A stretch of 64,000 bases of DNA from Oscillospiraceae bacterium (GTDB lineage Bacteria; Bacillota; Clostridia; Oscillospirales; Oscillospiraceae): assembly GCA_910574635.1 (NCBI GenBank), contig CAJTCG010000008.1, positions 124,001 through 188,000 of the forward strand, read 5' to 3'. Every line of letters starts with the position of its first letter. Position 1 is the stretch's first letter. Below the pieces are notes generated by a model that was given only the letters and a program-made list of their open reading frames with translations, did not search any database and was not told the DNA's origin. The position numbers and the translations under genes are program-made. Below, piece after piece: positions 1-64,000 of this stretch.

Positions 1-2
1 CC

Positions 3-791
3 GTGGACGAGAAGACGGTAATGGAAGGCGTTGTCACGGAAGAGAACAAGGGCGGCATCGTGGTGTCCGTCAGGGGTGCGCGGGTGTTCGTTCCCGCCTC
101 TCAGAGCGGCCAGCCCCGGGGCGCGGATCTCTCCGCCATGAAGGGCCAGAAGGTCCAGCTCCGCATCACAGAGGTCAACCGTGCCCGCCGTCGGGTGGTG
201 GGCTCTATCCGCTCCGTCTCCGACGAGGCCCGCCGGGCCGCCCAGGAGGAGATTTGGGCCAACATCGAGGTGGGCAAGCGCTACACCGGAACCGTAAAAT
301 CCATGACCAGCTACGGCGTGTTCGTCGACATCGGCGGCGTGGACGGCATGGTACATATCTCGGAGCTGAGCTGGAGCCGTATCAAGACTCCTTCCGAGGT
401 GTGCAAGGTGGGCGACACCATGGAGGTTTACGTCATCTCCTTCGACCCCGAGAAGCGGAAGATTTCCCTGGGCGTCAAGGACCACAATGTGGACCCCTGG
501 CAGGTGTTTATGGACAAGTACGCCGTGGGCGACGTGGCTTCCGTCCGCATCGTAAAGCTGATGACCTTCGGCGCTTTCGCCGAGGTAGTTCCCGGCGTGG
601 ACGGCTTGATTCACATCTCCCAGATTGCCGATCGCCGCATCGAGAAACCGGAGGACGTGCTGTCCGAGGGTCAGATTGTGGACGCCAAGATCACCGCTGT
701 GGATGAGGAGCGGAAAAAGATTTCCCTTTCCATCCGCGCCCTGCTGGCCCCCTCTGTGGAGGAAGCCGCGGAGTACGAGGCGGAGGAGTAA
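3..791 (+). CDS. S1 RNA-binding domain protein, 5' end beyond window
   Basis: This is the C-terminal part of a ribosomal protein S1-like protein, which binds single-stranded RNA, usually mRNA on the 30S subunit. Three S1 (OB-fold) repeats are visible: about residues 5-68, 90-157 ([18 protein letters not shown]) and 174-245 ([19 protein letters not shown]). The second and third carry the classic G-F-G-VHIS signature, and the tail is acidic. The frame is open at the left window edge, so the GTG at 3 is probably not the real start. In many Clostridia such repeats form the C-terminal half of an IspH-S1 fusion, which cannot be tested here. A terminator follows. Confidence 0.8.
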
Positions 792-823
792 GGCCTCACA
801 AACCGGAAAAATCCCAAGATTTC

Positions 824-853
824 AGAGGCAGGCCTATCGGTCTGCCTCTTTTC
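824..853 (+). terminator. Rho-independent terminator after S1 gene
   Basis: An 8-bp perfect stem (AGAGGCAG at 824-831 with CTGCCTCT at 842-849) is followed by TTTTCTT. It lies 33 bases after the S1 stop codon. Confidence 0.75.
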
Positions 854-888
854 TTCAAAAAACATGTTATTTTTTTCACGTTTTGACG

Positions 889-917
889 TTGCAATATTTT
901 CCCAGAGATGTTATACT
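889..917 (+). promoter_or_regulatory. Sigma-A-type promoter of CoA-transferase gene
   Basis: TTGCAA (889-894) and TATACT (912-917) are separated by exactly 17 bases, about 85 bases ahead of the CoA-transferase start. The AT-rich stretch contrasts with the GC-rich surroundings. Confidence 0.65.
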
Positions 918-1002
918 ATTGAATAGAAATGTCATACTGCAAAAATTTACCTTTCGCCGCTTGCGAAGAGACAAAAGAAAAAGTTATATGGAGGAATCTG
1001 CT

Positions 1003-2349
1003 ATGAGCTACCAGGAGGAATACCGTCAGAAACTGACTACCGCGGTCGAGGCCGTCAAGGCTGTCAAGTCCGGCGACTGGCTGGATTACGGCTGGACGGT
1101 CTGCTCTCCCAACGCCTTGGACAAGGCCCTGGCTGCCCGCATGGGGGAGTTGAAGGACGTAAACATCCGGGGCGGCATCCTGACCCGCCGTCCCGCCATC
1201 TTTGATGTGCCCGGCGCCGCTGAGCATTTTGCCTGGAATTCCTGGCATATGAGCGGCATTGAGCGGAAGGCCATCAAGGAGGGCTTTGCCTATTATATCC
1301 CCCTGCGTTATTCCGAGCTGCCGGGCTATTACCGGGACTGCATCAAGACCCTGGATGTGGCCATGTTCCAGGTGGCCCCCATGGATGAGCACGGCTGGTT
1401 CAACTTCGGCCCCGGGGGCTCTCATCTGAAGGCGGTGTGCGATTGCGCCAAAACCGTCATCGTTGAGGTCAATCAAAACATGCCCGTGTGCTTGGGCGGC
1501 TTTGAGAACTGCGTACACATCAGCGACGTAGCCATGGTGGTGGAGGGAGAGAACCCTCCCATGGAGATTTTGGGTGGCGCTTCCGCGGCCTCCGAGGTGG
1601 ACCTGGCCGTGGCGAATTTGGTGGTGCCGGAGATCGAGGACGGCGCCTGCCTCCAGCTGGGCATCGGGTCCATGCCCAGCGCCATCGGCAAGATGATTGC
1701 CGAGTCCGATTTGAAGGACCTGGGCGTCCATACCGAAATGTACGTGGACGCCTTTGTAGACATGTCTATGGCGGGCCGCATCACCGGCGCGTGCAAGCCC
1801 TTCGACCGGGGCCGGCAGACCTATGCCTTTGCCGCCGGGACCCAGAAGCTCTATGACTTCTTGAACAACAACCCTGAGTGCATGGCCGCGCCGGTCAGCT
1901 ATGTCAACGACATCGCCCGGGTGTCTCAGATCGAGAAATTTACCTCCATCAACGGAGCGGTGGACATCGACCTCTACGGACAGGTGTCCTCCGAGTCCTC
2001 CGGCATCAACCACATTTCCGGCGCCGGCGGGCAGCAGGACTTCGTCATGGGCGCGTACCTGGCCAAGGGCGGCAAGAGCTTCATCTGCTGCTCCTCGTCC
2101 TTCATGGACAAGAAGTCCGGCCAGCTGAAATCCCGCATCCGGCCCACCTTGGTGGAGGGCTCCGTGGTTACCGCCACCCGCACAAACCTCCATTGGATTG
2201 TGACGGAGTACGGAAAATTCAACGTCAAGGGCAAGTCCACCTGGGAACGGGCGGAGGGCCTGATCGGCTTGGCCCATCCCCAGTTCCGGGAAGAGCTTAT
2301 CGCCGAGGCGGAAAAAATGCGCATTTGGCGGCGCTCCAATAAGCGCTGA
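1003..2349 (+). CDS. Acetyl-CoA hydrolase/transferase family; likely butyryl-CoA:acetate CoA-transferase
   Basis: The 448-residue length is that of butyryl-CoA:acetate and 4-hydroxybutyrate CoA-transferases, which swap CoA between butyryl-CoA and acetate in the last step of butyrate formation. The C-terminal half shows [19 protein letters not shown] followed by QDF; this family's covalent-intermediate glutamate probably lies in SSES, and the glycine-rich loop binds CoA. The ATG at 1003 is chosen because GGAGG (990-994) sits 8 bases upstream; the in-frame ATG at 988 has no site. It is monocistronic with its own promoter. Substrate preference (butyryl versus 4-hydroxybutyryl or another acyl) cannot be fixed from motifs alone. 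Confidence 0.85.
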
Positions 2350-2375
2350 GCCGCCGCTTTCTCTGCGGGGCCTCT

Positions 2376-2513
2376 GCTGTGTGGTGTTTGTCTCACAGGA
2401 ACTTCGTTGGACAGCAGTCCCTACCCAGGGCAGTCTTAGCACGGAATCGGAAAAACCGGCACGGAATTCGAACCAGCATGGAATCGAGCGGATCAAGAGG
2501 CAAACAACACAGC
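2376..2513 (+). promoter_or_regulatory. Long-range inverted repeat in carD leader
   Basis: A segment at 2376-2394 (GCTGTGTGGTGTTTGTCTC) can pair with 2497-2513 (GAGGCAAACAACACAGC) with only small bulges. It encloses about 100 bases holding repeated ACGGAAT(T)C words. It ends about 30 bases before the CarD-like start and could be a structured leader. No known riboswitch was recognised. Confidence 0.3.
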
Positions 2514-2544
2514 GGCGGAGGCCGCGACAGAGAAAGGGGTGTCC

Positions 2545-3042
2545 ATGTTCCAAATCGGAGACCTGATCGTGCACCCTATGCACGGGGCAGGCGTCATCGA
2601 TGATGTCATCCAGGAAAAGGTGGCGGGCAAAGTGAAGGAGTACTATGTCTTCAAAATGCCCGTAGGCGGGCTGACTTTGAAGATTCCCACCGCCAACTGC
2701 CAGGCCATCGGTATCCGGACCATCATTTCAGAAGCGGAGGCGGAGGCGTTTTTCGCCGGCATCCCCGCCTTGGAGGTGGAGTCCAACGCCAATTGGAACA
2801 AGCGCTATCAGGAAAACCTTCTCCGGCTGAAAAGCGGGAACCTCAACGAGGTGGCCCGGGTGGTGAAGGGCTTGATGCGGCGGGATTCCCGGCGCGGGCT
2901 ATCTACGGGGGAACGGAAGATGCTCCACAGCGCGAAGCAGATCATCATCTCCGAGATCGCGCTTGTGGAGGGCTGCGCCTACCAGGACGCGGAAGAGCGG
3001 CTGGAACGGGCGGTGATGCAGAAGCCGCCGGTTCCACAGTAA
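2545..3042 (+). CDS. CarD/CdnL-TRCF-domain transcriptional regulator
   Basis: A CarD_TRCF Tudor-like RNA polymerase-interaction domain fills about residues 1-60 (FQIGDLIVHPMHGAGVIDD, then YYVFKMP and LKIPTANC), followed by a helical C-terminal domain. Such proteins bind the RNAP beta subunit and tune promoter opening. At about 165 residues it is the usual CarD length and far too short to be the repair helicase Mfd. The ATG at 2545 is preferred over GTG 2539 because AAAGGGG ends 6 bases before it. It is followed closely by ispD-ispF, so it may head that transcript. Confidence 0.8.
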   Translation: MFQIGDLIVHPMHGAGVIDDVIQEKVAGKVKEYYVFKMPVGGLTLKIPTANCQAIGIRTIISEAEAEAFFAGIPALEVESNANWNKRYQENLLRLKSGNLNEVARVVKGLMRRDSRRGLSTGERKMLHSAKQIIISEIALVEGCAYQDAEERLERAVMQKPPVPQ

Positions 3043-3083
3043 AAAGGCGCAAGGGCCCCGCTGGGGCAGAGAGGGGTTTTGCA

Positions 3084-3815
3084 ATGCTGCCGTTTTTTAA
3101 AAAAGTGCGGGAAGCCAGGCGGCCCCGCTGTGCCGCGCTGGTGGCGGCGGCGGGCAGCTCCACCCGAATGGGCGGCGTGAACAAGCTGCTCCAGCCGCTG
3201 GAGGGCGTTCCGGTTTTAGTACGGACCCTGGCGGCCCTTCAAGTGGCCGGGAGTGTGGATGAGATCATTGTCGCCGCCCGGGAAGAGGACATTCTGGAGA
3301 TCTCTCAGCTTTGCCGGACCTATGGTCTGACAAAGTGCACAAAGGTAATCCGGGGCGGGGAAAACCGGGTTCATTCCGTGCTGCTGGCAGCGCTGGAGAC
3401 CTCGCCGGATATGGAGCTTTTGGCGGTGCATGACGGCGCCCGGCCTCTGGTGACGCCGGAGCTGGTGGATCGCGTCGTGTCCGCTGCCGCCCGGTGCTCC
3501 GCCGCCGTCCCCGCCGTGGCGGTGAAAGACACGGTAAAGACGGTCCGGGAGGACGGCGGAGTGGAGGGGACCCTGGACCGGGAACGGCTCCGGGCCGTCC
3601 AGACCCCCCAGGCCTTTGAGGCCAGCCTGTTGAAGGCCGCTCTCCAGTCCGCCCTGGAGCAGGAGGCCCCTGTCACCGACGACGCCTCTGCCGTGGAGCG
3701 GCTGGGGAAGGTGGTCTTCCTGGTGGAGGGCGAGGAGGAAAACCTGAAAATCACCACTCCGGCGGATCTGATTCTGGCGGAAGCCGTCGTGAAGGCTCGG
3801 GAGGAAGGGCGATGA
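3084..3815 (+). CDS. ispD: 2-C-methyl-D-erythritol 4-phosphate cytidylyltransferase
   Basis: It makes CDP-methylerythritol from MEP and CTP in the non-mevalonate isoprenoid pathway. The N-terminal nucleotide-binding loop [14 protein letters not shown] (with the catalytic R and later K), the VHDGARP motif and the VQTPQAF motif are all present. At 243 residues it is family-typical, with a roughly 15-residue basic N-terminal extension. The stop overlaps the ispF start by 4 bases (ATGA), indicating translational coupling. Confidence 0.95.
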
Positions 3816-4300
3816 CGAATCTGCGGATTGGCCACGGCTACGACGTTCACCGTCTGGTCCCGGAGCGGAAGCTGATTCTGGGCGGTGTGGAAATTCCCTG
3901 GGAAAAGGGCCTTTTGGGCCACTCCGACGCGGACGTGCTGGTTCACGCCGTCATGGACGCTCTGGCGGGAGCCGCCCGCCTGGGGGATATTGGAAAGCTG
4001 TTTCCGGATACGGACCCGGCTTACAAGGGCATTTCCAGCTTGAAGCTGCTGGGGGAGGTGGGCCGCCTTTTGGGAGAGAAGGGCTTTGCCGTGGTGAACA
4101 TTGACTCGGCCTTGCTGGCTCAAGCGCCCAAGGTGGCCCCCTACAAGGCCCGAATGGCGGAGAACATCGCCGCCGCCTTGAGAATTGAGCCGGAGCAGGT
4201 CAACGTCAAGGCCACCACCGAGGAGGGGCTGGGCTTCACCGGGGACGGCTCCGGCATGGCGGCCCATGCCGTGGTTTTGCTGGAACAAAGCCCCTCGTAA
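3812..4300 (+). CDS. ispF: 2-C-methyl-D-erythritol 2,4-cyclodiphosphate synthase
   Basis: It cyclises CDP-ME 2-phosphate to MEcPP, two steps after IspD. The zinc-binding signature GHGYDVHR (residues 7-14) and the [17 protein letters not shown] block with its conserved histidine are intact, and the C-terminal [12 protein letters not shown] is family-typical. Length is 162 residues, normal for the trimeric enzyme. It overlaps ispD and is followed by a strong terminator. Confidence 0.96.
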
Positions 4301-4327
4301 GCGCGTACCATGCCAAATCGATTTCCG

Positions 4328-4354
4328 CGCCCCGCTTTTCTGCGGGGCGTTTTT
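4328..4354 (+). terminator. Terminator after ispF
   Basis: An 8-bp GC stem (CGCCCCGC 4328-4335 with GCGGGGCG 4342-4349), loop TTTTCT, is followed by TTTTT. Confidence 0.85.
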
Positions 4355-4412
4355 GTGCCCTGACACCTTTCGCTCCAAGTCCCATAATATGGGAGAGAAA
4401 GGAGGAGTGTTT

Positions 4413-4664
4413 GTGGAGCACTATATCATCCTGGCCCGCTCCGTAACCTACGCCCAGCGGATGCAGAAGTCCCTGGGGCGGGCGGGCATCCGCTGCCATG
4501 TCTTCCGGCCTCCCAGAGACCTGACGGACATGGGCTGCGCCTATGCCGTGCGCATAGCGGTTTCCGATCTGCCGGGGGCTCTGACCGCCCTGCACAGGGA
4601 CGGCCTGGACCCCGTTCAAATATTTTTGTTCCAGAAGGGCCTGTACCAGGAGGTGGAGGCATGA
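4413..4664 (+). CDS. DUF3343 family small protein
   Basis: An 83-residue soluble protein of the DUF3343 (putative Se/S carrier-like) family, recognised from the opening EHYIILARSVTYAQRMQKSL, a central C-VFRPPRDL and a C-terminal segment around YQEVEA. Start choice: AAAGGAGG at 4398-4405 sits 7 bases before GTG 4413; the in-frame GTG 4407 is too close. The stop overlaps the downstream aminotransferase start by 4 bases. In other Firmicutes this family lies beside NifS-like and selenium or sulfur genes, which suggests a role in sulfur or selenium handling. That role is inferred. Confidence 0.7.
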   Translation: MEHYIILARSVTYAQRMQKSLGRAGIRCHVFRPPRDLTDMGCAYAVRIAVSDLPGALTALHRDGLDPVQIFLFQKGLYQEVEA

Positions 4665-5794
4665 TTTATTTTGACAGCGCGGCCACCAGCTTTCAGAAGC
4701 CCGCTTCCGTTGCCGCCGCCATGTGGGAGGCCTTGGCCGCCATGAGTTCCCCGGGACGGGGCGGTTACTCCGCCGCTGCCCGGGCCGCCGACGCGGCCTT
4801 TCAGTGCCGCTCGGAGCTGGCGGAGATGTTCGGCATGAAAAACCCGGAGCAAGTGGTATTCACGCTCAACGCAACCCACGCCTTGAACATCGCCATCAAA
4901 AGCCTGGTTCCGCCGGGGGGGAAGGCGGTCATCTCCGGCTATGAGCACAACGCCGTCACCCGGCCCTTGGAGGCCCTGGGGGCAGATGTTTCCGTAGCAT
5001 CCGCCCCGCTGTTTGAGCCGGAGGCGGTGACGGCGGCTTTTAACCGCCTCATTGTCCCCGGGACCGACGCCGTGGTTTGCAGCCATGTGTCCAACGTCTT
5101 TGGCTTCATCCAGCCGGTAGAGGACATCGCGGCCATTTGCCGGAGCCGGAGAGTGCCCTTTATCATCGACGCCTCCCAGTCTGCGGGGGTTTTGCCCCTG
5201 AATATGGGAGCTCTTGGCGCGGCCTTTATCGCTATGCCGGGGCACAAGGGACTCTACGGCCCCCAAGGCACCGGCGTGCTGCTGTGCCGGGAGGACGTTC
5301 CCACCCGGCCCCTTCTGGAGGGGGGAACGGGAAGCCAGTCTATCCAGCAGCAGATGCCGGATTTCCTGCCGGACCGTCTGGAGGCCGGGACGCTTAACAT
5401 GCCTGGAATCGCAGGACTGTTAGCCGGTATCCGCTATGTCCGCCGGGGAGGGCAGGAAAAAATTCTGGCCCATGAAAAGCACCTGACCCAAATTGCCGCC
5501 CAGGGGCTGGCGGCCATGCCGGGTATGCGAATCTTCGCCTCTCCCGGCCTTCGGCATCAGACCGGGGTGCTGTCCCTGACGGTGGAGGGACTGGACGTGG
5601 AAAGCATCGGCTCCGCCCTGGCGGAACGGGGATTCGCCGTTCGCACGGGCATTCACTGCGCTCCCAGCGCCCACCGAACGGCGGGAACGCTGGACACCGG
5701 CACCGTCCGCGTCAGCTTTTCCGATTTCAACACGCCGGAGGAGGTAGCCCGGCTTCTCCGGGTGTTTCCTGGGGCCTTGGGGCGGGCTTTCTGA
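4661..5794 (+). CDS. Class V aminotransferase / cysteine desulfurase-like enzyme
   Basis: A PLP enzyme of the NifS/Csd type, 377 residues. Visible are the N-terminal YFDSAATSFQKP, the PLP-contacting NATHALNIAI and SHVSNVFG regions, IIDASQSAGVLP (aspartate to the pyridine nitrogen), the Schiff-base lysine in MPGHKGLYGPQG and the catalytic-loop cysteine in GIHCAPSAH. Cysteine desulfurases mobilise sulfur from cysteine for Fe-S, thiolated tRNA or selenium metabolism. It is coupled to the DUF3343 gene, which may accept or present the sulfur or selenium (inference). Confidence 0.8.
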   Translation: MIYFDSAATSFQKPASVAAAMWEALAAMSSPGRGGYSAAARAADAAFQCRSELAEMFGMKNPEQVVFTLNATHALNIAIKSLVPPGGKAVISGYEHNAVTRPLEALGADVSVASAPLFEPEAVTAAFNRLIVPGTDAVVCSHVSNVFGFIQPVEDIAAICRSRRVPFIIDASQSAGVLPLNMGALGAAFIAMPGHKGLYGPQGTGVLLCREDVPTRPLLEGGTGSQSIQQQMPDFLPDRLEAGTLNMPGIAGLLAGIRYVRRGGQEKILAHEKHLTQIAAQGLAAMPGMRIFASPGLRHQTGVLSLTVEGLDVESIGSALAERGFAVRTGIHCAPSAHRTAGTLDTGTVRVSFSDFNTPEEVARLLRVFPGALGRAF

Positions 5795-5834
5795 ACAGAC
5801 CGTGAATTTTCCGGTAATTTTCCCTTGGTTTACC

Positions 5835-5863
5835 TTGCTTTTTACCGCCGGGTTCTATATAAT
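5835..5863 (+). promoter_or_regulatory. Sigma-A-type promoter of cdaA operon
   Basis: TTGCTT (5835-5840) and a perfect TATAAT (5858-5863) are spaced by 17 bases. They lie about 85 bases before cdaA in the only AT-rich gap of the area. Confidence 0.75.
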
Positions 5864-5946
5864 CTATAGTATTCATGACCTGACGTTTCTCTCAGCGGAA
5901 ACAGCCGCTTTCCCGGCGGCCCAGAGGAAAGGGATGACGACGTAAA

Positions 5947-6819
5947 ATGAATGTGACGCTGACGGAGCTGTTTGCCACCATCGGTCGGTATCTGCTGACC
6001 ATTGAGGTTTCGGATGTTTTGGATATTGCCATCATGGCGTTCGCGCTCTATAAAGTACTGACCCTGGTGCAGACTACGAAAGCCGCCAGCCTTTTGAAGG
6101 GGCTGTTCGTTTTCCTGGCGGCTCTGCTTTTAAGCTACCTGTTTGGGCTGAACGGCATCTACTATCTGCTGAGCCGAATGGTGGAGGTGGGGGTGCTGGC
6201 GCTCATCATCCTGTTCCAGCCGGAGATCCGCCGGATTTTGGAGGAGATGGGAAGCCGCCGCATCCTGGCCCTCTTCACCCGGACAGAGAACGCCAGCGTT
6301 CTGGAGCAGACCATCGAGCAGACCGTACTGGCCTGTTCGGAGATGTCCCAGTCCCGTACCGGCGCGCTGATTGTGTTCGAGCGGGAGATTCTTTTGGACG
6401 ACATGGTCCGCAGCGGCACAGTGCTGGATGCCGCGGTGTCCAGCGAGCTTTTGAAAAATATCTTTTTTGTCAAGGCGCCCATGCACGACGGGGCGGTCAT
6501 CGTCCGCCACGGTCGGGTGCTGGGGGCGGGGTGCATGCTCCCCCTGAGCAAGAACGTGAATCTGTCCCGGGATTTAGGCATGCGGCACCGGGCGGGCATC
6601 GGCATGAGCGAAAACTCCGACGCGGTGGTGGTCATCGTATCGGAGGAGACTGGCTCTATCTCGGTGGCCACCGGCGGAATGCTGAAACGGCATTTGAAGC
6701 CGGAGACCCTGGATAACCTCCTGCGGAACGAGCTGCTTCCGCAGGAGGAGGCCGGGACGGAAAAGCAGAAATTCAGCCTGACGGGCCTGCTGCGCTCCAG
6801 GAAGGACGGAGGTGCGTAA
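5947..6819 (+). CDS. cdaA: Diadenylate cyclase CdaA (c-di-AMP synthase)
   Basis: It condenses two ATP into cyclic di-AMP, a second messenger for potassium, osmotic and cell-wall homeostasis. The N-terminal ~90 residues form three membrane segments, then a DisA_N catalytic domain with the two signature motifs: DGA (in MHDGAVIVRHGRVL) and RHR (in GMRHRAGIGMSE). Length 290, as in other CdaA proteins. It is followed one base later by cdaR; no glmM lies in the window although cdaA-cdaR-glmM is the usual operon. Confidence 0.95.
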   Translation: MNVTLTELFATIGRYLLTIEVSDVLDIAIMAFALYKVLTLVQTTKAASLLKGLFVFLAALLLSYLFGLNGIYYLLSRMVEVGVLALIILFQPEIRRILEEMGSRRILALFTRTENASVLEQTIEQTVLACSEMSQSRTGALIVFEREILLDDMVRSGTVLDAAVSSELLKNIFFVKAPMHDGAVIVRHGRVLGAGCMLPLSKNVNLSRDLGMRHRAGIGMSENSDAVVVIVSEETGSISVATGGMLKRHLKPETLDNLLRNELLPQEEAGTEKQKFSLTGLLRSRKDGGA

Positions 6820-6820
6820 G

Positions 6821-8188
6821 GTGGAAAACGAGAAGATCGGACGCCGGAGGGTCGTCTATGTGCTGCTGTCCATTTTGGTAGCCGCCGGTATTTGGCTCTA
6901 CGCCGATTTGACCAGCGGCCCCAACGGCACGCCGCAGACCCAAACCCGGGAGTTCCTGGAGATCCCCATTGAGTATTTATATGAGAGCACCCTGACGGAC
7001 CGGGGGCTGATGCTGGTGGACGAGGACACGGACCGCACCATTGATTTGGAGCTGAAGGGCACCCGCTGGCTGATTTCCAGCCTGGACCGTTCGCATATCC
7101 GGGTTACCGCCAGCCTTTATGACGTGACCAGCGCCGGGGTGCAGCGGGTCAACTACGTCGTTAGCTTTACGGATTCCAGATTTGGCAACAACGCCATCCA
7201 GCGGGAAAACGCCAGCTTTGGCATGGCGACGGTAAACATCAGTGAGCTCTACAGCCGGACCATCGACGTCAGCTGCGAGCTGGTGGGCGGCGTGGCGGAC
7301 ACCTATTCCGCCGGGCAGGTGGAGCTCTCCCACACGGAGGTGGAGGTCCGGGGCCTTCAGGAGGACATCAACCCCATCAGCTACGCCAAGGTCACCCTGG
7401 ACATCGGCGCCAACGCGGTGGAGACGGTATCCCGGGACCTGGAGCTCCAGTATTATGACGAAAACGGCCGGATTTTGGACAAGTCCGGCATCTACTCCTC
7501 GGTGGAGACCGTCCGGGCCACCCTGCCGGTGTTCGTCACCAAGGAGCTGAGCCTGTTCGTGAACTTTACCGACGGCCCCGGATGCCGCGCGCGGAACACC
7601 GAATACTTTATCGAGCCGGCGACCATTGCCGTTTCCGGCGATGCCACGAAGCTGAAAGACGTGGAGACGCTGGAGCTGGGCAAATATGACCTGCGGGAGC
7701 TGGGCACCACGGCCTCCGAGAACTACACCACTACCAATTATCTGATTATCCTGCCTGACGGATGCACCAACGTGAGCGGCGTTACCCGGGCCGCCCTGCG
7801 CATCCGGTTCAAGGACATGACCAGCGCTACGATTTCTACGGAAAACATCTCCTGGCTGAACCTGCCGGAGGGCAAACGCGTGGAGCTGCTGACGGACAGC
7901 CTGGCGGTGAAGGTCTTTGGCACCGAGGCGGACGTTGCCGCTCTCACGGGAGAGGACATTGCCGTAACGGTGGACCTGGACGATTATTCCGCCGCCTCCG
8001 GCACCTATACCATTCCCGCGGAAGTGACGGTCAACAAGGGAGACGTGGGCATCAGCGGCCTGTATCAGATTCAGGTCACCATCCGGGAAGGCGGCGAGGA
8101 GCCGCCGCCGGAGGAGGAAGCGGGACCGGAAGACGTGGAGGCCGCCGCTCCCGCCGGGGAAGACGCGCAGACAGGGGGAACGCCATGA
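6821..8188 (+). CDS. cdaR: YbbR-domain regulator CdaR
   Basis: A single N-terminal membrane segment (VVYVLLSILVAAGIWLYADL) is followed by several extracellular YbbR repeats of about 80 residues each and an acidic, Pro/Glu-rich tail. CdaR binds CdaA and modulates c-di-AMP synthesis. GTG 6821 is preferred over GTG 6812 because GGAGG (6808-6812) is 8 bases upstream and the gene then starts one base after the cdaA stop. The stop overlaps the next start by 4 bases. Confidence 0.88.
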   Translation: MENEKIGRRRVVYVLLSILVAAGIWLYADLTSGPNGTPQTQTREFLEIPIEYLYESTLTDRGLMLVDEDTDRTIDLELKGTRWLISSLDRSHIRVTASLYDVTSAGVQRVNYVVSFTDSRFGNNAIQRENASFGMATVNISELYSRTIDVSCELVGGVADTYSAGQVELSHTEVEVRGLQEDINPISYAKVTLDIGANAVETVSRDLELQYYDENGRILDKSGIYSSVETVRATLPVFVTKELSLFVNFTDGPGCRARNTEYFIEPATIAVSGDATKLKDVETLELGKYDLRELGTTASENYTTTNYLIILPDGCTNVSGVTRAALRIRFKDMTSATISTENISWLNLPEGKRVELLTDSLAVKVFGTEADVAALTGEDIAVTVDLDDYSAASGTYTIPAEVTVNKGDVGISGLYQIQVTIREGGEEPPPEEEAGPEDVEAAAPAGEDAQTGGTP

Positions 8189-8595
8189 CGCAGATTGCAA
8201 CGGTTGAACGAATTCTGGACTCCGGGCATGCTGAGATTTCCGTCCCCCGGAAATCCGCCTGCGGCCACGACTGCGAGGAGTGCGCGGGCTGCGGCGTCAC
8301 CGGCACGGCAGTTCATGCCAAGGCGCTGAATCCCATCGGGGCCCTTCCGGGGCAGAAGGTTGTAGTGGAGAGCAGTACCAAGAAAATGCTTCGCATTGTA
8401 GCTCTGGTTTATCTGATCCCAGTGGCCCTGTTCTTTCTGGGCTATCTTGCCGCCATGGCGGTGACCGCCAGCGTGGCGGTCCAGTACACCGCCGCAGCCG
8501 CGGGCTTCATCCTGGGCATCTTGGGGGCTATCAGCTATGACCGCCGCCTCCGGGCCAGGGGGGGACTGTCCTTTACCATTGTCCGGCTGTTCTGA
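8185..8595 (+). CDS. RseC/MucC family membrane protein
   Basis: A 136-residue protein of the SoxR-reducing/RseC type. The N-terminal cysteine-rich motif (CGHDCEECAGCG, residues about 25-36) could hold an Fe-S centre, and two adjacent membrane helices follow (ALVYLIPVALFFLGYLAAM, then YTAAAAGFILGILGAISY). In other bacteria RseC works with the Rnf/Rsx electron-transfer complex, but none is nearby, so the partner here is unknown. It is translationally coupled on both sides. Confidence 0.7.
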   Translation: MTQIATVERILDSGHAEISVPRKSACGHDCEECAGCGVTGTAVHAKALNPIGALPGQKVVVESSTKKMLRIVALVYLIPVALFFLGYLAAMAVTASVAVQYTAAAAGFILGILGAISYDRRLRARGGLSFTIVRLF

Positions 8596-9482
8596 TGTTC
8601 GGCTATGTCAGGCCGCCTCAGGATCTGCCGGAGGAGGAGTTAAAACGCTTCGGCCGGGCCTACTGCGGGCTCTGCCACGCCTTGGGGGAACGGTACGGAA
8701 CGGCGGCACGGTTTATCCTGAACTACGATTTCACCTTCCTGGCCATCCTCCTTTCGGAGAAAGAGGAAGGCCCCATCCATCACGGTCGCTGCGCCGCCCA
8801 TCCCGTCCACGGGCGGGAACGGCTGGAATCCAGCCCGGCGCTGGCCCTGGCGGCGGACGAAAGCGTGATTTTAGCTTATTGGCAGGCCCGGGACGGCGTG
8901 GAGGACCATGACCGCTTCCACGGCTTGAAATACCGGGGGGCCTCCGCCGTTTTGGAACGGGCCTACCGGAAAGCCGCCAAGGCCCGGCCGGAGTTTGATG
9001 TATCCACCCGCTGCCAGCTGAACCGGCTGGCGGAGCTGGAACAGGAGAACTGCCCGTCTATGGACCGGGCGGCGGATACCTTCGCCGTGCTTTTGCAGGG
9101 AGCCGCCCAGGCGGTGAACGAGCCGGTCCGGCGGCGGGTGCTGGAGCAGATATTCTACCACCTGGGCCGCTGGGTCTACCTGGTAGACGCGGCGGACGAT
9201 TTGAAAAAAGACGCCGCCTCGGGAAACTACAACCCGGTGGCCCTGCGCTATGGGCTGACGGATGGCGTCTGGACGGAGGAAGCCCGGCAGAGCTTCGCCG
9301 CAACCCTGGACCACTCCATCCATATGATGGCCACCGCCTTTGAGCTGTGGGACTTCGGCGTCTGGACGCCGGTTTTGGAAACCACCCTCTATACCGGCCT
9401 TTTCCGCGTGGGAAAGGCGGTGCTGGACGGCACCTTCCGGGGCGGGGGAAACAAGAGAGAAACGCAGGAGAAAAACACATGA
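8595..9482 (+). CDS. DUF5685 family protein
   Basis: A 295-residue protein beginning MFGYVRPPQDLPEEELKRFG followed by an early YCGLCHALGERYG cysteine pair, then a mostly helical body with no membrane segment. This is the Clostridia-specific DUF5685 family, of unknown function. It overlaps the RseC-like gene by one base and the DnaJ gene by four. The DnaJ neighbour hints at a chaperone-dependent client or partner, which is inference only. Confidence 0.7.
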   Translation: MFGYVRPPQDLPEEELKRFGRAYCGLCHALGERYGTAARFILNYDFTFLAILLSEKEEGPIHHGRCAAHPVHGRERLESSPALALAADESVILAYWQARDGVEDHDRFHGLKYRGASAVLERAYRKAAKARPEFDVSTRCQLNRLAELEQENCPSMDRAADTFAVLLQGAAQAVNEPVRRRVLEQIFYHLGRWVYLVDAADDLKKDAASGNYNPVALRYGLTDGVWTEEARQSFAATLDHSIHMMATAFELWDFGVWTPVLETTLYTGLFRVGKAVLDGTFRGGGNKRETQEKNT

Positions 9483-10081
9483 ACGATCCCTATCAGGTAC
9501 TCGGTATTTCGGAGAGCGCCACCGACGACGAGGTCAAGCGGGCCTATCGGGAGCTGGCAAGGAAATATCACCCGGACAATTACCATGACAATCCCCTGGC
9601 CGACCTGGCCCAGGAGAAAATGAAGGAAATCAACGCCGCTTATGAGGAGATCAACAAACGGCGCAGCGGCGGGGGCAGGACCACCGGCGCCTCCTACGCC
9701 GGAGGCTGGCAGCAGTCCTATGGCTCCGGCGGGTCTTCCTCCGTTTTCCAGCAGGTTCGAGCCGCCATCCAGATGGGCGATATTGCCCGGGCGGAGGCGC
9801 TTCTAAACAATACTGGCGACCACAACGCCGAGTGGAATTTTCTCAAGGGCGCGGTTTGCTACCGAAGGGGCTGGATGGACGAGGCAATGCGTTATTACCA
9901 GACCGCCTGTCAAATGGAACCCAACAACCCGGAGTACCAGCGGGCTCTGAACCTGATGAGGAACGGCTCGCCCTACCGCCCCGGAGGGGAGCCCTTTGGG
10001 ACCTTGTGCGCCGGAAATCCCTGCCTGACCCTTTGCTGTGCCTATACCCTGTGCAACGGCGGCTACTGCTGCTTTATCTGA
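9479..10081 (+). CDS. J-domain protein with TPR-like helices and Cys-rich tail
   Basis: The N-terminal J domain (about residues 1-62; YQVLGISESATDDEVKRAYR, then KYHPDNYHDN with the HPD motif) would stimulate DnaK. A Gly/Ser linker, a short TPR-like helical segment (ARAEALLNN, WNFLKGAVCYRRGWMDEAM) and a hydrophobic, cysteine-rich C-terminus follow. It lacks the zinc-finger and substrate domains of true DnaJ, so it is a class C J-protein. The ATGA overlap with the DUF5685 stop fixes the start. Confidence 0.8.
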   Translation: MNDPYQVLGISESATDDEVKRAYRELARKYHPDNYHDNPLADLAQEKMKEINAAYEEINKRRSGGGRTTGASYAGGWQQSYGSGGSSSVFQQVRAAIQMGDIARAEALLNNTGDHNAEWNFLKGAVCYRRGWMDEAMRYYQTACQMEPNNPEYQRALNLMRNGSPYRPGGEPFGTLCAGNPCLTLCCAYTLCNGGYCCFI

Positions 10082-10099
10082 AAATAAGGGGAGATTGCC

Positions 10100-10981
10100 A
10101 TGATTAAGAGCATGACCGGCTATGGCCGGGCCAGAGAGACGAGGAACAGTCGGGATATCACGGTAGAGGTCCGGGCGGTTAATAACCGCTATTTGGACTG
10201 TACGGTGAAGATGCCCCGACTGTATATCTTTGCCGAGGACGCGCTGAAGGCGCGGGTCCAGAAGGCGGTCTCCCGGGGAAAGGTGGACGTGTTCGTCACC
10301 GTAGACGCCTCCGCCGCCGATGTGACGCAGGTAACGGTCAACCGGGAGTTGGCAGGGCAGTATGCCGCCGCCTTGAATGAGCTGGCGGAGATCTGCGGCC
10401 CCGCGGCGTATAAGGCGACGCCGGAGGTCCTGGCCCGGTTTCCGGACGTGCTGTCTGTCACCAAAGCGGATGAGGACCTTGAAACCGTCAGCGCCGACCT
10501 CTGCGCCGTGCTGGACGCGGCCCTGGCGGCGTTCAACGAGATGCGGGGCGTGGAGGGCGCCCGGCTGGCGGAGGACATTGGGAACCGCCTGAGAGCCATT
10601 GAAGCGTATACAGGGCAGGTGGAGGCCCGCTCCCCGGAGACAGTGGCGGAGTACCGCTCCAAGCTCACCGCCCGGATGCAGGAGGTGCTGCAAAGCGCTT
10701 CCATCGACCCTCAGCGCATTCTCACCGAGGCGGCTATTTACGCCGATAAGGTGGCGGTGGATGAGGAGACCGTCCGTTTACGGAGTCACGCGGCGCAGCT
10801 TCAGACGATGCTGGAATCTACGGAGCCCATGGGGCGGAAGATGGACTTCCTCATCCAGGAGGTCAACCGGGAGGCCAATACCATCGGGTCCAAATGCGGC
10901 GACGTGTCCATCGCCCAAATGGTGGTGAACCTGAAAGCCGAAGTGGAGAAGATGCGGGAACAGGTGCAGAACGTGGAGTGA
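10100..10981 (+). CDS. YicC family endoribonuclease
   Basis: A YicC/YloC protein of 293 residues: [10 protein letters not shown] at the N-terminus, the [11 protein letters not shown] block, and the C-terminal [20 protein letters not shown] signature followed by a conserved [13 protein letters not shown] helix. YicC homologues cleave RNA. AAGGGGAG lies 8 bases upstream. Position before remA-gmk-rpoZ matches B. subtilis yloC-remA-gmk-rpoZ. Confidence 0.9.
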
Positions 10982-10983
10982 GT

Positions 10984-11223
10984 ATGGAGTTCATCAATAT
11001 CGGTTTTGGGAGCATGGTCTCCCGAGAGCGGGTGGTGGCCATTGTGGGCCCGGATTCCGCCCCCATTCGCCGCATGACCCAGGAGAGCCGGGAACGGGGG
11101 ATGCTCATCGACGCCACCTATGGGCGGAAAACCGCGTCCATTTTCATCATGGACAGCGACCATGTGATTTTGTCAGCCCTGCCGCCGGAAAAATTCGGCG
11201 CGGGGGAAGAGGAGGAAGCATGA
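10984..11223 (+). CDS. RemA-like DUF370 regulator
   Basis: A 79-residue DNA-binding-type protein with the diagnostic opening INIGFGSMV and the central [21 protein letters not shown] block. In B. subtilis RemA activates matrix and osmoprotection genes as a multimeric ring. It starts 3 bases after yicC and overlaps gmk by 4, the same order as in Bacillus. The acidic GAGEEEEA tail is short and variable in the family. Confidence 0.88.
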
Positions 11224-11816
11224 AAAAGGGAAAGACGTTCATCGTGTCAGGACCATCCGGCGTGGGGAAGAGTACGGTGCTCCAGGCGCTTTTGAGCAAG
11301 AGGGACGACCTGTATTTCTCCGTATCCGCCACCACCCGCCCTGCCCGGGAGGGTGAGACGGACGGCGTCCACTACCACTTTCTGGATGTGGAAACCTTTC
11401 AGCAGTGGATTGCGGAAGATCAATTTTTAGAGTATGCCGAGTATGTGGGAAACTTCTACGGCACGCCGAAGCGCTTTGTGGACGAGGCCATGGAGCAGGG
11501 GAAGGACGTGATTTTAGACATTGAGATTCAGGGCGCGATTCAAATCGCGGCCAAGCGGCCGGAGACAATCCGCATTTTCATCGCCCCGCCCAGTTGGGCG
11601 GAGCTGGAACGCCGGCTCAGCTCACGGGGAACGGACAGCCAGGAGAAAATCCAAAAGCGGCTGGTCCGGGCTAAGGTGGAGTTTCAGACGGCGCATACCT
11701 ATGATTACTTTGTCATCAACGATTCCGTGGAAAACGCGGTGCGGGAGCTGGAGGCCATTATGACCGCCGAGCACTGCCGTCCCCAGGAGCGTATGGAGAT
11801 CATCAGCGGTAAGTAA
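11220..11816 (+). CDS. gmk: Guanylate kinase
   Basis: It phosphorylates GMP to GDP with ATP. The P-loop GPSGVGKST (residues about 11-19), the GMP-binding [12 protein letters not shown], and the lid motif RL-SRGTD are all visible. Length 198 is standard. It is coupled to the RemA-like gene and followed by rpoZ. Confidence 0.96.
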
Positions 11817-11854
11817 TTGCCATAAACTGCAACAGGAAAGGAAGTCAATTGACT

Positions 11855-12070
11855 ATGATGCTGTATCCCGCCATGAGCAAGCTTAATTCTTATATCCCCA
11901 ACCGCTATATGCTGGTAAACGTGGTGGCCCGCCGGGCCCGCCAGATTGCGGAAGAAGCCGAGATGACCGGGCTTCACCTGGATGAAAAGCCGGTGACTCT
12001 GGCAATTCACGAGGTGGCTGACGGCAAACTCACCTCCGGCGACGCTGACACGGCCGCTGAAGAGGCGTAA
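11855..12070 (+). CDS. rpoZ: RNA polymerase omega subunit
   Basis: A 71-residue omega subunit that helps assemble beta'. The conserved NRYMLVNVVARRARQIAEEA helix and the PVTLAIHEVADGKL segment are present. ATG 11855 is selected because AGGAAAGGAAG ends 10 bases upstream; the in-frame TTG 11849 is too close. Order gmk-rpoZ-priA is conserved in Firmicutes. Confidence 0.9.
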   Translation: MMLYPAMSKLNSYIPNRYMLVNVVARRARQIAEEAEMTGLHLDEKPVTLAIHEVADGKLTSGDADTAAEEA

Positions 12071-12079
12071 CGCCGCCGG

Positions 12080-14524
12080 ATGGAGACCTCACCCATCGTA
12101 AAAGTGGCGGTCAGTGCCGCGCCTTATCACATCGACAAACCCTATGACTATCTGGTCCCGGCGGAGCTGAGGGATTCGGCGGTCCCCGGTGTCCGGGTGA
12201 CCGTACCCTTTGGCCGGGGAAACAAACCGTCGGAGGGCATGATTCTTGCCAGGGGCGAGGGAAAGAAGGTCCAGGGCCTGAAGGCCCTTTCCGCCGTGTT
12301 GGACCGGGAGCCGGTACTGGACGGAGGCGGATTGGCCTTGGCCCTTTGGATGCGGCAGCGGTATTTCTGCACCTTGTCCGAGGCGATTCGGACCATTCTG
12401 CCTGCGGGGCTTTGGTACCGCCTTCAAGAGATCTGGCGCATACAGGCGGAACTGGACCCGGAGACGGTCAAAGCCGCCGCCGGGGGTATCCGCCGGGGGG
12501 CGGAGATTCTGGATGCGCTGGAGCGCTCCGGCGGTTCCGCCGGGCTGGAGGATTTGCGGGAAGCCTGCGGGGACGACATTCTTCCGGCGCTCCGGGCTCT
12601 GGAGAAGGCGGGAGTGGTCTGGCACGAGACGGCGGCAAAGCAGAAGGTAGGGGACAAGACCCGCCGGATGGCGGAGCTGGCCCTCAGCGCCGAGGAGGCC
12701 CTGGCCCTGACGGAGGCAAAGAAGCGTTCCTCTCCCGCCCGTTATGAGGTGGTGAAGCTGCTGGCCGCAAATGGAAAGACGGCCTGTGCGGAAATTACCT
12801 ACTTTACCGGCGCTTCCGCAAGAACCTTGCGGGAAATGGAGAAGGCGGGGCTGCTGGCCTTTTCCGAGGCGGAAGAGCTGCGGGTCTTCCTGCCGGGAAA
12901 CACGGAACCGGGACCTCCCATCGTGCTGAATGAGGAACAGCAGGCGGCTTTTGAGCGGCTCCTCGGACTGGCGGAGGCAGGCCGGGCCTCCGGCGCGCTT
13001 TTGCAAGGCGTGACCGGAAGCGGAAAAACCCAGGTCTATTTGCGGCTGGTCCAGGAGATACTGTCCAAAGGAAGAACCGCCATTGTCCTGGTGCCGGAAA
13101 TTGTGCTGACGCCACAGATGATGGGGAAATTCTCTTCTTATTTTGGAGACGGCGCGGCAATGCTTCACAGCGGCCTTCGCATGGCGGAGCGCTATGACCA
13201 ATGGAAGCGCATCCGCCGGGGAGAGGTCAAGGTGGTGCTGGGTACCCGCTCCGCCATTTTCGCCCCCTTGCAAAACCTAGGCGTTGTTATTTTGGACGAG
13301 GAGCAGGAGGGCAGTTATCTATCGGAAAATCCGCCCCGGTATCATACACGGGACGTTGCCAAATATCTCTGCGCCCGGGATAAGGCTCTGCTGCTTCTGG
13401 GCTCCGCTACGCCGTCCATTGAGACGGCCTGGGCGGCGGAGGCGGGGCAGTATCACAAAGAGCTGCTTCGCCGCCGGTATAATGAGCAGAGTCTCCCTCA
13501 AGTTCTTATCGCCGATCTCCGCCAGGAGATCAAGGCCGGGAATCCCGGCCTCATTGGGGCGGACCTCCGGCGGGAGCTGGAACAAAACCTGGAAAGGGGA
13601 GAGCAGAGCATCCTCTTTTTGAACCGCCGGGGCAGCAGCAGGATGCTGCTTTGCGGGGAGTGCGGCCATGTGCCGGAGTGTCCCCGGTGCAGCGCGCCTC
13701 TGACCTATCACTCCGCCAACGGACGGCTGATGTGCCACCACTGCGGACACTCCCAGAGGAGCTTTGACGCCTGTCCGGTTTGCGGCGGCATCATGAAGCG
13801 GGTGGGAGCGGGCACCCAGAAGGTAGAGGAGGAGCTGGCGGGCTTGTTTCCCGGCGCGGGAATTCTGCGGATGGACGCGGATACCACGGCGGAGGGCCAC
13901 GGAAAGCTGCTGCGGCGCTTCGAGAAGGAACGCATTCCCATTTTGCTGGGCACCCAGATGGTAGCCAAGGGGCTGGATTTTGAGAATGTGACCCTCGTGG
14001 GGGTTTTGGCCGCCGACCTTTCCTTGTATGTGGAGAATTACCGGGCGGCGGAACGGACCTTTGCCCTGCTGACCCAGGTGGTAGGCCGGGCGGGCCGGGG
14101 AAATAAATGCGGCCGGGCAGTCATCCAGACTTACACGCCGGGAAATGGTGTGATTCAATGCGCCGCCCGGCAGGACTACGACCGTTTTTACGAGAGCGAG
14201 ATTCATATGCGGAAGCTCCGCCGCCTTCCGCCTTTCGCCGATCTCTTCACCCTTACGGTCTCCGGCGTGGAAGAAGGATCGGTGCTCCGGACGGCCATCG
14301 GCGTCCGGGACGCGCTGCGGAGGAGGTTTGGGGACGGCGAAGTGCTGGGCCCTGCCCCGGCTCCGGTTTTAAAGGTCAACAACCGTTACCGCTACCGTAT
14401 CCTGCTGATGGGCAAAAATGACAAAGAAACCCGGGAGGAAATCGGCGGGCTGCTGCGGACCTTTGCCGGAAACAGCGCAAACCGGGGATTTAACATTTTC
14501 GCGGAATGCAATGCCGCGGACTAG
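12080..14524 (+). CDS. priA: Primosomal protein N' (replication restart helicase PriA)
   Basis: An 814-residue superfamily 2 helicase that reloads the replisome at stalled forks. Visible are the N-terminal DNA-binding domain, Walker A GVTGSGKTQVY (about residue 315), the DEEQ Walker B box, the two-zinc cluster (CGECGHVPECPRC to CHHCG to CPVCGG), and helicase motifs V and VI (GTQMVAKGLDF, QVVGRAGRG). It begins 9 bases after the rpoZ stop. Confidence 0.96.
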   Translation: METSPIVKVAVSAAPYHIDKPYDYLVPAELRDSAVPGVRVTVPFGRGNKPSEGMILARGEGKKVQGLKALSAVLDREPVLDGGGLALALWMRQRYFCTLSEAIRTILPAGLWYRLQEIWRIQAELDPETVKAAAGGIRRGAEILDALERSGGSAGLEDLREACGDDILPALRALEKAGVVWHETAAKQKVGDKTRRMAELALSAEEALALTEAKKRSSPARYEVVKLLAANGKTACAEITYFTGASARTLREMEKAGLLAFSEAEELRVFLPGNTEPGPPIVLNEEQQAAFERLLGLAEAGRASGALLQGVTGSGKTQVYLRLVQEILSKGRTAIVLVPEIVLTPQMMGKFSSYFGDGAAMLHSGLRMAERYDQWKRIRRGEVKVVLGTRSAIFAPLQNLGVVILDEEQEGSYLSENPPRYHTRDVAKYLCARDKALLLLGSATPSIETAWAAEAGQYHKELLRRRYNEQSLPQVLIADLRQEIKAGNPGLIGADLRRELEQNLERGEQSILFLNRRGSSRMLLCGECGHVPECPRCSAPLTYHSANGRLMCHHCGHSQRSFDACPVCGGIMKRVGAGTQKVEEELAGLFPGAGILRMDADTTAEGHGKLLRRFEKERIPILLGTQMVAKGLDFENVTLVGVLAADLSLYVENYRAAERTFALLTQVVGRAGRGNKCGRAVIQTYTPGNGVIQCAARQDYDRFYESEIHMRKLRRLPPFADLFTLTVSGVEEGSVLRTAIGVRDALRRRFGDGEVLGPAPAPVLKVNNRYRYRILLMGKNDKETREEIGGLLRTFAGNSANRGFNIFAECNAAD

Positions 14525-14536
14525 GAGGTTCAAAGA

Positions 14537-15037
14537 ATGGCATTACGCAAAATTGTGGTGCAGGGTGAGGACTGCCTGAATAAGGTGTGCCGTCCGGTAA
14601 CAGAATTTAACAGCCGCCTGCATCTGCTGATGGATGATTTGCTGGATACTCTCTCTGAAGCAGGGGGCGCGGGACTGGCGGCTCCGCAAGTGGGCGTTCT
14701 CCGCCGGGCCTGTGTGGTGATGGACGACGACACGGAGGAATACATCGAGCTCATTAATCCGTCCATCATTGCGCAGAGCGGAGAACAGACCGGCCCAGAG
14801 GGCTGCCTCAGCGTTCCCGGCAAATGGGGGCTGGTAACCCGGCCCAATTATGTGCGGGTCCGCGCTCAGGACCGGGACGGAAAGTGGTTTGAAGTGGAGG
14901 GGGAGGGCCTGACGGCCCGCTGCTACTGCCACGAGCTGGAACATTTGGATGGTCACCTTTACACGGAGCATATTGACCGCTTCTTGACAGATGAGGAAGT
15001 GGAGGAGTATTTCAGCCAGGAAGAGGGGGCGGACTGA
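14537..15037 (+). CDS. def: Peptide deformylase
   Basis: It removes the N-formyl group from nascent proteins. All three metalloenzyme motifs are present: GGAGLAAPQVG, EGCLSVPG (metal cysteine) and CHELEHLDG (metal histidines and catalytic glutamate; HELEH in place of the commoner HExDH). Length 166. It overlaps fmt by one base (TGATG), so both formyl-methionine genes are co-translated. Confidence 0.95.
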   Translation: MALRKIVVQGEDCLNKVCRPVTEFNSRLHLLMDDLLDTLSEAGGAGLAAPQVGVLRRACVVMDDDTEEYIELINPSIIAQSGEQTGPEGCLSVPGKWGLVTRPNYVRVRAQDRDGKWFEVEGEGLTARCYCHELEHLDGHLYTEHIDRFLTDEEVEEYFSQEEGAD

Positions 15038-15957
15038 TGCGCATTCTCTTCATGGGCACGCCGGACTTTGCCGTAGCTTCTCTCCGCCGTCTTGTGGAGG
15101 ACGGACACGAGATTTGCGGCGTTCTGACCCAGCCGGACAAGCCAAAAAATCGAGGGCACAAGCTCGCGCCAACGCCTGTAAAGGAATATGCCCTCACAAA
15201 AAATTTGGCGGTTTATCAGCCTGCAGCGCTGCGGAATTCCGAGAGTTTGGAGCTGGTGCGCTCCCTGAAGCCGGAGCTGATTGTGGTAGCGGCCTATGGA
15301 AAGCTGCTTCCGGAGGACATTTTGAACGTGCCGCCCCTGGGTTCCATCAACGTCCACTCGTCCCTGCTGCCCAAGTACCGGGGGGCGGCGCCCATCAACT
15401 GGGCGGTGCTGAACGGGGAGACGGAGACCGGTGTCTCCATCATGTATATGGCCAAGGAGCTGGACGCGGGGGACGTCATCCTGCAAAAGTCCACCTCCAT
15501 CGGCGAGACGGAGGACGCCCAGGAGCTCACCCGGCGCCTGGCGGAGCTGGGGGCGGAGGCCATCTCCGAGACTGTCAAAGCCCTTGGGGATGGGACTGCC
15601 GCGCGTATTCCCCAGGACCACGAAAAACACACCTACGCCCCCATGCTGGGGAAGGAGCTGTCCCCCGTGGACTGGACCCGCTCCGCCCATGAAATCAGCT
15701 GCCAGGTCCGGGGCCTGATTCCCTGGCCCTGCGCGGCGACGGACGTCATCAGCGGCGAGGAGATGAAGCTCTACGCCGTGCAGGAAACCGGAGAGGAAAC
15801 TTCGGCCCTCCCCGGCACGGTGACGGCGGCGGGGAAGCAGGGGATCGACCTCGCCTGCGGCGACGGAAAGATCCTCCGGGTGACGGAGCTCCAGGCCAAA
15901 GGCGGCAAGCGCATGTCCGCCGGGGCTTATTTATTGGGACATCCCATTCAACGCTAA
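15037..15957 (+). CDS. fmt: Methionyl-tRNA formyltransferase
   Basis: It formylates initiator Met-tRNA using 10-formyl-THF. The 306-residue protein shows the N-terminal MRILFMGTPDFAVASL, the catalytic SLLPKYRGAAPINWA region with the conserved N and H (NVHSSLLP), and the WTRSAHEISCQVRGLIPWP linker to the C-terminal OB-like tRNA-binding domain. Confidence 0.96.
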   Translation: MRILFMGTPDFAVASLRRLVEDGHEICGVLTQPDKPKNRGHKLAPTPVKEYALTKNLAVYQPAALRNSESLELVRSLKPELIVVAAYGKLLPEDILNVPPLGSINVHSSLLPKYRGAAPINWAVLNGETETGVSIMYMAKELDAGDVILQKSTSIGETEDAQELTRRLAELGAEAISETVKALGDGTAARIPQDHEKHTYAPMLGKELSPVDWTRSAHEISCQVRGLIPWPCAATDVISGEEMKLYAVQETGEETSALPGTVTAAGKQGIDLACGDGKILRVTELQAKGGKRMSAGAYLLGHPIQR

Positions 15958-15972
15958 AATTCGAGGGTGCTT

Positions 15973-16719
15973 ATGCCTTATTATTATGGTGGCTACGGAG
16001 ATTTCCTGGCCAACAATATCTATTTCCTTCTGCTGATTCCGGTGATGATCCTGTCCCTCTGGGCCCAGGTCCAGGTCAGCGGCAGCTTCGATAAGTACAG
16101 CCGGGTCTCCAACCGCCGCCGCCTCACCGGCGCCCAGGCGGCGGAGGCGGTGCTCCGGGCCAACGGGGTTTACGATGTAACCATCACCTCCACCCGGGGC
16201 AAGCTGACGGACCACTACGATCCCCGGGACAATACCATCTATCTCTCCCAAGCCGTCTACTCCTCCGCCACCGTGGCGGCGGTGGGCGTGGCGGCCCACG
16301 AGGCGGGCCACGCTGTCCAGTACGCCGTGGGCTACGCTCCGGTTCGTCTGCGGAGCGCCATTGTGCCTGTGACGAATCTGGGCTCCCGCTGTTCCATGAT
16401 CCTGTTGCTCATCGGACTGCTGTTCTACAGCCAGAGCCTGTTTTTGGTGGGAATCCTGCTGTTTTCCCTGACGACGTTTTTCCAGCTGGTGACCCTGCCG
16501 GTGGAGTTCAACGCCTCCCGCCGGGCTTTGGAGACCATTGAGGGCCGGAATTTGCTGGACCATGAGGAGCTGACCGGAGCCCGGAAGGTCCTCCGGGCGG
16601 CGGCGCTGACCTATGTGGCGGCGCTGCTGATGTCCGCTTTGCAGCTGCTGCGGTATGTGCTCATCTTCCTGGGCCGGAATGGCGGGCGTGACAGCCGCCG
16701 GGGCGGAGGCCGGGGATGA
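15973..16719 (+). CDS. Zinc-dependent membrane protease, YugP-like (DUF2268-independent Zn_peptidase_2 family)
   Basis: A 248-residue membrane metallopeptidase of the YugP family. It has an N-terminal membrane helix (NNIYFLLLIPVMILSLWAQ), the zinc motif HEAGHAVQY at about residues 110-118, and further hydrophobic helices (ILLLIGLLFYSQSLFLVGILLF; AAALTYVAALLMSALQLL). ATG 15973 has GAGGG 5 bases upstream. It sits between fmt and rsmB, a common place for this family in Clostridia, and overlaps rsmB by 4 bases. Its substrate is unknown. Confidence 0.8.
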   Translation: MPYYYGGYGDFLANNIYFLLLIPVMILSLWAQVQVSGSFDKYSRVSNRRRLTGAQAAEAVLRANGVYDVTITSTRGKLTDHYDPRDNTIYLSQAVYSSATVAAVGVAAHEAGHAVQYAVGYAPVRLRSAIVPVTNLGSRCSMILLLIGLLFYSQSLFLVGILLFSLTTFFQLVTLPVEFNASRRALETIEGRNLLDHEELTGARKVLRAAALTYVAALLMSALQLLRYVLIFLGRNGGRDSRRGGGRG

Positions 16720-18026
16720 GCGCCCGCGGGGAAGCGCTGGCCGTCCTGACCGCCTGCCGCGTGCGGGGGGCCTGGGCGGACGCGGCGCTGGGATCGCATC
16801 TAAAGGGGCTTTCGCCCGCCGACGCGGGGCTGTGCAGCCGGATTGTCTACGGCGTTATCCAGAACGAGACGCTGCTGGACTTTTACCTCTCCGGCTTCTG
16901 CTCCCAAAAGCTGGACCACCTCCAGCCGCCTCTGGCGGATATTCTGCGGATCGGGGCCTATCAGATTCTCTTTCTGGACCGGGTGCCGGACAACGCCGCC
17001 GTTCACACGTCGGTGGAGCTGGCCAAGGACGCGGGAAGGGGAGCGGCGGCGGGCTTGGTCAACGCCGTCCTCCGGCGGCTCTGCCGGGAGAAGGAGGCTC
17101 TGCCCGCCATCCCGGACCGGGATGAGGCCAAATACCTCTCTATCCGTTACAGCCACCCGAAATGGCTGGTGAAGCGGCTGCTGGCCCTGCTGGGCCGGGA
17201 GGGAGCGGAGGCGTTTTTAACCAACAGCAACCGCCAGCCTCCCGCCGCCGCCCAGGTCAACACCCTCCGCTGTTCCACGGAGGAGGCGGTATGTGCCTTA
17301 GAGGCTGAGGGCGTCCGGGTGGAGCCGCACCCGTGGCTTCCGGACTGCCTGCTGCTGCAAGGCACGGGGGACTTGGAGCGTCTCCGGGCGTTCCGGGACG
17401 GCATGATTTACATTCAAGACCCGGCGGCCCGCTTGGCGGTGCTGGCGGCGGGGCCCAAAGGCCGGGTGCTGGACGTGTGCGCCGCCCCCGGCGGAAAATC
17501 CTTTGCCGCCGCCATTGCCATGGGGGACCGGGGAGAAATCATCTCCTGCGATCTTCACGAGAATAAGCTGAAGCGCATCCGGGAGGGCGCGGCCCGGCTG
17601 GGCCTGACCTCCATCCGCGCGGAGGCCGCCGACGGGCGGGTCTTTCGGGAGGAATGGCGGGACGGTTTTGATCTGGTGCTGGTGGATGCTCCCTGCTCCG
17701 GCCTGGGCATCCTCCGCAAGAAGCCGGATATCCGCCGGAAAAAGGCGGACGACCTCTTCACCCTGCCGATGGTCCAGAACGCCATTCTGGAAAACGCCGC
17801 CCGTTATGTCCGCCCCGGCGGGACTTTGCTTTACTCCACCTGTACCATTCTGCCGGAGGAGAACGAGGAAGTGGCGGACGCGTTCCTGGGGACCCATCCG
17901 GAGTTTTCCCGGGAAAGGTTTCTTCTGCAGGAGCCCATTGGGCAGGTGGAAGGGCAGATTACCCTCTGGCCCCACCTCCACGACACCGACGGCTTTTACA
18001 TCTGCCGCATGACGCGGCGCGTTTGA
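16716..18026 (+). CDS. rsmB: 16S rRNA (cytosine-967-C5)-methyltransferase
   Basis: A NusB-like RNA-binding domain at the N-terminus (about residues 1-135) is followed by an SAM-dependent Rossmann methyltransferase: VLDVCAAPGGKSFAAA (SAM loop), DAPCSGLGILRKKPD (motif IV cysteine) and YSTCTILPEENEE (motif VI catalytic cysteine). Length 436 is typical. Confidence 0.95.
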   Translation: MSARGEALAVLTACRVRGAWADAALGSHLKGLSPADAGLCSRIVYGVIQNETLLDFYLSGFCSQKLDHLQPPLADILRIGAYQILFLDRVPDNAAVHTSVELAKDAGRGAAAGLVNAVLRRLCREKEALPAIPDRDEAKYLSIRYSHPKWLVKRLLALLGREGAEAFLTNSNRQPPAAAQVNTLRCSTEEAVCALEAEGVRVEPHPWLPDCLLLQGTGDLERLRAFRDGMIYIQDPAARLAVLAAGPKGRVLDVCAAPGGKSFAAAIAMGDRGEIISCDLHENKLKRIREGAARLGLTSIRAEAADGRVFREEWRDGFDLVLVDAPCSGLGILRKKPDIRRKKADDLFTLPMVQNAILENAARYVRPGGTLLYSTCTILPEENEEVADAFLGTHPEFSRERFLLQEPIGQVEGQITLWPHLHDTDGFYICRMTRRV

Positions 18027-18034
18027 GGCGAACC

Positions 18035-19066
18035 ATGACCGATATCAAATCCATGACCCTCCCGGAGCTGCGGGACTTCCTCCAGGGACTGGGGGAGCCC
18101 TCCTTCCGGGGAAAGCAGGTTTTCTCCTGGTTGAGCCGGGGTGCGGCCTCCTTTGACGAGATGTCCAATCTGCCCCGGTCCCTGCGGGAGCGTCTGGCGG
18201 AAACCTGTAGCCTAAGCGTTCCAACGGTGGCCCGGAAACAGGCCTCCGCTAAGGACGGCACCATCAAATACCTGTGGGAACTGGCGGACGGCAACTGCAT
18301 CGAGTCCGTGCTGATGCGCTATCACCATGGGAATACCGTCTGCATCTCCTCCCAAGTGGGCTGCCGGATGGGCTGCGCCTTCTGCGCGTCCACCGTTGCG
18401 GGAAAGGTCCGGGACTTGACCCCGGGGGAGATGCTGGACCAAGTGATCTTCACCCAGAAGGACTCCGGGGCCCCCATTTCCAACATTGTGCTGATGGGCA
18501 TCGGAGAGCCCATGGACAACCTGGACGCCGTGCTGAAATTCCTGGAGATCGTCAACTGCCCCGACGGGCTGAACATTGGGATGCGGCACATCTCCCTGTC
18601 CACCTGCGGCGTCCTGCCGGGAATCCGCCGCCTGGCGGAGCTGGGTTTGCAGCTGACCTTATCCGTATCCCTCCACGCGCCAGACCGGGAAACCCGGTCC
18701 AGGCTCATGCCCGTTAACCGGGCCTATGACGTGGAGGAGCTGTTTGCCGCCTGTCATGCGTATTTCCAGAAGACCGGGCGGCGGATCTCCTTTGAGTACG
18801 CCATGATCGACGGCGTGAACGACCAGGACTGGCAGGCGGACCTCATCGCCAAGCGGCTGCGGGGGATGCCCGGCCATGTGAACCTGATTCCGCTGAACGA
18901 CGTGACGGAAAGCCCCTTCCGGCCCTCCCGCCGGACGGCGGCGTTTCAAAAACGCCTGGAATCTCACGGCTTAACCGCCACCGTGCGGCGGAGCCTGGGT
19001 GGAGATATAGACGCCGCCTGCGGACAGCTCCGCAGGAAGGCAGAGAAAGGGGAGGATTCCCAATGA
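18035..19066 (+). CDS. rlmN: Dual-specificity 23S rRNA/tRNA m2A methyltransferase RlmN
   Basis: A radical-SAM enzyme that methylates A2503 of 23S rRNA and A37 of tRNA. The CxxxCxxC cluster (CRMGCAFC) follows ISSQVGCR; MGIGEPMDN and LSVSLHAPDRETRSRLMPVN are RlmN signatures. ATG 18035 is preferred over TTG 18023: GAGGCG lies 4-9 bases upstream and the TTG would overlap rsmB. Length 343. Confidence 0.95.
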   Translation: MTDIKSMTLPELRDFLQGLGEPSFRGKQVFSWLSRGAASFDEMSNLPRSLRERLAETCSLSVPTVARKQASAKDGTIKYLWELADGNCIESVLMRYHHGNTVCISSQVGCRMGCAFCASTVAGKVRDLTPGEMLDQVIFTQKDSGAPISNIVLMGIGEPMDNLDAVLKFLEIVNCPDGLNIGMRHISLSTCGVLPGIRRLAELGLQLTLSVSLHAPDRETRSRLMPVNRAYDVEELFAACHAYFQKTGRRISFEYAMIDGVNDQDWQADLIAKRLRGMPGHVNLIPLNDVTESPFRPSRRTAAFQKRLESHGLTATVRRSLGGDIDAACGQLRRKAEKGEDSQ

Positions 19067-19794
19067 TGAATCTATGGAGCATGACCGACACCGGCCTCGT
19101 CCGTAAAGAGAATCAGGACGCCTACGCGGTGAAGACGGCTTTTGGACACACGATCTGCGTGGTCTGCGACGGGATGGGCGGGGCCGCCGGCGGGCAGCTG
19201 GCCAGCCGCATTGCCGTGGACACCTTTTCCGCGGAGATGGAAAAGCGCCTCTCGCAGGAGGCCAAGCCGGACCGGCTCCGGGAGATCTCCGTGGTGGCGG
19301 TGGCCCTGGCGAACCGCGCCGTGCGGGAGGCCGCCCGGACCTCGGAGGAGTATCACAGCATGGGGACCACCCTGGTCTCCGCCGTTTCCTTCGACGGGGG
19401 CGTGGTCATCGCCAATGTGGGGGACAGCCGGGCGTATCATATCAATAAGCAGCGCATCCACCAGGTGACCCGGGATCACTCCCTGGTGGAGCACATGGTG
19501 GAGCGGGGGGACATCACCGCCGAGGAGGCCCGCCGCCACCCCAACCGGAACCTCATCACCCGTGCGCTGGGCCCGGATATCGATCCGGAGTGCGACTGCT
19601 ACACCTGCCAGCTCCTGCCGGGGGACTTCCTCCTGCTGTGTACCGACGGGCTGGTGAATACGGTCACGGACGAGGAGATTATGCGGGAGGTCCTTCACGG
19701 CGATACGAACACCTGCATGGAACGGCTGCTGGCCATCTCCAAAAGCCGGGGCGCGTCGGACAATGTCACCGTCGTCCTGGCGAAGAAGCTGTAA
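19063..19794 (+). CDS. prpC: PP2C-type Ser/Thr protein phosphatase
   Basis: It removes phosphate added by the adjacent kinase. Metal-binding motifs are intact: DTGLVRKENQD, VVCDGMGGAAGG, ANVGDSRAY, CTDGL and the final GASDNVTVVL. Length 243 is standard for PrpC/Stp. It overlaps rlmN by 4 bases and is followed 15 bases later by prkC. Confidence 0.93.
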   Translation: MMNLWSMTDTGLVRKENQDAYAVKTAFGHTICVVCDGMGGAAGGQLASRIAVDTFSAEMEKRLSQEAKPDRLREISVVAVALANRAVREAARTSEEYHSMGTTLVSAVSFDGGVVIANVGDSRAYHINKQRIHQVTRDHSLVEHMVERGDITAEEARRHPNRNLITRALGPDIDPECDCYTCQLLPGDFLLLCTDGLVNTVTDEEIMREVLHGDTNTCMERLLAISKSRGASDNVTVVLAKKL

Positions 19795-19809
19795 GGAAGG
19801 AGGAGCTGC

Positions 19810-21801
19810 ATGGATCAGTACATTGGAAAAATGCTGGACAACCGCTATGAAATTCTGGAGCGCATCGGCACCGGAGGCATGGCGGTAGTCTACAAGGCGA
19901 AATGCCACCGGCTCAACCGCCTTGTGGCGTTAAAAATATTAAAAAGCGATCTGGCCCAGGACGAGGACTTCCGCCGCCGGTTTAACGCGGAGTCCCAGGC
20001 CGTGGCCCAGTTGTCCCACCCCAACATCGTGTCGGTCTACGACGTGAGCCGGGGAGGGGACACGGAATATATCGTTATGGAGCTCATCGACGGCATCACA
20101 TTAAAGCAGTATATGGAGAAGCGGGGCCAGCTGAACTGGCGGGAGTCCCTGCACTTCATCACCCAAATCATGCGAGGCCTCAGCCACGCCCACAGCCGGG
20201 GCATTGTCCACCGGGACATCAAGCCCCAGAACGTGATGGTCCTCCGGGACGGCAGCGTGAAGGTGGCCGATTTCGGCATCGCCTGCCTGGAAAACTCCGC
20301 ACAGACTCTGACCCAGGAGGCTTTGGGTTCCGTTCACTACATTTCGCCGGAACAGGCGAGAGGGGAGCGGACCGACGCCCGCAGCGACATCTATTCTTCC
20401 GGCGTGGTTATGTATGAGATGCTCACCGGGCGGCTGCCCTTCGAGGGGGATTCCGCCGTGTCCGTGGCCATCCAGCACCTCAGCTCCGTGCCCCTGGCGC
20501 CCCGGGAGCTGAACGCGGAGATCCCCCAGCAGCTGGAGCTCATCTGCATGAAGGCCATGACCCCGGACCTGAGCCGCCGTTACGCCTCCGCCGACGCCAT
20601 GATCGCCGACCTGGAGGATTTCCGGAAGAACCCCAACATTAACCTGGACTTTACCATGATGGATCTCCGGCCGGAGGAGCCGGCGGAGCCCACTCAGCCC
20701 ATCCGCACCTATGACCGGACCCTTCATCCCACGCCGAAAAACCGGGAGCCGGAGCGGGTCCGGGAGCGCTTCCGGGATTATGACGACGACTATGAGCCGC
20801 CCCGCCGGGGCGGGGGCGCCGGAGTGAAGGTGCTGGTGGGCATCACGGTGGTGCTGGCCCTGGCGCTGGTCTATGTGCTGTTTAACATGGTCACGGATTC
20901 CATCCGGCAGCAGACCCAGGAGCCCCAGACCTATGTGGTGCCCTCGGTGGTGGGTTACACGCCGGAGCAGGCCGCCAACCTGGCAGAGGTGAAGGACGTC
21001 TTCATCCTGGAGGAAAAGGGCAGCGAGTTCAATGACGAGTACCCGGAAGGGGTCATCCTCCGGCAGAATCCCACAGAAGGGAGCCACCGCAAGGGCGACA
21101 ACCTGACCATCGAGGTCTGGGTCAGCGCCGGGGAGGACACGGGAGAGATGCTGGACGTGACCAACAAGACCGTGGCCCAGGCGAATGTAATTCTGAAAGA
21201 CCTAAAGACGAAATACAACCTGGAAATCATGGCCGACGAGGCCGAAATGGAGTTCAACGACGAGATCACGGAGGGCTTTATCATTCGCAGTATCCCTGCC
21301 GAGGGCGAGGAACTGAAAGACGGCGACATCGTCCGCCTGATCGTCAGCAAGGGGACGGAGCAAAAGCCGGTGGTCGTTTCCAACTTTGTCGGCATGCAGA
21401 TCGACCAGGTACTGCGGACCCTGCTCGACTCCCTGCACCTGGTCTGCGGCGAGGGCGATATTGAATATGTGGAAAGCGAGGCTGAGCCCAACAGCGTCAT
21501 CTGGCAGAGTCTGGAACCTCTTACCACTGTGGAAGAGGGGGACACCATTCAATTCAAAGTCAGCAAGGGAATCACCGTCAAAGAAATAACCATCGGAATC
21601 CCGCTGCCCCAGGATGGAGGTACGACGGTCCTGGTACAGGTTTACGTGGGCGATGAAGAAAATCCGCAGTATGACGAACGGGTACGTTGCTCGGATATGA
21701 CAGCCAATGTGACTCTCAAAGGCTCCGGCACGCAGACCATCAAGGTCTATTTTGACACTGTGCTTGCCCAGGATCAGACCCAGGAAATAACATTTGAATA
21801 G
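19810..21801 (+). CDS. prkC: PASTA-domain Ser/Thr protein kinase
   Basis: A 663-residue transmembrane Hanks-type kinase that senses muropeptides or lipid II. The cytosolic kinase (about 1-270) has GTGGMAVVYKA, VALKIL (ATP lysine), HRDIKPQN and DFGIACL. One membrane helix (VKVLVGITVVLALALVYVLF, about 338-357) separates three extracellular PASTA repeats (about 375-445, 446-516, 518-590) and a short beta-rich tail. PrkC homologues control germination and cell-wall metabolism. The PrpC partner is upstream. Confidence 0.94.
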   Translation: MDQYIGKMLDNRYEILERIGTGGMAVVYKAKCHRLNRLVALKILKSDLAQDEDFRRRFNAESQAVAQLSHPNIVSVYDVSRGGDTEYIVMELIDGITLKQYMEKRGQLNWRESLHFITQIMRGLSHAHSRGIVHRDIKPQNVMVLRDGSVKVADFGIACLENSAQTLTQEALGSVHYISPEQARGERTDARSDIYSSGVVMYEMLTGRLPFEGDSAVSVAIQHLSSVPLAPRELNAEIPQQLELICMKAMTPDLSRRYASADAMIADLEDFRKNPNINLDFTMMDLRPEEPAEPTQPIRTYDRTLHPTPKNREPERVRERFRDYDDDYEPPRRGGGAGVKVLVGITVVLALALVYVLFNMVTDSIRQQTQEPQTYVVPSVVGYTPEQAANLAEVKDVFILEEKGSEFNDEYPEGVILRQNPTEGSHRKGDNLTIEVWVSAGEDTGEMLDVTNKTVAQANVILKDLKTKYNLEIMADEAEMEFNDEITEGFIIRSIPAEGEELKDGDIVRLIVSKGTEQKPVVVSNFVGMQIDQVLRTLLDSLHLVCGEGDIEYVESEAEPNSVIWQSLEPLTTVEEGDTIQFKVSKGITVKEITIGIPLPQDGGTTVLVQVYVGDEENPQYDERVRCSDMTANVTLKGSGTQTIKVYFDTVLAQDQTQEITFE

Positions 21802-21802
21802 T

Positions 21803-22684
21803 ATGACGGGACGGATTCAAAAGGCCCTCAGCGGCTTCTATTATGTGGACACCGGCGAGACCGTGCTGACTTGCCGGGCCAGGGGGAAATTCCGCAAAGA
21901 AGGGATTTCCCCCCTGGTGGGGGACCGGGTTGAGGTCCGGGAGCTGGGCAATGGGGAAGGGTTTGTGGAAACAATCCTGCCCCGGCGGAATGCGTTCGCC
22001 CGGCCCGCTGTGGCCAACATCGACCAGCTGGTGGTTATCGCCTCCGCCGCTATCCCCAAGACAGATCCCTTTCTCATTGACCGGGTAGCTGCCATTGCCG
22101 CGCTGAAGGACTGCGCTGTGGCGGTGGTGCTGAACAAGTGTGACCTGGACCCGGCGGACCGTCTCTATGAGATATACCGGGCTTCCGGCTTCCCAACCCT
22201 GCGGGTCAGCGCGGAAACCGGGGAAGGCATCGCGGATTTGAAGGGTCTGATATCCGGAAAGCTATCTGCCTTTACAGGAAACTCCGGCGTAGGGAAATCC
22301 AGCATTTTAAACACGCTGGACCCGGATTTTCACCTCCAGGTGGGGGAGGTCAGCACGGCCCTGGGCCGGGGACGGCACACCACCCGCCATGTGGAACTGC
22401 ACCGTCTCTCCTGCGGGGCGGAGGTGGTGGATACCCCCGGCTTTTCCTCCTTTGACGCCGAGGAACTGGACTTTGCGTTAAAGCGCCGTCTGCCGGAGAC
22501 CTTTCTGGAGTTTGCCCCGTATCTGGACCAGTGCCGCTTTGTGGGATGCAGCCACACCCGGGAGAAGGGCTGCGCCGTGCTGGAGGCACTCCGGCAGGGG
22601 AAGCTGCAAAAGAGCCGCCACGACAGCTACCTCCGCCTCTATGAGGAGCTGAAGCCCCTGCGGGATTGGCAGGAAAAAAAGTGA
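21803..22684 (+). CDS. rsgA: Ribosome small-subunit GTPase RsgA
   Basis: A circularly permuted GTPase that matures the 30S subunit. An N-terminal OB fold (about 1-65) is followed by G4 (NKCD), then G1 P-loop GNSGVGKSSIL and G3 DTPGF in permuted order, then a C-terminal zinc site (CRFVGCSHTREKGC). Length 293. The ATG at 21803 overlaps nothing; the in-frame TTG 21794 would run back into prkC. prpC-prkC-rsgA order is as in B. subtilis. Confidence 0.95.
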   Translation: MTGRIQKALSGFYYVDTGETVLTCRARGKFRKEGISPLVGDRVEVRELGNGEGFVETILPRRNAFARPAVANIDQLVVIASAAIPKTDPFLIDRVAAIAALKDCAVAVVLNKCDLDPADRLYEIYRASGFPTLRVSAETGEGIADLKGLISGKLSAFTGNSGVGKSSILNTLDPDFHLQVGEVSTALGRGRHTTRHVELHRLSCGAEVVDTPGFSSFDAEELDFALKRRLPETFLEFAPYLDQCRFVGCSHTREKGCAVLEALRQGKLQKSRHDSYLRLYEELKPLRDWQEKK

Positions 22685-22685
22685 G

Positions 22686-22719
22686 AAAACGCCGCCTCAA
22701 GTTTTGGGGCGGCGTTTTT
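22686..22719 (+). terminator. Terminator of the priA-to-rsgA run
   Basis: AAAACGCCGCC (22686-22696) pairs with GGCGGCGTTTT (22708-22718), ending in T residues, directly after the rsgA stop. Confidence 0.88.
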
Positions 22720-22775
22720 CACGCCGGACGGCCTCCGCGTATATACTGGAGAGAAAGGAAAGGAGGCGTGACGCA

Positions 22776-22979
22776 ATGAACTGTGGAAACGGGAGCTTTG
22801 GCGGCTTTGGAATGGGGGGCTGCGGAAACGGAGGAGGCGGCGGAATCCGTCTGCTGGGTCTTTTCGCTGTGGCCCTGGGCGCGGGAATTTTGATTTCCGT
22901 GGTGTTTCCGGTGGGCGTGCTGATGTTCCTGGTCGCATTTCTGCTGATCGGCTGCGGCTGCGCCTGCTGCCGGCGTTGA
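22776..22979 (+). CDS. Gly-rich small membrane protein
   Basis: A 67-residue protein: a glycine/asparagine-rich head, two hydrophobic stretches (LLGLFAVALGAGILISVVF and VGVLMFLVAFLLIGCGCA) and a CACCRR tail. AAAGGAGG sits 8 bases before the ATG; a TATACT hexamer is at 22742-22747. No family is recognised. It lies 20 bases before a SpoVM-like gene and is probably co-transcribed with it, so a spore-envelope role is possible (inference). Confidence 0.65.
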   Translation: MNCGNGSFGGFGMGGCGNGGGGGIRLLGLFAVALGAGILISVVFPVGVLMFLVAFLLIGCGCACCRR

Positions 22980-22999
22980 GAATGGAGAGGAGGCATCAT

Positions 23000-23068
23000 A
23001 TGAATATCGTCGTTTGGAAGTCCCCCAAAATGCTCCGGGGCATTCTGAAGAAGATTTTCAAGGTCTGA
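23000..23068 (+). CDS. spoVM: SpoVM-like amphipathic spore-shape peptide
   Basis: A 22-codon gene with a strong GGAGAGGAGG (22984-22993) 6 bases upstream. The peptide has the SpoVM pattern: a short hydrophobic start, then KSPKMLRGILKKIF, an amphipathic helix with the proline near the start and basic residues along one face. B. subtilis SpoVM (26 residues) senses forespore-membrane curvature and anchors SpoIVA. Order prkC-rsgA-...-spoVM is conserved in B. subtilis, which supports the call, and sipL follows. The tryptophan and 22-residue length are unusual. Confidence 0.75.
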   Translation: MNIVVWKSPKMLRGILKKIFKV

Positions 23069-23069
23069 A

Positions 23070-23098
23070 ACATATCCCGCCCCGGCGGCGCATAGAGT
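23070..23098 (+). promoter_or_regulatory. Putative sigma-E promoter of sipL
   Basis: ACATATC (23070-23076) and CATAGAGT (23091-23098) are 14 bases apart. This fits the mother-cell sigma-E pattern (kmATATT, 13-15 bases, CATACAnT) with one mismatch in the -10. A similarly spaced pair precedes spoIVA. Confidence 0.5.
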
Positions 23099-23141
23099 AG
23101 GACATGGATTCTATGCCTGCCGGGAAAGGAAGGAGTTCTTC

Positions 23142-24680
23142 ATGGAACTGGATTTGAAAAAAGTGTCTTTGGACGCCTATGACACGGGCGGAGAGCTGAC
23201 CCTCACCCAGGAGGAGACGGCGGAGACCATCGTGCCGGACTACTGCCCCGATATTGCCCGCATCATCGAGACGGACGGGAAGGTCTACCTCCACAGCCGT
23301 GAGCTGCGGGACGGAAAGGCGGAGCTCTCCGGCACCGTCCGGGTCACGGTGCTCTACACCCCCGACGGGGAGAGCGGCGTCCGCACCCTGGAATTTGCCA
23401 TCCCCTTCACCGCCGAGAGCGACGGCCGGGCCCTGCCGGGCTGCCAGCACCTGACGGCGGAGACGGAGACGGAATTTCTGGAGGCCCGGATGCTGAACCC
23501 CCGGAAAATTTTTACCCACTGCAAGCTGGTGACCCATATAACCGGCTACCAGCGCAAGCCCTTGGTCTTCTGCGCCGACACGGAAGCGGAGCCGGGGCTC
23601 CAGGTGGAAAAACGCCAGGAGAACCAGCACGCCATTCTTTTGACCCACATTGCGGAGAAGGACTTTACCTTTACCGAGGAGATGAACCTCTCTCCAGGCC
23701 GGGAGGGGGCGGCGGAGCTGCTGACCAGTCAGGTTTCCAGCACCGTCACAGAGACAAAAATTGTGGGGAGCAAGCTGATTTTCAAGGGAGTGTTCTCCAT
23801 CAGCCTGCTCTACCGGGACAACAACGGCGGCTGCAGCTCCGCCGCCTCGGAGCTGCCTTTTTCTCAGATTATGGAGGTGGAGGGGGCCGTGGAAGGTTCC
23901 GCCGCCAGCCTGCAATTACAGCTGACGGGTACGGACCTGCAAATCGACGGCGACGACCCGGAGGGCCGCCAGATTGCCGTGACGCTGTATCTCCATGCCA
24001 CGGCCCTGCTGCGGGAGGAGCAGGAGCTGACCCTGCTCAGCGACCTGTATTCCACCGCCTATGATATGACCTATGAGGCCGTGCCGCTGAGCATCACCAG
24101 CTTCTGCGAGAACCTGACCCGCCGCCAGACTCTGCGGGAGGTATTGGAAATCGGCGTGGTAGCCGAGTCCATTCTGGCCCTGTCGGCAAAGTGCGGCACG
24201 GTGTCCGTCAGCCGGGAGGGAGGTATGGCGGTTCTTCGGGCCGGCGTGACGGTCCGGGCCATGTACTTAGATGAAGGCGGTGTGCCCCTGGTGGCGGAGC
24301 GGAGCATCGACGCCGGCTGTCAGCTGGAACTGCCGGAGGACTGCCGCGTCACCGCCCGGGCCATCTGCTCCGAGGAGGTCCAGGGCACTCTGGGCGACCG
24401 GGGGATCGAGGTCCGCTTCCCGGTGGACTTCCACGTAGAGGCGGCGGTCAGGGTGAAAAAAGTATGCGTCTCCGCCGCGAAACTGGACACGGAGAATACC
24501 AAGGACCTGGGCGGCGCGCCCTCTCTGGTTCTGCGGTGCATCGGGCGGCAGGAAAGCGCCTGGGATTTGGCGAAGAAATATAACACCACCATCGCCGCCA
24601 TCCTCTCCGCCAACCAGCTGGAGGAGGAAGGGGAGATTCCCCAGGACCAGATGCTGCTGATTCCCAGAAAAAGAGCTTAA
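23142..24680 (+). CDS. sipL: SipL-like SPOCS/LysM spore-envelope protein
   Basis: A 512-residue protein with SPOCS/DUF3794 repeats (the first carrying ETIVPDYCPDIARIIETDGK; others around 170-270 and 310-430) and a C-terminal LysM domain (about 465-511, ESAWDLAKKYNTTIAAILSA, ending MLLIPRK). This matches C. difficile SipL (about 514 residues), which binds SpoIVA through LysM and tethers coat to forespore, taking the place of SpoVID. It lies 73 bases after the spoVM-like gene and 2.7 kb from spoIVA. Good Shine-Dalgarno AAAGGAAGGAG. Confidence 0.88.
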   Translation: MELDLKKVSLDAYDTGGELTLTQEETAETIVPDYCPDIARIIETDGKVYLHSRELRDGKAELSGTVRVTVLYTPDGESGVRTLEFAIPFTAESDGRALPGCQHLTAETETEFLEARMLNPRKIFTHCKLVTHITGYQRKPLVFCADTEAEPGLQVEKRQENQHAILLTHIAEKDFTFTEEMNLSPGREGAAELLTSQVSSTVTETKIVGSKLIFKGVFSISLLYRDNNGGCSSAASELPFSQIMEVEGAVEGSAASLQLQLTGTDLQIDGDDPEGRQIAVTLYLHATALLREEQELTLLSDLYSTAYDMTYEAVPLSITSFCENLTRRQTLREVLEIGVVAESILALSAKCGTVSVSREGGMAVLRAGVTVRAMYLDEGGVPLVAERSIDAGCQLELPEDCRVTARAICSEEVQGTLGDRGIEVRFPVDFHVEAAVRVKKVCVSAAKLDTENTKDLGGAPSLVLRCIGRQESAWDLAKKYNTTIAAILSANQLEEEGEIPQDQMLLIPRKRA

Positions 24681-24715
24681 AAAGGAGTGCGGGAGGATTC
24701 TCCCGCACTCCTTTT
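24681..24715. terminator. Bidirectional terminator between sipL and ABC genes
   Basis: A 14-bp perfect stem (AAAGGAGTGCGGGA with TCCCGCACTCCTTT), loop GGATTC, has a T run on the plus side and A run on the other, so it can end both converging units. Confidence 0.9.
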
Positions 24716-24750
24716 TACTATAAACTTGATCCCCTTATCCAATTGAAAAT

Positions 24751-25518
24751 TCAACCGTTTGCGTACCGGGAGAGGAACTGCTTCGTCCGCTCCTCCTTCG
24801 GATGATCGATGACCTCCCTGGGGTCGCCCTGCTCCACGATGATGCCGCCGTCCATAAAGATCACCTGGTCCGCCACGTCCCGGGCAAAGGCCATCTCATG
24901 GGTGACGATGATCATCGTGGTTTTTTGTTCCGCCAGGGAGCGGATAACCCGCAGCACCTCCCCGGTGAGCTCCGGGTCCAGAGCGGAGGTGGGCTCGTCA
25001 AAGCAGAGGATGTCCGGGTGGAGGGCCAGCGCCCGGGCAATAGCCACCCGCTGCTGCTGTCCGCCGGAAAGCTGGTGAGGGTAGTGGTCCGCCCGATCCG
25101 CCAGGCCCATCTGAGCCAGCAGCTCCCGGCCCGCTTTTATGATCTCCTCCTTGCTCTCGCCGCCCCGTTCCTTGACCAGCAGTTCCCGGGCCAGCGTGAC
25201 GTTCTGCAATGCCGTGTACTGAGGAAAGAGGTTGAAATTCTGAAACACCAAGCCGAAGTGAAGCCGCTTCTGGCGGATGTCCTTCTCCGCTTGTGTGGAG
25301 GGGTCCGCCGCGTCAAAGATAACGCCGCCCTTCACGGCAATAGAGCCATGATCCGGCCGCTCCAGGAAATTCAGGCAGCGGAGCAGGGTCGTCTTGCCGG
25401 AGCCGGAAGAGCCGATGATGGAAAGGGCCTGCCCCTCCTCCAGAGAAAAACTGATATCGCTGAGGACCTGGGTGTCCCCGAAGTGCTTTTCAATGTGTTG
25501 GACCTCTAAAATCGCCAT
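24751..25518 (-). CDS. Polar amino-acid ABC transporter ATP-binding protein
   Basis: The GlnQ/HisP-type ATPase of an uptake system: Walker A GSSGSGKTTLL, Q-loop FQNFNLFPQ, signature LSGGQQQR, Walker B ILCFDEPTSALDP and H-loop VTHEM. It is the last gene of the SBP-permease-ATPase operon. ATG 25518 lies 9 bases after GAGAGGAG; the in-frame TTG 25527 abuts it. Confidence 0.93.
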   Translation of the reverse strand: MAILEVQHIEKHFGDTQVLSDISFSLEEGQALSIIGSSGSGKTTLLRCLNFLERPDHGSIAVKGGVIFDAADPSTQAEKDIRQKRLHFGLVFQNFNLFPQYTALQNVTLARELLVKERGGESKEEIIKAGRELLAQMGLADRADHYPHQLSGGQQQRVAIARALALHPDILCFDEPTSALDPELTGEVLRVIRSLAEQKTTMIIVTHEMAFARDVADQVIFMDGGIIVEQGDPREVIDHPKEERTKQFLSRYANG

Positions 25519-25533
25519 CGCCGTCAACTCCTC

Positions 25534-26223
25534 TCAACGGAAATATTCCAGTTTCTTTTCCAGTTTCCCCAGGAGGATGGTTGCCACGCCGCTGAACACA
25601 AGGTAGTACACCGCCGTAAAAAACAGCGGCCACACCAGTCCCGCGTAGCCCTGGTTGCCCTTCATGAAGGATTCGCCCATCCAGATGACCTCCTGCAGGG
25701 CCACGACCCGGGCCAGGGAGGTATCCTTGACCAGGGTGATAATCTCGTTGGACATGGGGGGGACGATGCGCTTGACCATTTGCAGCAGCGTGATCTTAAA
25801 GAAAATCTGCCGCTTCGTCATACCCAGCACCAGCCCGGCCTCCTGCTGTCCCACGGGCACGCCCTGGATGCCGCCCCGGTAAATCTCCGAGAAATAGCAC
25901 GCGTAGTTGATGACAAAGGCCACCGCCACGGCGGTAAACCGCCCGGACTCGCCTCCGCTCCAGATGTGGAAGCCCTTCAAGCCAGGCACATAGTAGAGAG
26001 CGATGATCTGGAGGACCAGAGGCGTGCCCCGGATCATCCAGACTATGGTTTTCGTCAGCCAGCGCAGGGGGGGGATACGGCTCATGGAGCCGAAGGAGAT
26101 GACCAGCCCCAGGGGAACCGCCCCCACCAGCGTGACGAAAAAAAGCTGGAGGGTTTTGATAAAGCCGGTATTCAAGGCGGTCACAACTGTCAGAAATTCG
26201 GTGGAGCTAAAAAAGGAAAGCAT
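25534..26223 (-). CDS. Polar amino-acid ABC transporter permease
   Basis: A 229-residue inner-membrane permease of the HisMQ type with about five helices. It carries the conserved EAA-loop region (QEAGLVLGMTKRQIFFKITL) that docks on the ATPase, and the RGTPLVLQI motif of amino-acid permeases. Only one permease gene is present, so a homodimer is expected. Confidence 0.92.
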   Translation of the reverse strand: MLSFFSSTEFLTVVTALNTGFIKTLQLFFVTLVGAVPLGLVISFGSMSRIPPLRWLTKTIVWMIRGTPLVLQIIALYYVPGLKGFHIWSGGESGRFTAVAVAFVINYACYFSEIYRGGIQGVPVGQQEAGLVLGMTKRQIFFKITLLQMVKRIVPPMSNEIITLVKDTSLARVVALQEVIWMGESFMKGNQGYAGLVWPLFFTAVYYLVFSGVATILLGKLEKKLEYFR

Positions 26224-26266
26224 GGAATCGTCCTCTCATTGGAAATTTAGGGGAGGAAAACCGTCC

Positions 26267-26295
26267 AAAGGCAGAGAGGGAACCTCTCTGCCTTT
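26267..26295 (-). promoter_or_regulatory. Hairpin between SBP and permease genes
   Basis: A 13-bp perfect stem (AAAGGCAGAGAGG with CCTCTCTGCCTTT) lies between the binding-protein stop and permease start. It lacks a good T run on the minus strand. Such hairpins often stabilise the binding-protein message or partly terminate, giving excess binding protein. Confidence 0.55.
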
Positions 26296-26317
26296 GCGGA
26301 TGGAAATCAGGAAGGAC

Positions 26318-27217
26318 TTACTCTAAAATCAGGGACTCCTGTACACCATAGGTGGTGCCGGTTTCCAGGACGGAACCGTCGGCAATGGCAGCGGACCAGA
26401 AGTCATTCCACGCGGCCACCAGATCGGACCCCTTGCGGAAGCCCACGCCGTACTCCTCGGACTCCAGGCCCTGGGCGGTGTTCAAGTTGACGGTATAGGT
26501 CAGGTTCGCGTAGTTGGTTCCCTCACCGATCATGGCTCCGGCCATCAGAAGGTCAATGACGGCGGCGTCGGCCGTACCGGCGGAAACCTCCATCAGCGCG
26601 TCGGCTTGCTTCGCCACGGCGGTGGTGGAAGCGCCCAGGGCCTCGGCGGCGTCCTCACCGGCGGAACCGGATTCCACGGCCACGTTCAGGCCCTCCAGGC
26701 TGGTCAGGCTTTCAAAATCCGCGGCCTTATCGGCGGGGACCACCAGCACCTGGGCGTTGAGGCAGTAGGCGTTTCCGGTGTCCATGGCCGCTTTGACCTC
26801 GTCATTTAAGGTCATGCCGTTCCAGACACAGTCGATGCTCTTGGCATCCAGCTCCATGACCTTGTAATCCCAGGTGATTTCCTGGAACTCCACCTTGACG
26901 CCCAGGCTCTCGGCAAAAGCGGAGGCCATGTCGGCGTCAAAGCCAATCCAATTGCCGTTGGCGTCCCGGTAGTCCATGGGGGCGAAGTCCGTCATGCCCA
27001 CCACCAGGGTTCCTTTGTTCTGGACATAGGCCAGATCGCTGTCAGAGTCCTTTTGCTCGTCTCCGGTGCCGCCGGAGGTCTGGTCCTCGGGAGCGGCCGC
27101 TGAGGGTCCGGCGTCTCCGCTTTTATCGGAGCTTGCGTCCTTGCCGCCGCAGGCGGCCAGGCTCAGGACCATGGCAAGGGCCAGCAGGAGGGCCCAAAAC
27201 TTCTTGCTTTTCATCAT
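26318..27217 (-). CDS. Amino-acid-binding lipoprotein (ABC solute-binding family 3)
   Basis: A secreted binding protein. The signal peptide (KSKKFWALLLALAMVLSL) ends in the lipobox LAAC, then a Ser/Gly/Asp-rich tether precedes a family 3 domain (GTLVVGMTDFAPMDYRD, GFDADMASAFAESLGV, DCVWNGMTLNDE). ATG 27217 is used because TTGGAGG lies 8 bases upstream. The typical substrate would be a polar amino acid, not identifiable from sequence. Confidence 0.92.
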   Translation of the reverse strand: MMKSKKFWALLLALAMVLSLAACGGKDASSDKSGDAGPSAAAPEDQTSGGTGDEQKDSDSDLAYVQNKGTLVVGMTDFAPMDYRDANGNWIGFDADMASAFAESLGVKVEFQEITWDYKVMELDAKSIDCVWNGMTLNDEVKAAMDTGNAYCLNAQVLVVPADKAADFESLTSLEGLNVAVESGSAGEDAAEALGASTTAVAKQADALMEVSAGTADAAVIDLLMAGAMIGEGTNYANLTYTVNLNTAQGLESEEYGVGFRKGSDLVAAWNDFWSAAIADGSVLETGTTYGVQESLILE

Positions 27218-27372
27218 GCTTTCATCCTCCAAAATGGAACAGGCAAGCCTGTTCGTTTAATACGCTAGCAGTTTACCATATTAAAGAACACCTGTAAAGC
27301 GTGATTTCGACCAAATCAGCCCGGCCGGAGGCGAAACTTCCTTGTGTGTTTTCTCCAAAACAAGACGGGCCG

Positions 27373-27401
27373 TCATACTTTCCGCCGGACGGGCATAGAT
27401 T
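27373..27401 (+). promoter_or_regulatory. Putative sigma-E promoter of spoIVA
   Basis: TCATACT (27373-27379) and CATAGATT (27394-27401), spaced by 14 bases, match the sigma-E consensus with one mismatch in each element. They are 38 bases ahead of the spoIVA start. Confidence 0.6.
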
Positions 27402-27438
27402 GGAACATGAATATGGAGCGGAAAAAGGACGGGATGCT

Positions 27439-28914
27439 ATGAACACGACCATTTATCAGAATATCGCCACCCGCACGGCGGGGGATATCTACATCGGCGT
27501 GGTGGGCCCGGTGCGGACCGGCAAGTCCACCTTCATCAAGCGCTTCATGGAAACCCAGGTAATTCCCAACATTGAAAATGTATACCGTAAAGAGCGGGCC
27601 CGGGATGAGCTGCCCCAGAGCGGTTCCGGCCGGACCATCATGACGGCGGAGCCCAAGTTCGTCCCGGAGGAGGCGGCCCAGGTGCAGCTGCCCGACGGCG
27701 CGTCCTTCTCCGTGCGGCTCATCGACTGCGTAGGCTACATGGTACGGGGGGCCATCGGCCAGTTTGAGGACGACGCCCCCCGGATGGTGACCACTCCCTG
27801 GTACGATCACGAGATTCCCATGACGGAGGCGGCGGAAATCGGCACCCGGAAGGTGATCTCGGAGCACTCCACCATCGGGATTGTCATCACCACCGACGGC
27901 ACCGTCTCCGACATTCCCCGGGAGGACTACCTGGAGGCGGAGGAGCGGGTGGTCCGGGAGCTCCAGGAGCTGGGAAAGCCCTTCATCGTCCTGCTGAACT
28001 CCGTGGACCCCAAAAGCGACCGGGCGGAGGCCATTGCCCGGGATATCAGCAGCCGCTATGAGGTGAACTGCGTCCCGGTAAACTGCCTGGACCTGGGGGA
28101 GGAGGACGTGGCGGATATCTTGCGGGCCGTCCTCTACGAGTTCCCCATGCAGGAGCTGGACCTGTTCCTGCCCCCTTGGGTGGACGCCCTGCCGACGGAC
28201 CATCCTATCAAGGCCAGCCTCTACGACGCGGTACGCCAGGGAACCTCCCAGCTTCAGCACATCCGGGAGGTGGAGGGCGTCATCTCCGCCCTGGGGACCT
28301 GCGAGAACATCAGCGAGGCGAAAATTACCTCCATTGACTTGGGCACCGGCGTGGCGGCGGCCAGCCTGAGCCTGCCCCGGGAACTGTTCTATCACACCTT
28401 GTCGGAGCAGTCGGGCTTTGAGGTGGGGGACGACGGGGATTTGATGAGCCTGCTGACCCGCCTGGCGGCGGTAAAGGCGGAGTACGACAAGGTAGCCGGG
28501 GCCCTGCGGGATGTGAAGGAAACGGGCTATGGCATCGTGGTGCCCAGCATTGACGAGCTGAAGCTGGAAGAGCCGGAAATCATGAAGCAGGGAGGCCGCT
28601 ACGGCGTGAAGCTGAAAGCCAGCGCCCCCAGCATCCACATGATCCGGGCGGACATCGAGACGGCGGTGTCGCCCATCGTGGGGAACGAAAAGCAGTCCGA
28701 GGATATGGTAAACTACCTGCTCCAGGAGTTCGAGGGGGACACCAGCAAGATTTGGCAGTCCAACATCTTTGGCCGGAGCTTCCATGAACTGGTCAGCGAC
28801 GACCTCCAGGGCAAGCTGAAACGGATGCCGGACGACGCCCGGAAGAAGCTTCAGGAGACCCTGACCCGCATCATCAACGAGGGCAGCGGGGGGCTTATCT
28901 GCATTATCCTATAA
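27439..28914 (+). CDS. spoIVA: Stage IV sporulation protein A (coat basement ATPase)
   Basis: A 491-residue cytoskeletal ATPase that polymerises around the forespore under the coat. The N-terminal TRAFAC-type domain shows Walker A GPVRTGKST (about residue 24), a Walker B-like IDCVGYMV and the SpoIVA start TIYQNIATRTAGDIY; the conserved C-terminus ends GGLICIIL. It works with SpoVM (anchor) and SipL, both encoded within 4.5 kb. A terminator and an oppositely oriented gene follow. Confidence 0.97.
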   Translation: MNTTIYQNIATRTAGDIYIGVVGPVRTGKSTFIKRFMETQVIPNIENVYRKERARDELPQSGSGRTIMTAEPKFVPEEAAQVQLPDGASFSVRLIDCVGYMVRGAIGQFEDDAPRMVTTPWYDHEIPMTEAAEIGTRKVISEHSTIGIVITTDGTVSDIPREDYLEAEERVVRELQELGKPFIVLLNSVDPKSDRAEAIARDISSRYEVNCVPVNCLDLGEEDVADILRAVLYEFPMQELDLFLPPWVDALPTDHPIKASLYDAVRQGTSQLQHIREVEGVISALGTCENISEAKITSIDLGTGVAAASLSLPRELFYHTLSEQSGFEVGDDGDLMSLLTRLAAVKAEYDKVAGALRDVKETGYGIVVPSIDELKLEEPEIMKQGGRYGVKLKASAPSIHMIRADIETAVSPIVGNEKQSEDMVNYLLQEFEGDTSKIWQSNIFGRSFHELVSDDLQGKLKRMPDDARKKLQETLTRIINEGSGGLICIIL

Positions 28915-28929
28915 CCCTATAATTATAAC

Positions 28930-28961
28930 AAAAACGGGCATGGAAAACCATGCCCGTTTTT
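28930..28961. terminator. Bidirectional terminator after spoIVA
   Basis: AAAAACGGGCATGG (28930-28943) pairs perfectly with CCATGCCCGTTTTT (28948-28961) around an AAAA loop. It separates converging genes. Confidence 0.92.
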
Positions 28962-28965
28962 CTGC

Positions 28966-29301
28966 TTATGGAAGCTCCTCCGGCAGGGGCTTCCGCGCGT
29001 ATTTCAAAAATTCCTCCCGGACGGCGCCAAGCTTCTTGTAAGCCTCCCGGCCTTCCGCCAAGGTCATACCGCGGTTTTCATCACTGGGCTGGTCCTCGCC
29101 GGGATCAAACACGTCGTTTTCCCAGAGGCACACCGGGCAGATATAGGCGAGGGCGTCCTCCTTGGGAACGGGGAAGGTTTTGCAGCCGCAGCAGGGACAG
29201 GGGAATTTTCCCGGCACGGGCGGCGGTTCCGGCGGCATTTGGCTTGGAGCGGGGGCCCGTTCGTGGACCGCCGTTGGAAGGAACATCCGCTTTTCCCTCA
29301 C
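28966..29301 (-). CDS. CPCC-type cysteine-rich protein
   Basis: A 111-residue protein with a proline-rich N-terminus and a central zinc-ribbon-like CPCC domain: FPCPCCGCKTF followed 19 residues later by YICPVCLWENDVFDP. Its C-terminus is helical. Function is unknown. The GTG start at 29301 overlaps the ogt stop by 4 bases and has AGAGGGA 7 bases upstream. Confidence 0.7.
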   Translation of the reverse strand: MREKRMFLPTAVHERAPAPSQMPPEPPPVPGKFPCPCCGCKTFPVPKEDALAYICPVCLWENDVFDPGEDQPSDENRGMTLAEGREAYKKLGAVREEFLKYARKPLPEELP

Positions 29302-29828
29302 AGCGCCGTCCCTCTTTTCGGCGTGTAAAGCCGGGATAAATCGACGCCCTCCAGTTCCAGGAGAAAGCGCTTTTTCTTCACGCCTCCGGCGTAACCCGTC
29401 AAACTGCCGTCCGCCCCCACCACCCGATGGCAGGGAATGATAATCGAGATGGGGTTATGCCCCACAGCGCCGCCCACCGCCTGAGGAGAGGCGGGGATGC
29501 CGGAGGCTTTTAACTTCTCTGTCAAGCCTCCATAGGTAGCAGTCTCTCCAAGGGGAATTTCCAGCAGCAGCTTCCACACCCTCTGCCGGAACGCGCTTCC
29601 CTTGGGAGCCAGGGGCGGCAGGGGAGGGAGGTCCCGCTTTTCAAAATAGGCGTCCAGCCACGCTGCTGCTTGAAGGAAAACCGGCAGATCCGGCCGCTCT
29701 TCGGTTTCCGCCTCCAGCCCGGCGGCGAAATACTTCTGCCCCTCCAGCCAGAGGCCCAGGATGCTGTCCCCGTCAGAGGCCAGGGACAGGGGGCCCATGG
29801 GGGAGGCCAGCTTCGTCAAATAAGTCAT
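29298..29828 (-). CDS. ogt: Methylated-DNA-protein-cysteine methyltransferase
   Basis: A suicide repair protein that takes alkyl groups from O6-alkylguanine. The acceptor-cysteine motif IPCHRVVG is intact, preceded by the helix-turn-helix region (TATYGGLTEKLKASG, AVGGAVGHNPISII) and followed by GYAGGVKKKRFLLELEGV. Length 176. Confidence 0.95.
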   Translation of the reverse strand: MTYLTKLASPMGPLSLASDGDSILGLWLEGQKYFAAGLEAETEERPDLPVFLQAAAWLDAYFEKRDLPPLPPLAPKGSAFRQRVWKLLLEIPLGETATYGGLTEKLKASGIPASPQAVGGAVGHNPISIIIPCHRVVGADGSLTGYAGGVKKKRFLLELEGVDLSRLYTPKRGTAL

Positions 29829-29978
29829 GGAGCGTTCTCCCTTCGCTTGATGCTCTCATTGTACCAGAACAAACGTATGGCTGCAAGCACATTTTTGGGC
29901 CGCTCTTGCAAGACGGCCCGACTCGTGCTACTATATAATAAAAAATGTGCAAGAACCGGAACGAAAGGAGCGCTTCCC

Positions 29979-30749
29979 ATGCTGCTTGCCATTGATGTAG
30001 GCAACTCTAATACCTCCGTGGGCCTTTTCGACAAGGACAAAACCCTTCGCTTTCTGGCCTCTTTGGACACGGACAGCCGGAAGACCGCGGACCAGATCAG
30101 CATCGACCTGATGAACCTCTTTACGCTGTATCATTTCAATTACAGGGATGTCACCGGGGCTATCCTGTGCAGTGTTGTCCCTCCGCTGAATTTCATGATG
30201 GAAAAGGCCCTCACCCGCCTTCTGGGCAAGCCGCCCATGGTTGTCGGCCCCGGCGTGAAGACTGGCTTGAACATCCGCCTGACGGTCCAGACCCAGGTAG
30301 GGGCCGATATCGTGGCGGATGCTGTGGCGGCGCTGGAGAAATTCACGCCTCCCATCATCACCATCGACATGGGGACGGCCACTACCATCGGGGTCATCTC
30401 CGAAGGCCGGACCTATGAGGGGGGCCTTCTCCTGCCGGGGGTCAACGTTTCCCTGGAGGCCCTGAGCCGACGGGCCGCCCAGCTGCCGGACATCTCCCTT
30501 CAGCATCCCAAGGCGTTAATCGGAAAAAACACCGAGGACTGCATGCGCTCCGGCATTGTCTACGGAACCGCCGGAATGCTGGATGGAATCATCGACCGCA
30601 TCCGGGAGGAGTTCCCGGGCCGGGAGGTCAGCGTTGTCGCCACCGGGGGAAACGCCCCTGTGATTGTGCGCTACTGCCGGAACCAGATTCTCTACGACAA
30701 GTTCCTTCTGATGAACGGGCTTTGGACCATCTACCAGAAAAACAGCTGA
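29979..30749 (+). CDS. coaX: Type III pantothenate kinase
   Basis: It catalyses the first step of CoA synthesis in bacteria lacking CoaA/CoaW. The ASKHA-fold motifs are clear: LLAIDVGNSNTSVGLF (phosphate 1), the catalytic aspartate region GADIVADAVAA, TIDMGTATTIGVI (phosphate 2) and ATGGNAPVI. GAAAGGAG lies 8 bases before the ATG; TATAAT at 29934-29939 is a likely -10. Length 256. Confidence 0.95.
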   Translation: MLLAIDVGNSNTSVGLFDKDKTLRFLASLDTDSRKTADQISIDLMNLFTLYHFNYRDVTGAILCSVVPPLNFMMEKALTRLLGKPPMVVGPGVKTGLNIRLTVQTQVGADIVADAVAALEKFTPPIITIDMGTATTIGVISEGRTYEGGLLLPGVNVSLEALSRRAAQLPDISLQHPKALIGKNTEDCMRSGIVYGTAGMLDGIIDRIREEFPGREVSVVATGGNAPVIVRYCRNQILYDKFLLMNGLWTIYQKNS

Positions 30750-30791
30750 TGGCAGGAGAATTTTCAATGTGTTGCGGTCCAAAGGTTTTCG

Positions 30792-30818
30792 CCGTCCGCC
30801 AACAGGCGGACGGTTTTT
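30792..30818 (+). terminator. Terminator after coaX
   Basis: CCGTCCGCC and GGCGGACGG form a 9-bp stem with an AACA loop, followed by TTTTT. Confidence 0.92.
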
Positions 30819-30901
30819 CGCAAATTGAAGGGAACGCCCGCCTGTTTTTCCCGTCTATATGAACGAAGGGCCCTTCCACCAATCATGAAAGGGGAGAGGA
30901 T

Positions 30902-31456
30902 ATGGAAGACCATGCCATTATAGATCTGTACTGGTCCCGGAACCCGGAGGCCATCCAGCGGACTGGGGAGAAATACGGCGCTTACTGCCGGGCCATTGCC
31001 CGGAACATCCTGCCGGACCGCCGGGATGCGGAGGAGTGCGTAAACGACACTTGGCTGGGCGCCTGGAACGCCATGCCGGAGAACCGGCCGGGCCTGCTGG
31101 CCCCGTTCCTTGGAAAAATCACCCGGAATCTGGCCTTTACCCGCTGGCGGGCCGGACATACGGAGAAGCGGGGAAGAGGCGAGCTGCCTCTGGTCCTGGA
31201 CGAGCTGGCGGACTGCGCCTCAACGGAAAACACCCTCCAGACCTTGGAGGCGGCGGAACTGGAGGAAGCGGTAAACCGCTTTCTCCGCACCCTGCCGGAG
31301 CGGGAGTGCAGCGTTTTCCTGCGGCGCTATTGGTTTACGGAGCCCATGGCGGATATCGCCCGGCGCTATGGAATGCGGGAGGCTACCGTGCGGACCAGCC
31401 TGTTCCGCAGCCGGGAGAAGCTGCGGCGTCATTTGGAGAAGGAGGGCTTGCTATGA
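30902..31456 (+). CDS. ECF-type RNA polymerase sigma factor
   Basis: A 184-residue sigma-70 family protein with region 2 (RRDAEECVNDTWLGAWNAMP, then ITRNLAFTRWR) and region 4 (LPERECSVFLRRYWF, then ARRYGMREATVRTSLFRSR), and no region 3, as in extracytoplasmic-function factors. GAAAGGGGAGAGG precedes the ATG. It overlaps the following membrane-protein gene by 4 bases; that protein probably holds it as an anti-sigma or is its sensor. Its regulon is unknown. Confidence 0.85.
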   Translation: MEDHAIIDLYWSRNPEAIQRTGEKYGAYCRAIARNILPDRRDAEECVNDTWLGAWNAMPENRPGLLAPFLGKITRNLAFTRWRAGHTEKRGRGELPLVLDELADCASTENTLQTLEAAELEEAVNRFLRTLPERECSVFLRRYWFTEPMADIARRYGMREATVRTSLFRSREKLRRHLEKEGLL

Positions 31457-32529
31457 AGAATCAGGAACGGCTGTTTCTCGCTATCGGCGGGGCGGACCCG
31501 GAGTTGATAGCCCGCAGTGAGCGGCGCAGGGGAAGCCGTGGGCTCGGATACATCGTGGCCGCCGCAGCTTGCCTCGCGCTGGTTCTGATTGCGGGGGGCG
31601 GTATTTTCCCGCGGACAACACCGCCCCCCAGCACGACGCGGGCCCCGGCGGCAACCGTGGAGCCCGGCACAGTGCCGCCGCCGGAGACGCAAAAACCGGA
31701 CCCCGACGGCTGGCGCTTCTTCCTGCCGGAGGGGGGCAGTGAAATTGGAGCCCTGCGCCTTTTGAGCTACGCGCCCCAATCGGCGGAAGCAGTGGATTTT
31801 CTCATTTATGTCAACGAGGAGCAATATGCTATCCGTGAAGAAAAAGGGCTTTACAGTATTAGAAGTACCAATCCTTTGCCGGAGGATTTTCCGGAATGCG
31901 GCCTGGATATTTTCCACCTTTCCGCAGTTTCGACGGAAGAGGCCAGGAACACAGCGGCGGAAGCTCTGGCAGACCGTTATGAGACCGTCGCTTTGGAAGA
32001 CGAGAGCGCCGTGCTGCCAAAGAATCCCTATCTCCGAGCCAGTGCGGGCGTAGACTGGAACTCTGAACAGGCGGAGCTCTGGTTTGTGGATGACGGACAG
32101 GAAGGGACCTTCGTCCTCACTGCCCGCTATTTCCTGGAGGCGGAGGAGGGACTGGGCACGCAGTTCCGGGATATGGTTTCCAGCTTCCGGGTGGTCCCTC
32201 TAGACCGGATTGCCCACGAATGGATGCGCTCCCTTTACGAGACGGCGGAGCGCCTGTTCCCGGCGCTGCTGTCCAACGATCTTTCCGGCGTTTCCGACTT
32301 GCTGGCGGAGGACGCTGATGCGGACGCCTATGGGGAGAACGTCTGGGAATATGTCACCATTGCCTCTGTGGACTATACCCTGGACAATGACAAAGATCCT
32401 GCCTCCGCCACGGTCTCGGTAAAGCATCGGCTGAACCTGGAGGAAGGGGAGAGCTACAACTATCTCACCATGGAACTGACCCGTCAGGATGGCCAGTGGA
32501 AGCTGGCCTGGTCCGGCATTGAGAAATAA
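31453..32529 (+). CDS. Membrane-anchored protein, probable partner of the ECF sigma
   Basis: A 358-residue protein: about 30 cytosolic residues, one membrane helix (GLGYIVAAAACLALVLIAGGG, about 31-51), a Pro/Thr-rich spacer and an extracytoplasmic domain ending in a DUF4829-like WKLAWSGIEK segment. No zinc-binding ZAS motif is seen, so anti-sigma function is inferred only from the ATGA overlap with the sigma gene and the topology. Confidence 0.65.
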   Translation: MKNQERLFLAIGGADPELIARSERRRGSRGLGYIVAAAACLALVLIAGGGIFPRTTPPPSTTRAPAATVEPGTVPPPETQKPDPDGWRFFLPEGGSEIGALRLLSYAPQSAEAVDFLIYVNEEQYAIREEKGLYSIRSTNPLPEDFPECGLDIFHLSAVSTEEARNTAAEALADRYETVALEDESAVLPKNPYLRASAGVDWNSEQAELWFVDDGQEGTFVLTARYFLEAEEGLGTQFRDMVSSFRVVPLDRIAHEWMRSLYETAERLFPALLSNDLSGVSDLLAEDADADAYGENVWEYVTIASVDYTLDNDKDPASATVSVKHRLNLEEGESYNYLTMELTRQDGQWKLAWSGIEK

Positions 32530-32532
32530 ACC

Positions 32533-32566
32533 GAAAGCGCCCCGCTCGTAAAAGCGGGGCGCTTTC
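32533..32566. terminator. Bidirectional terminator
   Basis: GAAAGCGCCCCGC (32533-32545) pairs with GCGGGGCGCTTTC (32554-32566), between converging genes. Confidence 0.85.
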
Positions 32567-32580
32567 AGCTATACGGGAAT

Positions 32581-33819
32581 TTACTTCGCCAGAACCTTCT
32601 TCAGCTTGGCAAACCGGGGCAGGGAGTCCTGCTTGGGCAGCTTGGGCTCGCCCTGGACCAGGGGCAGGACATAGTCGATGAAGGGCTTTTCCACGCCGTT
32701 GTGGGCGGCGTTGATCCACTCCAGAGGCACTTTTTTCTCCGTGTTGGCCACGTCGGTCAGGCCCAGCAGCTTGGTCTTGCAGACATACTGTCCGTTCTCA
32801 TAGCTCCGCTCAAAGCCCACCATCTTGTCGGTGATGCCCGCCACGGCGTTTTCCACAGCGGCCTTGCCGGACATGAAGGACTCTTCGATATCGGTCTCGG
32901 AGGCCAGGTGCGCGCCGCAGCGCTGGAGGAGGCTCAGCTCGATGCCCCGGACCTTGGCGCCGGTCTTCTGCTTCACGGCGTCCGCCAGCATGGCGGCAAG
33001 GCCGCCCAGCTGAGCGTGGCCGAACCCGTCGGTGGCGGAGGTCTTCGCCTCGGAGACGAAGGAACCGTCGGCGTAGTGGATGCCCTCGGATACGGCTACC
33101 ATGCAGTTGCCCTTCTCCTTATAGATACGGTCTACATCCGACAGGAACTGGTCCATGTCGAAGTCCACCTCGGGGAGATACACCAGGTCGGGGCCCGCGC
33201 CATAGGCGCTGGCCAGGGCGGCGGCGCCGGCCAGCCAGCCCGCGTGACGGCCCATGATTTCAATAACGCAGACCATGCCGGTGTCATAGACCCGGGCGTC
33301 CTGATAGACCTCCATGCAGCTCGTCGCGATATACTTGGCGGCGGAGGCAAAGCCGGGGCAGTGGTCGGTCCCGAAGAGGTCGTTGTCGATGGTCTTGGGC
33401 ACGCCCATGACCCGGCACTCATAGCCTACCTTCTGCATGTATTTGCTGATTTTGTTGCAGGTGTCCATAGAGTCGTTTCCGCCGTTGTAGAAGAAGTAGC
33501 GGACGTCGTACTTTTTGAAGATCTCCAGGATGCGCTTATAATCGGTATCATCCACATCCGGGTCCTTCATCTTATAGCGGCAGGAGCCCAGAGCAGAGGA
33601 AGGGGTGTATTTCAGCAGCTCCAGCTCGGCGGGGTCCTCCTCGCCCATGTCGAACAGCCGGTCGTTCAGCACGCCCTTAATGCCGTGCTCCGCGCCCAAG
33701 ACGCGGGTGATATTGGGATTTTCCAGCGCGGTGCGGATAACGCCGTACGCACTGGCGTTGATGACGGAAGTGGGTCCGCCGGACTGGCCGAAGATGCAGG
33801 CGCCTTTCAATTCACTCAT
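32581..33819 (-). CDS. Phosphofructokinase, PPi-dependent type
   Basis: It phosphorylates fructose 6-phosphate in glycolysis, reversibly if PPi is donor. Motifs: FGQSGGPTSVINAS (phosphoryl-donor loop), GGNDSMDT and PKTIDND. The aspartate in GGNDS and lysine in PKTID are the residues that replace glycines in ATP enzymes, so PPi is the likely donor. Length 412. ATG 33819 is used since GAGGAGG lies 9 bases upstream. It is divergent from fba, the next glycolytic enzyme. Confidence 0.87.
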   Translation of the reverse strand: MSELKGACIFGQSGGPTSVINASAYGVIRTALENPNITRVLGAEHGIKGVLNDRLFDMGEEDPAELELLKYTPSSALGSCRYKMKDPDVDDTDYKRILEIFKKYDVRYFFYNGGNDSMDTCNKISKYMQKVGYECRVMGVPKTIDNDLFGTDHCPGFASAAKYIATSCMEVYQDARVYDTGMVCVIEIMGRHAGWLAGAAALASAYGAGPDLVYLPEVDFDMDQFLSDVDRIYKEKGNCMVAVSEGIHYADGSFVSEAKTSATDGFGHAQLGGLAAMLADAVKQKTGAKVRGIELSLLQRCGAHLASETDIEESFMSGKAAVENAVAGITDKMVGFERSYENGQYVCKTKLLGLTDVANTEKKVPLEWINAAHNGVEKPFIDYVLPLVQGEPKLPKQDSLPRFAKLKKVLAK

Positions 33820-33921
33820 GAGAAACAGCCTCCTCAAAAAATTTTTTCTTCCATTTCAAGCCCAGGGGACAGAGCCCAAGGTATTTTTTATCATACCATT
33901 CAAAAAAAGAATTGTAAATAC

Positions 33922-33949
33922 TTGCATTTTATTTTTTTTGTGATATTAT
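33922..33949 (+). promoter_or_regulatory. Promoter of fba
   Basis: TTGCAT (33922-33927) and TATTAT (33944-33949), 16 bases apart, with a TG one base before the -10 (extended -10), in an AT-rich gap. Confidence 0.7.
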
Positions 33950-34005
33950 CATAAAAGAAAATCGTTTTCGTCTCCGCGAAGGAGGGGAAAGGGGCCCCAG
34001 GGCCT

Positions 34006-34035
34006 TTTGTCCCGCCCGGCCGGAGGCGGGACAAA
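34006..34035 (+). promoter_or_regulatory. Leader hairpin of fba
   Basis: TTTGTCCCGCC (34006-34016) pairs perfectly with GGCGGGACAAA (34025-34035) in the 5' leader, 26 bases before the start codon. It may act as a stabiliser or attenuator; there is no T run. Confidence 0.45.
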
Positions 34036-34060
34036 TAAAATTTGTCAGGAGATGATTGTT

Positions 34061-35029
34061 ATGGCACTGGTCACTTCTACCGAGATGTTCAAAAAGGCCT
34101 ATCACGGAGGGTATGCCATCGGAGCCTTCAACGTCAACAACATGGAGATTATCCAGGGCATCACCGAGGCCTGCCGCGAGGAGCAGGCTCCCGTGATCCT
34201 CCAGGTGTCCAAGGGCGCCCGGGCTTACGCCAACCGCACGTATCTTGTGAAGCTGGTGGAGGCCGCCGTCATCGAGTGCCCCGAGATTCCCATCGTGCTG
34301 CATCTGGACCACGGCGATACCTTCGAGACCTGCAAATCCTGCATCGACGACGGCTTCACCTCCGTCATGATCGACGCCAGCTCCAAGCCCTTTGCCGAAA
34401 ACATCGAAATCACCAAAAAGGTGGTCGAGTACGCCCATGACCGCGGCGTAGTGGTGGAGGCGGAGCTGGGCGCTCTGGCCGGTGTGGAAGACGAGGTCAA
34501 CGTCTCCGCCGAGGATTCCCACTACACCCGTCCCGAGGAAGTGGAGGAGTTCGTCTCCAAGACCGGCTGCGACTCCCTGGCCATCGCCATCGGCACCTCC
34601 CACGGCGCTTTCAAGTTCAAGCCTGAGCAGTGCACCCGCAACGAGAAGGGCATCCTGGTTCCGCCCCCGCTGCGCTTTGACATCCTGGAAGAGATCGTAA
34701 AGCGCCTGCCCGAGTTCCCCATCGTGCTCCACGGCTCCTCCAGCGTGCCCCAGGACTACGTGAAGATGGTCAACTCCAACGGCGGCAAGATGCCCGACGC
34801 CGTGGGCATCCCCGAGGAGCAGCTCCGTCAGGCCGCCCGCAGCGCCGTCTGCAAGATCAACATTGACTCCGATTTGCGCCTGGCCATGACCGGCACCATC
34901 CGGCAGCACTTCAACGAGCATCCCGGCGACTTTGATCCCCGTCAGTACCTCAAGCCTGCCCGGGCCAACATCAAGGAGCTGGTCCGCCATAAGCTGGTGG
35001 ACGTCCTGGGTTGCGACCACAAGGCCTGA
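34061..35029 (+). CDS. fba: Class II fructose-bisphosphate aldolase
   Basis: A zinc-dependent aldolase splitting fructose 1,6-bisphosphate. The zinc ligand region VLHLDHGDTFE, the AELGALAGVED block, GTSHGAFKF and the substrate loop HGSSSVP are visible. Length 322, long form. ATG 34061 follows AGGAGATGA. It faces away from pfp across a shared regulatory gap. Confidence 0.95.
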   Translation: MALVTSTEMFKKAYHGGYAIGAFNVNNMEIIQGITEACREEQAPVILQVSKGARAYANRTYLVKLVEAAVIECPEIPIVLHLDHGDTFETCKSCIDDGFTSVMIDASSKPFAENIEITKKVVEYAHDRGVVVEAELGALAGVEDEVNVSAEDSHYTRPEEVEEFVSKTGCDSLAIAIGTSHGAFKFKPEQCTRNEKGILVPPPLRFDILEEIVKRLPEFPIVLHGSSSVPQDYVKMVNSNGGKMPDAVGIPEEQLRQAARSAVCKINIDSDLRLAMTGTIRQHFNEHPGDFDPRQYLKPARANIKELVRHKLVDVLGCDHKA

Positions 35030-35056
35030 TTTATTTCCACATAGCGGACCAAAGGT

Positions 35057-35082
35057 GGAGGCGCGGAGCGCCTCCGCTTTTT
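35057..35082 (+). terminator. Terminator after fba
   Basis: GGAGGCGC and GCGCCTCC form an 8-bp stem with GGA loop, followed by GCTTTTT. Confidence 0.85.
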
Positions 35083-35161
35083 ACCTCTTTTTTCCCGCAC
35101 GGAAACAGAGAGGACAGCGGCGGCAGAACGCGGTATACTTTTGAGACAAGGAGGGGATGGT

Positions 35162-36001
35162 ATGGATTGGCTGAACGACTGGAACAAGGCGCTGGCCTAT
35201 CTGGAAGCAAACCTGGATGGGGACATCGACCCAAAGGAGCTTGGCAGGCTGGCGGGCTGTTCCGCCTACCACTTTCAGCGGATGTTTTCTTACTTGGCCG
35301 GAATCCCGCTTGGCGAGTACATCCGCCGGAGGCGCATGACCCGGGCGGCGGCGGATCTGCAAAACGGGGAGAAAGTGCTGGACGTGGCCCTGCGCTATGG
35401 CTATGAATCGCCTACCGCCTTTAACCGGGCCTTTCAGGCGGTGCACAAAGTACCTCCATCTCAGGCAAAGCAAACAGGTGTAAAGCTAAAAGCCTTTCCA
35501 AGTATCCACTTCAAATTTGTACTCAAAGGAGCCGAGGAAATGGAGTATCAGATCGTAAAACGGGAGGCTTTCCGCATTGTGGGCTTTCGCACCCCGCTGC
35601 CTATGGACGTGGAAAAGAGCTTTCAAGTGGTCCCGAAATTCTGGGCGGAGATCGGCCCGCGGCAAGCGGAGCTGGTTCCGCTGATGAACGGGGAGCCGGC
35701 CGGAATGTTGGGCGTGTGCACCTGTGACGAGGAGGAAAACTTCTATTATATCGCTGTGGCCTCCAGCGCCCCCGCCCCGGAGGGAATGCATGAATGGATG
35801 GTGCCCGCCGCCACCTGGGCGGTTTTCGCCGGGACGGGCCGTCTGCCGGAGGCCATGCAGGAGCTTCAAAAGCGGATCGTCTCGGAATATTTACCGGATT
35901 CCGGCCATGGGTGGGCCAAGGCGCCGGACATTGAGGTCTATTTGAACCGGCCTGGAGAGGAAAGCCGCTTCCAGGTCTGGCTGCCGGTGACAATGCGCTG
36001 A
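35162..36001 (+). CDS. AraC-family regulator with GyrI-like effector domain
   Basis: A 279-residue protein: N-terminal double helix-turn-helix AraC domain (about 5-105, CSAYHFQRMFSYLAGIPLGEYIRRRR and the second helix ALRYGYESPTAFNRAFQA) and a C-terminal GyrI-like/SOUL-type small-molecule-binding domain (about 125-279). This is the Rob/BmrR-like layout of multidrug-responsive activators. ATG 35162 sits 6 bases after GGAGG. The target genes are not evident. Confidence 0.85.
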   Translation: MDWLNDWNKALAYLEANLDGDIDPKELGRLAGCSAYHFQRMFSYLAGIPLGEYIRRRRMTRAAADLQNGEKVLDVALRYGYESPTAFNRAFQAVHKVPPSQAKQTGVKLKAFPSIHFKFVLKGAEEMEYQIVKREAFRIVGFRTPLPMDVEKSFQVVPKFWAEIGPRQAELVPLMNGEPAGMLGVCTCDEEENFYYIAVASSAPAPEGMHEWMVPAATWAVFAGTGRLPEAMQELQKRIVSEYLPDSGHGWAKAPDIEVYLNRPGEESRFQVWLPVTMR

Positions 36002-36055
36002 CGCACCCTTCCACCTCTCCCCGCATATTCTGAGAGGGAAGGGGAGGGAAGCGGT

Positions 36056-36556
36056 ATGCAGCTGCATCCATATGACCGGGAAGCCGCCGTTTTGTACGCT
36101 CACCAGTGGGCCTATGGACGGAACCCGTTTTTTTACGATTATGAGCATCTGGGAGGGGACTGCACAAACTTTGCGTCCCAGTGCATCTACGCCGGAAGCG
36201 GCGTGATGAACTTTACGCCTACTTATGGCTGGTACTATATTGACGCCAACCGGAAATCCCCGTCCTGGACAGGGGTTCCGTACTTGTACAATTTCTTGAC
36301 AAGGGATAGCTTTTCTATGGGACCGCTGGCAGAGCCCTGCCAATTGGAAGACCTGCTGCCGGGGGACATCGTTCAGCTTTCCTTCAAAGGAGAGGAGTTC
36401 CAGCATTCGCCCATTGTGGTGTCCGTGGGAAACCCGGCAACGCTGGAAAACGTCCTGATTGCCGCCCACAGCTATGACGCGGATTACCGGCCGCTATCTA
36501 CTTATGAGTACCGGAAAATCCGTTTCCTGCATATTACCGGCGTCATACGGCCCTGA
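36056..36556 (+). CDS. Putative amidase-domain (Amidase_6) protein
   Basis: A 166-residue NlpC/P60-like cysteine hydrolase of the Amidase_6 family: YDREAAVLYAHQWAYGRNP, the nucleophile motif GGDCTNFASQC, and a later QHSPIVVSV histidine. No signal peptide is seen, so export is uncertain. Members often act on spore or cell-wall peptides. Monocistronic with a terminator. Confidence 0.8.
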   Translation: MQLHPYDREAAVLYAHQWAYGRNPFFYDYEHLGGDCTNFASQCIYAGSGVMNFTPTYGWYYIDANRKSPSWTGVPYLYNFLTRDSFSMGPLAEPCQLEDLLPGDIVQLSFKGEEFQHSPIVVSVGNPATLENVLIAAHSYDADYRPLSTYEYRKIRFLHITGVIRP

Positions 36557-36567
36557 AAATTTTGTTC

Positions 36568-36599
36568 AGAAAAGCCGCCTCTTTAGAGGCGGCTTTTCT
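36568..36599. terminator. Bidirectional terminator
   Basis: AGAAAAGCCGCCTC (36568-36581) pairs perfectly with GAGGCGGCTTTTCT (36586-36599), loop TTTA, between the amidase-like gene and the recombinase gene. Confidence 0.92.
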
Positions 36600-37618
36600 C
36601 ACTTTGAATCATCCTTTTTCCTACTATTTTTAATCTTTGACAAGGGATTTGCCTTTGCAGCTACTCGCAAAGATTCATTGTCGATATGGGTATAGATTTG
36701 CGTCGTATTCAGGTGGTCGTGGCCTAGGACCTCCTGGACCGCCCGGACGTCTACGCCATTTTGTAGCATCAGCGTGGCGGCGGTGTGGCGGAGCTTGTGA
36801 GAGGAATACTCGCTTTCGTCGATTCCGGCGGCGGAAAGACGTTTTTTCACCATGGCGTGGACCGTGGAGCGGCTGATTCGCTCGTTGCGGGAGGATAAAA
36901 ACAGCGCGTTGGCATCTCGTCCGGCAATGGGGCGGCGGATGGCCAGGTAACGGTTCAGCGCGTCCTGACAGGCATCGTTTAAATAGAGGATACGGACTTT
37001 GTTGCCCTTGCCAAGGACGCGGATAGACTCTCCTTGAATATCCCGGAGGTTCAAACCGACTAACTCTGAGATCCGCAGTCCGCAATTGAGAAACAGCGTC
37101 AGAATGCAATAGTCCCGTTCCTGGTTCTTGCCGTCCACGGAGTCCAGCAGTTCTATGCTTTGGTCCAAGGTCAAATATTTCGGCAGATTTTTTTTCAGCT
37201 TCGGCGAGTCGATATCTTTGACAGGGTTTTCACGAATAAGATGGGCTTTATTGGTCAAGTAATTGTAGAACGACCGAATCGTCGCCAGCTTCCGGGCGCG
37301 GGAGGCCGTGTTAAGCCCATAGTCCGAATTCCGGCTGTTCTGGTGCTGAACGCGGTCCCGGCTCAGATAGGTCATATAGCCATAAATATCCGTCAGCGTT
37401 ACCGTGGAGACAAATTCCAGATCGATGTCCTTGATGTCGATCTCGTCCAGCGCCAAGCCGGACAAGCTGGAGTCCCGCGTCTGCTTTAGATAGCGGAAGA
37501 AATTCCGCAAGTCCAGGAAATATTCGTCCACCGTCTGCTTGGAATGGGCCTTGACGGTTTCGTGGTAAGCGAGGAAGTCCCGCAGGATCGGCGGAGCTTC
37601 AGTACGGTAATCGACCAT
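36599..37618 (-). CDS. Xer-type tyrosine recombinase
   Basis: A 339-residue tyrosine recombinase. N-terminal SAM-like core-binding domain (about 10-120), then the catalytic domain with the Arg in LFLNCGLRISELVGL, HKLRHTAA (second box, R and H), VQEVLGHDHLNTTQIYTH (His and nucleophilic Tyr). Such proteins resolve chromosome dimers at dif or act as phage integrases. A dif-like palindrome lies 64 bases upstream of its start, and two tandem phage elements begin there. Either it is the host Xer with an adjacent dif (as with XerS) or a phage integrase; the first is favoured because it lies outside the att repeats. Confidence 0.87.
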   Translation of the reverse strand: MVDYRTEAPPILRDFLAYHETVKAHSKQTVDEYFLDLRNFFRYLKQTRDSSLSGLALDEIDIKDIDLEFVSTVTLTDIYGYMTYLSRDRVQHQNSRNSDYGLNTASRARKLATIRSFYNYLTNKAHLIRENPVKDIDSPKLKKNLPKYLTLDQSIELLDSVDGKNQERDYCILTLFLNCGLRISELVGLNLRDIQGESIRVLGKGNKVRILYLNDACQDALNRYLAIRRPIAGRDANALFLSSRNERISRSTVHAMVKKRLSAAGIDESEYSSHKLRHTAATLMLQNGVDVRAVQEVLGHDHLNTTQIYTHIDNESLRVAAKANPLSKIKNSRKKDDSK

Positions 37619-37682
37619 GGATCTGGGAAAGACTTCTTGCGGTTGGGATAAAGAAAGCTATGACGGCCGGACGCTCCCCTAT

Positions 37683-37710
37683 ATTGAACAAAATTTTTAT
37701 TTTGTTCAAT
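37683..37710. other. dif-like recombination core site (attL)
   Basis: A 28-bp perfect palindrome of dif geometry: arm ATTGAACAAAA (37683-37693), 6-bp centre TTTTTA, arm TTTTGTTCAAT (37700-37710). It marks the left edge of the prophage and the start of the 44-bp repeat also found at 44.18 and 45.41 kb. Confidence 0.65.
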
Positions 37711-37740
37711 CGCCTATGTCTTTCCCTTGCCTCCTCCCTG
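37697..37740. repeat. att direct repeat, left copy
   Basis: Starts TTATTTTGTTCAATCGCCTA and ends TTGCCTCCTCCCTG. Nearly identical to 44179-44223 and about 90 percent like 45405-45447. Confidence 0.75.
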
Positions 37741-37768
37741 ATGGTATTTCGGTTTCCAAAAGATTATA

Positions 37769-38053
37769 TCACGGCAGCTTCATCAAGTCCAGCAGAGAAT
37801 CCGCCAGCGGCTGGAGACGGCGGTCTACTTCACGGAGCTTCGTCACCCGGTCCTGAATCATTACCATCTCGTGGTGCTTGTCCGCTATCTGCGCCTGGAG
37901 CCGCTCCCAGTCCTGGACCAGCTGATCCCGGCGTTCCTCCATATCCAGGACGAGGTTTTCCAGCTTCTCCGAGAAGTTGGCCCCCCGGTACTGCTCTATG
38001 TACTTTGTCACTTTGTCCGAGAGGCGGACGCATTTTTGATTTGTTTTTGCCAT
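37769..38053 (-). CDS. Phage RHH-like small protein with coiled coil (copy A)
   Basis: A 94-residue protein beginning MAKTNQKCVRLSDKVTKYI: the first 45 residues fit a ribbon-helix-helix or MetJ/Arc-like DNA-binding fold; residues 45-80 are a charged coiled coil (EERRDQLVQDWERLQAQI). ATG 38053 is 6 bases after GGAGG, ten bases after the rep stop, so it is co-transcribed with rep. A copy with about a dozen differences lies at 44252-44536. It may regulate copy number or lysogeny (inference). Confidence 0.7.
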   Translation of the reverse strand: MAKTNQKCVRLSDKVTKYIEQYRGANFSEKLENLVLDMEERRDQLVQDWERLQAQIADKHHEMVMIQDRVTKLREVDRRLQPLADSLLDLMKLP

Positions 38054-38063
38054 ACTGTTCCTC

Positions 38064-38702
38064 CTAAATCTCCTCACCGGATAGCCGGTCAATCAAAGTC
38101 CCCTGTCCCAAGGCGGGCCGATCCGGCTGCTGGCTCCTGTAATAGCGGCTTTTCAAATACGCTGACAAAAACATCGTATTCCGGCAAGTGATAATATCAA
38201 TCCAGTCGTTATTATCCATTTGAAAAACCGCTTCTACGAGGTCACAGAATTCCGTGATTCCATTATCTACGCAATACTTTAGAATCTCCTTGAGGATATC
38301 CCGGTTTTCCGTTTGACTTCTGGTAAAATAGCCCTCCAAGGAAAAGCCGCCATGGACAAGGATTTCCTCTTTCTTATACTGATGCTTATCCGGGTTGTCC
38401 AGGTGAATCATATACCGAACCATGGAACACACATTCCGGCAAAGCTGCGGAATGGGACAATTCAGACGGTCCGTGATTTCCTGGATTTGCTCAAAGGACT
38501 TGTTCCCCTCAAACGACACGATGAAATGAATGTGCTTTTTCTTCTCCGAACCATCCCCGTTCAAGTCGGCGTCATGCACAGGACTTTCACACCAGCACAG
38601 GTGAAGCTCGTCCGAGAGGATGGAAGCGTAATCTTCCGGAAGGCTATCTTCTGGGTAGCCAACAAAGGTCCAGTTTCTCCCGCGAGAATTTCGAGAAATC
38701 AC
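38064..38702 (-). CDS. Rolling-circle replication initiator, pMV158/Rep_2 type
   Basis: It nicks the origin and primes rolling-circle replication. The HUH metal motif is visible as KKHIHFIVSFEG, preceded by the RNWTFVGYPEDS opening and the ESPVHDADLN block of Rep_2 proteins; the YMIHLDNPDKHQYKK region carries candidate catalytic tyrosines. GTG 38702 (after GGGGGG, 7-base spacing) is preferred over ATG 38744, which has no ribosome site and lies against the origin. A canonical pMV158 nick sequence sits just upstream. Confidence 0.8.
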   Translation of the reverse strand: MISRNSRGRNWTFVGYPEDSLPEDYASILSDELHLCWCESPVHDADLNGDGSEKKKHIHFIVSFEGNKSFEQIQEITDRLNCPIPQLCRNVCSMVRYMIHLDNPDKHQYKKEEILVHGGFSLEGYFTRSQTENRDILKEILKYCVDNGITEFCDLVEAVFQMDNNDWIDIITCRNTMFLSAYLKSRYYRSQQPDRPALGQGTLIDRLSGEEI

Positions 38703-38742
38703 AACTTTTCCCCCCAAGTCTTGGACAATGGACAATGGACAC

Positions 38743-38782
38743 ATAGGGGCCTGTCATAGGGGCCTGTCGTAGTAGGCCCCTA
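38743..38782 (-). other. Double-strand origin (dso) of the phage, pMV158 type
   Basis: On the minus strand, TACTACGAC (38766-38774) lies in the loop of a 9-bp perfect hairpin (arms 38757-38765 and 38774-38782, AGGCCCCTA). Two tandem 13-bp repeats ATAGGGGCCTGTC (38743-38755, 38756-38768) abut it. TACTACG/A is the nick sequence of the pMV158 plasmid family and direct repeats are its Rep-binding sites. Confidence 0.75.
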
Positions 38783-38829
38783 AGCCCGGAAAACGCCCAA
38801 CTTTTCCACGCTTTGAAAAAAACCTATAT

Positions 38830-38960
38830 GAAGCCGTCTGCTGGCCCGCTCTGCGGAGCGGCCCCCTCCTCTGCCCGGCTTGAATCGGCGGTCGGGGGGG
38901 AAGGGTCCCCCCCCGCCTTGCCCCCCTTCGGGAAGTGGCCAAAGGAATATGGGCAAGGGC
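38830..38960. other. Strongly structured noncoding phage region
   Basis: Part of the 310-base gap between the 62-residue gene and rep. It contains a GGCCCGCTC/GAGCGGCC hairpin (around 38847-38865) and a G7/C8 hairpin near 38895-38925. Candidates are the single-strand origin or packaging signal. Overlapping open frames here look non-coding. Confidence 0.4.
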
Positions 38961-39003
38961 GGCAAATCGGAGCCCCTGCGGCCTCCGGCATCCTCTGCCC
39001 TGG

Positions 39004-39058
39004 TTGTATTACGGAATTCGTGCCGCAACAGCTCGCCGGCAAGATTTTCTGTATTACA
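39004..39058. repeat. Paired TGTATTAC palindromes, pair 1
   Basis: TGTATTACG (39005) and TGTATTACA (39050) start 45 bases apart, flanking a GC-rich segment homologous to pair 3 at 45212-45266. Confidence 0.55.
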
Positions 39059-39242
39059 CGCCATTTCCCTGGAGGATATCCAGGCACATTTGATAAACGC
39101 CGGAGCTATAGCGCCGGTCCCAGCTCTCCACCAGGGCCAGATCCTCCCCTCTCAGCTCGTCCCGCCATTCCTGGGTATAATCTTCTTCTGTTTCGCTCCA
39201 CCAAAGGGAAAGCAGCGCTGCCTCCCGTTCTCTAGATACCAT
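39054..39242 (-). CDS. Small acidic phage protein
   Basis: A 62-residue helical protein rich in Glu and Trp (SLWWSETEEDYTQEWRDELRG). AAGGAGGAG lies 7 bases before ATG 39242, supporting real expression. It sits between zot and the replication origin and is bracketed by TGTATTACA palindrome pairs; its stop codon lies inside one of them. No family recognised. Confidence 0.6.
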   Translation of the reverse strand: MVSREREAALLSLWWSETEEDYTQEWRDELRGEDLALVESWDRRYSSGVYQMCLDILQGNGV

Positions 39243-39255
39243 AGAAATCTCCTCC

Positions 39256-39310
39256 TTGTATTACAAACTCTCCGGGACGTTCCCGAGGCCTTCAGCGAAA
39301 TTGTATTACA
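39256..39310. repeat. Paired TGTATTACA palindromes, pair 2
   Basis: Exact copies at 39257-39265 and 39302-39310, again 45 bases apart, between the zot stop and the 62-residue gene, with a small GC hairpin between them. Confidence 0.6.
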
Positions 39311-40118
39311 GATGCAGCGCCCCGGCGAACCGGCACAGCTCACGCTCCCGCAACTTCTGGGCCTTCCGGTTTCGCGCTTCCACCAGTACAGCCGCCAGCC
39401 TCTCCAGCAACAGCCCTCTCTCTTCCTGGCCCCCGCTGGCGGCGCCGCCGTTCCCCGGGGCCCCACCGCTGACGCGGTTCCCCCCGGCACAGACGGCGCC
39501 GCCCGCAGTTACCATGTCCGAGAATAGCCGGTAGCTATCGTACAGGGCGCTGTAACGCTTCCGGTACGGGAAGACGGAGTGGCCCAGCTTCAGCTTGTTG
39601 CCGCCGTACCAGTAATCGATAGCGATGAACCAGGTACGCCCGAAGCTGAACAACGTCAGGAACATGCCGCCGAAGCCATAGTTGTTCAGCTTCCGGTGCT
39701 TTATCTCGTCCTCGACAAGGCTTCTGATCTGCTTGTCCAGCATCCGGTCCGACTGGGTGATAAGGATGATATTGAAGCCCAGCTTGCGGTGCTGGGAAAA
39801 AAACGTCACCCAGGCGTTGCGGTCCTTCCGCCCGAAATCCCGGCAGTTAAAGATAATCTGGCACTCGTCGATCACCACCAGGGCCTGGCCCTCCTTGCCG
39901 ATTTTGTGATGCTCCAGGGCATAGGCCACCAGCCGCTCCGCCGTCAGCTCCGAGTTGTCCCAGTACTCCACCTGAGCCCGGCACTTCTTGACGAAGCCTG
40001 TATTCACCGGGAAGTTACAGATCAAGGTCCCGCCCCGCCTCATGCGATGCTCGATATCCTTGGCGGCGTGGAAGCTCTTGCCGCTGCCGGGCGTTCCAGT
40101 ATACAATGTGATACTCAT
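39306..40118 (-). CDS. Zot-domain phage assembly ATPase (pI-like)
   Basis: A 270-residue inovirus morphogenesis protein. Walker A TGTPGSGKSFHA (residues 7-18) and Walker B ALVVIDECQ; a weak membrane segment lies near FLTLFSFGRTWFIAIDYWY (about 150-170) and a Gly/Ala-rich basic tail follows. pI/Zot proteins drive phage extrusion and are the hallmark gene of Inoviridae. It overlaps the pVI-like gene by 4 bases. Confidence 0.92.
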   Translation of the reverse strand: MSITLYTGTPGSGKSFHAAKDIEHRMRRGGTLICNFPVNTGFVKKCRAQVEYWDNSELTAERLVAYALEHHKIGKEGQALVVIDECQIIFNCRDFGRKDRNAWVTFFSQHRKLGFNIILITQSDRMLDKQIRSLVEDEIKHRKLNNYGFGGMFLTLFSFGRTWFIAIDYWYGGNKLKLGHSVFPYRKRYSALYDSYRLFSDMVTAGGAVCAGGNRVSGGAPGNGGAASGGQEERGLLLERLAAVLVEARNRKAQKLRERELCRFAGALHL

Positions 40119-40357
40119 TCAATCACCTTTATCCAGCGCAGCACAATTTGATAGATGTAATAGACCCCCACCCCAAACAGCCATGCCTCAAAGATGCTCA
40201 CGAAGGTTCCGACCGGGATAAACCAGTTGACGAACTGGAGCCATTCGTAAGCCACGGAGCCGGACAGATCATCCAGAACGCCGAAGGGCGAGGCCGGAAG
40301 CAGTTCAATCACGCCGACAGCGAAGCTCACCAGCGTATCGGACAAGTCGCTAAACAT
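40115..40357 (-). CDS. pVI-like minor coat membrane protein
   Basis: An 80-residue protein with two hydrophobic helices (TLVSFAVGVIELLPASPFGVL and FIPVGTFVSIFEAWLFGVGVYYIYQIVL) and a basic RWIKVIE end. Size, topology and place between the adsorption gene and zot match pVI/minor coat proteins of filamentous phages. GGGAGAG lies 7 bases upstream of the ATG. Confidence 0.75.
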   Translation of the reverse strand: MFSDLSDTLVSFAVGVIELLPASPFGVLDDLSGSVAYEWLQFVNWFIPVGTFVSIFEAWLFGVGVYYIYQIVLRWIKVIE

Positions 40358-40375
40358 GTAAAGCTCTCTCCCTTC

Positions 40376-40951
40376 TCAGGCTGTCCATATCAAGCGTTTT
40401 GTCCCGCTGGCAAGCATCAGGCAGAAGCCTATGGTGCTTGTCCAGCGGCAGACCTGGCCGATGATCTCATACTCTGAGAAATCCAGCACGATCTTGGTGC
40501 TGCCCTTCCAGCCGCCCATCCGGCCCGCGATCGGGGCCATAAGATCTACCTCGAAATATGGGGCCTTTGGCGGTGCTGCCAGCAAGGTGACGCCTTTGTA
40601 CACGTCCCAGGGAATGGAGAACGGAAAACGGGAAGTCAGGGCCGCGCCCAGCTTGTCCAGGCCCGAAGGGACCACCGGGACTACGGGCTGGTCCGGCTCC
40701 TCCGGGTCCACCGGAACTTCGGCGGTGTCCACGATCTCCGCGCTGGCGGCGAGGTCCCCGGCAAGAATCGCGTCCAGGATGCCTTGGAGGATTTCTTGGA
40801 TCTCCATGGACTGCGTGGCCCCGACGTCCAAGGCGATGGACTGGCCTTCTTCCAGGGCCGTCAGGCGGTTTAAGACTTCCTGCATGGTGTCGGAGACATC
40901 CAGAGAGAGGGACTCGTCTGCAGAAACAAAAGTCCCAAAAAATTCTTTCAA
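40376..40951 (-). CDS. Adsorption protein, C-terminal part (pIII-like)
   Basis: A 191-residue ORF with an acidic linker rich in Val/Pro/Glu (VPVDPEEPDQPVVPVVP), a FPFSIPWDVYKGVTLL block and a C-terminal membrane anchor (IGFCLMLASG followed by TKRL). No signal peptide. It begins at a weak TTG overlapping the preceding stop (TTGA). Together with the preceding ORF it has the layout of one pIII-type adsorption protein; the two may be joined by frameshift. Confidence 0.65.
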   Translation of the reverse strand: MKEFFGTFVSADESLSLDVSDTMQEVLNRLTALEEGQSIALDVGATQSMEIQEILQGILDAILAGDLAASAEIVDTAEVPVDPEEPDQPVVPVVPSGLDKLGAALTSRFPFSIPWDVYKGVTLLAAPPKAPYFEVDLMAPIAGRMGGWKGSTKIVLDFSEYEIIGQVCRWTSTIGFCLMLASGTKRLIWTA

Positions 40952-41736
40952 CCTAGAGACAGAAAAACTTGAAAGACCAGAACACCATGCCCCGCGATAT
41001 GTATGATAAATCGAAAAAAAGATTTTCCATCAGAGGGAGATGGATAAAATCCAATTGTTACTTTGCCATCAACTCCTCCCATGCCATAGAAAATACCTCC
41101 ATCCGGATTATACAATCTAAAGCCAATACCTCCACTAGAAGTAACATAAGAATCTAAATAATATCCAGTCGGAAAATAAACCGGAAAATCCGCAGATATA
41201 GAAAAGATAGTCCCCGCAGAAGCAAGCGTTGAACCCTCTTTAAACGCAGAAAGATAAATTTTCTGACCGTCTACCGAAGTTATATAGCCACTGAAATCCC
41301 CATACACCTGATTTACTCCTGGCTTGGTCCCATACTTCCCCGCTACCCAAGTTGCAAACTGCGCCAGCTTCTTCGCCGCAGCAGTGGGAACGATAACCCG
41401 TCCTTGCCCGTTGACCGTCAAAATGGCGTCTCCAATCCAGGTCACCGCATCTTTTACCCCTGGATGCTTCGCATCAAGGAAGTCCTGGATCAGCCGGGCC
41501 ACGGATTCGTTGACCTCCTCGCTGCTGCCCATCCCGGAGACAACGGGCGTCAGGCCGCACGCGGAGAGGAACCCCCCGGCCAGGGCCGTGACCGCGCTGG
41601 AGGTCATAGCGAACGCCTTTGCCCGGGGCGGATCCAGCACCAGCGACGCCAAAACCGCGAATGTCACCAGGAAGCACCCCAGCCGCATTACAAAATCTTC
41701 ACGCTGCCGCCCAGCTCCGCGCGCTGCCAAGTTCAT
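40948..41736 (-). CDS. Adsorption protein, N-terminal part (pIII-like)
   Basis: A 262-residue ORF with a signal peptide (RLGCFLVTFAVLASLVL to AKA, cut near residue 41) and a beta-rich, Gly/Ser/Tyr-rich domain likely to bind a host receptor. It lacks a C-terminal membrane anchor, which the next ORF supplies. A T7 run lies about 90 bases before its stop within the region where both frames are open. It follows the coat-gene terminator, as gIII does in M13. Confidence 0.65.
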   Translation of the reverse strand: MNLAARGAGRQREDFVMRLGCFLVTFAVLASLVLDPPRAKAFAMTSSAVTALAGGFLSACGLTPVVSGMGSSEEVNESVARLIQDFLDAKHPGVKDAVTWIGDAILTVNGQGRVIVPTAAAKKLAQFATWVAGKYGTKPGVNQVYGDFSGYITSVDGQKIYLSAFKEGSTLASAGTIFSISADFPVYFPTGYYLDSYVTSSGGIGFRLYNPDGGIFYGMGGVDGKVTIGFYPSPSDGKSFFRFIIHIAGHGVLVFQVFLSLG

Positions 41737-41738
41737 TT

Positions 41739-41747
41739 TGTATTACA
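41739..41747. repeat. Single TGTATTACA palindrome
   Basis: An exact copy just before the adsorption gene start codon; a degenerate TGTAATGCG lies 51 bases away at 41790. Confidence 0.5.
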
Positions 41748-41764
41748 CTCCCTTTCCCAAAGAA

Positions 41765-41784
41765 GCCCCGGAATCATCCGGGGC
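41765..41784 (-). terminator. Terminator after the major coat gene
   Basis: On the minus strand GCCCCGGA-TGAT-TCCGGGGC is followed by TTCTTT. A terminator directly after gVIII is also a feature of M13-like phages and gives high coat expression. Confidence 0.8.
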
Positions 41785-41801
41785 CCCTTTGTAATGCGGC
41801 G

Positions 41802-42083
41802 TCATTTCGCCATGCCCTTAAACCAGCTCATGGCCTTCTTGGAGATAAAGATTACCGCGGCGATGGAAACCGCAACCGGGACCGCCACGGCGATGATGGC
41901 AAAGGCATCCGATTTAATCTGCTGGAAACCCGTCTCGAAGGCGGAAATGACCGCCGAACTGGAAGCGCTGCCCCCGGTTTCGCCGACCGCAGACGCCCCG
42001 CCCATGACCGCAGCACAGACCACCGGAGCGGCTACCGCCACCTTCAGCTCCACACTTTGGACAAACTCCTTGATCTTCTTCAC
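41802..42083 (-). CDS. Major coat protein precursor (pVIII-like)
   Basis: A 93-residue precursor. Signal peptide: KKIKEF, a hydrophobic AAPVVCAAVMGGASA, cut probably after ASA. The mature ~58 residues have a small-residue N-terminus (VGETGGSASSS), an amphipathic stretch with E and D, one membrane helix (AIIAVAVPVAVSIAAVIFI) and a basic SKKAMSWFKGMAK end that would contact DNA. This is the classic class of filamentous coat proteins. GTG 42083 is used since GGGAGG lies 8 bases upstream. Confidence 0.82.
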   Translation of the reverse strand: MKKIKEFVQSVELKVAVAAPVVCAAVMGGASAVGETGGSASSSAVISAFETGFQQIKSDAFAIIAVAVPVAVSIAAVIFISKKAMSWFKGMAK

Positions 42084-42088
42084 GCTTT

Positions 42089-42235
42089 TCACCTCCCTAT
42101 TATCCGAATAAATGCCTTAAAGGCGCTCACAACTACGCTCACGCCTGAGACAACCAGCACCCCGGCGGCAAACCCTGCGGCTACCACTCCGGGCATAGCC
42201 TCCATAACTTCCAGGCTAATCTGAAATTCTTCCAT
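42089..42235 (-). CDS. 48-residue hydrophobic phage protein (pVII/pIX-like)
   Basis: Starts MEEFQISLEVMEAMPG, then one long membrane helix (VVAAGFAAGVLVVSGVSVVV) and a basic end (KAFIRIIGR). It overlaps the upstream stop by one base (TGATG) with TTTGGAGG upstream, and ends just before the coat gene. Size, topology and position match the small tip proteins pVII/pIX. Confidence 0.7.
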   Translation of the reverse strand: MEEFQISLEVMEAMPGVVAAGFAAGVLVVSGVSVVVSAFKAFIRIIGR

Positions 42236-42711
42236 CAAGCCCTCCAAAGGTCGTGAAACAACTTCCCGACCGCCACACCCAGCACCACGCCGATCAGCGC
42301 CGCCACCGCCAGAAAAACAAAATCGACGTTGGCCTGGAGCTGAAGGAGATCGTTGTGCTGCATCACCAAGACCTCACCCTGCTGCTCCAGCAGTTCATTG
42401 GTATGTATCAGCAGCTTCTCGTTCCTCTCCAGCACTTGAACCACCGGCGCAAGGTCCACGCTGGCGGATTCCGTCACCTGGGATTCTCCGCCAAAGCCTC
42501 CTTCGCCCCCCTCCCCTCCGGCGGGCAGCTCCTCCGGCTCCTGGGTGACGGCTCCGGTAATCGTCTCGTTCAGATCGCCGATTGCGTCTATCAGGTCCTT
42601 CATGGATTCGCTGCCGTCTTCGGTCTCCTCGGTGGACGGAGCTTCCGGCTCCGGCTCGTTGGGGGTCTCCTCCGGGGCCTCCGGCTCTGGATTGTAGAAA
42701 AAATCGTCCAC
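42235..42711 (-). CDS. Acidic tail-anchored phage protein
   Basis: A 158-residue protein: a very acidic, proline-rich N-terminal 75 residues (EPEAPEETPNEPEPEAP), a Gly/Glu linker, a helical stretch (NEKLLIHTNELLEQQGEVLVMQH) and one C-terminal membrane helix (FVFLAVAALIGVVLGVAVG). GTG start 1 base after the upstream stop. No family known; M13 has no counterpart at this position. Confidence 0.65.
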   Translation of the reverse strand: MDDFFYNPEPEAPEETPNEPEPEAPSTEETEDGSESMKDLIDAIGDLNETITGAVTQEPEELPAGGEGGEGGFGGESQVTESASVDLAPVVQVLERNEKLLIHTNELLEQQGEVLVMQHNDLLQLQANVDFVFLAVAALIGVVLGVAVGKLFHDLWRA

Positions 42712-42712
42712 G

Positions 42713-42982
42713 TCAGCCCTCCACCGGGTCCAGCGTTTTCAGCCGGGCGCAGAGCTGGCCCTTCATCTTGTAATGCTCATAGCCCAGCTCATACAGCTGG
42801 CCCACCTCCAGCGTACCGGGGTCAATCCCTCGAGGACAGCTTGTCTCCTCCACTCGGCTGCCAAGCACTTCCTCAAAAGCCCCCTCGACATACACCAGGT
42901 GAAGCCCGCAAAACTGCTTCTTCTGCCCGTCCTTCTCATACTCTCTCACTTCCATGCCTACCAATCTCGCTACATCCGCCAT
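42713..42982 (-). CDS. Probable ssDNA-binding protein (pV-like)
   Basis: An 89-residue, beta-rich protein (EVREYEKDGQKKQFCGLHLV, then GQLYELGYEHYKMKGQLCA). Its size and its position at the head of the coat operon match gene V single-strand DNA-binding proteins, which have an OB fold and coat the phage genome before export. The family assignment is by context; sequence similarity is not obvious. GGAGGACAAGTAGC precedes the ATG. Confidence 0.55.
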   Translation of the reverse strand: MADVARLVGMEVREYEKDGQKKQFCGLHLVYVEGAFEEVLGSRVEETSCPRGIDPGTLEVGQLYELGYEHYKMKGQLCARLKTLDPVEG

Positions 42983-42983
42983 G

Positions 42984-43127
42984 CTACTTGTCCTCCTTTC
43001 TTTCGTTTTTATGACCAGAGGCACCCGGTGCCTCGACCATACCTTCTATAATGCCGGGGCCGTAAAAGCACCACCTGCACGCCGGAGATTCCAGCGGCTC
43101 TTTACAACGCTCACATGGATCTCTCAT
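42984..43127 (-). CDS. Small CxxC protein of the phage
   Basis: A 47-residue protein with four cysteines in a zinc-ribbon-like pattern (DPCERCKEPLESPACRWC). ATG 43127 lies 5 bases after GGGGAG; a longer TTG start at 43175 is less likely. It is the first gene of the late operon and may bind DNA. Confidence 0.55.
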   Translation of the reverse strand: MRDPCERCKEPLESPACRWCFYGPGIIEGMVEAPGASGHKNERKEDK

Positions 43128-43214
43128 AACTGCTCCCCGACTTCCTTTCCCTCCACCTGCCAGCCCTTTTGCCAACCCGGACCGACTATTCCGACGGGTT
43201 AAAAAATATTTCGT

Positions 43215-43260
43215 CTTATTTGGGAATATGATATGATATTTCTACATATTCCTAAATAAG
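43215..43260. promoter_or_regulatory. Operator-like palindrome between divergent phage units
   Basis: CTTATTTGGGAATAT (43215-43229) and ATATTCCTAAATAAG (43246-43260) are inverted repeats with one mismatch in 15, lying between the coat operon and the plus-strand RHH gene. AGTCAA at 43259 gives a minus-strand -35 (TTGACT) overlapping the arm, so a bound repressor would block the coat operon. Confidence 0.6.
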
Positions 43261-43270
43261 TCAAGTTGGT

Positions 43271-43299
43271 TTGACAGATTTAATATTACAAGATAATAT
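43271..43299 (+). promoter_or_regulatory. Promoter of the RHH-DUF2726 pair
   Basis: A perfect TTGACA (43271-43276) and TAATAT (43294-43299) with a 17-base spacer, 20 bases before the RHH start. Confidence 0.75.
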
Positions 43300-43319
43300 C
43301 AGACAAGGAGGGATGCCCC

Positions 43320-43460
43320 ATGATTCAAAAAAAGACCATCAACTTCGAGGAAGAACTGGTGTCCAAAATCGAGAAAATGGCAAAAGAGGCGGAGCGCGAT
43401 TTCTCGGGTCAGGTCCGCTGGATCATCAAAGAATACATTCGCCTAAAAGAAGGAGGCTGA
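43320..43460 (+). CDS. Arc-like ribbon-helix-helix repressor
   Basis: A 46-residue protein: beta strand QKKTINFEEEL, helix VSKIEKMAKEAER, turn DFSG, helix QVRWIIKEYIRLKEG. This is a minimal Arc/CopG fold. AAGGAGGG lies 6 bases upstream. Its place beside the 43215-43260 palindrome suggests it represses the divergent coat operon and itself (inference). Confidence 0.75.
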   Translation: MIQKKTINFEEELVSKIEKMAKEAERDFSGQVRWIIKEYIRLKEGG

Positions 43461-43464
43461 CGCT

Positions 43465-44034
43465 ATGAGCGGCGAGGAATTGGCTGGACTCATGACCCAA
43501 GGTTTAGTTAGCGGTCTACTCCATGGAGTACTAATATTAGCTCCCTACTTCATCGGTTTTTGTATTTTATGTCTCCTAATCGGAGCGATTAAACGAGTAT
43601 TCCGAAGGAAAAGGGCCACACTTCCAAAAGAATCCGGCAAAAACATAGAAATGGACGGAGCCTATCAGCCAAGACCTCTCTTCTCCCAGCATGAAAAGGA
43701 CGCCTATCGAAAATTGAAAGATATTGCCGATAGGCGAGGCTACATCGTCTTTGCGAAGGTTCGCTTGCTGGACCTTTTGGAGCCTGTGCGGAATCATGCG
43801 AATTACCGAACCCTCTTTAACAAGATACAAGCGAAACATGTAGACTTTGTTCTCTGCAATTACGAGCTGGCCCCTTATATCGTCATTGAACTAGACGACA
43901 GCAGCCACGACACCCCCAGCCGAAAAGAGCGTGACCGCTTTGTCGATGAAGCCTTAACACAATGCGGCTATCGAATCATTCACACCAGGGAGATCACCAA
44001 CAACATCCTAAATGACGCTATCCCGCAAAGGTAA
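43465..44034 (+). CDS. Membrane protein with DUF2726 nuclease-like domain
   Basis: A 189-residue protein: one N-terminal membrane segment (GVLILAPYFIGFCILCLLIGAI), then a DUF2726 domain (about 70-185) with the motif VDFVLCNYELAPYIVIELDD-SSHD and RKERDRFVDEAL, resembling restriction-endonuclease folds. AGGAGG lies 8 bases upstream. Not a known inovirus structural gene, so it is a cargo (moron) candidate, perhaps for immunity. Confidence 0.75.
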   Translation: MSGEELAGLMTQGLVSGLLHGVLILAPYFIGFCILCLLIGAIKRVFRRKRATLPKESGKNIEMDGAYQPRPLFSQHEKDAYRKLKDIADRRGYIVFAKVRLLDLLEPVRNHANYRTLFNKIQAKHVDFVLCNYELAPYIVIELDDSSHDTPSRKERDRFVDEALTQCGYRIIHTREITNNILNDAIPQR

Positions 44035-44059
44035 AACAAAGCTGGCACACTCCCTCTGA

Positions 44060-44197
44060 GCGACTGAACAAAATAGCGGTTGTTGTTGCAAAATATCAGG
44101 CCGGAAGCTGTTTTCCCACTCGTTTCAGTGGTTCAGCTTCCGGCCTGTTTCAGCGGTCATTTCGCAACAAAACCTTGATTCATTTTGTTCAATCGCC
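44060..44197. repeat. 137-bp hairpin/att segment, copy 1
   Basis: Outer inverted arms GCGACTGAACAAAATA (44060-44075) and CATTTTGTTCAATCGC (44181-44196) enclose a 14-bp perfect stem CAGGCCGGAAGCTG (44097-44110) / CAGCTTCCGGCCTG (44134-44147) with a smaller CCACT/AGTGG stem inside. Almost identical to 45286-45422. Confidence 0.75.
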
Positions 44198-44223
44198 TAT
44201 GTCTTTCCCTTGCCTCCTCCCTG
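44179..44223. repeat. att direct repeat, middle copy
   Basis: Second copy of the TTTTGTTCAATCGCCTA... repeat, junction between prophage A and remnant B. Confidence 0.75.
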
Positions 44224-44251
44224 ATGGTATTTCGGTTTTCAAAAGATTATA

Positions 44252-44536
44252 TCACGGGAGCCGCATCAAGTCCAGCAGAGATTCCACCAGCGGCCCGAGG
44301 CGGCGGTCTGCCTCACGGAGCTTCTTCACCCGGTCTTGGATCATCACCATCTCGCGGTGCTTGTCCGAAATCTGCGCCTGGAGCTGGTTCCAGTCCTGAA
44401 CCAGTTCGTCCCGGCGTTCCTCCATATCCAGGACGAGGTTTTCCAGCTTCTCCGAGAAATTGGCCCCACGGTATTGCTCTATGTACTTCGTCACTCGGTC
44501 CGAGAGGCGGACGCACTTTTGGTTTGTTTTTGCCAT
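44252..44536 (-). CDS. Phage RHH-like small protein (copy B)
   Basis: 94 residues, the same length as copy A and about 87 percent identical (differences clustered in the coiled coil). ATG 44536 overlaps the end of the remnant rep frame. Conserved reading frame suggests it is still under selection or recently duplicated. Confidence 0.65.
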   Translation of the reverse strand: MAKTNQKCVRLSDRVTKYIEQYRGANFSEKLENLVLDMEERRDELVQDWNQLQAQISDKHREMVMIQDRVKKLREADRRLGPLVESLLDLMRLP

Positions 44537-45161
44537 ACTGTTCCACAAGCCTCCTGTATTTTGGATTTTCCGAAATATTTCGCTCTTGAATTTTGCGCAG
44601 AAAGAACGGCGCGCCGTAGATTTCAACAGCTGCGGAAATGGCGTTTCCGGCCTGCTCAAAGACAAACGTGTCCAGCTGTCGGATATTATACTCTATTCCC
44701 GGCTTCACATAGAGCCGAATCCGGCCAACCTGCTCAATCAGATTTTCCCAGTAATCTTTCATGGGCCACCGCCAGCGGTTGCTGTCTGTCCCTGGATCGT
44801 CGACGTAGCGAACGTAGTTCGCCAGCACACCCCGGAACAGGACGCCAATTGGAGCCGGGTCAAAGCAGAACGCCTCTGCCCGCTCGTCTCGGAGCTGGAG
44901 TTCCACCCGAACCCAGTGCTGGTCCTCTGGTAAGTCCTGTTCTGCCGCTTTGTCATAAATGCGAATCAAGACCGCGCTTTTCTTGCTGCCGTGGTAAACC
45001 GTGATTCCAGGCCGCCCGTCCTTAAACTCCTTTTCTATCCTGGACTTGCGAAATTTACTCACAAACTGCTGTCCCCCGTCCTGGTTATCACTGTCGCGGA
45101 AAAGCTGCTGGATATCCAGGATAGCGTCCAGAATGCCTTGGCGGTCAAGATGATTGGCCTC
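44537..45161 (-). pseudogene. Truncated Rep_trans-type replication initiator
   Basis: The frame (GRPGITVYHGSKKSAVLIRIYDK, then HWVRVELQLRDERAEAF) is the C-terminal half of a Rep_trans (pfam02486-like) initiator, common in inoviruses and Tn916-like elements. The N-terminal catalytic part is missing: an in-frame stop lies at 45162-45164. The frame runs without a stop into the RHH gene. It is unrelated to the Rep of prophage A. Confidence 0.7.
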
Positions 45162-45211
45162 TTAGCTCGGTATCGGTAACACGCTGCGGCCTCCGGCATC
45201 CTATGCCCCGG

Positions 45212-45266
45212 CTGTATTACAAGAATCGAGCTATAGCAGCTCACCGTCAGCCGGGCATGTAATACA
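45212..45266. repeat. Paired TGTATTACA palindromes, pair 3
   Basis: TGTATTACA at 45213-45221 and TGTAATACA at 45258-45266, 45 bases apart; the inner sequence is homologous to pair 1. Confidence 0.6.
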
Positions 45267-45285
45267 TTCCCTTCCCCGCCTAGGG

Positions 45286-45422
45286 GCGACTGAACAAAAT
45301 AGCGGTTGTTGCTGCAAAATATCAGGCCGGAAGCTGTTTTCCCACTCGTTTCAGTGGTTCAGCTTCCGGCCTGTTTCAGCGGTCATTTCACAAAAAACCT
45401 TGATTTATTTTGTTCAATCGCC
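45286..45422. repeat. 137-bp hairpin/att segment, copy 2
   Basis: Copy of 44060-44197; stem at 45323-45336 / 45360-45373. Marks the right end of remnant B. Confidence 0.75.
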
Positions 45423-45594
45423 TACGCCTTTCCTTTGCCTCCTCCCTTGTAGAGATATCATTTTTCTTCGGCCTGCCGCCGGACGCTTGTCCATCTTCAA
45501 GCCAAGCCATTCTCATAAAATCCGCCGTTCCGGTCACACTATGGAACATCAAAGGACCATTGTCGGAACGGAGGATCGCCTTGATTCCATGCAC
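45388..45594 (-). CDS. Unrecognised ORF crossing the right att site
   Basis: A 68-codon frame whose C-terminal part (STREEAKERRRRLNKI) is encoded by the att repeat itself. No ribosome-binding site is evident. It may be the 3' part of a chromosomal gene whose end was the integration target, or a chance frame. Confidence 0.25.
   Translation of the reverse strand: MHGIKAILRSDNGPLMFHSVTGTADFMRMAWLEDGQASGGRPKKNDISTREEAKERRRRLNKINQGFL
45405..45447. repeat. att direct repeat, right copy
   Basis: Third copy of the att repeat with four to five differences, consistent with the chromosomal half-site. Confidence 0.7.
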
Positions 45595-45686
45595 CAGCGA
45601 ATGTGTCTATCAATCTGACGGCTTATGCACACTGGACAGCGCCGCCGCCGCCGGCGTGCCCGCTTTAGGCGGCGCCTGCGTCCACT

Positions 45687-47051
45687 TTATCCCCGCAAAG
45701 CGGCTCGAATCGCCTCACCGATATTCTGAACGGGCAGAAGCTGCAAATCCGGGAAGCTCTCCAGCCCTTGACGGGCCGGAATCACGCAGCGTTTGAACCC
45801 CAGCCGCCGGACCTCGGCTACCCTCTGGGACAGCTGGCTGACGCTCCGCAGCTCTCCGGTGAGTCCGACTTCCCCGACGGCCGCCAGATCGCCGGGGACG
45901 GGCTTGTCCAAGTAGCTGGAGGCCAGCGCCACCACGGCGGCCAGGTCCGCGGCGGGCTCGTCCAATTGCAGCCCGCCGATGATGTTCAAATAGGCATCAC
46001 AAGTAGACAGCTTCAATCCCCCTCGCTTTTCCAAAACCGCCAGCAGCATGGCCGCCCGGTTGTAGTCGAAGCCGTTGCTCGTCCGCCGGGGATTTCCCGC
46101 CGCGGAACCTACCACCAGGGCCTGAACCTCCGCCAGCACCGGCCGGGCCCCCTCCATCACGCAGGTGACGCAGGTTCCCGGCGTTTCCTCCGGCCGGCCG
46201 GACAACAGCATTTTAGAGGGATTTTCCACCTCCGTCAGCCCGCCGTCCCCCATCTCAAAGACGCCGATTTCATTGGTTGCCCCAAAGCGGTTCTTCGCCG
46301 CCCGGAGGATGCGGCAGAAGGTATGCCGGTCCCCCTCGAAGTACAAGACACAGTCCACCATATGCTCCAAGACCTTGGGCCCGGCGATGGAGCCCTCCTT
46401 GTTCACATGGCCGATAACAAATACCGTGATGCTGCTCCCCTTGGCCAGCTGCATCAAGGCCATGGTACAGTCCTTTACCTGGCTGACGCTGCCCGCCGGA
46501 GAATCCAGCGCATCATTATAAAGCGTTTGAATGGAGTCCACAATCAACACATCCGGCTGCTCCTGGTTTACCGCCTCCAGCATTTCTCCCAGGCCGGTCT
46601 CCGACAGCACCAGCAGGTTTTCGCTCTCCACATGGAGCCGCTGGGCCCGGAGCTTCAGCTGGTGCTGGGACTCCTCGCCGGATACATACAATACCTTCGC
46701 GAACCTGCACAGCTTCCCGCAGATTTGCAGCATCAGCGTAGACTTTCCGATACCGGGCGCACCGCCCACCAGGACCAAAGAGCCTTTGACGGCCCCGCCG
46801 CCCAGGACGCGGTCCAGTTCTCCCATGCCGGTGGAAAAACGGATCTCCACGCTGTCCCCCAGTTCCGTCACCGGGAGGGCCTTGGGAGGAGCGGCGGCCC
46901 GGGAGGAAGCGCTCCTCCCCTTCCCTTTCACGGCAGGTTCCGGCCGCTCTACCACCGTATTCCACGCGCCGCAGGCGGGACAGCGCCCCGCCCACTTGGG
47001 CGTCTCATTGCCGCACTCCGTGCAGTAAAAAAGTGTCTTCGGCTGTTTCAT
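45687..47051 (-). CDS. radA: DNA repair protein RadA
   Basis: A 454-residue RecA-like helicase loader for recombination. N-terminal zinc finger (YCTECGNETPKWAGRCPACG), Walker A GGAPGIGKSTLML, the RadA-specific KNRFG motif (AAKNRFGATNEIG), and a C-terminal Lon-like domain. ATG 47051 overlaps the cwlD stop by 4 bases; the longer frame upstream lies within cwlD. Confidence 0.96.
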   Translation of the reverse strand: MKQPKTLFYCTECGNETPKWAGRCPACGAWNTVVERPEPAVKGKGRSASSRAAAPPKALPVTELGDSVEIRFSTGMGELDRVLGGGAVKGSLVLVGGAPGIGKSTLMLQICGKLCRFAKVLYVSGEESQHQLKLRAQRLHVESENLLVLSETGLGEMLEAVNQEQPDVLIVDSIQTLYNDALDSPAGSVSQVKDCTMALMQLAKGSSITVFVIGHVNKEGSIAGPKVLEHMVDCVLYFEGDRHTFCRILRAAKNRFGATNEIGVFEMGDGGLTEVENPSKMLLSGRPEETPGTCVTCVMEGARPVLAEVQALVVGSAAGNPRRTSNGFDYNRAAMLLAVLEKRGGLKLSTCDAYLNIIGGLQLDEPAADLAAVVALASSYLDKPVPGDLAAVGEVGLTGELRSVSQLSQRVAEVRRLGFKRCVIPARQGLESFPDLQLLPVQNIGEAIRAALRG

Positions 47052-47785
47052 CTCAAGTCTCCAGATTCCTTTTCCATCGCCCCGGCGTTCAGGTATCCCG
47101 CCGCGACGGCGGCCGCCAGCCGCAGCTGATAGGCCGGGTCCTGCAAGCGCTCCGTCTCCTGTGTATTGGAGAGAAATCCGCATTCTACCAAAATGCCCGG
47201 CGCGGTGATATGTTTCATTAAATAAATACTGTCGGGGATTTGCCGGGGATGCTTGCCGTTTCCGGCGTTGACAGCGGTGTTTAAAGCATCCTGAATGCTT
47301 TCCGCCAGCGCTTCCGCCCCTTCCTGCCGGTTCCAGAACACCTGGGCCCCATGGGTTACCGGAGACGAAGGCAGGCTGTTTTGGTGGATGCTCAGAAGAA
47401 TGGCATTTTCCGTCTCCTCCACCAGCTTCACCCGGTTCTTGAGGTCAGAGGTCTTCCGCTGACGCATCGTGTCCAAGCCCTGATCGCAGATGGTCACGTC
47501 CTCCATCCGGGTCAGCCGTGTCCGCAGTCCCGCGAAACGCAGCAGATCGCTGACCCGCAGGGACACCGCTAGGTTGATTTGGCTCTCCGCCACGCCGCCG
47601 GGAGAAACCGCTCCCCCATCCTCCCCGCCATGGCCGGGGTCGATCACCACAGTGACGGGAACTTCGTCCCGGACATGGAATGCCGGAACAGCGCTCCCCC
47701 TCCACAGTACTGCCGCCAAACCCAAAAAGAAGCAGCAGAACAGGCATGAGAGAACCAAATCGCGTTTTCGCAGCAGGATGACCAC
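47048..47785 (-). CDS. cwlD: Germination-specific N-acetylmuramoyl-L-alanine amidase CwlD
   Basis: A 245-residue zinc amidase (Amidase_3) that helps make muramic delta-lactam in spore cortex. N-terminal signal anchor (LVLSCLFCCFFLGLAAVLW); catalytic motifs VIDPGHGGEDGGA, SIHQNSLP and GILVECGFLSN. GTG 47785 lies 8 bases after AAGGGGG. A CATATCCT box on the minus strand about 55-60 bases upstream may be a sigma-E -10. Confidence 0.88.
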   Translation of the reverse strand: MVILLRKRDLVLSCLFCCFFLGLAAVLWRGSAVPAFHVRDEVPVTVVIDPGHGGEDGGAVSPGGVAESQINLAVSLRVSDLLRFAGLRTRLTRMEDVTICDQGLDTMRQRKTSDLKNRVKLVEETENAILLSIHQNSLPSSPVTHGAQVFWNRQEGAEALAESIQDALNTAVNAGNGKHPRQIPDSIYLMKHITAPGILVECGFLSNTQETERLQDPAYQLRLAAAVAAGYLNAGAMEKESGDLR

Positions 47786-47968
47786 GGACAGCGCCCCCTT
47801 CGCAAAGCTTCATGCTAAGAGGATATGTCCGGCGGCTTATCCCATATGCGGCCTTTTCCTGTGACACTTATGGATATTTTCCATTATAGCAAGTACCTCC
47901 CCAAAAAGCAAGCCGCAGCCCGAACAATTGTCCCATTGCTTCCCAGGTAGCCCCTTTGCCGCTGCCGG

Positions 47969-47976
47969 CATACAAT
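47969..47976 (+). promoter_or_regulatory. Sigma-E-type -10 of the cotJ operon
   Basis: CATACAAT is an exact match to the sigma-E -10 consensus, 52 bases before cotJ; no clear -35 (kmATATT) at the right distance. cotJ is sigma-E dependent in B. subtilis. Confidence 0.5.
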
Positions 47977-48027
47977 GGAATGAGCGCGAGACACCTCGCG
48001 CCATTCTTACACAAGGAGGAAACAAGT

Positions 48028-48486
48028 ATGGAAAGACCTAATCAGACGCCGGCCGGTTCCTGCGGCGCGGGAATGGGCACACTCCCCGGCAATTGCGCCC
48101 CGCTGGCGTTTCCTTATATTCCGATGCAGGAGCAGAACCCTCCCCGCTTCAGCCGGGCGGAGGCCCTTCAGGCTGGCACGTTGTTTCCCGGTTTGGACCT
48201 GCCCTTTAAAGCGGCCATCCAGGCGAAAACTAAGCTGGCCAACACCGCCCTAGTGGAGCTAATGGCGCTGGATTTTGCCATCAAAGAGCTGAACCTGTAC
48301 CTGGACACCCACGCCAACGACCAGGAGGTTCTCCAGCTTTACTGGTCCTATATCAAGCTGGCCAAAGAGGGCCGGGAAAAATATGAGAAGATGTATGGCC
48401 CCCTGACCAGCACCGACCTGACCCCGGAGGACGGCTACGCCTGGCTCAAGGACCCGTGGCCCTGGGACGTAGGAGGGAATGACTGA
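48028..48486 (+). CDS. CotJA-CotJB fusion, spore coat
   Basis: A 152-residue single protein. Residues about 25-65 are CotJA (LAFPYIPMQEQNPPRFSRAE, GTLFPGLDLPF); residues about 70-150 are CotJB (LMALDFAIKELNLYLDTHAN, EKYEKMYGPLT, WLKDPWPWD). In B. subtilis these are separate cotJA and cotJB genes of a coat operon. Here no stop separates them. The stop overlaps cotJC by one base. Strong AAGGAGG. Confidence 0.85.
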   Translation: MERPNQTPAGSCGAGMGTLPGNCAPLAFPYIPMQEQNPPRFSRAEALQAGTLFPGLDLPFKAAIQAKTKLANTALVELMALDFAIKELNLYLDTHANDQEVLQLYWSYIKLAKEGREKYEKMYGPLTSTDLTPEDGYAWLKDPWPWDVGGND

Positions 48487-48908
48487 TGTTTGTATATGAG
48501 AAAAAGCTTCAATACCCGGTGAAGGTCAAGAACACCAATCCCAAGCTGGCAGCGGCCATTATCTCCCAATACGGCGGGCCTGACGGGGAGCTGGGGGCTT
48601 CCCTCCGGTATCTGAGCCAGCGCTATTCCATGCCCTATGCGGAGCTGAAGGGCCTGCTGACGGACATCGGCACGGAGGAGCTGGGGCATCTGGAGATGGT
48701 GGGCACTCTGGTCCACCAGCTGACCAGGAATCTCAGCGAGGAGCAGATTAAGGCCGCCGGTTTTGACGCCTACTTCGTGGACCATACCACCGGCGTGTTT
48801 CCACAGTTCGCTTCCGGTTTCCCCTGGTCTGCCGCTACCATGCAGGTAACCGGGGATGTCATTGGGGACTTGACAGAGGATTTGGCGGCGGATGGGGCGA
48901 TGGCGTAA
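48486..48908 (+). pseudogene. cotJC: cotJC 5' part, interrupted by mobile element
   Basis: Codes 138 genuine CotJC residues (manganese-catalase-like spore coat protein), including the metal-ligand motif TEELGH at 63-68, then two foreign codons and a stop. The C-terminal 64 residues with REIVHFQRFGE lie at 57769-57964. Joined at the GC core (48897-48898 / 57767-57768), the two parts give one 202-residue frame, the family length. Rather than a dead gene this may be a gene awaiting excision. Confidence 0.9.
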
Positions 48909-48915
48909 GGGCAAC
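48879..48915. other. attL of the cotJC element
   Basis: cotJC half GATTTGGCGGCGGATGGG, core GC (48897-48898), element arm GATGGCGTAAGGGCAAC (48899-48915). Confidence 0.75.
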
Positions 48916-48990
48916 AAGGCCGGAAAGCCTTGAAAACACTGGATTGTTGGTAGGATAAGCCTTTTCCGGCGGCGATGGTGTAAGGACAAC
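48896..48990 (+). repeat. 20-bp arm repeat at left end
   Basis: GGCGATGGCGTAAGGGCAAC (48896-48915) recurs with two changes at 48971-48990. The second copy may be an older or secondary recombinase site. Confidence 0.6.
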
Positions 48991-49008
48991 CTGTTAAAAT
49001 TTTTGATG

Positions 49009-49023
49009 GGACAAGCTGTTTCC
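49009..49023 (+). repeat. 15-bp motif GGACAAGCTGTTTCC
   Basis: Exact inverted copy at 55921-55935 and near copy at 55886-55900, flanking the recombinase promoter. Confidence 0.55.
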
Positions 49024-49052
49024 AATCCAATTTTTAGGAGAATTGACTTGCT

Positions 49053-49155
49053 ATGAAAATCGAATTGGACTATGTGAAAGTGGGCGATTACTAACCTCCC
49101 CGACCTGGTAGCTGAACGCCCACCTTTTGTAAGGCCCAAGTGGAGGAAATCATTT
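49053..49155 (+). pseudogene. TnpV-like remnant
   Basis: Starts MKIELDYVKVGDY with RBS TTAGGAG, then a stop; a +1 frame continues LPDLVAERPPFVRPKWRKS. The opening resembles the short TnpV proteins of Clostridia transposons. Truncated and frameshifted. Confidence 0.45.
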
Positions 49156-49189
49156 TTGCGGAATTGGTTTATAGCTAAATCAAATAAAG

Positions 49190-49225
49190 AGCAACGGAGA
49201 ACGTATATAAGCGTTCTCTGTTGCT
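49190..49225 (-). terminator. Terminator of the histidine kinase operon
   Basis: AGCAACGGAGAACG and CGTTCTCTGTTGCT form a 14-bp stem with one G-T pair; CTTTATTT follows on the minus strand. The rest of the 48909-49225 gap holds the element's left arm and the TnpV remnant. Confidence 0.7.
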
Positions 49226-50596
49226 TTATGGTTCCCCGCCGGGAAAGACTAAAACTGTCTGATACCCCTTTTGCGGTGCACTTTCAATTTCCATGATACC
49301 ATGATGCGCCTCAACAATCTGCCGAACCAACGGAACGCCTAAGCCGTGTCTCAGGTTCAATCTTTCATCGGTGCTTTCCAAATGATGCGCCGTTGCTCTT
49401 AATTTCTCCAGCTTCTCAGCGGACACGCCTATGCCGTCATCTGATACCATGGTGGTTATACCGTTTTCATTTCGCGCTACGGAAATAGAAATAACGCACC
49501 CTTTGGGATTGTGAATGACGCTGTTCTGAATCAAATTATACAGCGCGCGTTTCAGCAGGGCCTCGTCCCCCATGATGGACGCTGTTTCACTCTCTTGACT
49601 GGAATCGAACACAATTTGATACTGCGCCTCTAACCCGCTGTCCAAAAACTCACAGACGACTTGCCGCGCCAGCTCCACGAAATAGACCTTCTCCATCCGA
49701 AGGGGCTGCATGGAATACTCCAGCCTGGAGGTGAGGTTCAAATCGGAAATCAAGCTCCGCAGCTTCTCCCCCTGTCTGCGAATATAGGACGCCTGTTCAC
49801 GGGCGGAGATTGGAAGTGTTTGGTCATCCTCCAACTGTCCGGCAAAACCCAAAATCACCGAGAGGGGCGTCCGCACGTCATGGGAAACGCCGCTGATCCA
49901 GTCGGCGCGGGCGCTGTCCTTTTTGGCAATAAAAGCCCCTGCCTTGTTGAGCTGGCGGTTGATCTCCGCCAATTCTCCCTTCTCCGGGAGGCTGACTGGC
50001 TGGCCGGAGGAAACCGTTTCAATCCCCCGCAAAATAGGCGTGACCGCCTTTTCAACGTGCCGGGTGTTCTTCCAGATCAGCAGGACCACCACAATGATAT
50101 TGGTCAGAAAGACGGCAGCCAGTCCGACAAGCAGTTTTTTCGCATAGCCCTCACTGACGGAAAAGTAATACTTCGCCTGACTGCCCTTTTCGCCGCCTAC
50201 TACCAATAGCCCCTGGGGATGCTCCTGCACATAGACCGGATAATCCCCCAAATACCACCGGCTGAATGTTGCCACATCCGCTGCCGTGTACCGCCGGGGC
50301 AGTTCCTCCGGCAGTTTGCTCTGAAAAATGACCGTTCCGGTATCGTCCAAAACCATCGCCCAGGCGTGATGTTCTTCCAGAATTTCGTCCAGCACCCCAG
50401 CCGCCGTCAAATGTCCGGTTCCATCCAGAGTAATGCTGTCACAGATTTTGCTTATAGAGATTTCCGGCACCTCCGAGGTCTGCCAGGCCCAAATCAACAC
50501 AGAGAAAAGCAGGACAACATTGAGCAGCAGGAACAGCGCGATAATGCCCACCATGGATAAAAAGTATTTCCGAAAGAAGCGTTCCACAGGTTTCAT
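49226..50596 (-). CDS. Sensor histidine kinase
   Basis: A 456-residue two-helix membrane kinase: helices at about 12-36 and 154-174 flank a ~115-residue extracytoplasmic sensor; HAMP-like linker; H box SGVSHDVRTPLS; N box LIQNSVIHNP; G1 DDGIGV; G2 HGLGVPL. It overlaps the regulator gene by 4 bases and likely senses an antimicrobial peptide exported by the adjacent ABC system. Confidence 0.92.
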   Translation of the reverse strand: MKPVERFFRKYFLSMVGIIALFLLLNVVLLFSVLIWAWQTSEVPEISISKICDSITLDGTGHLTAAGVLDEILEEHHAWAMVLDDTGTVIFQSKLPEELPRRYTAADVATFSRWYLGDYPVYVQEHPQGLLVVGGEKGSQAKYYFSVSEGYAKKLLVGLAAVFLTNIIVVVLLIWKNTRHVEKAVTPILRGIETVSSGQPVSLPEKGELAEINRQLNKAGAFIAKKDSARADWISGVSHDVRTPLSVILGFAGQLEDDQTLPISAREQASYIRRQGEKLRSLISDLNLTSRLEYSMQPLRMEKVYFVELARQVVCEFLDSGLEAQYQIVFDSSQESETASIMGDEALLKRALYNLIQNSVIHNPKGCVISISVARNENGITTMVSDDGIGVSAEKLEKLRATAHHLESTDERLNLRHGLGVPLVRQIVEAHHGIMEIESAPQKGYQTVLVFPGGEP

Positions 50597-51288
50597 TTCT
50601 CCGGCTCCTTTACCACCAGCTTATATCCCAGGCCCTTCACCGTCAGGAGCGATACGGGCTTTGACGGATTTTCCTCGATCTTCTCCCGCAGATGCCGGAT
50701 ATGGGTCATCAGCGTTGTTTCATACCCCTGCCAGATTTCTCCGCACAGCGTTTGACAGAGAACGCCGATGGTGACGATCCGGCCCGCGTTCTCCGCCAGC
50801 TTTTCAAAAATGCTGTACTCCTTGGCGGTCAAGGGCGTCCGCTGTCCATCCCGGATAACCTCCGCCCGGTCTAAATCCACCGCGGCAGCGTTCAGCGTAA
50901 CAACCCGCTCTTTTTCAGGATAGGCCCGTTTCAAAATCGCCTGGACACGCAGCAGCAATTCCTTCGGGAGAAAAGGCTTGACCAGATAATCGTCCGCCCC
51001 CAGCTCGAACCCGGCAAAGCGGTCCTCGGCTTCCCCCTTCGCGGTGAGCATAAGAACGGGGACTTTGCTGACGGCCCGAATTTCCTGGAGCAGTTCAAAC
51101 CCGTCCATATCCGGCATTATCACATCCAGAACGATGATGCCGGGTGTTTTTTTCGCCATCACCGCCAGCACCTCTTGCCCGGAGGCCGCTGTTGTAATCT
51201 GTGTATATCCGGCGCTCTCAAAAATGGAGCGGATCATTGTCCGCAAATCTTTTTCATCGTCTACAACGAGGATTTCTCTGTCCAGCAT
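50593..51288 (-). CDS. OmpR-family response regulator
   Basis: 231 residues: receiver domain (EILVVDDEKDL, phospho-Asp in IIVLDVIMPDMDG, KPFLPKELLL) and winged-helix DNA-binding domain (LTAKEYSIFEKLAENAGRIV, YETTLMTHIRHLREKIE). ATG 51288 is 5 bases after GGAGGGG. It probably binds the CTCAAGG repeats in the divergent gap. Confidence 0.93.
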   Translation of the reverse strand: MLDREILVVDDEKDLRTMIRSIFESAGYTQITTAASGQEVLAVMAKKTPGIIVLDVIMPDMDGFELLQEIRAVSKVPVLMLTAKGEAEDRFAGFELGADDYLVKPFLPKELLLRVQAILKRAYPEKERVVTLNAAAVDLDRAEVIRDGQRTPLTAKEYSIFEKLAENAGRIVTIGVLCQTLCGEIWQGYETTLMTHIRHLREKIEENPSKPVSLLTVKGLGYKLVVKEPEK

Positions 51289-51355
51289 ATAAGCCCCTCC
51301 TGTCCGCACTCATTATAGCGCAGAAACTAAAAATTGTATATGCCGCCGGCGCAAT

Positions 51356-51410
51356 CTCAAGGTTATCTCAAGGTTGCCTCAAGGATCGCTCAAGGATGGT
51401 GTTGTATATT
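51356..51410 (+). promoter_or_regulatory. Four-repeat operator and promoter of the ABC cassette
   Basis: CTCAAGG at 51356, 51367, 51378 and 51389, exact 11-base period (one helical turn), ends at 51395. TATATT at 51405-51410 is a -10 lacking a -35, so activation by the OmpR-type regulator bound to the repeats is likely. Confidence 0.75.
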
Positions 51411-51434
51411 GACCCCATAAAGGAGGTAACCGCT

Positions 51435-52358
51435 ATGAGCGAAATCATCGTCGAAACAAAACAGCTGACCAAACAGTACGGGACCCAAAAGAGCGTGGCG
51501 GAGCTGAACATCCATGTTCAAAGAGGCCGCATCTATGGTCTGCTGGGCCGAAACGGAGCCGGAAAAACCACCACCATGAAGATGCTGCTGGGATTGACAC
51601 AGCCCACGTCAGGGAAGGTGACGATCTGGGGGAAGTCCCTGCTGGGCAATGAGAAGAAGCTGCTGCCCCGCATCGGCAGCCTGATTGAATCCCCCGGCTT
51701 CTATCCCAACCTGACGGGAACGGAGAACCTGCGCATTTTCGCCGCCCTGCGGGGACTGAAAAATCAGGGGGCTATTAAGAACGCCCTGGAACTGGTGGGC
51801 CTGCCCTACCGGGATAAAAAGCTCTTTTCTCAATACTCCCTGGGCATGAAGCAGCGGCTGGCCATCGCCCTGGCGGTGATGCACGACCCGGAATTGTTGA
51901 TCCTGGACGAGCCCATCAACGGCCTGGACCCCATCGGCATCGCGGAGGTGCGCTCCTTCATCCGGGCACTGTGCGACGAGCGGGGCAAGACCATCCTGAT
52001 CTCCAGCCACATTCTCTCCGAGGTGGCGCTGCTGGCAGACGACATCGGCATCATCGACCACGGTGTGCTGCTGGAGGAGGAGAGCCTTGCGGACCTGGAA
52101 GCCAAGAGCGACCGGTATATCCGCTTCACAGTCTCCGACACGGGGCGGGCGGCGGAGGTCTTGAAGGGTGTGTTCCACGAAAATCAGTTTACCGTACAGG
52201 ACGGCCATCATCTGCGGCTGGATTCTGCCGAGGTTCCTGCGGCAAGGATCGTTTCTGCCTTTGTGCAGCGCGGCCTGGAGGTGTCGGAGGCCGCGACCGT
52301 GGAGGAAAGCCTGGAGGATTACTTCAAGCGGGTGACCGGGGGTGAGGGGATTGCTTAA
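51435..52358 (+). CDS. ABC transporter ATPase, bacitracin/lantibiotic type
   Basis: A 307-residue BcrA/NukF-like ATPase: Walker A GRNGAGKTTTMKM, signature YSLGMKQRLAI, Walker B LLILDEPINGLDP, H-loop SSHILSE, plus the ~85-residue C-terminal extension of this group. With the two permeases it exports or expels peptide antibiotics. ATG 51435 follows AGGAGG. Confidence 0.92.
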   Translation: MSEIIVETKQLTKQYGTQKSVAELNIHVQRGRIYGLLGRNGAGKTTTMKMLLGLTQPTSGKVTIWGKSLLGNEKKLLPRIGSLIESPGFYPNLTGTENLRIFAALRGLKNQGAIKNALELVGLPYRDKKLFSQYSLGMKQRLAIALAVMHDPELLILDEPINGLDPIGIAEVRSFIRALCDERGKTILISSHILSEVALLADDIGIIDHGVLLEEESLADLEAKSDRYIRFTVSDTGRAAEVLKGVFHENQFTVQDGHHLRLDSAEVPAARIVSAFVQRGLEVSEAATVEESLEDYFKRVTGGEGIA

Positions 52359-53139
52359 GCTGATTTCCTGTGAGCTTCAGAAGCTGAAACGGAAGAAGTT
52401 CATTCCTTTTGTAATCCTCTCCGCGTTCCTGTTCCCGCCCCCGCTGGCACTGATGATGCTGACGCCCCGCATGATGGAGCGGTACGACACGAAAGCCGAG
52501 CTCTTTGACGACTTTTACCAGTTTGTCCTGGGCTATGGGGTGGAGCTGCTTCTGCCCTGCGTCATCGGCGTCATCGCCGCCATGCTGTTCTTTATGGAGC
52601 GGGACAACGACACCTTCAAAAACCTGCGGACCATCCCGGTGACCAGCACCCAGATGATTTTTGCCAAAATTATCGTTCTGTTTCTGTTCGGACTGATTTT
52701 CTGCCTGTCCACAGCCGCCGTCACCATTGTCTGCGGGGGCCTGATTGCCGAGGTGGGCGGACTGGGCTATAAGCTGTGGTTGGCGGTGGAGATGGGGATT
52801 TTCATCACAGCGGGCACTCTGCCGCTGGTGGTGCTGGTGGTCTTTTTCAGCAAGACCTATATCTTCTCCGTTCTGCTGTGCATTTTTTACAGCGTGTTAA
52901 GCCTGACTGCCGAAAGCAGTTTCGGTGTCCTGCCGAAGTTTCTGTGCTGGCTGATGCCGATTCCCCTCACAAACCTCTGGTGCGCGGGGGATATGGTTCG
53001 GCATGGCGTCAAGGGCAGCTTGGGGGAACTGCAATACCTGATTCCCTCAACAACGCAGACCGTCTTGATTTTGAGTGCAATGACTGTCCTGTCCATTCTG
53101 CTGATTGACCGGCTGTATAAAAAGAGAGGGGGGAATTGA
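52342..53139 (+). CDS. ABC permease, lantibiotic immunity type (1)
   Basis: 265 residues with six hydrophobic helices (e.g. LLLPCVIGVIAAMLFF, IIVLFLFGLIFCLSTAAVTIV). The N-terminal SCELQKLKRKKFI is characteristic of ABC-2/BcrB-like permeases. It overlaps the ATPase gene by 17 bases. Confidence 0.85.
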   Translation: MRGLLKLISCELQKLKRKKFIPFVILSAFLFPPPLALMMLTPRMMERYDTKAELFDDFYQFVLGYGVELLLPCVIGVIAAMLFFMERDNDTFKNLRTIPVTSTQMIFAKIIVLFLFGLIFCLSTAAVTIVCGGLIAEVGGLGYKLWLAVEMGIFITAGTLPLVVLVVFFSKTYIFSVLLCIFYSVLSLTAESSFGVLPKFLCWLMPIPLTNLWCAGDMVRHGVKGSLGELQYLIPSTTQTVLILSAMTVLSILLIDRLYKKRGGN

Positions 53140-53140
53140 A

Positions 53141-53920
53141 ATGCTGGTATTGATGAAAACCGAATTTTGGAAACTCAAACGGTATCACATGGTCTGGGCA
53201 GGGGGTTTCCTGATGCTGCTGTCCGTCCTGCTTACGGTTTTCTCCACCACCGCCCAGGATGGAAGTGTATGGACCTTCTCCTTTTTCGTGGAGCAGGTCC
53301 TGAAGAACAACATCACAACAATTTTCCCTATGTGCATCGCTTTGATTACCGGATATATCATCAGCCGGGAGGGAACGGACGACACGCTGAAAAACATTCT
53401 GACGGTTCCCCTGTCGTTTCCCGCTCTGCTGGCTGGCAAGCTGGCCGTCTGCGGGCTGCTCTCCCTGTTCCTGGGGATCGTCAGCACTGTGTTCACGGTG
53501 ATGGCATCCTTCCTCTTGGGCTTTCCTGGCGGTGATTTTCCGGTAATTATGCAGGCCGGGTTGCAGATCACGGCCAACTGTCTGTTCCTCTATATCGCGG
53601 TTCTGCCAATCATCGCCATCGCCGCCCGTATTCCAAACGGGCACTTGATTGGAGCGGTTGTCGCCTTTGCCTACGGCTACGGCGGGATGTTCGCGGCGGG
53701 GAGCATGACCTTGGCGAATTTGTATCCCGTGACCGCAAGCATGGGGCTGATTGGATACCGCAGCTATGATGCGGCTGTCCATTGGAATCCGCTGCTTTGT
53801 ATGTTCAGTTTGCTGGCCGCTCTGCTGATTGCCGCCGCTTTTGTGGCGACAGCAAAAAAAGGCGCGGCTCCAAAGACGACAAAAAAGCCCAAACGGGTCA
53901 TCACTAAAAAAGGTTGGTAA
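53141..53920 (+). CDS. ABC permease, lantibiotic immunity type (2)
   Basis: 259 residues, six helices, N-terminal MKTEFWKLKRYHMVW and the ISREGTDDTLKNILTVP cytosolic loop shared with the first permease (ERDNDTFKNLRTIPV). The pair forms a heterodimer typical of NukEG/EpiEG immunity systems. ATG 53141 is preceded by AGGGGGG. Confidence 0.85.
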   Translation: MLVLMKTEFWKLKRYHMVWAGGFLMLLSVLLTVFSTTAQDGSVWTFSFFVEQVLKNNITTIFPMCIALITGYIISREGTDDTLKNILTVPLSFPALLAGKLAVCGLLSLFLGIVSTVFTVMASFLLGFPGGDFPVIMQAGLQITANCLFLYIAVLPIIAIAARIPNGHLIGAVVAFAYGYGGMFAAGSMTLANLYPVTASMGLIGYRSYDAAVHWNPLLCMFSLLAALLIAAAFVATAKKGAAPKTTKKPKRVITKKGW

Positions 53921-53935
53921 GGGGTGTCAAACAAC

Positions 53936-54325
53936 ATGAAGAAAAAAGTGAAAATCACAATAGGAGTCGTTGCTGTCCTGCTCATTGGTCTGGCCGGCTT
54001 TTGCGCATGGTTCTTCTCCGGCTCCGGCAGCACCGAGTATTACGCCCAGATCGATAACACCAGGGTGGAACAGGTGGATTCTAACGGAGGCGTCATTAAC
54101 TTCAAAGGCAGCCTGCCCTATTCCTACACGCTGCTGTCCTATGACGAAAACGGGAGCGAAAAAGAGATCACCTTCGGGACATCCAGAGAACTGCGGGAGG
54201 GGGCCTTTATCCGTCTGACTGTCATGCCGGTCCGGGGCGTCCTGGACTGGAGCGAGGTACAGTATGACGAACTTCCGGAAGCAGTACAGAATCATTATTC
54301 TGCTCCGTCGGATGATGAAGGGTAA
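53936..54325 (+). CDS. YxeA-like (DUF1093) secreted protein
   Basis: A 129-residue protein: signal anchor (KITIGVVAVLLIGLAGFCAWFF), then a small beta domain (YYAQIDN, YTLLSYDENGSEKEITF, LREGAFIRLTV). In B. subtilis yxeA follows the peptide-sensing yxdJK-yxdLM system, the same context as here. ATG 53936 is preferred over GTG 53924. Confidence 0.75.
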   Translation: MKKKVKITIGVVAVLLIGLAGFCAWFFSGSGSTEYYAQIDNTRVEQVDSNGGVINFKGSLPYSYTLLSYDENGSEKEITFGTSRELREGAFIRLTVMPVRGVLDWSEVQYDELPEAVQNHYSAPSDDEG

Positions 54326-54370
54326 TTTCAGCGAATAACAGAAGCTCTATCAATTTAGGGCTTATTTTCT

Positions 54371-54394
54371 GCGGCGGTTTATTAAAGCCGCCGC
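54371..54394 (+). terminator. Possible terminator after the cassette
   Basis: GCGGCGG and CCGCCGC form a 7-bp stem extended by T-A pairs; the T run is weak. Confidence 0.5.
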
Positions 54395-54546
54395 CTTTCC
54401 ATTTGCTTTCTCGACATATAGGAGAATGCCGCCATGCGATTACAGGCAGATAGGCATTTGTCAAAAAAAGCCTGCCCCCTACAGCGGCGCACTCCTCCCA
54501 AGGTTGCGAAAATAGTCGTTCCTTGACGGCTCATAATGTTGCCCCC

Positions 54547-54584
54547 AGCACCCGAATGGCCTTGCACCGTCCGGGTGCTTTTTT
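54547..54584 (+). terminator. Terminator or leader attenuator
   Basis: AGCACCCG (54547-54554) with CGGGTGCT (54572-54579) and a run of six T. It precedes the sigma-like gene, so it may be a leader attenuator. Confidence 0.65.
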
Positions 54585-54627
54585 ATTTCCAGGCCAGCGA
54601 CACCGGCCCCGCTGGCGCTCCCCGCCC

Positions 54628-54660
54628 CCTCCGTTCAGACCCTAAAAATCTGAACGGAGG
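54628..54660 (+). promoter_or_regulatory. Hairpin masking the ribosome-binding site
   Basis: CCTCCGTTCAGA (54628-54639) pairs perfectly with TCTGAACGGAGG (54649-54660); the 3' arm contains the CGGAGG Shine-Dalgarno of the gene at 54669, which would be sequestered when folded. Confidence 0.6.
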
Positions 54661-54668
54661 AAAGGACG

Positions 54669-55175
54669 ATGGAAATTACCATCAACTACTATGGGCAAGC
54701 TGTGTCCGTGTCGTTGGAGGTCTATGAATATCTCACCCAGGCCGACCACAAGGCGGAGAACCTTGCCCACGAACAGAGGCGGCATTGGGACGGACACGAG
54801 TGTGACGAGTACATAATCAGTACCGAGGGCCGTTTGCCCTACTGCGCTACCCCGGAAGAATTGATCTGCCAGCGGGAAACGCTGGACGAAATTCTGGCGG
54901 TGCTGGCGCTCTGCACCGATACCCAGCGGGAGTGGTTCTTGCTCTATGCCCTGCATGATTTCAGCTATGCGGAGATTGCCGAGATGTGCGGCTGCTCCAA
55001 GTACGCTGTCCGCGACAGCATTATGGCGGTAAGAAAAATTTTTCAAACTTTTTCAGAAAGTGACCCCGCGATAGACCCTCTAAGTGGCTACCAGGTGAGG
55101 GGCGTTCGCTCCATCACCGGGAGGGACAAGCAGTTTCGGCTGTTTGTCCCTCCTGTCATTTCGGAGGTCTTATGA
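54669..55175 (+). CDS. Sigma-70 region-4-like regulatory protein of the element
   Basis: A 168-residue protein with a C-terminal sigma region 4 helix-turn-helix (TQREWFLLYALHDFSYAEIAEMCGCSKYAVRDSI) after an acidic N-terminal half. Such short sigma-like proteins are common control genes of Clostridia integrative elements and usually precede the recombinase. The last ~40 residues (after FQTFSES) look unlike the family and may follow a frameshift. Confidence 0.65.
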   Translation: MEITINYYGQAVSVSLEVYEYLTQADHKAENLAHEQRRHWDGHECDEYIISTEGRLPYCATPEELICQRETLDEILAVLALCTDTQREWFLLYALHDFSYAEIAEMCGCSKYAVRDSIMAVRKIFQTFSESDPAIDPLSGYQVRGVRSITGRDKQFRLFVPPVISEVL

Positions 55176-55699
55176 AAATCATCAACCTACGGCTCCATTA
55201 CCCCCACTGTCAGCAGGACAAGTTGGTAGAGGTCAGCGAGGAAGTCTTTGACGTGCTGTGCCAATCCGTCAGGGAAATGCGGAACCATGAGCGCCGCAAG
55301 CAGTATCACCGGGCCTACTACTCGCTGGATGCCTACGACTGGACGGAGAACTACGCTCTGGAACACAGCCCGTCCCCGTAGCAGCTTGTTATGCTGGCCG
55401 AGGAACAGGCCGAGCGTAACCGGCTGGCCGCTGCCTTGCGGGAGGCCCTTGCCTACGCCACCCCCACTCAGGCCCGCCGCATCTGTACCTACTACGTGGG
55501 CGGGCTGACCCAGCAGCAGATCGCAGATTGGGAGCGCGTCCACAACAGCAATGCCCGTATCTATGACCGGCTGTTGGAAATGTGCGCCCCCATCCGCTTC
55601 ACCGGCAAAAACTTCCGCAGGGCCACGGCACAAGACAAGCTGGCACGTCTGAAGAATCTGATGAAACCGCCCGCCCTCTTCCCTGCCGCAGATGACTAA
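55172..55699 (+). pseudogene. Second sigma-like gene split by an in-frame amber stop
   Basis: Two frames in the same phase, 55172-55381 (KIINLRLHYPHCQQDKLVEV) and 55391-55699, are divided only by TAG at 55379-55381. Homologues read PSPEQL or similar across this point, so a GAG or CAG to TAG change is likely. The second part has a helix-turn-helix (TQQQIADWERVHNSNARI). Whether suppression occurs is unknown. Confidence 0.55.
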
Positions 55700-55748
55700 T
55701 GGACAGGCAATTTCGCATAGGTTGTTGTGAAAGGCTGGGTGATGTGAT

Positions 55749-55883
55749 TTGCAGACACAGGAGCTATGCAAAAGCATTTTCAAAGATGGCTCCACGAAAA
55801 CAACAACAGAAATTTTCACGCACAAGCTGACCGACCTGATCAATCAGCTGGAAAAGGAAAAACAGGCCATAACCCCAAAATAA
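55749..55883 (+). CDS. 44-residue ORF before the recombinase
   Basis: A TTG-started frame (LQTQELCKSIFKDGSTKTT, then FTHKLTDLINQLEKEKQ) ending right at the recombinase promoter. Small helical proteins of this kind occur beside serine recombinases in Clostridia elements; a recombination-directionality role is possible but unproven. The rest of the 55700-55956 gap is promoter. Confidence 0.4.
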   Translation: MQTQELCKSIFKDGSTKTTTEIFTHKLTDLINQLEKEKQAITPK

Positions 55884-55884
55884 T

Positions 55885-55934
55885 GTGACAAGCTGTTTTC
55901 TGTGTGCTATACTGTAAGCAGGAAACAGCTTGTC
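55885..55934 (+). promoter_or_regulatory. Recombinase promoter inside an inverted repeat
   Basis: GTGACA (55885-55890) and TATACT (55908-55913) with 17-base spacer. GACAAGCTGTTT (55887-55898) and AAACAGCTTGTC (55923-55934) form a 12-bp perfect inverted repeat that brackets the -10, an operator or self-regulation candidate. Confidence 0.7.
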
Positions 55935-55956
55935 CTATCTCTGAGGAGATATGACT

Positions 55957-57510
55957 ATGAAAGCAGCAATTTACTGCCGTTTATCCGAGGAAGATAGAAA
56001 CAAGCAATTTGAAACCGACGACAGCAACAGCATTCAGAACCAAAAGGCTATGCTGTTGCAATATGCGATGGAACAAGGGTGGGAAGTTTATAACCTTTAC
56101 AGTGATGATGATTACACAGGTTCAGACCGCAGACGGCCCGAATTTAACCGCTTGCTGGAGGACGCCAAGGCTCACCGCTTTGACATCGTTCTCTGCAAGA
56201 CACAATCCCGTTTTACCCGTGAGCTGGAGCTGGTAGAAAAGTACATCCACGGCCTCTTCCCTATTTGGGGCATCCGCTTTGTCAGCATCGTGGACAACGC
56301 CGACACCGCCAACAAGGGCAATAAGAAGTCCCGGCAGATCAACGGGCTGGTGAACGAGTGGTATCTGGAGGATATGTCGGAGAACATCCGCAGCGTCCTT
56401 ACCAACCGGCGGCAGAACGGTTTTCACATTGGGGCCTTTGCCCTCTATGGCTACCAGAAAGACCCCGACCAGAAAGGCCATCTGATTATTGACGAGGAGG
56501 CCGCCGCCGTTGTCCGGGAGGTGTTTACCCTCTTTTCTCAGGGCTACGGTAAGACAGCCATCGCCCGGATGCTCAACGACCGTGGCATCCCCAATCCCAC
56601 CGAGTACAAGCGGCTCCACGGCCTACGCTACCAGCAGCCCAGGCGGAAAAACAGCACCCTTTGGAAGTATTTCGCCATCTCCGATATGCTCACCAATGAG
56701 ATTTATATCGGCAATATGGTACAAGGCAAATATGGCAGTGTGTCCTATAAGACCAAGCAGAACAAGCCCCGCCTTCAAAGTGAATGGTTTCGGGTGGAGG
56801 GAACCCATGAGGCAATTATAGAACGCTCCCTTTGGAATAGGGTGCAGTCCATGATTGCGGAGCGGGCCAAGCCCTTTGACTGCGGCACCGTGGGACTGTT
56901 CGCCAGGAAAGCAATCTGCGCCAACTGCGGCTATACCATGCGTTCCTCCAAAAATCGCGGGCGGCACTACCTCCAATGCTCTAACCGCCATGTGGCAAAG
57001 GACGCCTGTATTGGTTCCTTTATTTCCGTGGAAAAGCTGGAGCGGATGGTGATCGACGAGCTGAACCGACTGGCGGCGGCGTATCTGGACAAAGACGATC
57101 TGGAGCGGAGCATTGAGTTTTGCGAAAATCTGCAAGGTCAGAAAAAGCAGCTCCTGGACGCCCTCTCCGCCTATGAGAAGAAGATTGCCGAGTACACCAA
57201 GGGCCTGCGGGATTTATACATGGATAAGGTCAAGGGTCTGCTCAACGACAGTGACTTCTCCGCCCTCTCCAAAGAGTTTTCCTCCGAGAAGTCCCGACTG
57301 GAGCGTGTCCTGCTGGACGGTCAGCGTCAGCTTGCGGAATTGGAGGACAGGATTGCCGCAGGAGATAACCGAAAAGCCCTGGTGGAGCGGTATATAAACC
57401 TAGAACACTTGACACGGGAAATCGTAGAAATCCTCATCGACCACATCACTGTAGGCAAACGCATCCCTGGCACCCGTGACGTTCCCATTGAAATCCACTG
57501 GAATTTTTAA
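55957..57510 (+). CDS. Large serine recombinase
   Basis: A 517-residue integrase/excisionase. Resolvase catalytic domain with the active serine in AIYCRLSEEDRN and R in QSRFTR; Recombinase domain (GYQKDPDQKGHLIIDEEAA); zinc ribbon (CANCGYTMRSSKNRGRHYLQC); long coiled coil near 370-490 (YEKKIAEYTKGLRDLYMDKV). ATG 55957 is 8 bases from GAGGAG. It adjoins attR, the usual place, and should act on the attL/attR described here. Confidence 0.94.
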   Translation: MKAAIYCRLSEEDRNKQFETDDSNSIQNQKAMLLQYAMEQGWEVYNLYSDDDYTGSDRRRPEFNRLLEDAKAHRFDIVLCKTQSRFTRELELVEKYIHGLFPIWGIRFVSIVDNADTANKGNKKSRQINGLVNEWYLEDMSENIRSVLTNRRQNGFHIGAFALYGYQKDPDQKGHLIIDEEAAAVVREVFTLFSQGYGKTAIARMLNDRGIPNPTEYKRLHGLRYQQPRRKNSTLWKYFAISDMLTNEIYIGNMVQGKYGSVSYKTKQNKPRLQSEWFRVEGTHEAIIERSLWNRVQSMIAERAKPFDCGTVGLFARKAICANCGYTMRSSKNRGRHYLQCSNRHVAKDACIGSFISVEKLERMVIDELNRLAAAYLDKDDLERSIEFCENLQGQKKQLLDALSAYEKKIAEYTKGLRDLYMDKVKGLLNDSDFSALSKEFSSEKSRLERVLLDGQRQLAELEDRIAAGDNRKALVERYINLEHLTREIVEILIDHITVGKRIPGTRDVPIEIHWNF

Positions 57511-57526
57511 GGAGCATATAGACCCT

Positions 57527-57964
57527 ATGCAACCCAAAGAAGAATTTGAGCAAACCATTCAATCCATCGACCAGGCGTTAGGTGAAATTGAGCGTACCCT
57601 GGAGCAAATGCTGACCCTGGCCCAGCTGTCCGCCAGCGATTTGAACGTAGACCGGGAGGCTCTGCAAAAGACACTGGAACGCCTCCAGCGCAAGATTGAC
57701 CGCATCGCGGACACGATTTGGCGCCATTTTTCGCTGTTTTTTGCAAAAAGTTGTACTTTTGTGATTGCACCAGAGCAAAAAGCCCGCGTAACCTACGACA
57801 ACATCCTCCGCCTCTCCGACGACCCGGACGTCAGCGACGTCATCAAATTCCTCCGGGCCCGGGAAATTGTCCACTTCCAGCGCTTCGGCGAGGGCCTACG
57901 GTTAGCAAAGGACAAAATGAACGAGAAGAACGTTTACTATATGAATCCGGCTTTCGACAAGTAA
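57527..57964 (+). CDS. Hybrid ORF: element coiled-coil protein fused to CotJC C-terminus
   Basis: 145 codons. Residues 1-80 are element-encoded and helical (EEFEQTIQSIDQALGEIERT, REALQKTLERLQRKIDRIAD); from codon 81 (57767, the GC core) it is CotJC (PEQKARVTYDNILRLSDDPD, REIVHFQRFGE). The AAGGAG at the recombinase stop lies 12 bases upstream. It is created by integration; when excised, the element gene would read into the left arm instead. Confidence 0.7.
   Translation: MQPKEEFEQTIQSIDQALGEIERTLEQMLTLAQLSASDLNVDREALQKTLERLQRKIDRIADTIWRHFSLFFAKSCTFVIAPEQKARVTYDNILRLSDDPDVSDVIKFLRAREIVHFQRFGEGLRLAKDKMNEKNVYYMNPAFDK
57750..57785. other. attR of the cotJC element
   Basis: Element arm GTTGTACTTTTGTGATT (57750-57766), core GC (57767-57768), cotJC half ACCAGAGCAAAAAGCCC. 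Confidence 0.75.
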
Positions 57965-57967
57965 AGC

Positions 57968-58002
57968 AGAAAAGAGCGGCGGGAAACCCGCCGCTCTTTT
58001 CT
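57968..58002. terminator. Bidirectional terminator after cotJC
   Basis: AGAAAAGAGCGGCGGG (57968-57983) pairs perfectly with CCCGCCGCTCTTTTCT (57987-58002). Confidence 0.92.
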
Positions 58003-58003
58003 G

Positions 58004-59980
58004 TCATTCCAGCATTTTTGCAAAGGCTTCTTCTGTTAAAACAGGGATGCCCAAGTCCTCCGCTTTTTTCAGCTTGCTGCCCGCGGCCTCCCCCGCCACT
58101 ACATAGGTGGTTCGCTTAGAGACAGACCCGGCGGCTTTGCCGCCCCGCTCCTCAATCATCGCCTGTGCAGCCTTGCGGTCAAAACGGCTAAGGGTCCCGG
58201 TGAGGACAAACGTCATCCCGGCAAACCGCTCGTCCACCAGCTCCGCCGTGCTCTCCATGTTGACCCCGGCGTCTTTCAGGCGCTGGAGCAAATCTTTGGC
58301 CTGAGAAGAGGACAGATAATCCACCACGCACTGAGCCGTCACGCCGCCCACATCGTCAATTTCCGTCAATTCTTCCACTCCGGCGGCACACAGGGCATCC
58401 AGGCTGCGAAAGTGCGCGGCCAGCACCTTTGCCGCCTTTTCCCCTACCTGTCGGATACCCAGTCCGAAAATTAGCCGGGACAAATCATTGGACTTGGAAC
58501 GCGCAATGGCCGCCATCAAATTCTCCGCGGACTTCTTTCCCATCCGTTCCAGCTTTGCCACCTTCTCCGCTTCCAGGCCATAGAGGTCCGCCGGATTGGA
58601 CACCATGCCGCTGTCGATGAGCTGCTGCACCACGGCGGGGCCGCAGCCGTCAATGTCCATGGCGTTCCGGCTGGCAAAGTGAGTCAGATTCCGCAGGAGC
58701 TGGGCGGGGCACTCCGCCCCGGTACAGCGAATGGCCACGCCGTCCTCATCCCGGCGGACCGGCGCGCCGCAGACCGGACAGACCTCCGGGAAGCGGTAAG
58801 GCTCTGTCCCCTCCGGGCGCTTAGAGAAATCTACCTCCACCACTTCCGGTATGATCTCCCCTGCTTTCTGGACAACCACGGTATCTCCGATGCGGATGTC
58901 CTTTTCCTTGATGAGATCCTGGTTGTGCAATGTCGCGTTGGTCACGTTTGTCCCTGCTAAGCGGACAGGCGTCAACACTGCCTTCGGAGTCAGCACGCCG
59001 GTACGGCCTACTTGAATGACAATATCCAGCACTTGAGCAGGCTTTTTCTCCGGCGGATACTTAAAGGCCACCGCCCATTTTGGAAACTTCGCCGTACTGC
59101 CTAATTTTTCTCGGTCACTCAAGGAGTTAACCTTTACAACTGCGCCATCGATATCGAAGGGGTAATCCAGACGTTCGTCGTTAATGCGTGCAATTTCCTC
59201 CTGACACGCCAAGGTCCCGGAAAGGGTTTTGTGGGGAATGACCCGGAACCGCTGAGAGACCAGATAATCCAGTGTCTCCTGGTGAGAGACAAATTCCTTT
59301 CCCTCCGCCAATTGCAGGTTAAAGACCTGAATGTCCAGCTTCCGCTCCGCGCAAACCTTCGGGTCCAGCTGCCGGAGGGAGCCGGCGGCGGCGTTTCGCG
59401 GATTTGCCAGCAAGGGTTTTCCCTGAATTTCCCGCTGGGCGTTCAGCTCCTCAAAGACGGCCCGAGACATATAAACCTCTCCCCGGACAATGAGCCGGGG
59501 CAGCTTGTCCGGCAGTACCATTGGAATGGAGCGGATGGTTTTCAGGTTCTCCGTCACATCCTCCCCGGTCCGCCCGTCTCCCCGGGTCGCGCCCCGGACG
59601 AAAACGCCCTCCCGGTACTCCAGCGCCACAGACAGGCCGTCCACCTTGGGTTCCAGGGAGTAGGCAGCTTCCACCCCCAGCGCCTCGTTCATCCGCTCGC
59701 AGAACTCCGCCACCTCTTCCCCGCTGAACACATCCTGCAAGCTCTCCAAGGGAACCTCATGGGTGTAGGACGCAAAGCCCTCCAGGGGCTTTCCGCCAAT
59801 CCGCTGGGTGGGCGAGTCCGGGGTTACCTCCTCCGGGTGCTGAAGCTCCAGCTCCTCCAGGCGGCGGTTGAGCATGTCGTATTCATAATCGCTGATGGTA
59901 GGCGCGTCCAGCACGTAGTATTTGTAGCCGTGCTCGTTCAGCGCGTCCCGCAGCTGCTTGATCTCTTCACGGTAGTCCAT
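58004..59980 (-). CDS. ligA: NAD+-dependent DNA ligase
   Basis: A 658-residue replicative ligase. The adenylation domain has the active lysine in LEPKVDGLSVAL, then NTP motifs, an OB fold, a four-Cys zinc finger (CPVCGAPVRRDEDGVAIRCTGAECPAQ), helix-hairpin-helix repeats and a C-terminal BRCT domain (FVLTGTLSRFDRKAAQAMIE). Complete. Confidence 0.97.
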   Translation of the reverse strand: MDYREEIKQLRDALNEHGYKYYVLDAPTISDYEYDMLNRRLEELELQHPEEVTPDSPTQRIGGKPLEGFASYTHEVPLESLQDVFSGEEVAEFCERMNEALGVEAAYSLEPKVDGLSVALEYREGVFVRGATRGDGRTGEDVTENLKTIRSIPMVLPDKLPRLIVRGEVYMSRAVFEELNAQREIQGKPLLANPRNAAAGSLRQLDPKVCAERKLDIQVFNLQLAEGKEFVSHQETLDYLVSQRFRVIPHKTLSGTLACQEEIARINDERLDYPFDIDGAVVKVNSLSDREKLGSTAKFPKWAVAFKYPPEKKPAQVLDIVIQVGRTGVLTPKAVLTPVRLAGTNVTNATLHNQDLIKEKDIRIGDTVVVQKAGEIIPEVVEVDFSKRPEGTEPYRFPEVCPVCGAPVRRDEDGVAIRCTGAECPAQLLRNLTHFASRNAMDIDGCGPAVVQQLIDSGMVSNPADLYGLEAEKVAKLERMGKKSAENLMAAIARSKSNDLSRLIFGLGIRQVGEKAAKVLAAHFRSLDALCAAGVEELTEIDDVGGVTAQCVVDYLSSSQAKDLLQRLKDAGVNMESTAELVDERFAGMTFVLTGTLSRFDRKAAQAMIEERGGKAAGSVSKRTTYVVAGEAAGSKLKKAEDLGIPVLTEEAFAKMLE

Positions 59981-59989
59981 GTGGTCCTC

Positions 59990-60682
59990 CTAGTTCAGAA
60001 TATAGTCCTTCGCGTCGCTTACGTAGCTCTCCGGCGTGGAGCTGAAATACGTGTAGGTGTCCGGCACGGAGCCTACAATGACGGTCTCTGCCACAGTGAC
60101 GGCGTTGGAAACGGTAGTGGCTGTGGAAAATCCCGGCAGCAGAATGCTGACGGCCACATCAATGTTCAGCACAATCTGATGCTTTGTCTGGTTGATGCCC
60201 GCCGAGGTAAATTCGTTCTCAAAATTGGCGGAAGAAGAGCCCACCGACTCCATCCGCACGGAAATCCGGGGACCCCTTCCCGCCAGAAGCACGGAACCGG
60301 AGAGGCTGCCCACCGGAATGGAAAGTTCCCGGGTGGACACCTGGTCGATCCGGGCCAAAATGATATCCAGAATGTTGGATTGAAGCCGGTTGAAGGCCGC
60401 CATGTTGCTGTAGATAGCGGTAATCCGCCCTTCGTTGTCTTTTTCAAAGGTAATCAGATCGCTGTAGGTGATGTTTCCGCTGTCGATGGCCTCGTCCACC
60501 GCCTCGGAGACGATGCGGTTTACCATGTTGGAAACTCGGGTGGTAGCCAGGCTCACCAGGATGGGCCGCATCTGGGTTGTGGCGAAAATCACAGCCGCCA
60601 TAGCTGCCGCCATGGCGGAAAAGGCTAGAACAGCCAGCAAATTCCGCCGTGCCATTCGCCGCCGGTAGTAGAAAAAGCCCAT
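59990..60682 (-). CDS. yunB: Sporulation protein YunB
   Basis: A 230-residue sigma-E regulon protein of B. subtilis type: signal anchor (LLAVLAFSAMAAAMAAVIFA), then LVSLATTRVSNMVNRIVSEA and IPVGSLSGSVLLAGRGP signatures. CATAAAGT at 60703-60710 (minus) resembles a sigma-E -10. It lies 9 bases before ligA. Confidence 0.85.
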   Translation of the reverse strand: MGFFYYRRRMARRNLLAVLAFSAMAAAMAAVIFATTQMRPILVSLATTRVSNMVNRIVSEAVDEAIDSGNITYSDLITFEKDNEGRITAIYSNMAAFNRLQSNILDIILARIDQVSTRELSIPVGSLSGSVLLAGRGPRISVRMESVGSSSANFENEFTSAGINQTKHQIVLNIDVAVSILLPGFSTATTVSNAVTVAETVIVGSVPDTYTYFSSTPESYVSDAKDYILN

Positions 60683-60726
60683 GCGTTACCACCCCCCGGG
60701 ACACTTTATGCGCCGGAGGCTTGGTT

Positions 60727-62121
60727 TTATTTCAGGCTGTTCACGATCTCTTTGAAAACCCTTCCACGCTCCATAAAGTTGGCGAAACGGTCAAAGGAGG
60801 TGCTGGCGGGAGACAGGATTATCACGTCTCCTTCCTTCGCCCGGCTCCGGGCCAGGGAGACGGCCTGATGGTAGTCTTCCACATCCGCGATTTCCAAACC
60901 GCCGTAGTTTTCCGCCTGTTCCACTGAGGCGCGGATCACCCCGGCGGTGGCCCCGCAGAGAATCAGCAGCTTCACATGCTCGTTGACCACCGGGCCCAGG
61001 CTGCCGTAAGAGATGCCCTTGTCCTTCCCCCCGGCGATGAGGATGACCTTTTCCGGGAAAGCGTTCAGTCCCGCGATGGTCCGGCTGGGACTGGAGGCGA
61101 TGGAATCGTTGTAGTACCGCACGCCGTCCAGCTCCCGGACCAGCTCAATCCGGTGCTCCACACCGCCGAAGTTTTTGGCAAAGTCCCGGATAATTCCGTC
61201 GGGAACCAGTCTGTCCACGGCGGCGATGGCGGCCATGTAGTTCTCCACATTGTGAATCCCGGGAAGCTTGATTCCCGCCAGAGGAAGCACCTGGCGGCGG
61301 CCGTTTTCATTGGACATCCAGATGGCCTGTCCCTCCCCGGCATCGTCCGGCGCTAGATACGCCCCTCGCTCCACCGCTTCCCGGCGGCTGAAGGTGCGGA
61401 GCGTCCCCCGCTGGCGGCCGACAAAGGATCGGGTAACCTCATTGTCGGCATTAAAGACGGTAATATCGCTTGCGGACTGATGTGTAAAGATATTTTCCTT
61501 TGCAGAAATATACTCCGCATAATCCTTGTGGACATCCAGATGATTCGGCGCCAGATTGGTGACGACGGCAATATGGGGGCTTCGGGTCATGGTCATGAGC
61601 TGGAAGGAGCTCAGCTCCAGCACGGCAATGTCCCCCGCCCTCATGCCTCCGGTCTCGGACAGCAGCGGGTGGCCGATGTTCCCCCCCAGGTGGACGGTTT
61701 TTCCCGCCGCCCGGAGCAGCTCCGCAATGATGGTGGTGGTGGTGGTCTTTCCGTCGCTGCCGGTAACGGCCAGAATGGGACAGGGGCAGACCTCGAAGAA
61801 AACCTCCATCTCGCTGGTCAGCGTGCTCCCCCGCTCCACGGCGGCGTTGAGCTCCGGCAGATCCGGCCGCATTCCCGGCGTGCGGAAGATAACGTCCTCC
61901 GTCAGGTCTTTCAGGTAGTCCGGCCCCAGCCGGAGGCGGCAGCCCTTTCCCACCAGCTCCTCCGCCGGAGCGCCTAGGGTGGCCCGGTCTTTTTTATCAC
62001 AGGCGGTCACCGCCACGCCCCGGGAGAGCAGCAGCTCGATCAAGGGCCGGTTGGATACGCCGATGCCGATGACGGCCACGGTTTTGTTCCGCAAAGAGGA
62101 CAGATATTCCTCAAATTTCAC
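60727..62121 (-). CDS. murD: UDP-N-acetylmuramoyl-L-alanine:D-glutamate ligase
   Basis: It adds D-Glu in peptidoglycan precursor synthesis. ATP loop AVTGSDGKTTTTT, GGNIGHPLL, the PNHLDVHKDY carbamate-lysine region, YNDSIASSP and LIAGGKDKG are all seen. GTG 62121 is 8 bases from AAGGAG (TTG 62124 also possible). Length 464. Confidence 0.95.
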   Translation of the reverse strand: MKFEEYLSSLRNKTVAVIGIGVSNRPLIELLLSRGVAVTACDKKDRATLGAPAEELVGKGCRLRLGPDYLKDLTEDVIFRTPGMRPDLPELNAAVERGSTLTSEMEVFFEVCPCPILAVTGSDGKTTTTTIIAELLRAAGKTVHLGGNIGHPLLSETGGMRAGDIAVLELSSFQLMTMTRSPHIAVVTNLAPNHLDVHKDYAEYISAKENIFTHQSASDITVFNADNEVTRSFVGRQRGTLRTFSRREAVERGAYLAPDDAGEGQAIWMSNENGRRQVLPLAGIKLPGIHNVENYMAAIAAVDRLVPDGIIRDFAKNFGGVEHRIELVRELDGVRYYNDSIASSPSRTIAGLNAFPEKVILIAGGKDKGISYGSLGPVVNEHVKLLILCGATAGVIRASVEQAENYGGLEIADVEDYHQAVSLARSRAKEGDVIILSPASTSFDRFANFMERGRVFKEIVNSLK

Positions 62122-62269
62122 CAAAATCGCTCCTTATCCTTCCCGCCCTCCGGCGGGGGTTTTCCAAAATCGCTTCTCTATTTTACCACGGGAACGCCGT
62201 TCCGGCAAGACTTGTCTGCGGAGGAAAATTGTGATATTCTGTCAGGCAGGAAAAGAAAGGAGATCCATG

Positions 62270-62965
62270 ATGGAACCGCAGTTTTTTCAAATCAAAACCA
62301 TTCCCGCCGCGCTCTGGGGCTTCCCCTCGGAGCGCGTGATCGTGGCCGTCCACGGGGCCCAGTCCAGCAAAACGGACGTCCCCTTCCGCCTCCTAGCAGA
62401 GGCGTTCCCGCATTGCCAGATTCTAAGCTTTGATCTGCCGGAGCACGGGAACCGAAAAGACGGCCCCATCCGCTGTAAGCCTCCTGTCTGCGTCCGGGAT
62501 CTGTCCTCTGTCCTGGACTACGCCGAAAGCCGCTGGGCCAGCATCGGCCTTTTCGCCGTCAGCATGGGGGCCTATTTCAGCCTTCTGGCCTGCCGGGAAC
62601 GAAACATATGCCACGCCTGGTTTCTCTCCCCGGTGGTGGACATGGAGCGCCTGACCCGGGACATGATGGGCTGGTTCCAGATTTCCGAGACACGCCTGGA
62701 GGCGGAGGGAGAAATTCCCACCCCCATGGGCCAGACCCTCTGCTGGGACGATTACGGTTATATCCGCCGCCATCCCATTGACCGCTGGCCCTTCCCCACC
62801 GACATCCTCCGGGGCTCCGGGGACACCCTGGTGGCGGAGGAAACCGTCTCCGCCTTCACGGAACGCTTTTCCTGCCGTCTGCGGATCGCGGAGGGTGCGG
62901 AGCACTGGTTCCATACGCCGCCGGAGCTGGACGAACTGTCCCGCTGGCTCCGGGAGACGGGTTGA
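62270..62965 (+). CDS. Alpha/beta-hydrolase fold protein
   Basis: 231 residues. The nucleophile elbow reads GLFAVSMGAYFSLL (serine in VSMGA), the N-terminal strand VIVAVHGAQSSKTD forms the oxyanion loop, and the catalytic His is likely in GAEHWFHTPPE. Substrate unknown. ATG 62270 is 7 bases from AAAGGAG; ATG 62267 is also possible. The rnpB promoter lies across its stop codon. Confidence 0.78.
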   Translation: MEPQFFQIKTIPAALWGFPSERVIVAVHGAQSSKTDVPFRLLAEAFPHCQILSFDLPEHGNRKDGPIRCKPPVCVRDLSSVLDYAESRWASIGLFAVSMGAYFSLLACRERNICHAWFLSPVVDMERLTRDMMGWFQISETRLEAEGEIPTPMGQTLCWDDYGYIRRHPIDRWPFPTDILRGSGDTLVAEETVSAFTERFSCRLRIAEGAEHWFHTPPELDELSRWLRETG

Positions 62966-62990
62966 CAAGCTGGTCCTTTGCCTGTATAAT
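62962..62990 (+). promoter_or_regulatory. Consensus promoter of rnpB
   Basis: Perfect TTGACA (62962-62967) and perfect TATAAT (62985-62990), 17-base spacer. Confidence 0.92.
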
Positions 62991-62997
62991 GTGCATC

Positions 62998-63362
62998 GCG
63001 AGGAAAACAGACAGCCGCGTGGGCAGGCCGAAAGGCCGTCCATGAGGAAAGTCCGGGCTCCACAGGGCAAGGATAACGGGTAACGCCCGCCGAAGGCGAC
63101 TTCAGGAAAAGTGCAACAGAGATATACCGCTGGTTCGGTTTTCCGTTCCAGTAAGGGTGGAAAGGTGCGGTAAGAGCGCACCCATCGGCTGGGAACAGTC
63201 CGATGCTGTAAACTCTATCCGGAGCAACACCGGTATGGGAGCGTCGGGGTTCGTCCCCGAAAGGCTGGCCCGGCCGCTCCCGGGGTGGCTGGAGCGCGCT
63301 GGCAACAGCGCGCCTAGATAGATGGCTGTCAAATACAGAACCCGGCTTACAGTTTTGCTCGC
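62998..63362 (+). ncRNA. rnpB: RNase P RNA (class A)
   Basis: The catalytic RNA that matures tRNA 5' ends. Conserved segments: GAGGAAAGTCCGGGCTCC near 63041, GGGTAACGCCC, AGAGATATACCGCTGG, and ACAGAACCCGGCTTAC at the 3' end. P1 forms between GCGAG..AAAAC at 62998 and GTTTT..CTCGC at 63352-63362. Confidence 0.96.
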
Positions 63363-63370
63363 AATATATG

Positions 63371-63405
63371 AGGACCGTCCGCATGATCTGCGGACGGTCC
63401 TCTTT
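63371..63405. terminator. Terminator after rnpB
   Basis: AGGACCGTCCGCA (63371-63383) pairs with TGCGGACGGTCCT (63389-63401), then CTTTATT; also ends the minus gene. Confidence 0.88.
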
Positions 63406-63406
63406 A

Positions 63407-64000
63407 TTATAGGGTCTCTCCGATGACGGGCGGGTGGCTGCCCAGCCTCGCTTGAGCACGGGCAGACTCTTCCGGTATGGTCAATAGCCGTTCCTGCAAT
63501 TCCGGGGAGACGCTGTCCAGCCAAAACTGGTCGATTTCCTTGACTTGATTGTCGCTGCACCAGTCGTAGACCATGTAGGGCTTCTCCGGCCAGCGGGTGC
63601 GGACCACCACCTCGTTGTGCCCGTCCCCATCGATGTCGTCCACTACGGCGTTCAGGCAGTCTTCCACCAGCAGAACGGTTTCCCGGTCTTTCCACTCGCC
63701 GGTCTCCATGTCCCATTTTCCGGTCCAGAAGCGGAAGTTACAGAGATAAAGCAATCCTCTAGGTTCACTATAGGGGTCCGGGTAGTAGTCTTCGCTGGTG
63801 TAGTTGACCTCGTCATACCAGAACAGCCGGTCTCTCTCCACTTCAAATTGCACATCCATCATCCCGCCCAGAATAATGCTTCCTGTTGCCTCACAGGAGG
63901 AAACGCTTCCCTCATAGGTCCGCCGGTTCCAACGGCAGTCCATACGATAGGACCGCTCATCACCATGCTCACTTTCCAATGTAATGCTGTCGAAGTCCAC
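63407..64000 (-). CDS. Unrecognised protein with VCBS-like motif, 5' end beyond window
   Basis: At least 197 residues, Trp/Tyr-rich, with a calcium-binding FG-GAP-like DDIDGDGHNEVVV. The frame is open at the right edge, so the GTG there may not be the start. Probably extracellular or membrane-attached; function unknown. Confidence 0.6.
   Translation of the reverse strand: MDFDSITLESEHGDERSYRMDCRWNRRTYEGSVSSCEATGSIILGGMMDVQFEVERDRLFWYDEVNYTSEDYYPDPYSEPRGLLYLCNFRFWTGKWDMETGEWKDRETVLLVEDCLNAVVDDIDGDGHNEVVVRTRWPEKPYMVYDWCSDNQVKEIDQFWLDSVSPELQERLLTIPEESARAQARLGSHPPVIGETL

What the first reader, a model, noticed from the sequence alone, without database searches (positions are those of the whole stretch)
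48486..57964. Spore-coat gene cotJC split by a serine-recombinase element that could excise in frame
The N-terminal 138 residues of CotJC (with TEELGH) end at 48898 and the missing 64 residues (with REIVHFQRFGE) appear in the correct order and frame 8.87 kb away at 57769-57964. Between them lie a large serine recombinase next to the right end and cargo genes. Cutting at a GC dinucleotide present at both ends restores ...ADGA-PEQKAR..., 202 residues, the length of CotJC. Both halves look undamaged, so this resembles sigK/skin, spsM/SPbeta and spoVFB/vfbin, in which elements leave the mother-cell chromosome during sporulation. The recombinase has a vegetative-type promoter, so developmental control is not shown.
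Basis: partly seen in the sequence, partly recalled or inferred. Interest (0 to 1): 0.93.

Follow-up and report, generated by a model that had tools for sequence, protein, structure and literature searches.

The report
Spore-coat gene assembled by DNA excision
In this Oscillibacter-like bacterium the spore-coat gene cotJC is cut in two by an 8.9-kb element carrying its own recombinase, which is predicted to cut the element out in the spore-making mother cell and make the gene whole, and recombinase-bearing elements split the same gene at four recurring places in many related bacteria.

Summary
The split is real: cotJC lies in two pieces (48486-48892 and 57775-57964), the genome's only Mn-catalase-family matches. 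It is not an isolated case: 34 of 86 genus genomes have cotJC in pieces (both sides of a break found in 27), at least 61 of 300 drawn from the family and about 26 of 293 from the class show both sides, at four recurring sites. Large serine recombinases sort by site in a tree. Homologues of the window's (59% or more) occur in 15 of 300 family genomes, each time within 4.5 kb of a cotJC site-C junction. Just upstream of the recombinase is an unannotated 44-aa ORF, a candidate directionality factor, with a mother-cell-type -10 box at constrained spacing, as in an unrelated site-B lineage. Downstream pieces stay under purifying selection. Best reading: mobile elements that use cotJC as home and are excised in the mother cell. 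Excision itself was not observed.

The parts
47969..47976 (+). CATACAAT, sigma-E/K-type -10 box upstream of cotJAB-cotJC
   Evidence: position; mother-cell -10 similarity from passages of PMC3789822 and PMC4191935; the letters of the consensus are partly recalled
48028..48486 (+). fused cotJA-cotJB
   Evidence: Pfam CotJA 3.4e-12 and CotJB 1.8e-25 in one ORF; translation
48486..48892 (+). cotJC 5' piece (135 codons and two bases); reads on into the element to a stop at 48906-48908
   Evidence: PF05067 1.5e-36
48868..48917 (+). attL, core GA 48891-48892, then element arm TGGGGCGATGGCGTAAGGGCAAC
   Evidence: inverted-repeat arms 15 of 25; similar arms in related elements
48893..57774 (.). intervening element, 8,882 bp
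48971..48990 (+). second copy of the left arm (90% identical over 20 nt), possible relic of an earlier insertion
49010..49023 (+). GACAAGCTGTTTCC, exact copy of the operator-like half-site found around the recombinase promoter
49226..50596 (-). cargo: sensor histidine kinase
   Evidence: Pfam HisKA, HATPase_c
50593..51288 (-). cargo: response regulator
   Evidence: Pfam Response_reg, Trans_reg_C
51435..52358 (+). cargo: ABC transporter ATPase; best NCBIfam model is lantibiotic protection, below its cut-off
52342..53139 (+). cargo: ABC-2 permease
   Evidence: Pfam ABC2_membrane_4
53141..53920 (+). cargo: ABC-2 permease
   Evidence: Pfam ABC2_membrane_4
53924..54325 (+). cargo: YxeA-family protein
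   Evidence: TIGR01655 over cut-off
54669..55175 (+). sigma-70 region-4 / HTH protein
   Evidence: Pfam Sigma70_r4_2, UPF0122
55391..55699 (+). small ORF, weak phage-family matches only
55716..55723 (+). CATAGGTT, mother-cell-type -10 box, 33 nt before the TTG of the small ORF
   Evidence: control
55749..55883 (+). 44-aa ORF (TTG start), candidate recombination directionality factor; no Pfam, PHROG or NCBIfam match
   Evidence: motif directly upstream of the recombinase in 14 of 24 rows
55885..55913 (+). sigma-A-type promoter of the recombinase (GTGACA, 17 nt, TATACT) inside an inverted repeat (55887-55900 and 55921-55934)
55951..57510 (+). large serine recombinase, 519 aa
   Evidence: Pfam and PHROG integrase; site-C clade in the tree
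57527..57964 (+). ORF that runs in frame through attR into the cotJC 3' piece
   Evidence: not possible in some relatives
57748..57792 (+). attR: arm GTTGTACTTTTGTGATTGCACCA, core GA 57773-57774, then cotJC
57775..57964 (+). cotJC 3' piece: one base, 62 codons and the stop
   Evidence: PF05067 1.3e-9
57970..58000 (.). 14-bp perfect inverted repeat after cotJC, terminator-like

Best explanation
cotJC is split at one recurring codon by an 8,882-bp element with its own large serine recombinase, and the element is likely cut out between two GA cores in the sporulating mother cell, which would restore a 198-residue CotJC. Shown here: the split, the shared GA and inverted-repeat attP arms, the intact homologues, the recombinase family tied to this site, the small ORF with a mother-cell-type -10 box. 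Inferred: the 44-aa ORF is the recombination directionality factor; sigma-E or sigma-K makes it only in the mother cell, where cotJ is also transcribed; with it the vegetatively expressed recombinase turns attL x attR into attB plus a circle. As the mother-cell chromosome is not inherited, the element stays in the germ line and costs the host little. The element also moves between species: the window's recombinase has dS 0.20 to that of G048 although the two cotJC genes have dS about 1.2.
For: Only PF05067 pieces in the genome. attP arms symmetric about GA. Genus tally of 86: 34 in pieces (27 with both sides of a break, 7 with one piece running into other DNA), 4 with a site-D-type end, 28 intact, 20 with none found. 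Tree of 78 recombinases: site labels need 3 changes, the minimum (shuffled mean 39.1, 0 of 200 as low); sites A, C, D one clade each, B two. Specificity without regard to cotJC: 15 of 300 family genomes, the window's included, have a homologue at E 1e-150 (all 59% or more); 13 have a cotJC site-C piece on the same short fetched stretch, two (G083, G124) have it 4.3-4.5 kb away. Purifying selection: downstream piece G138/G281 dN 0, dS 0.46; G173/G296 0 and 0.51; G235/G160 0.022 and 0.86, in pairs whose recombinase dS (0.65-0.90) is like the hosts'. CATANNNT upstream of the small ORF in 9 of 10 independent site-C and 7 of 9 site-B regions (shuffle means 0.83 and 0.42, none of 2000 as high); 17 of 1017 other ORFs have it at 25-36 nt. 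Same plan as skin-Cd and SPbeta: vegetatively expressed recombinase, mother-cell RDF. The genome's sigK is itself in two pieces, one beside a serine recombinase. Contig ends lie within 60 nt of the core in 7 of 70 junction arms, 0.25 expected.
Against: No excised form was found. With the GA join: none in viral contigs, none in the 322 loci then fetched; a related attP core gave 29 viral hits, all without the outer arms, so chance. No -35 box fits sigma-E or sigma-K consistently. The small-ORF motif was missing in 10 of 24 rows, and no such gene was found for sites A and D, where many fetched stretches are short. The window's element is a recent arrival relative to G048 and G365, so its intact halves alone prove little. 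The recombinase carries DUF4368, a domain said to mark multi-targeting recombinases (PMC10083194, passages). Some pairs have higher dN/dS, about 0.2 (G083/G124, G048/G031). Contig ends at junctions may reflect strain mixtures. Twenty-eight genus genomes do without an element.
Confidence: 0.75

Rival explanations
1. Ordinary site-specific mobile elements use conserved cotJC codons as attB and simply knock the gene out; there is no programmed excision, and occasional loss restores the gene.
For: Some elements transfer horizontally (recombinase dS 0.20-0.34 against cotJC dS 1.2-2.6 for G000/G048 and G000/G365); cargo is an ABC transporter and two-component system; many genomes lack them; IMG/VR holds relatives with cotJC pieces; no excised form was found.
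Against: Downstream pieces without a start of their own stay under purifying selection in pairs with recombinases about as old as the hosts; among the fetched loci the only stop inside a piece is in an extra copy in G075; mother-cell-type -10 box before a small gene in two recombinase lineages; two or three insertions in one gene with the pieces still in frame.
Confidence: 0.19
2. cotJC is dispensable and the split copies are decaying pseudogenes.
For: PMC11222575 (passage) reports from other work that insertional mutants of two C. difficile cotJC-type genes had lower catalase activity but no significant coat defect.
Against: dN/dS on downstream pieces is 0 to about 0.05 in the closer pairs and about 0.2 at most in the pairs where dS could be estimated; frame kept across many genera.
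Confidence: 0.03
3. The two pieces are made as separate chains that assemble, or the 3' piece is made as a fusion with the upstream ORF, so no DNA joining is needed.
For: In the window the 3' piece is in frame with an ORF starting at 57527.
Against: In G032 and G078 the end of the recombinase lies about 25 nt before the junction, leaving no room for such a fusion start.
Confidence: 0.03

Closest known systems
skin of Clostridioides difficile (in sigK; recombinase CD1231, RDF CD1234)
   Same: Large serine recombinase, sigma-A promoter for it, separate small gene with a mother-cell promoter, rebuilding of a mother-cell gene (PMC5025042, passages).
   Different: Target is cotJC; the small ORF (44 aa) sits directly upstream of the recombinase and shows no family match; several element lineages share one gene.
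SPbeta in spsM of Bacillus subtilis (SprA, SprB)
   Same: sprB has a perfect sigma-E/K -10 with an imperfect -35 and a start site 20 nt before the start codon (PMC4191935, passages), much like the small ORFs here.
   Different: SPbeta is a phage; no phage structural gene was recognised among the window-element proteins searched.
gin in gerE of Bacillus cereus ATCC10987
   Same: Non-prophage intervening element excised by a serine recombinase plus an extra factor (PMC5595907, passages).
   Different: gin is 28.6 kb with three recombinases, in another gene.
yin in yabG of Clostridium botulinum V73
   Same: Element in a sporulation protease gene with serine recombinase and a possible SigK promoter before a small putative RDF (PMC10747680, passages).
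   Different: Reported as unique to one strain; the cotJC elements recur at the same sites over many genera.
vfbin in spoVFB of Bacillus weihenstephanensis
   Same: Sporulation gene interrupted by an element (named in PMC10747680).
   Different: Only that mention was seen.

Membership tests
Sporulation-gene intervening elements (skin, SPbeta/spsM, vfbin, gin, yin) | Lies inside a sporulation gene and splits its reading frame | tested here: met
   intact relatives
Sporulation-gene intervening elements (skin, SPbeta/spsM, vfbin, gin, yin) | Encodes a large serine recombinase | tested here: met
Sporulation-gene intervening elements (skin, SPbeta/spsM, vfbin, gin, yin) | Excision would restore the frame of the uninterrupted gene | tested here: met
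   GA join 198 aa, 196/198 to intact relative
Sporulation-gene intervening elements (skin, SPbeta/spsM, vfbin, gin, yin) | Carries an RDF | tested here: inconclusive
   conserved 44-aa ORF, function not tested
Sporulation-gene intervening elements (skin, SPbeta/spsM, vfbin, gin, yin) | Mother-cell control of excision | tested here: inconclusive
   -10 box statistics only; no -35 match
Sporulation-gene intervening elements (skin, SPbeta/spsM, vfbin, gin, yin) | Excised circle and joined gene in sporulating cells | not testable with these tools
   no reads at hand; GA-join attP not in viral contigs or fetched loci
Sporulation-gene intervening elements (skin, SPbeta/spsM, vfbin, gin, yin) | Prophage-like content (listed as a common feature in PMC10747680; gin lacks it) | tested here: not met
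   cargo: two-component system, ABC transporter, HTH proteins; no structural phage family among the proteins searched

The most novel reading that the evidence does not exclude
cotJC is a docking gene of the Clostridia: at least five recombinase lineages own four sites in it, up to three elements occupy one copy at once, and each sporulating mother cell splices the gene together at DNA level, piece by piece, under small mother-cell-specific directionality factors; in one genome the insert has even lost its recombinase, which stands alone elsewhere and would act in trans.
Probability: 0.55. Interest if true: 0.95.

Novelty: new variant of a known kind. Interest (0 to 1): 0.9.

Why it matters
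The sporulation-gene rearrangements seen in the papers consulted are single elements in single genes. Here one coat gene is hit again and again, at four places, by recombinase lineages that are each faithful to their site, over many genera of Clostridia. That makes the choice of mother-cell genes as a safe harbour testable, offers matched sets of recombinases, att sites and candidate directionality factors, and means that cotJC will be missed or called truncated in many genomes. Searches of the held paper library for cotJC with 'intervening element' (none), 'recombinase' (8 papers) and 'interrupted' (2 papers) listed no title or abstract that reports it; of these I opened only PMC11222575, by passage. 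Most subscription papers are not held.

Tried and rejected
Excised forms: GC-join pattern in viral contigs, none; GC-join 120-mer in seven genomes, only the halves at their junctions plus short partial hits; a pattern search in fetched loci, none; GA-join patterns, none in viral contigs or 322 loci; a 17-base core of a related attP gave 29 viral hits, none with the outer arms or a recombinase or cotJC match. Phage origin: all 697 phage records matched are under 60% identical; of 10 IMG/VR loci with related recombinases 6 carry cotJC pieces. Small-ORF clustering over all frames gave mostly shadow ORFs and was redone with upstream ORFs only. Class list: 30 of 42 re-examined genomes counted with both sides of a break; four (G436, G591, G607, G651) have adjoining or overlapping pieces, so frameshifts, leaving about 26. 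Of 79 family genomes with partial matches only, 54 show both sides of a site, 20 one side, 5 neither; 21 further family genomes were re-examined and 7 added. Genomes with a full-length and no second match were not examined further, so these are lower bounds; genus members among the 300 are not in the 61. In one search the cotJAB query was read in a wrong frame and the DNA comparison used the GC join; neither is used. Stops flagged for G108, G122, G226, G271 and G292 were not looked into. Dropped before the promoter count: four near-identical upstreams and all elements without the small-ORF motif. Dropped from the tree: six loci fetched twice and one recombinase over 2.5 kb from a junction; L061 was labelled A by hand. 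L047 and L054 were left out of the contig-end count.
Full report
OBSERVATION. The window lies in a 4.48-Mb, 99-contig genome. The cotJ locus reads cotJA-cotJB fusion, then cotJC, flanked on one side by a cwlD-like amidase and a radA-like gene and on the other by ligA and yunB (cwlD and radA are names given from domain content and memory). cotJC breaks off after 135 codons and two bases; the rest lies 8.9 kb away. The two pieces are the only PF05067 matches of the genome at E 0.001.

THE JUNCTION. All 110 uninterrupted matches found in fetched loci read EDLAAEQKA, so that join would leave four extra residues. Both ends share GA at the Glu codon. Joined there, the gene has 597 nt and 198 aa, with 196 of 198 residues equal to the intact gene of L089/G037. 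A GC in an earlier Ala codon is also shared and would give 198 aa, but with a Pro that the intact matches do not have. The circle formed at GA has arms in inverted repeat around it: 15 of 25 in the window (random pairs mean 6.4, P 0.0005), 12 to 23 of 25 in 18 other site-C elements; 25 pairs were tried and 7, the window among them, were not scored because the search pattern failed. This fits the attP of a large serine recombinase.

ONE OF MANY. PF05067 over 86 genomes of the genus shows pieces ending and starting at recurrent positions. After fetching the DNA, 34 genomes have cotJC in pieces (27 with both sides of a break, 7 with one piece), 4 end at site D, 28 are intact and 20 give none, many of these incomplete. 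Four sites appear, in residues of the 202-aa join used as query: A about 30, B about 63, C about 137 (the window), D about 178. Several genes carry more than one element: B+C in G031, G048, G071; A+D in G018; B+D in G019 and G022; C+D in G047 and G078; A+B+D in G063. In 300 genomes drawn from the family, 79 outside the genus had only partial matches; 54 of these and 7 of 21 others re-examined show both sides of site A, B or C. In 293 genomes of the class the same positions recur in other families; 30 of 42 re-examined show both sides, four of them frameshifts. G518 has breaks at A, B and C. In the single-contig genome G498 three pieces lie in order on one strand with a serine recombinase in each gap.

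RECOMBINASES FOLLOW THE SITE. Of 85 recombinase ORFs assigned to the nearest junction, 77 lie within 1.5 kb and 55 within 60 bp of the aligned piece (79, 71 and 50 without loci fetched twice). A maximum-likelihood tree of 78 needs 3 changes of site label, the least possible (shuffled mean 39.1, 0 of 200 as low); A (21), C (19) and D (7) are one clade each, B is two (24 and 7); the program warns of long branches that meet. Site-B recombinases of other families match the same two B clades at about 46-65% identity, while two site-A ones match none closely, so a further lineage is likely. Searching the window's recombinase without regard to cotJC: in the genus, 9 genomes have a homologue of 59% or more, all with site-C pieces; the next best is 46%. 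In G031 it lies on a contig not joined to the cotJC pieces. In 300 family genomes 15 have one at 59% or more: 13 with a site-C piece on the same fetched stretch, two with it 4.3-4.5 kb away. G033 is odd: its 2.33-kb insert at site C holds only a hybrid kinase gene, and its recombinase (58% by tblastn) stands alone on another contig among metabolic genes. DUF4368, present in the window's recombinase, is said to mark multi-targeting recombinases (PMC10083194, passages); the site-C family does not behave so in these genomes.

MOBILITY AND SELECTION. The window's recombinase differs from that of G048 by dS 0.20 and of G365 (another genus) by 0.34, while the cotJC 5' pieces differ by 1.2 and 2.6: the element travels. 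To G047 the two values are close (0.49 and 0.61). In other pairs recombinase and host gene are of like age (G138/G281 0.90 against 0.46-0.55; G173/G296 0.73 against 0.51-0.97; G235/G160 0.65 against 0.86; G341/G249 0.73 against 0.44-0.78), and there the downstream piece has dN 0 to 0.022. More distant pairs show higher dN (G335/G159 0.20 at dS 2.2, G083/G124 0.17 at 0.82, G048/G031 0.19 at 0.97). Many dS values are near saturation. In the scan of fetched loci stops appear in five: in four at or past the junction, one (L047) is a real stop in an extra copy in G075.

TIMING. Directly upstream of the site-C recombinase is a 44-aa ORF (window 55749-55883). A motif search found it in 14 of 24 rows. 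A search of 5.8 billion proteins gave eight matches, and Pfam, PHROGs and NCBIfam none. A different small ORF family precedes site-B recombinases in 12 elements. Upstream of these starts sits CATANNNT: 9 of 10 independent site-C regions (seven at 27-35 nt) and 7 of 9 site-B regions (28-30 nt); letter shuffles average 0.83 and 0.42 and none of 2000 reaches it. Among 1017 other ORFs 17 have it at 25-36 nt and 88 anywhere in 90 nt. Sigma-E and sigma-K share their -10 and differ at -35 (ATA, AC; PMC3789822, passages); I could not assign a -35. cotJAB itself has CATACAAT at 47969. In C. difficile skin the recombinase is sigma-A-driven and the RDF sigma-E/SpoIIID-driven (PMC5025042, passages); in SPbeta sprB has a perfect -10 and imperfect -35 (PMC4191935, passages). 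The window repeats this plan. Sites A and D gave no such signal at fixed spacing, many of their stretches being short.

SUPPORT FROM ASSEMBLIES AND THE OWN GENOME. Of 70 junction arms in genus genomes, 7 have a contig end within 60 nt of the core (0.25 expected) and 10 within 150 nt (0.62 expected); in G049 both contigs end at the site-A core. A mixture of joined and split molecules would do this; so would mixed strains. The window's genome also has sigK in two pieces on two contigs, the 3' piece about 0.5 kb from a serine recombinase. No excised circle or joined cotJC was found: the first attP searches used the wrong (GC) join; with the GA join, viral contigs and 322 fetched loci gave none, and whole genomes could not be searched again.

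VERDICT. A new and much enlarged case of intervening elements in a sporulation gene. Shown: anatomy, recurrence, specificity, selection. Predicted: function of the 44-aa ORF, mother-cell timing, excision. On checking, confidence was lowered by 0.01 because the early attP searches turned out not to test the GA circle and the later ones found none.

Noticed in passing
G000:C11:39748-40239 (L280) and G000:C24:21799-21978 (L288): sigK of the window's own genome is also in two pieces, the 3' piece near a serine recombinase; G001, G008 and G031 show split sigK too, and partial matches in the genus point to two different sigK positions.
   Followed up: partly
L075 (G033:C29) and L256 (G033:C66): A 2.33-kb site-C insert with only a hybrid histidine kinase gene and attP arms matching at 20 of 25; the related recombinase is a stand-alone gene on another contig, a possible trans system.
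   Followed up: partly
window 48971-48990: Second copy of the element's left arm 75 bp further in, perhaps the scar of an earlier insertion.
   Followed up: no
window 49010, 55887, 55921: Three copies of GACAAGCTGTTTCC (one with a mismatch), two forming an inverted repeat over the recombinase promoter: operator-like.
   Followed up: partly
L063 (G082:C1): In this two-contig genome the site-A pieces lie on opposite strands 10 kb apart, so an inversion seems to have happened at the split gene.
   Followed up: no
window 48028-48486: cotJA and cotJB are fused into one gene.
   Followed up: no
L047 (G075:C9): Extra partial cotJC copy with an in-frame stop, a real remnant.
   Followed up: no
G409:C1:2541492 and 2698414: Site-B pieces 157 kb apart in a single-contig genome, with a recombinase beside the 3' piece.
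   Followed up: partly
L313-L318 (IMG/VR): Contigs filed as viral carry site-C-type recombinases together with pieces of cotJC, so host coat-gene fragments sit in viral collections.
   Followed up: partly
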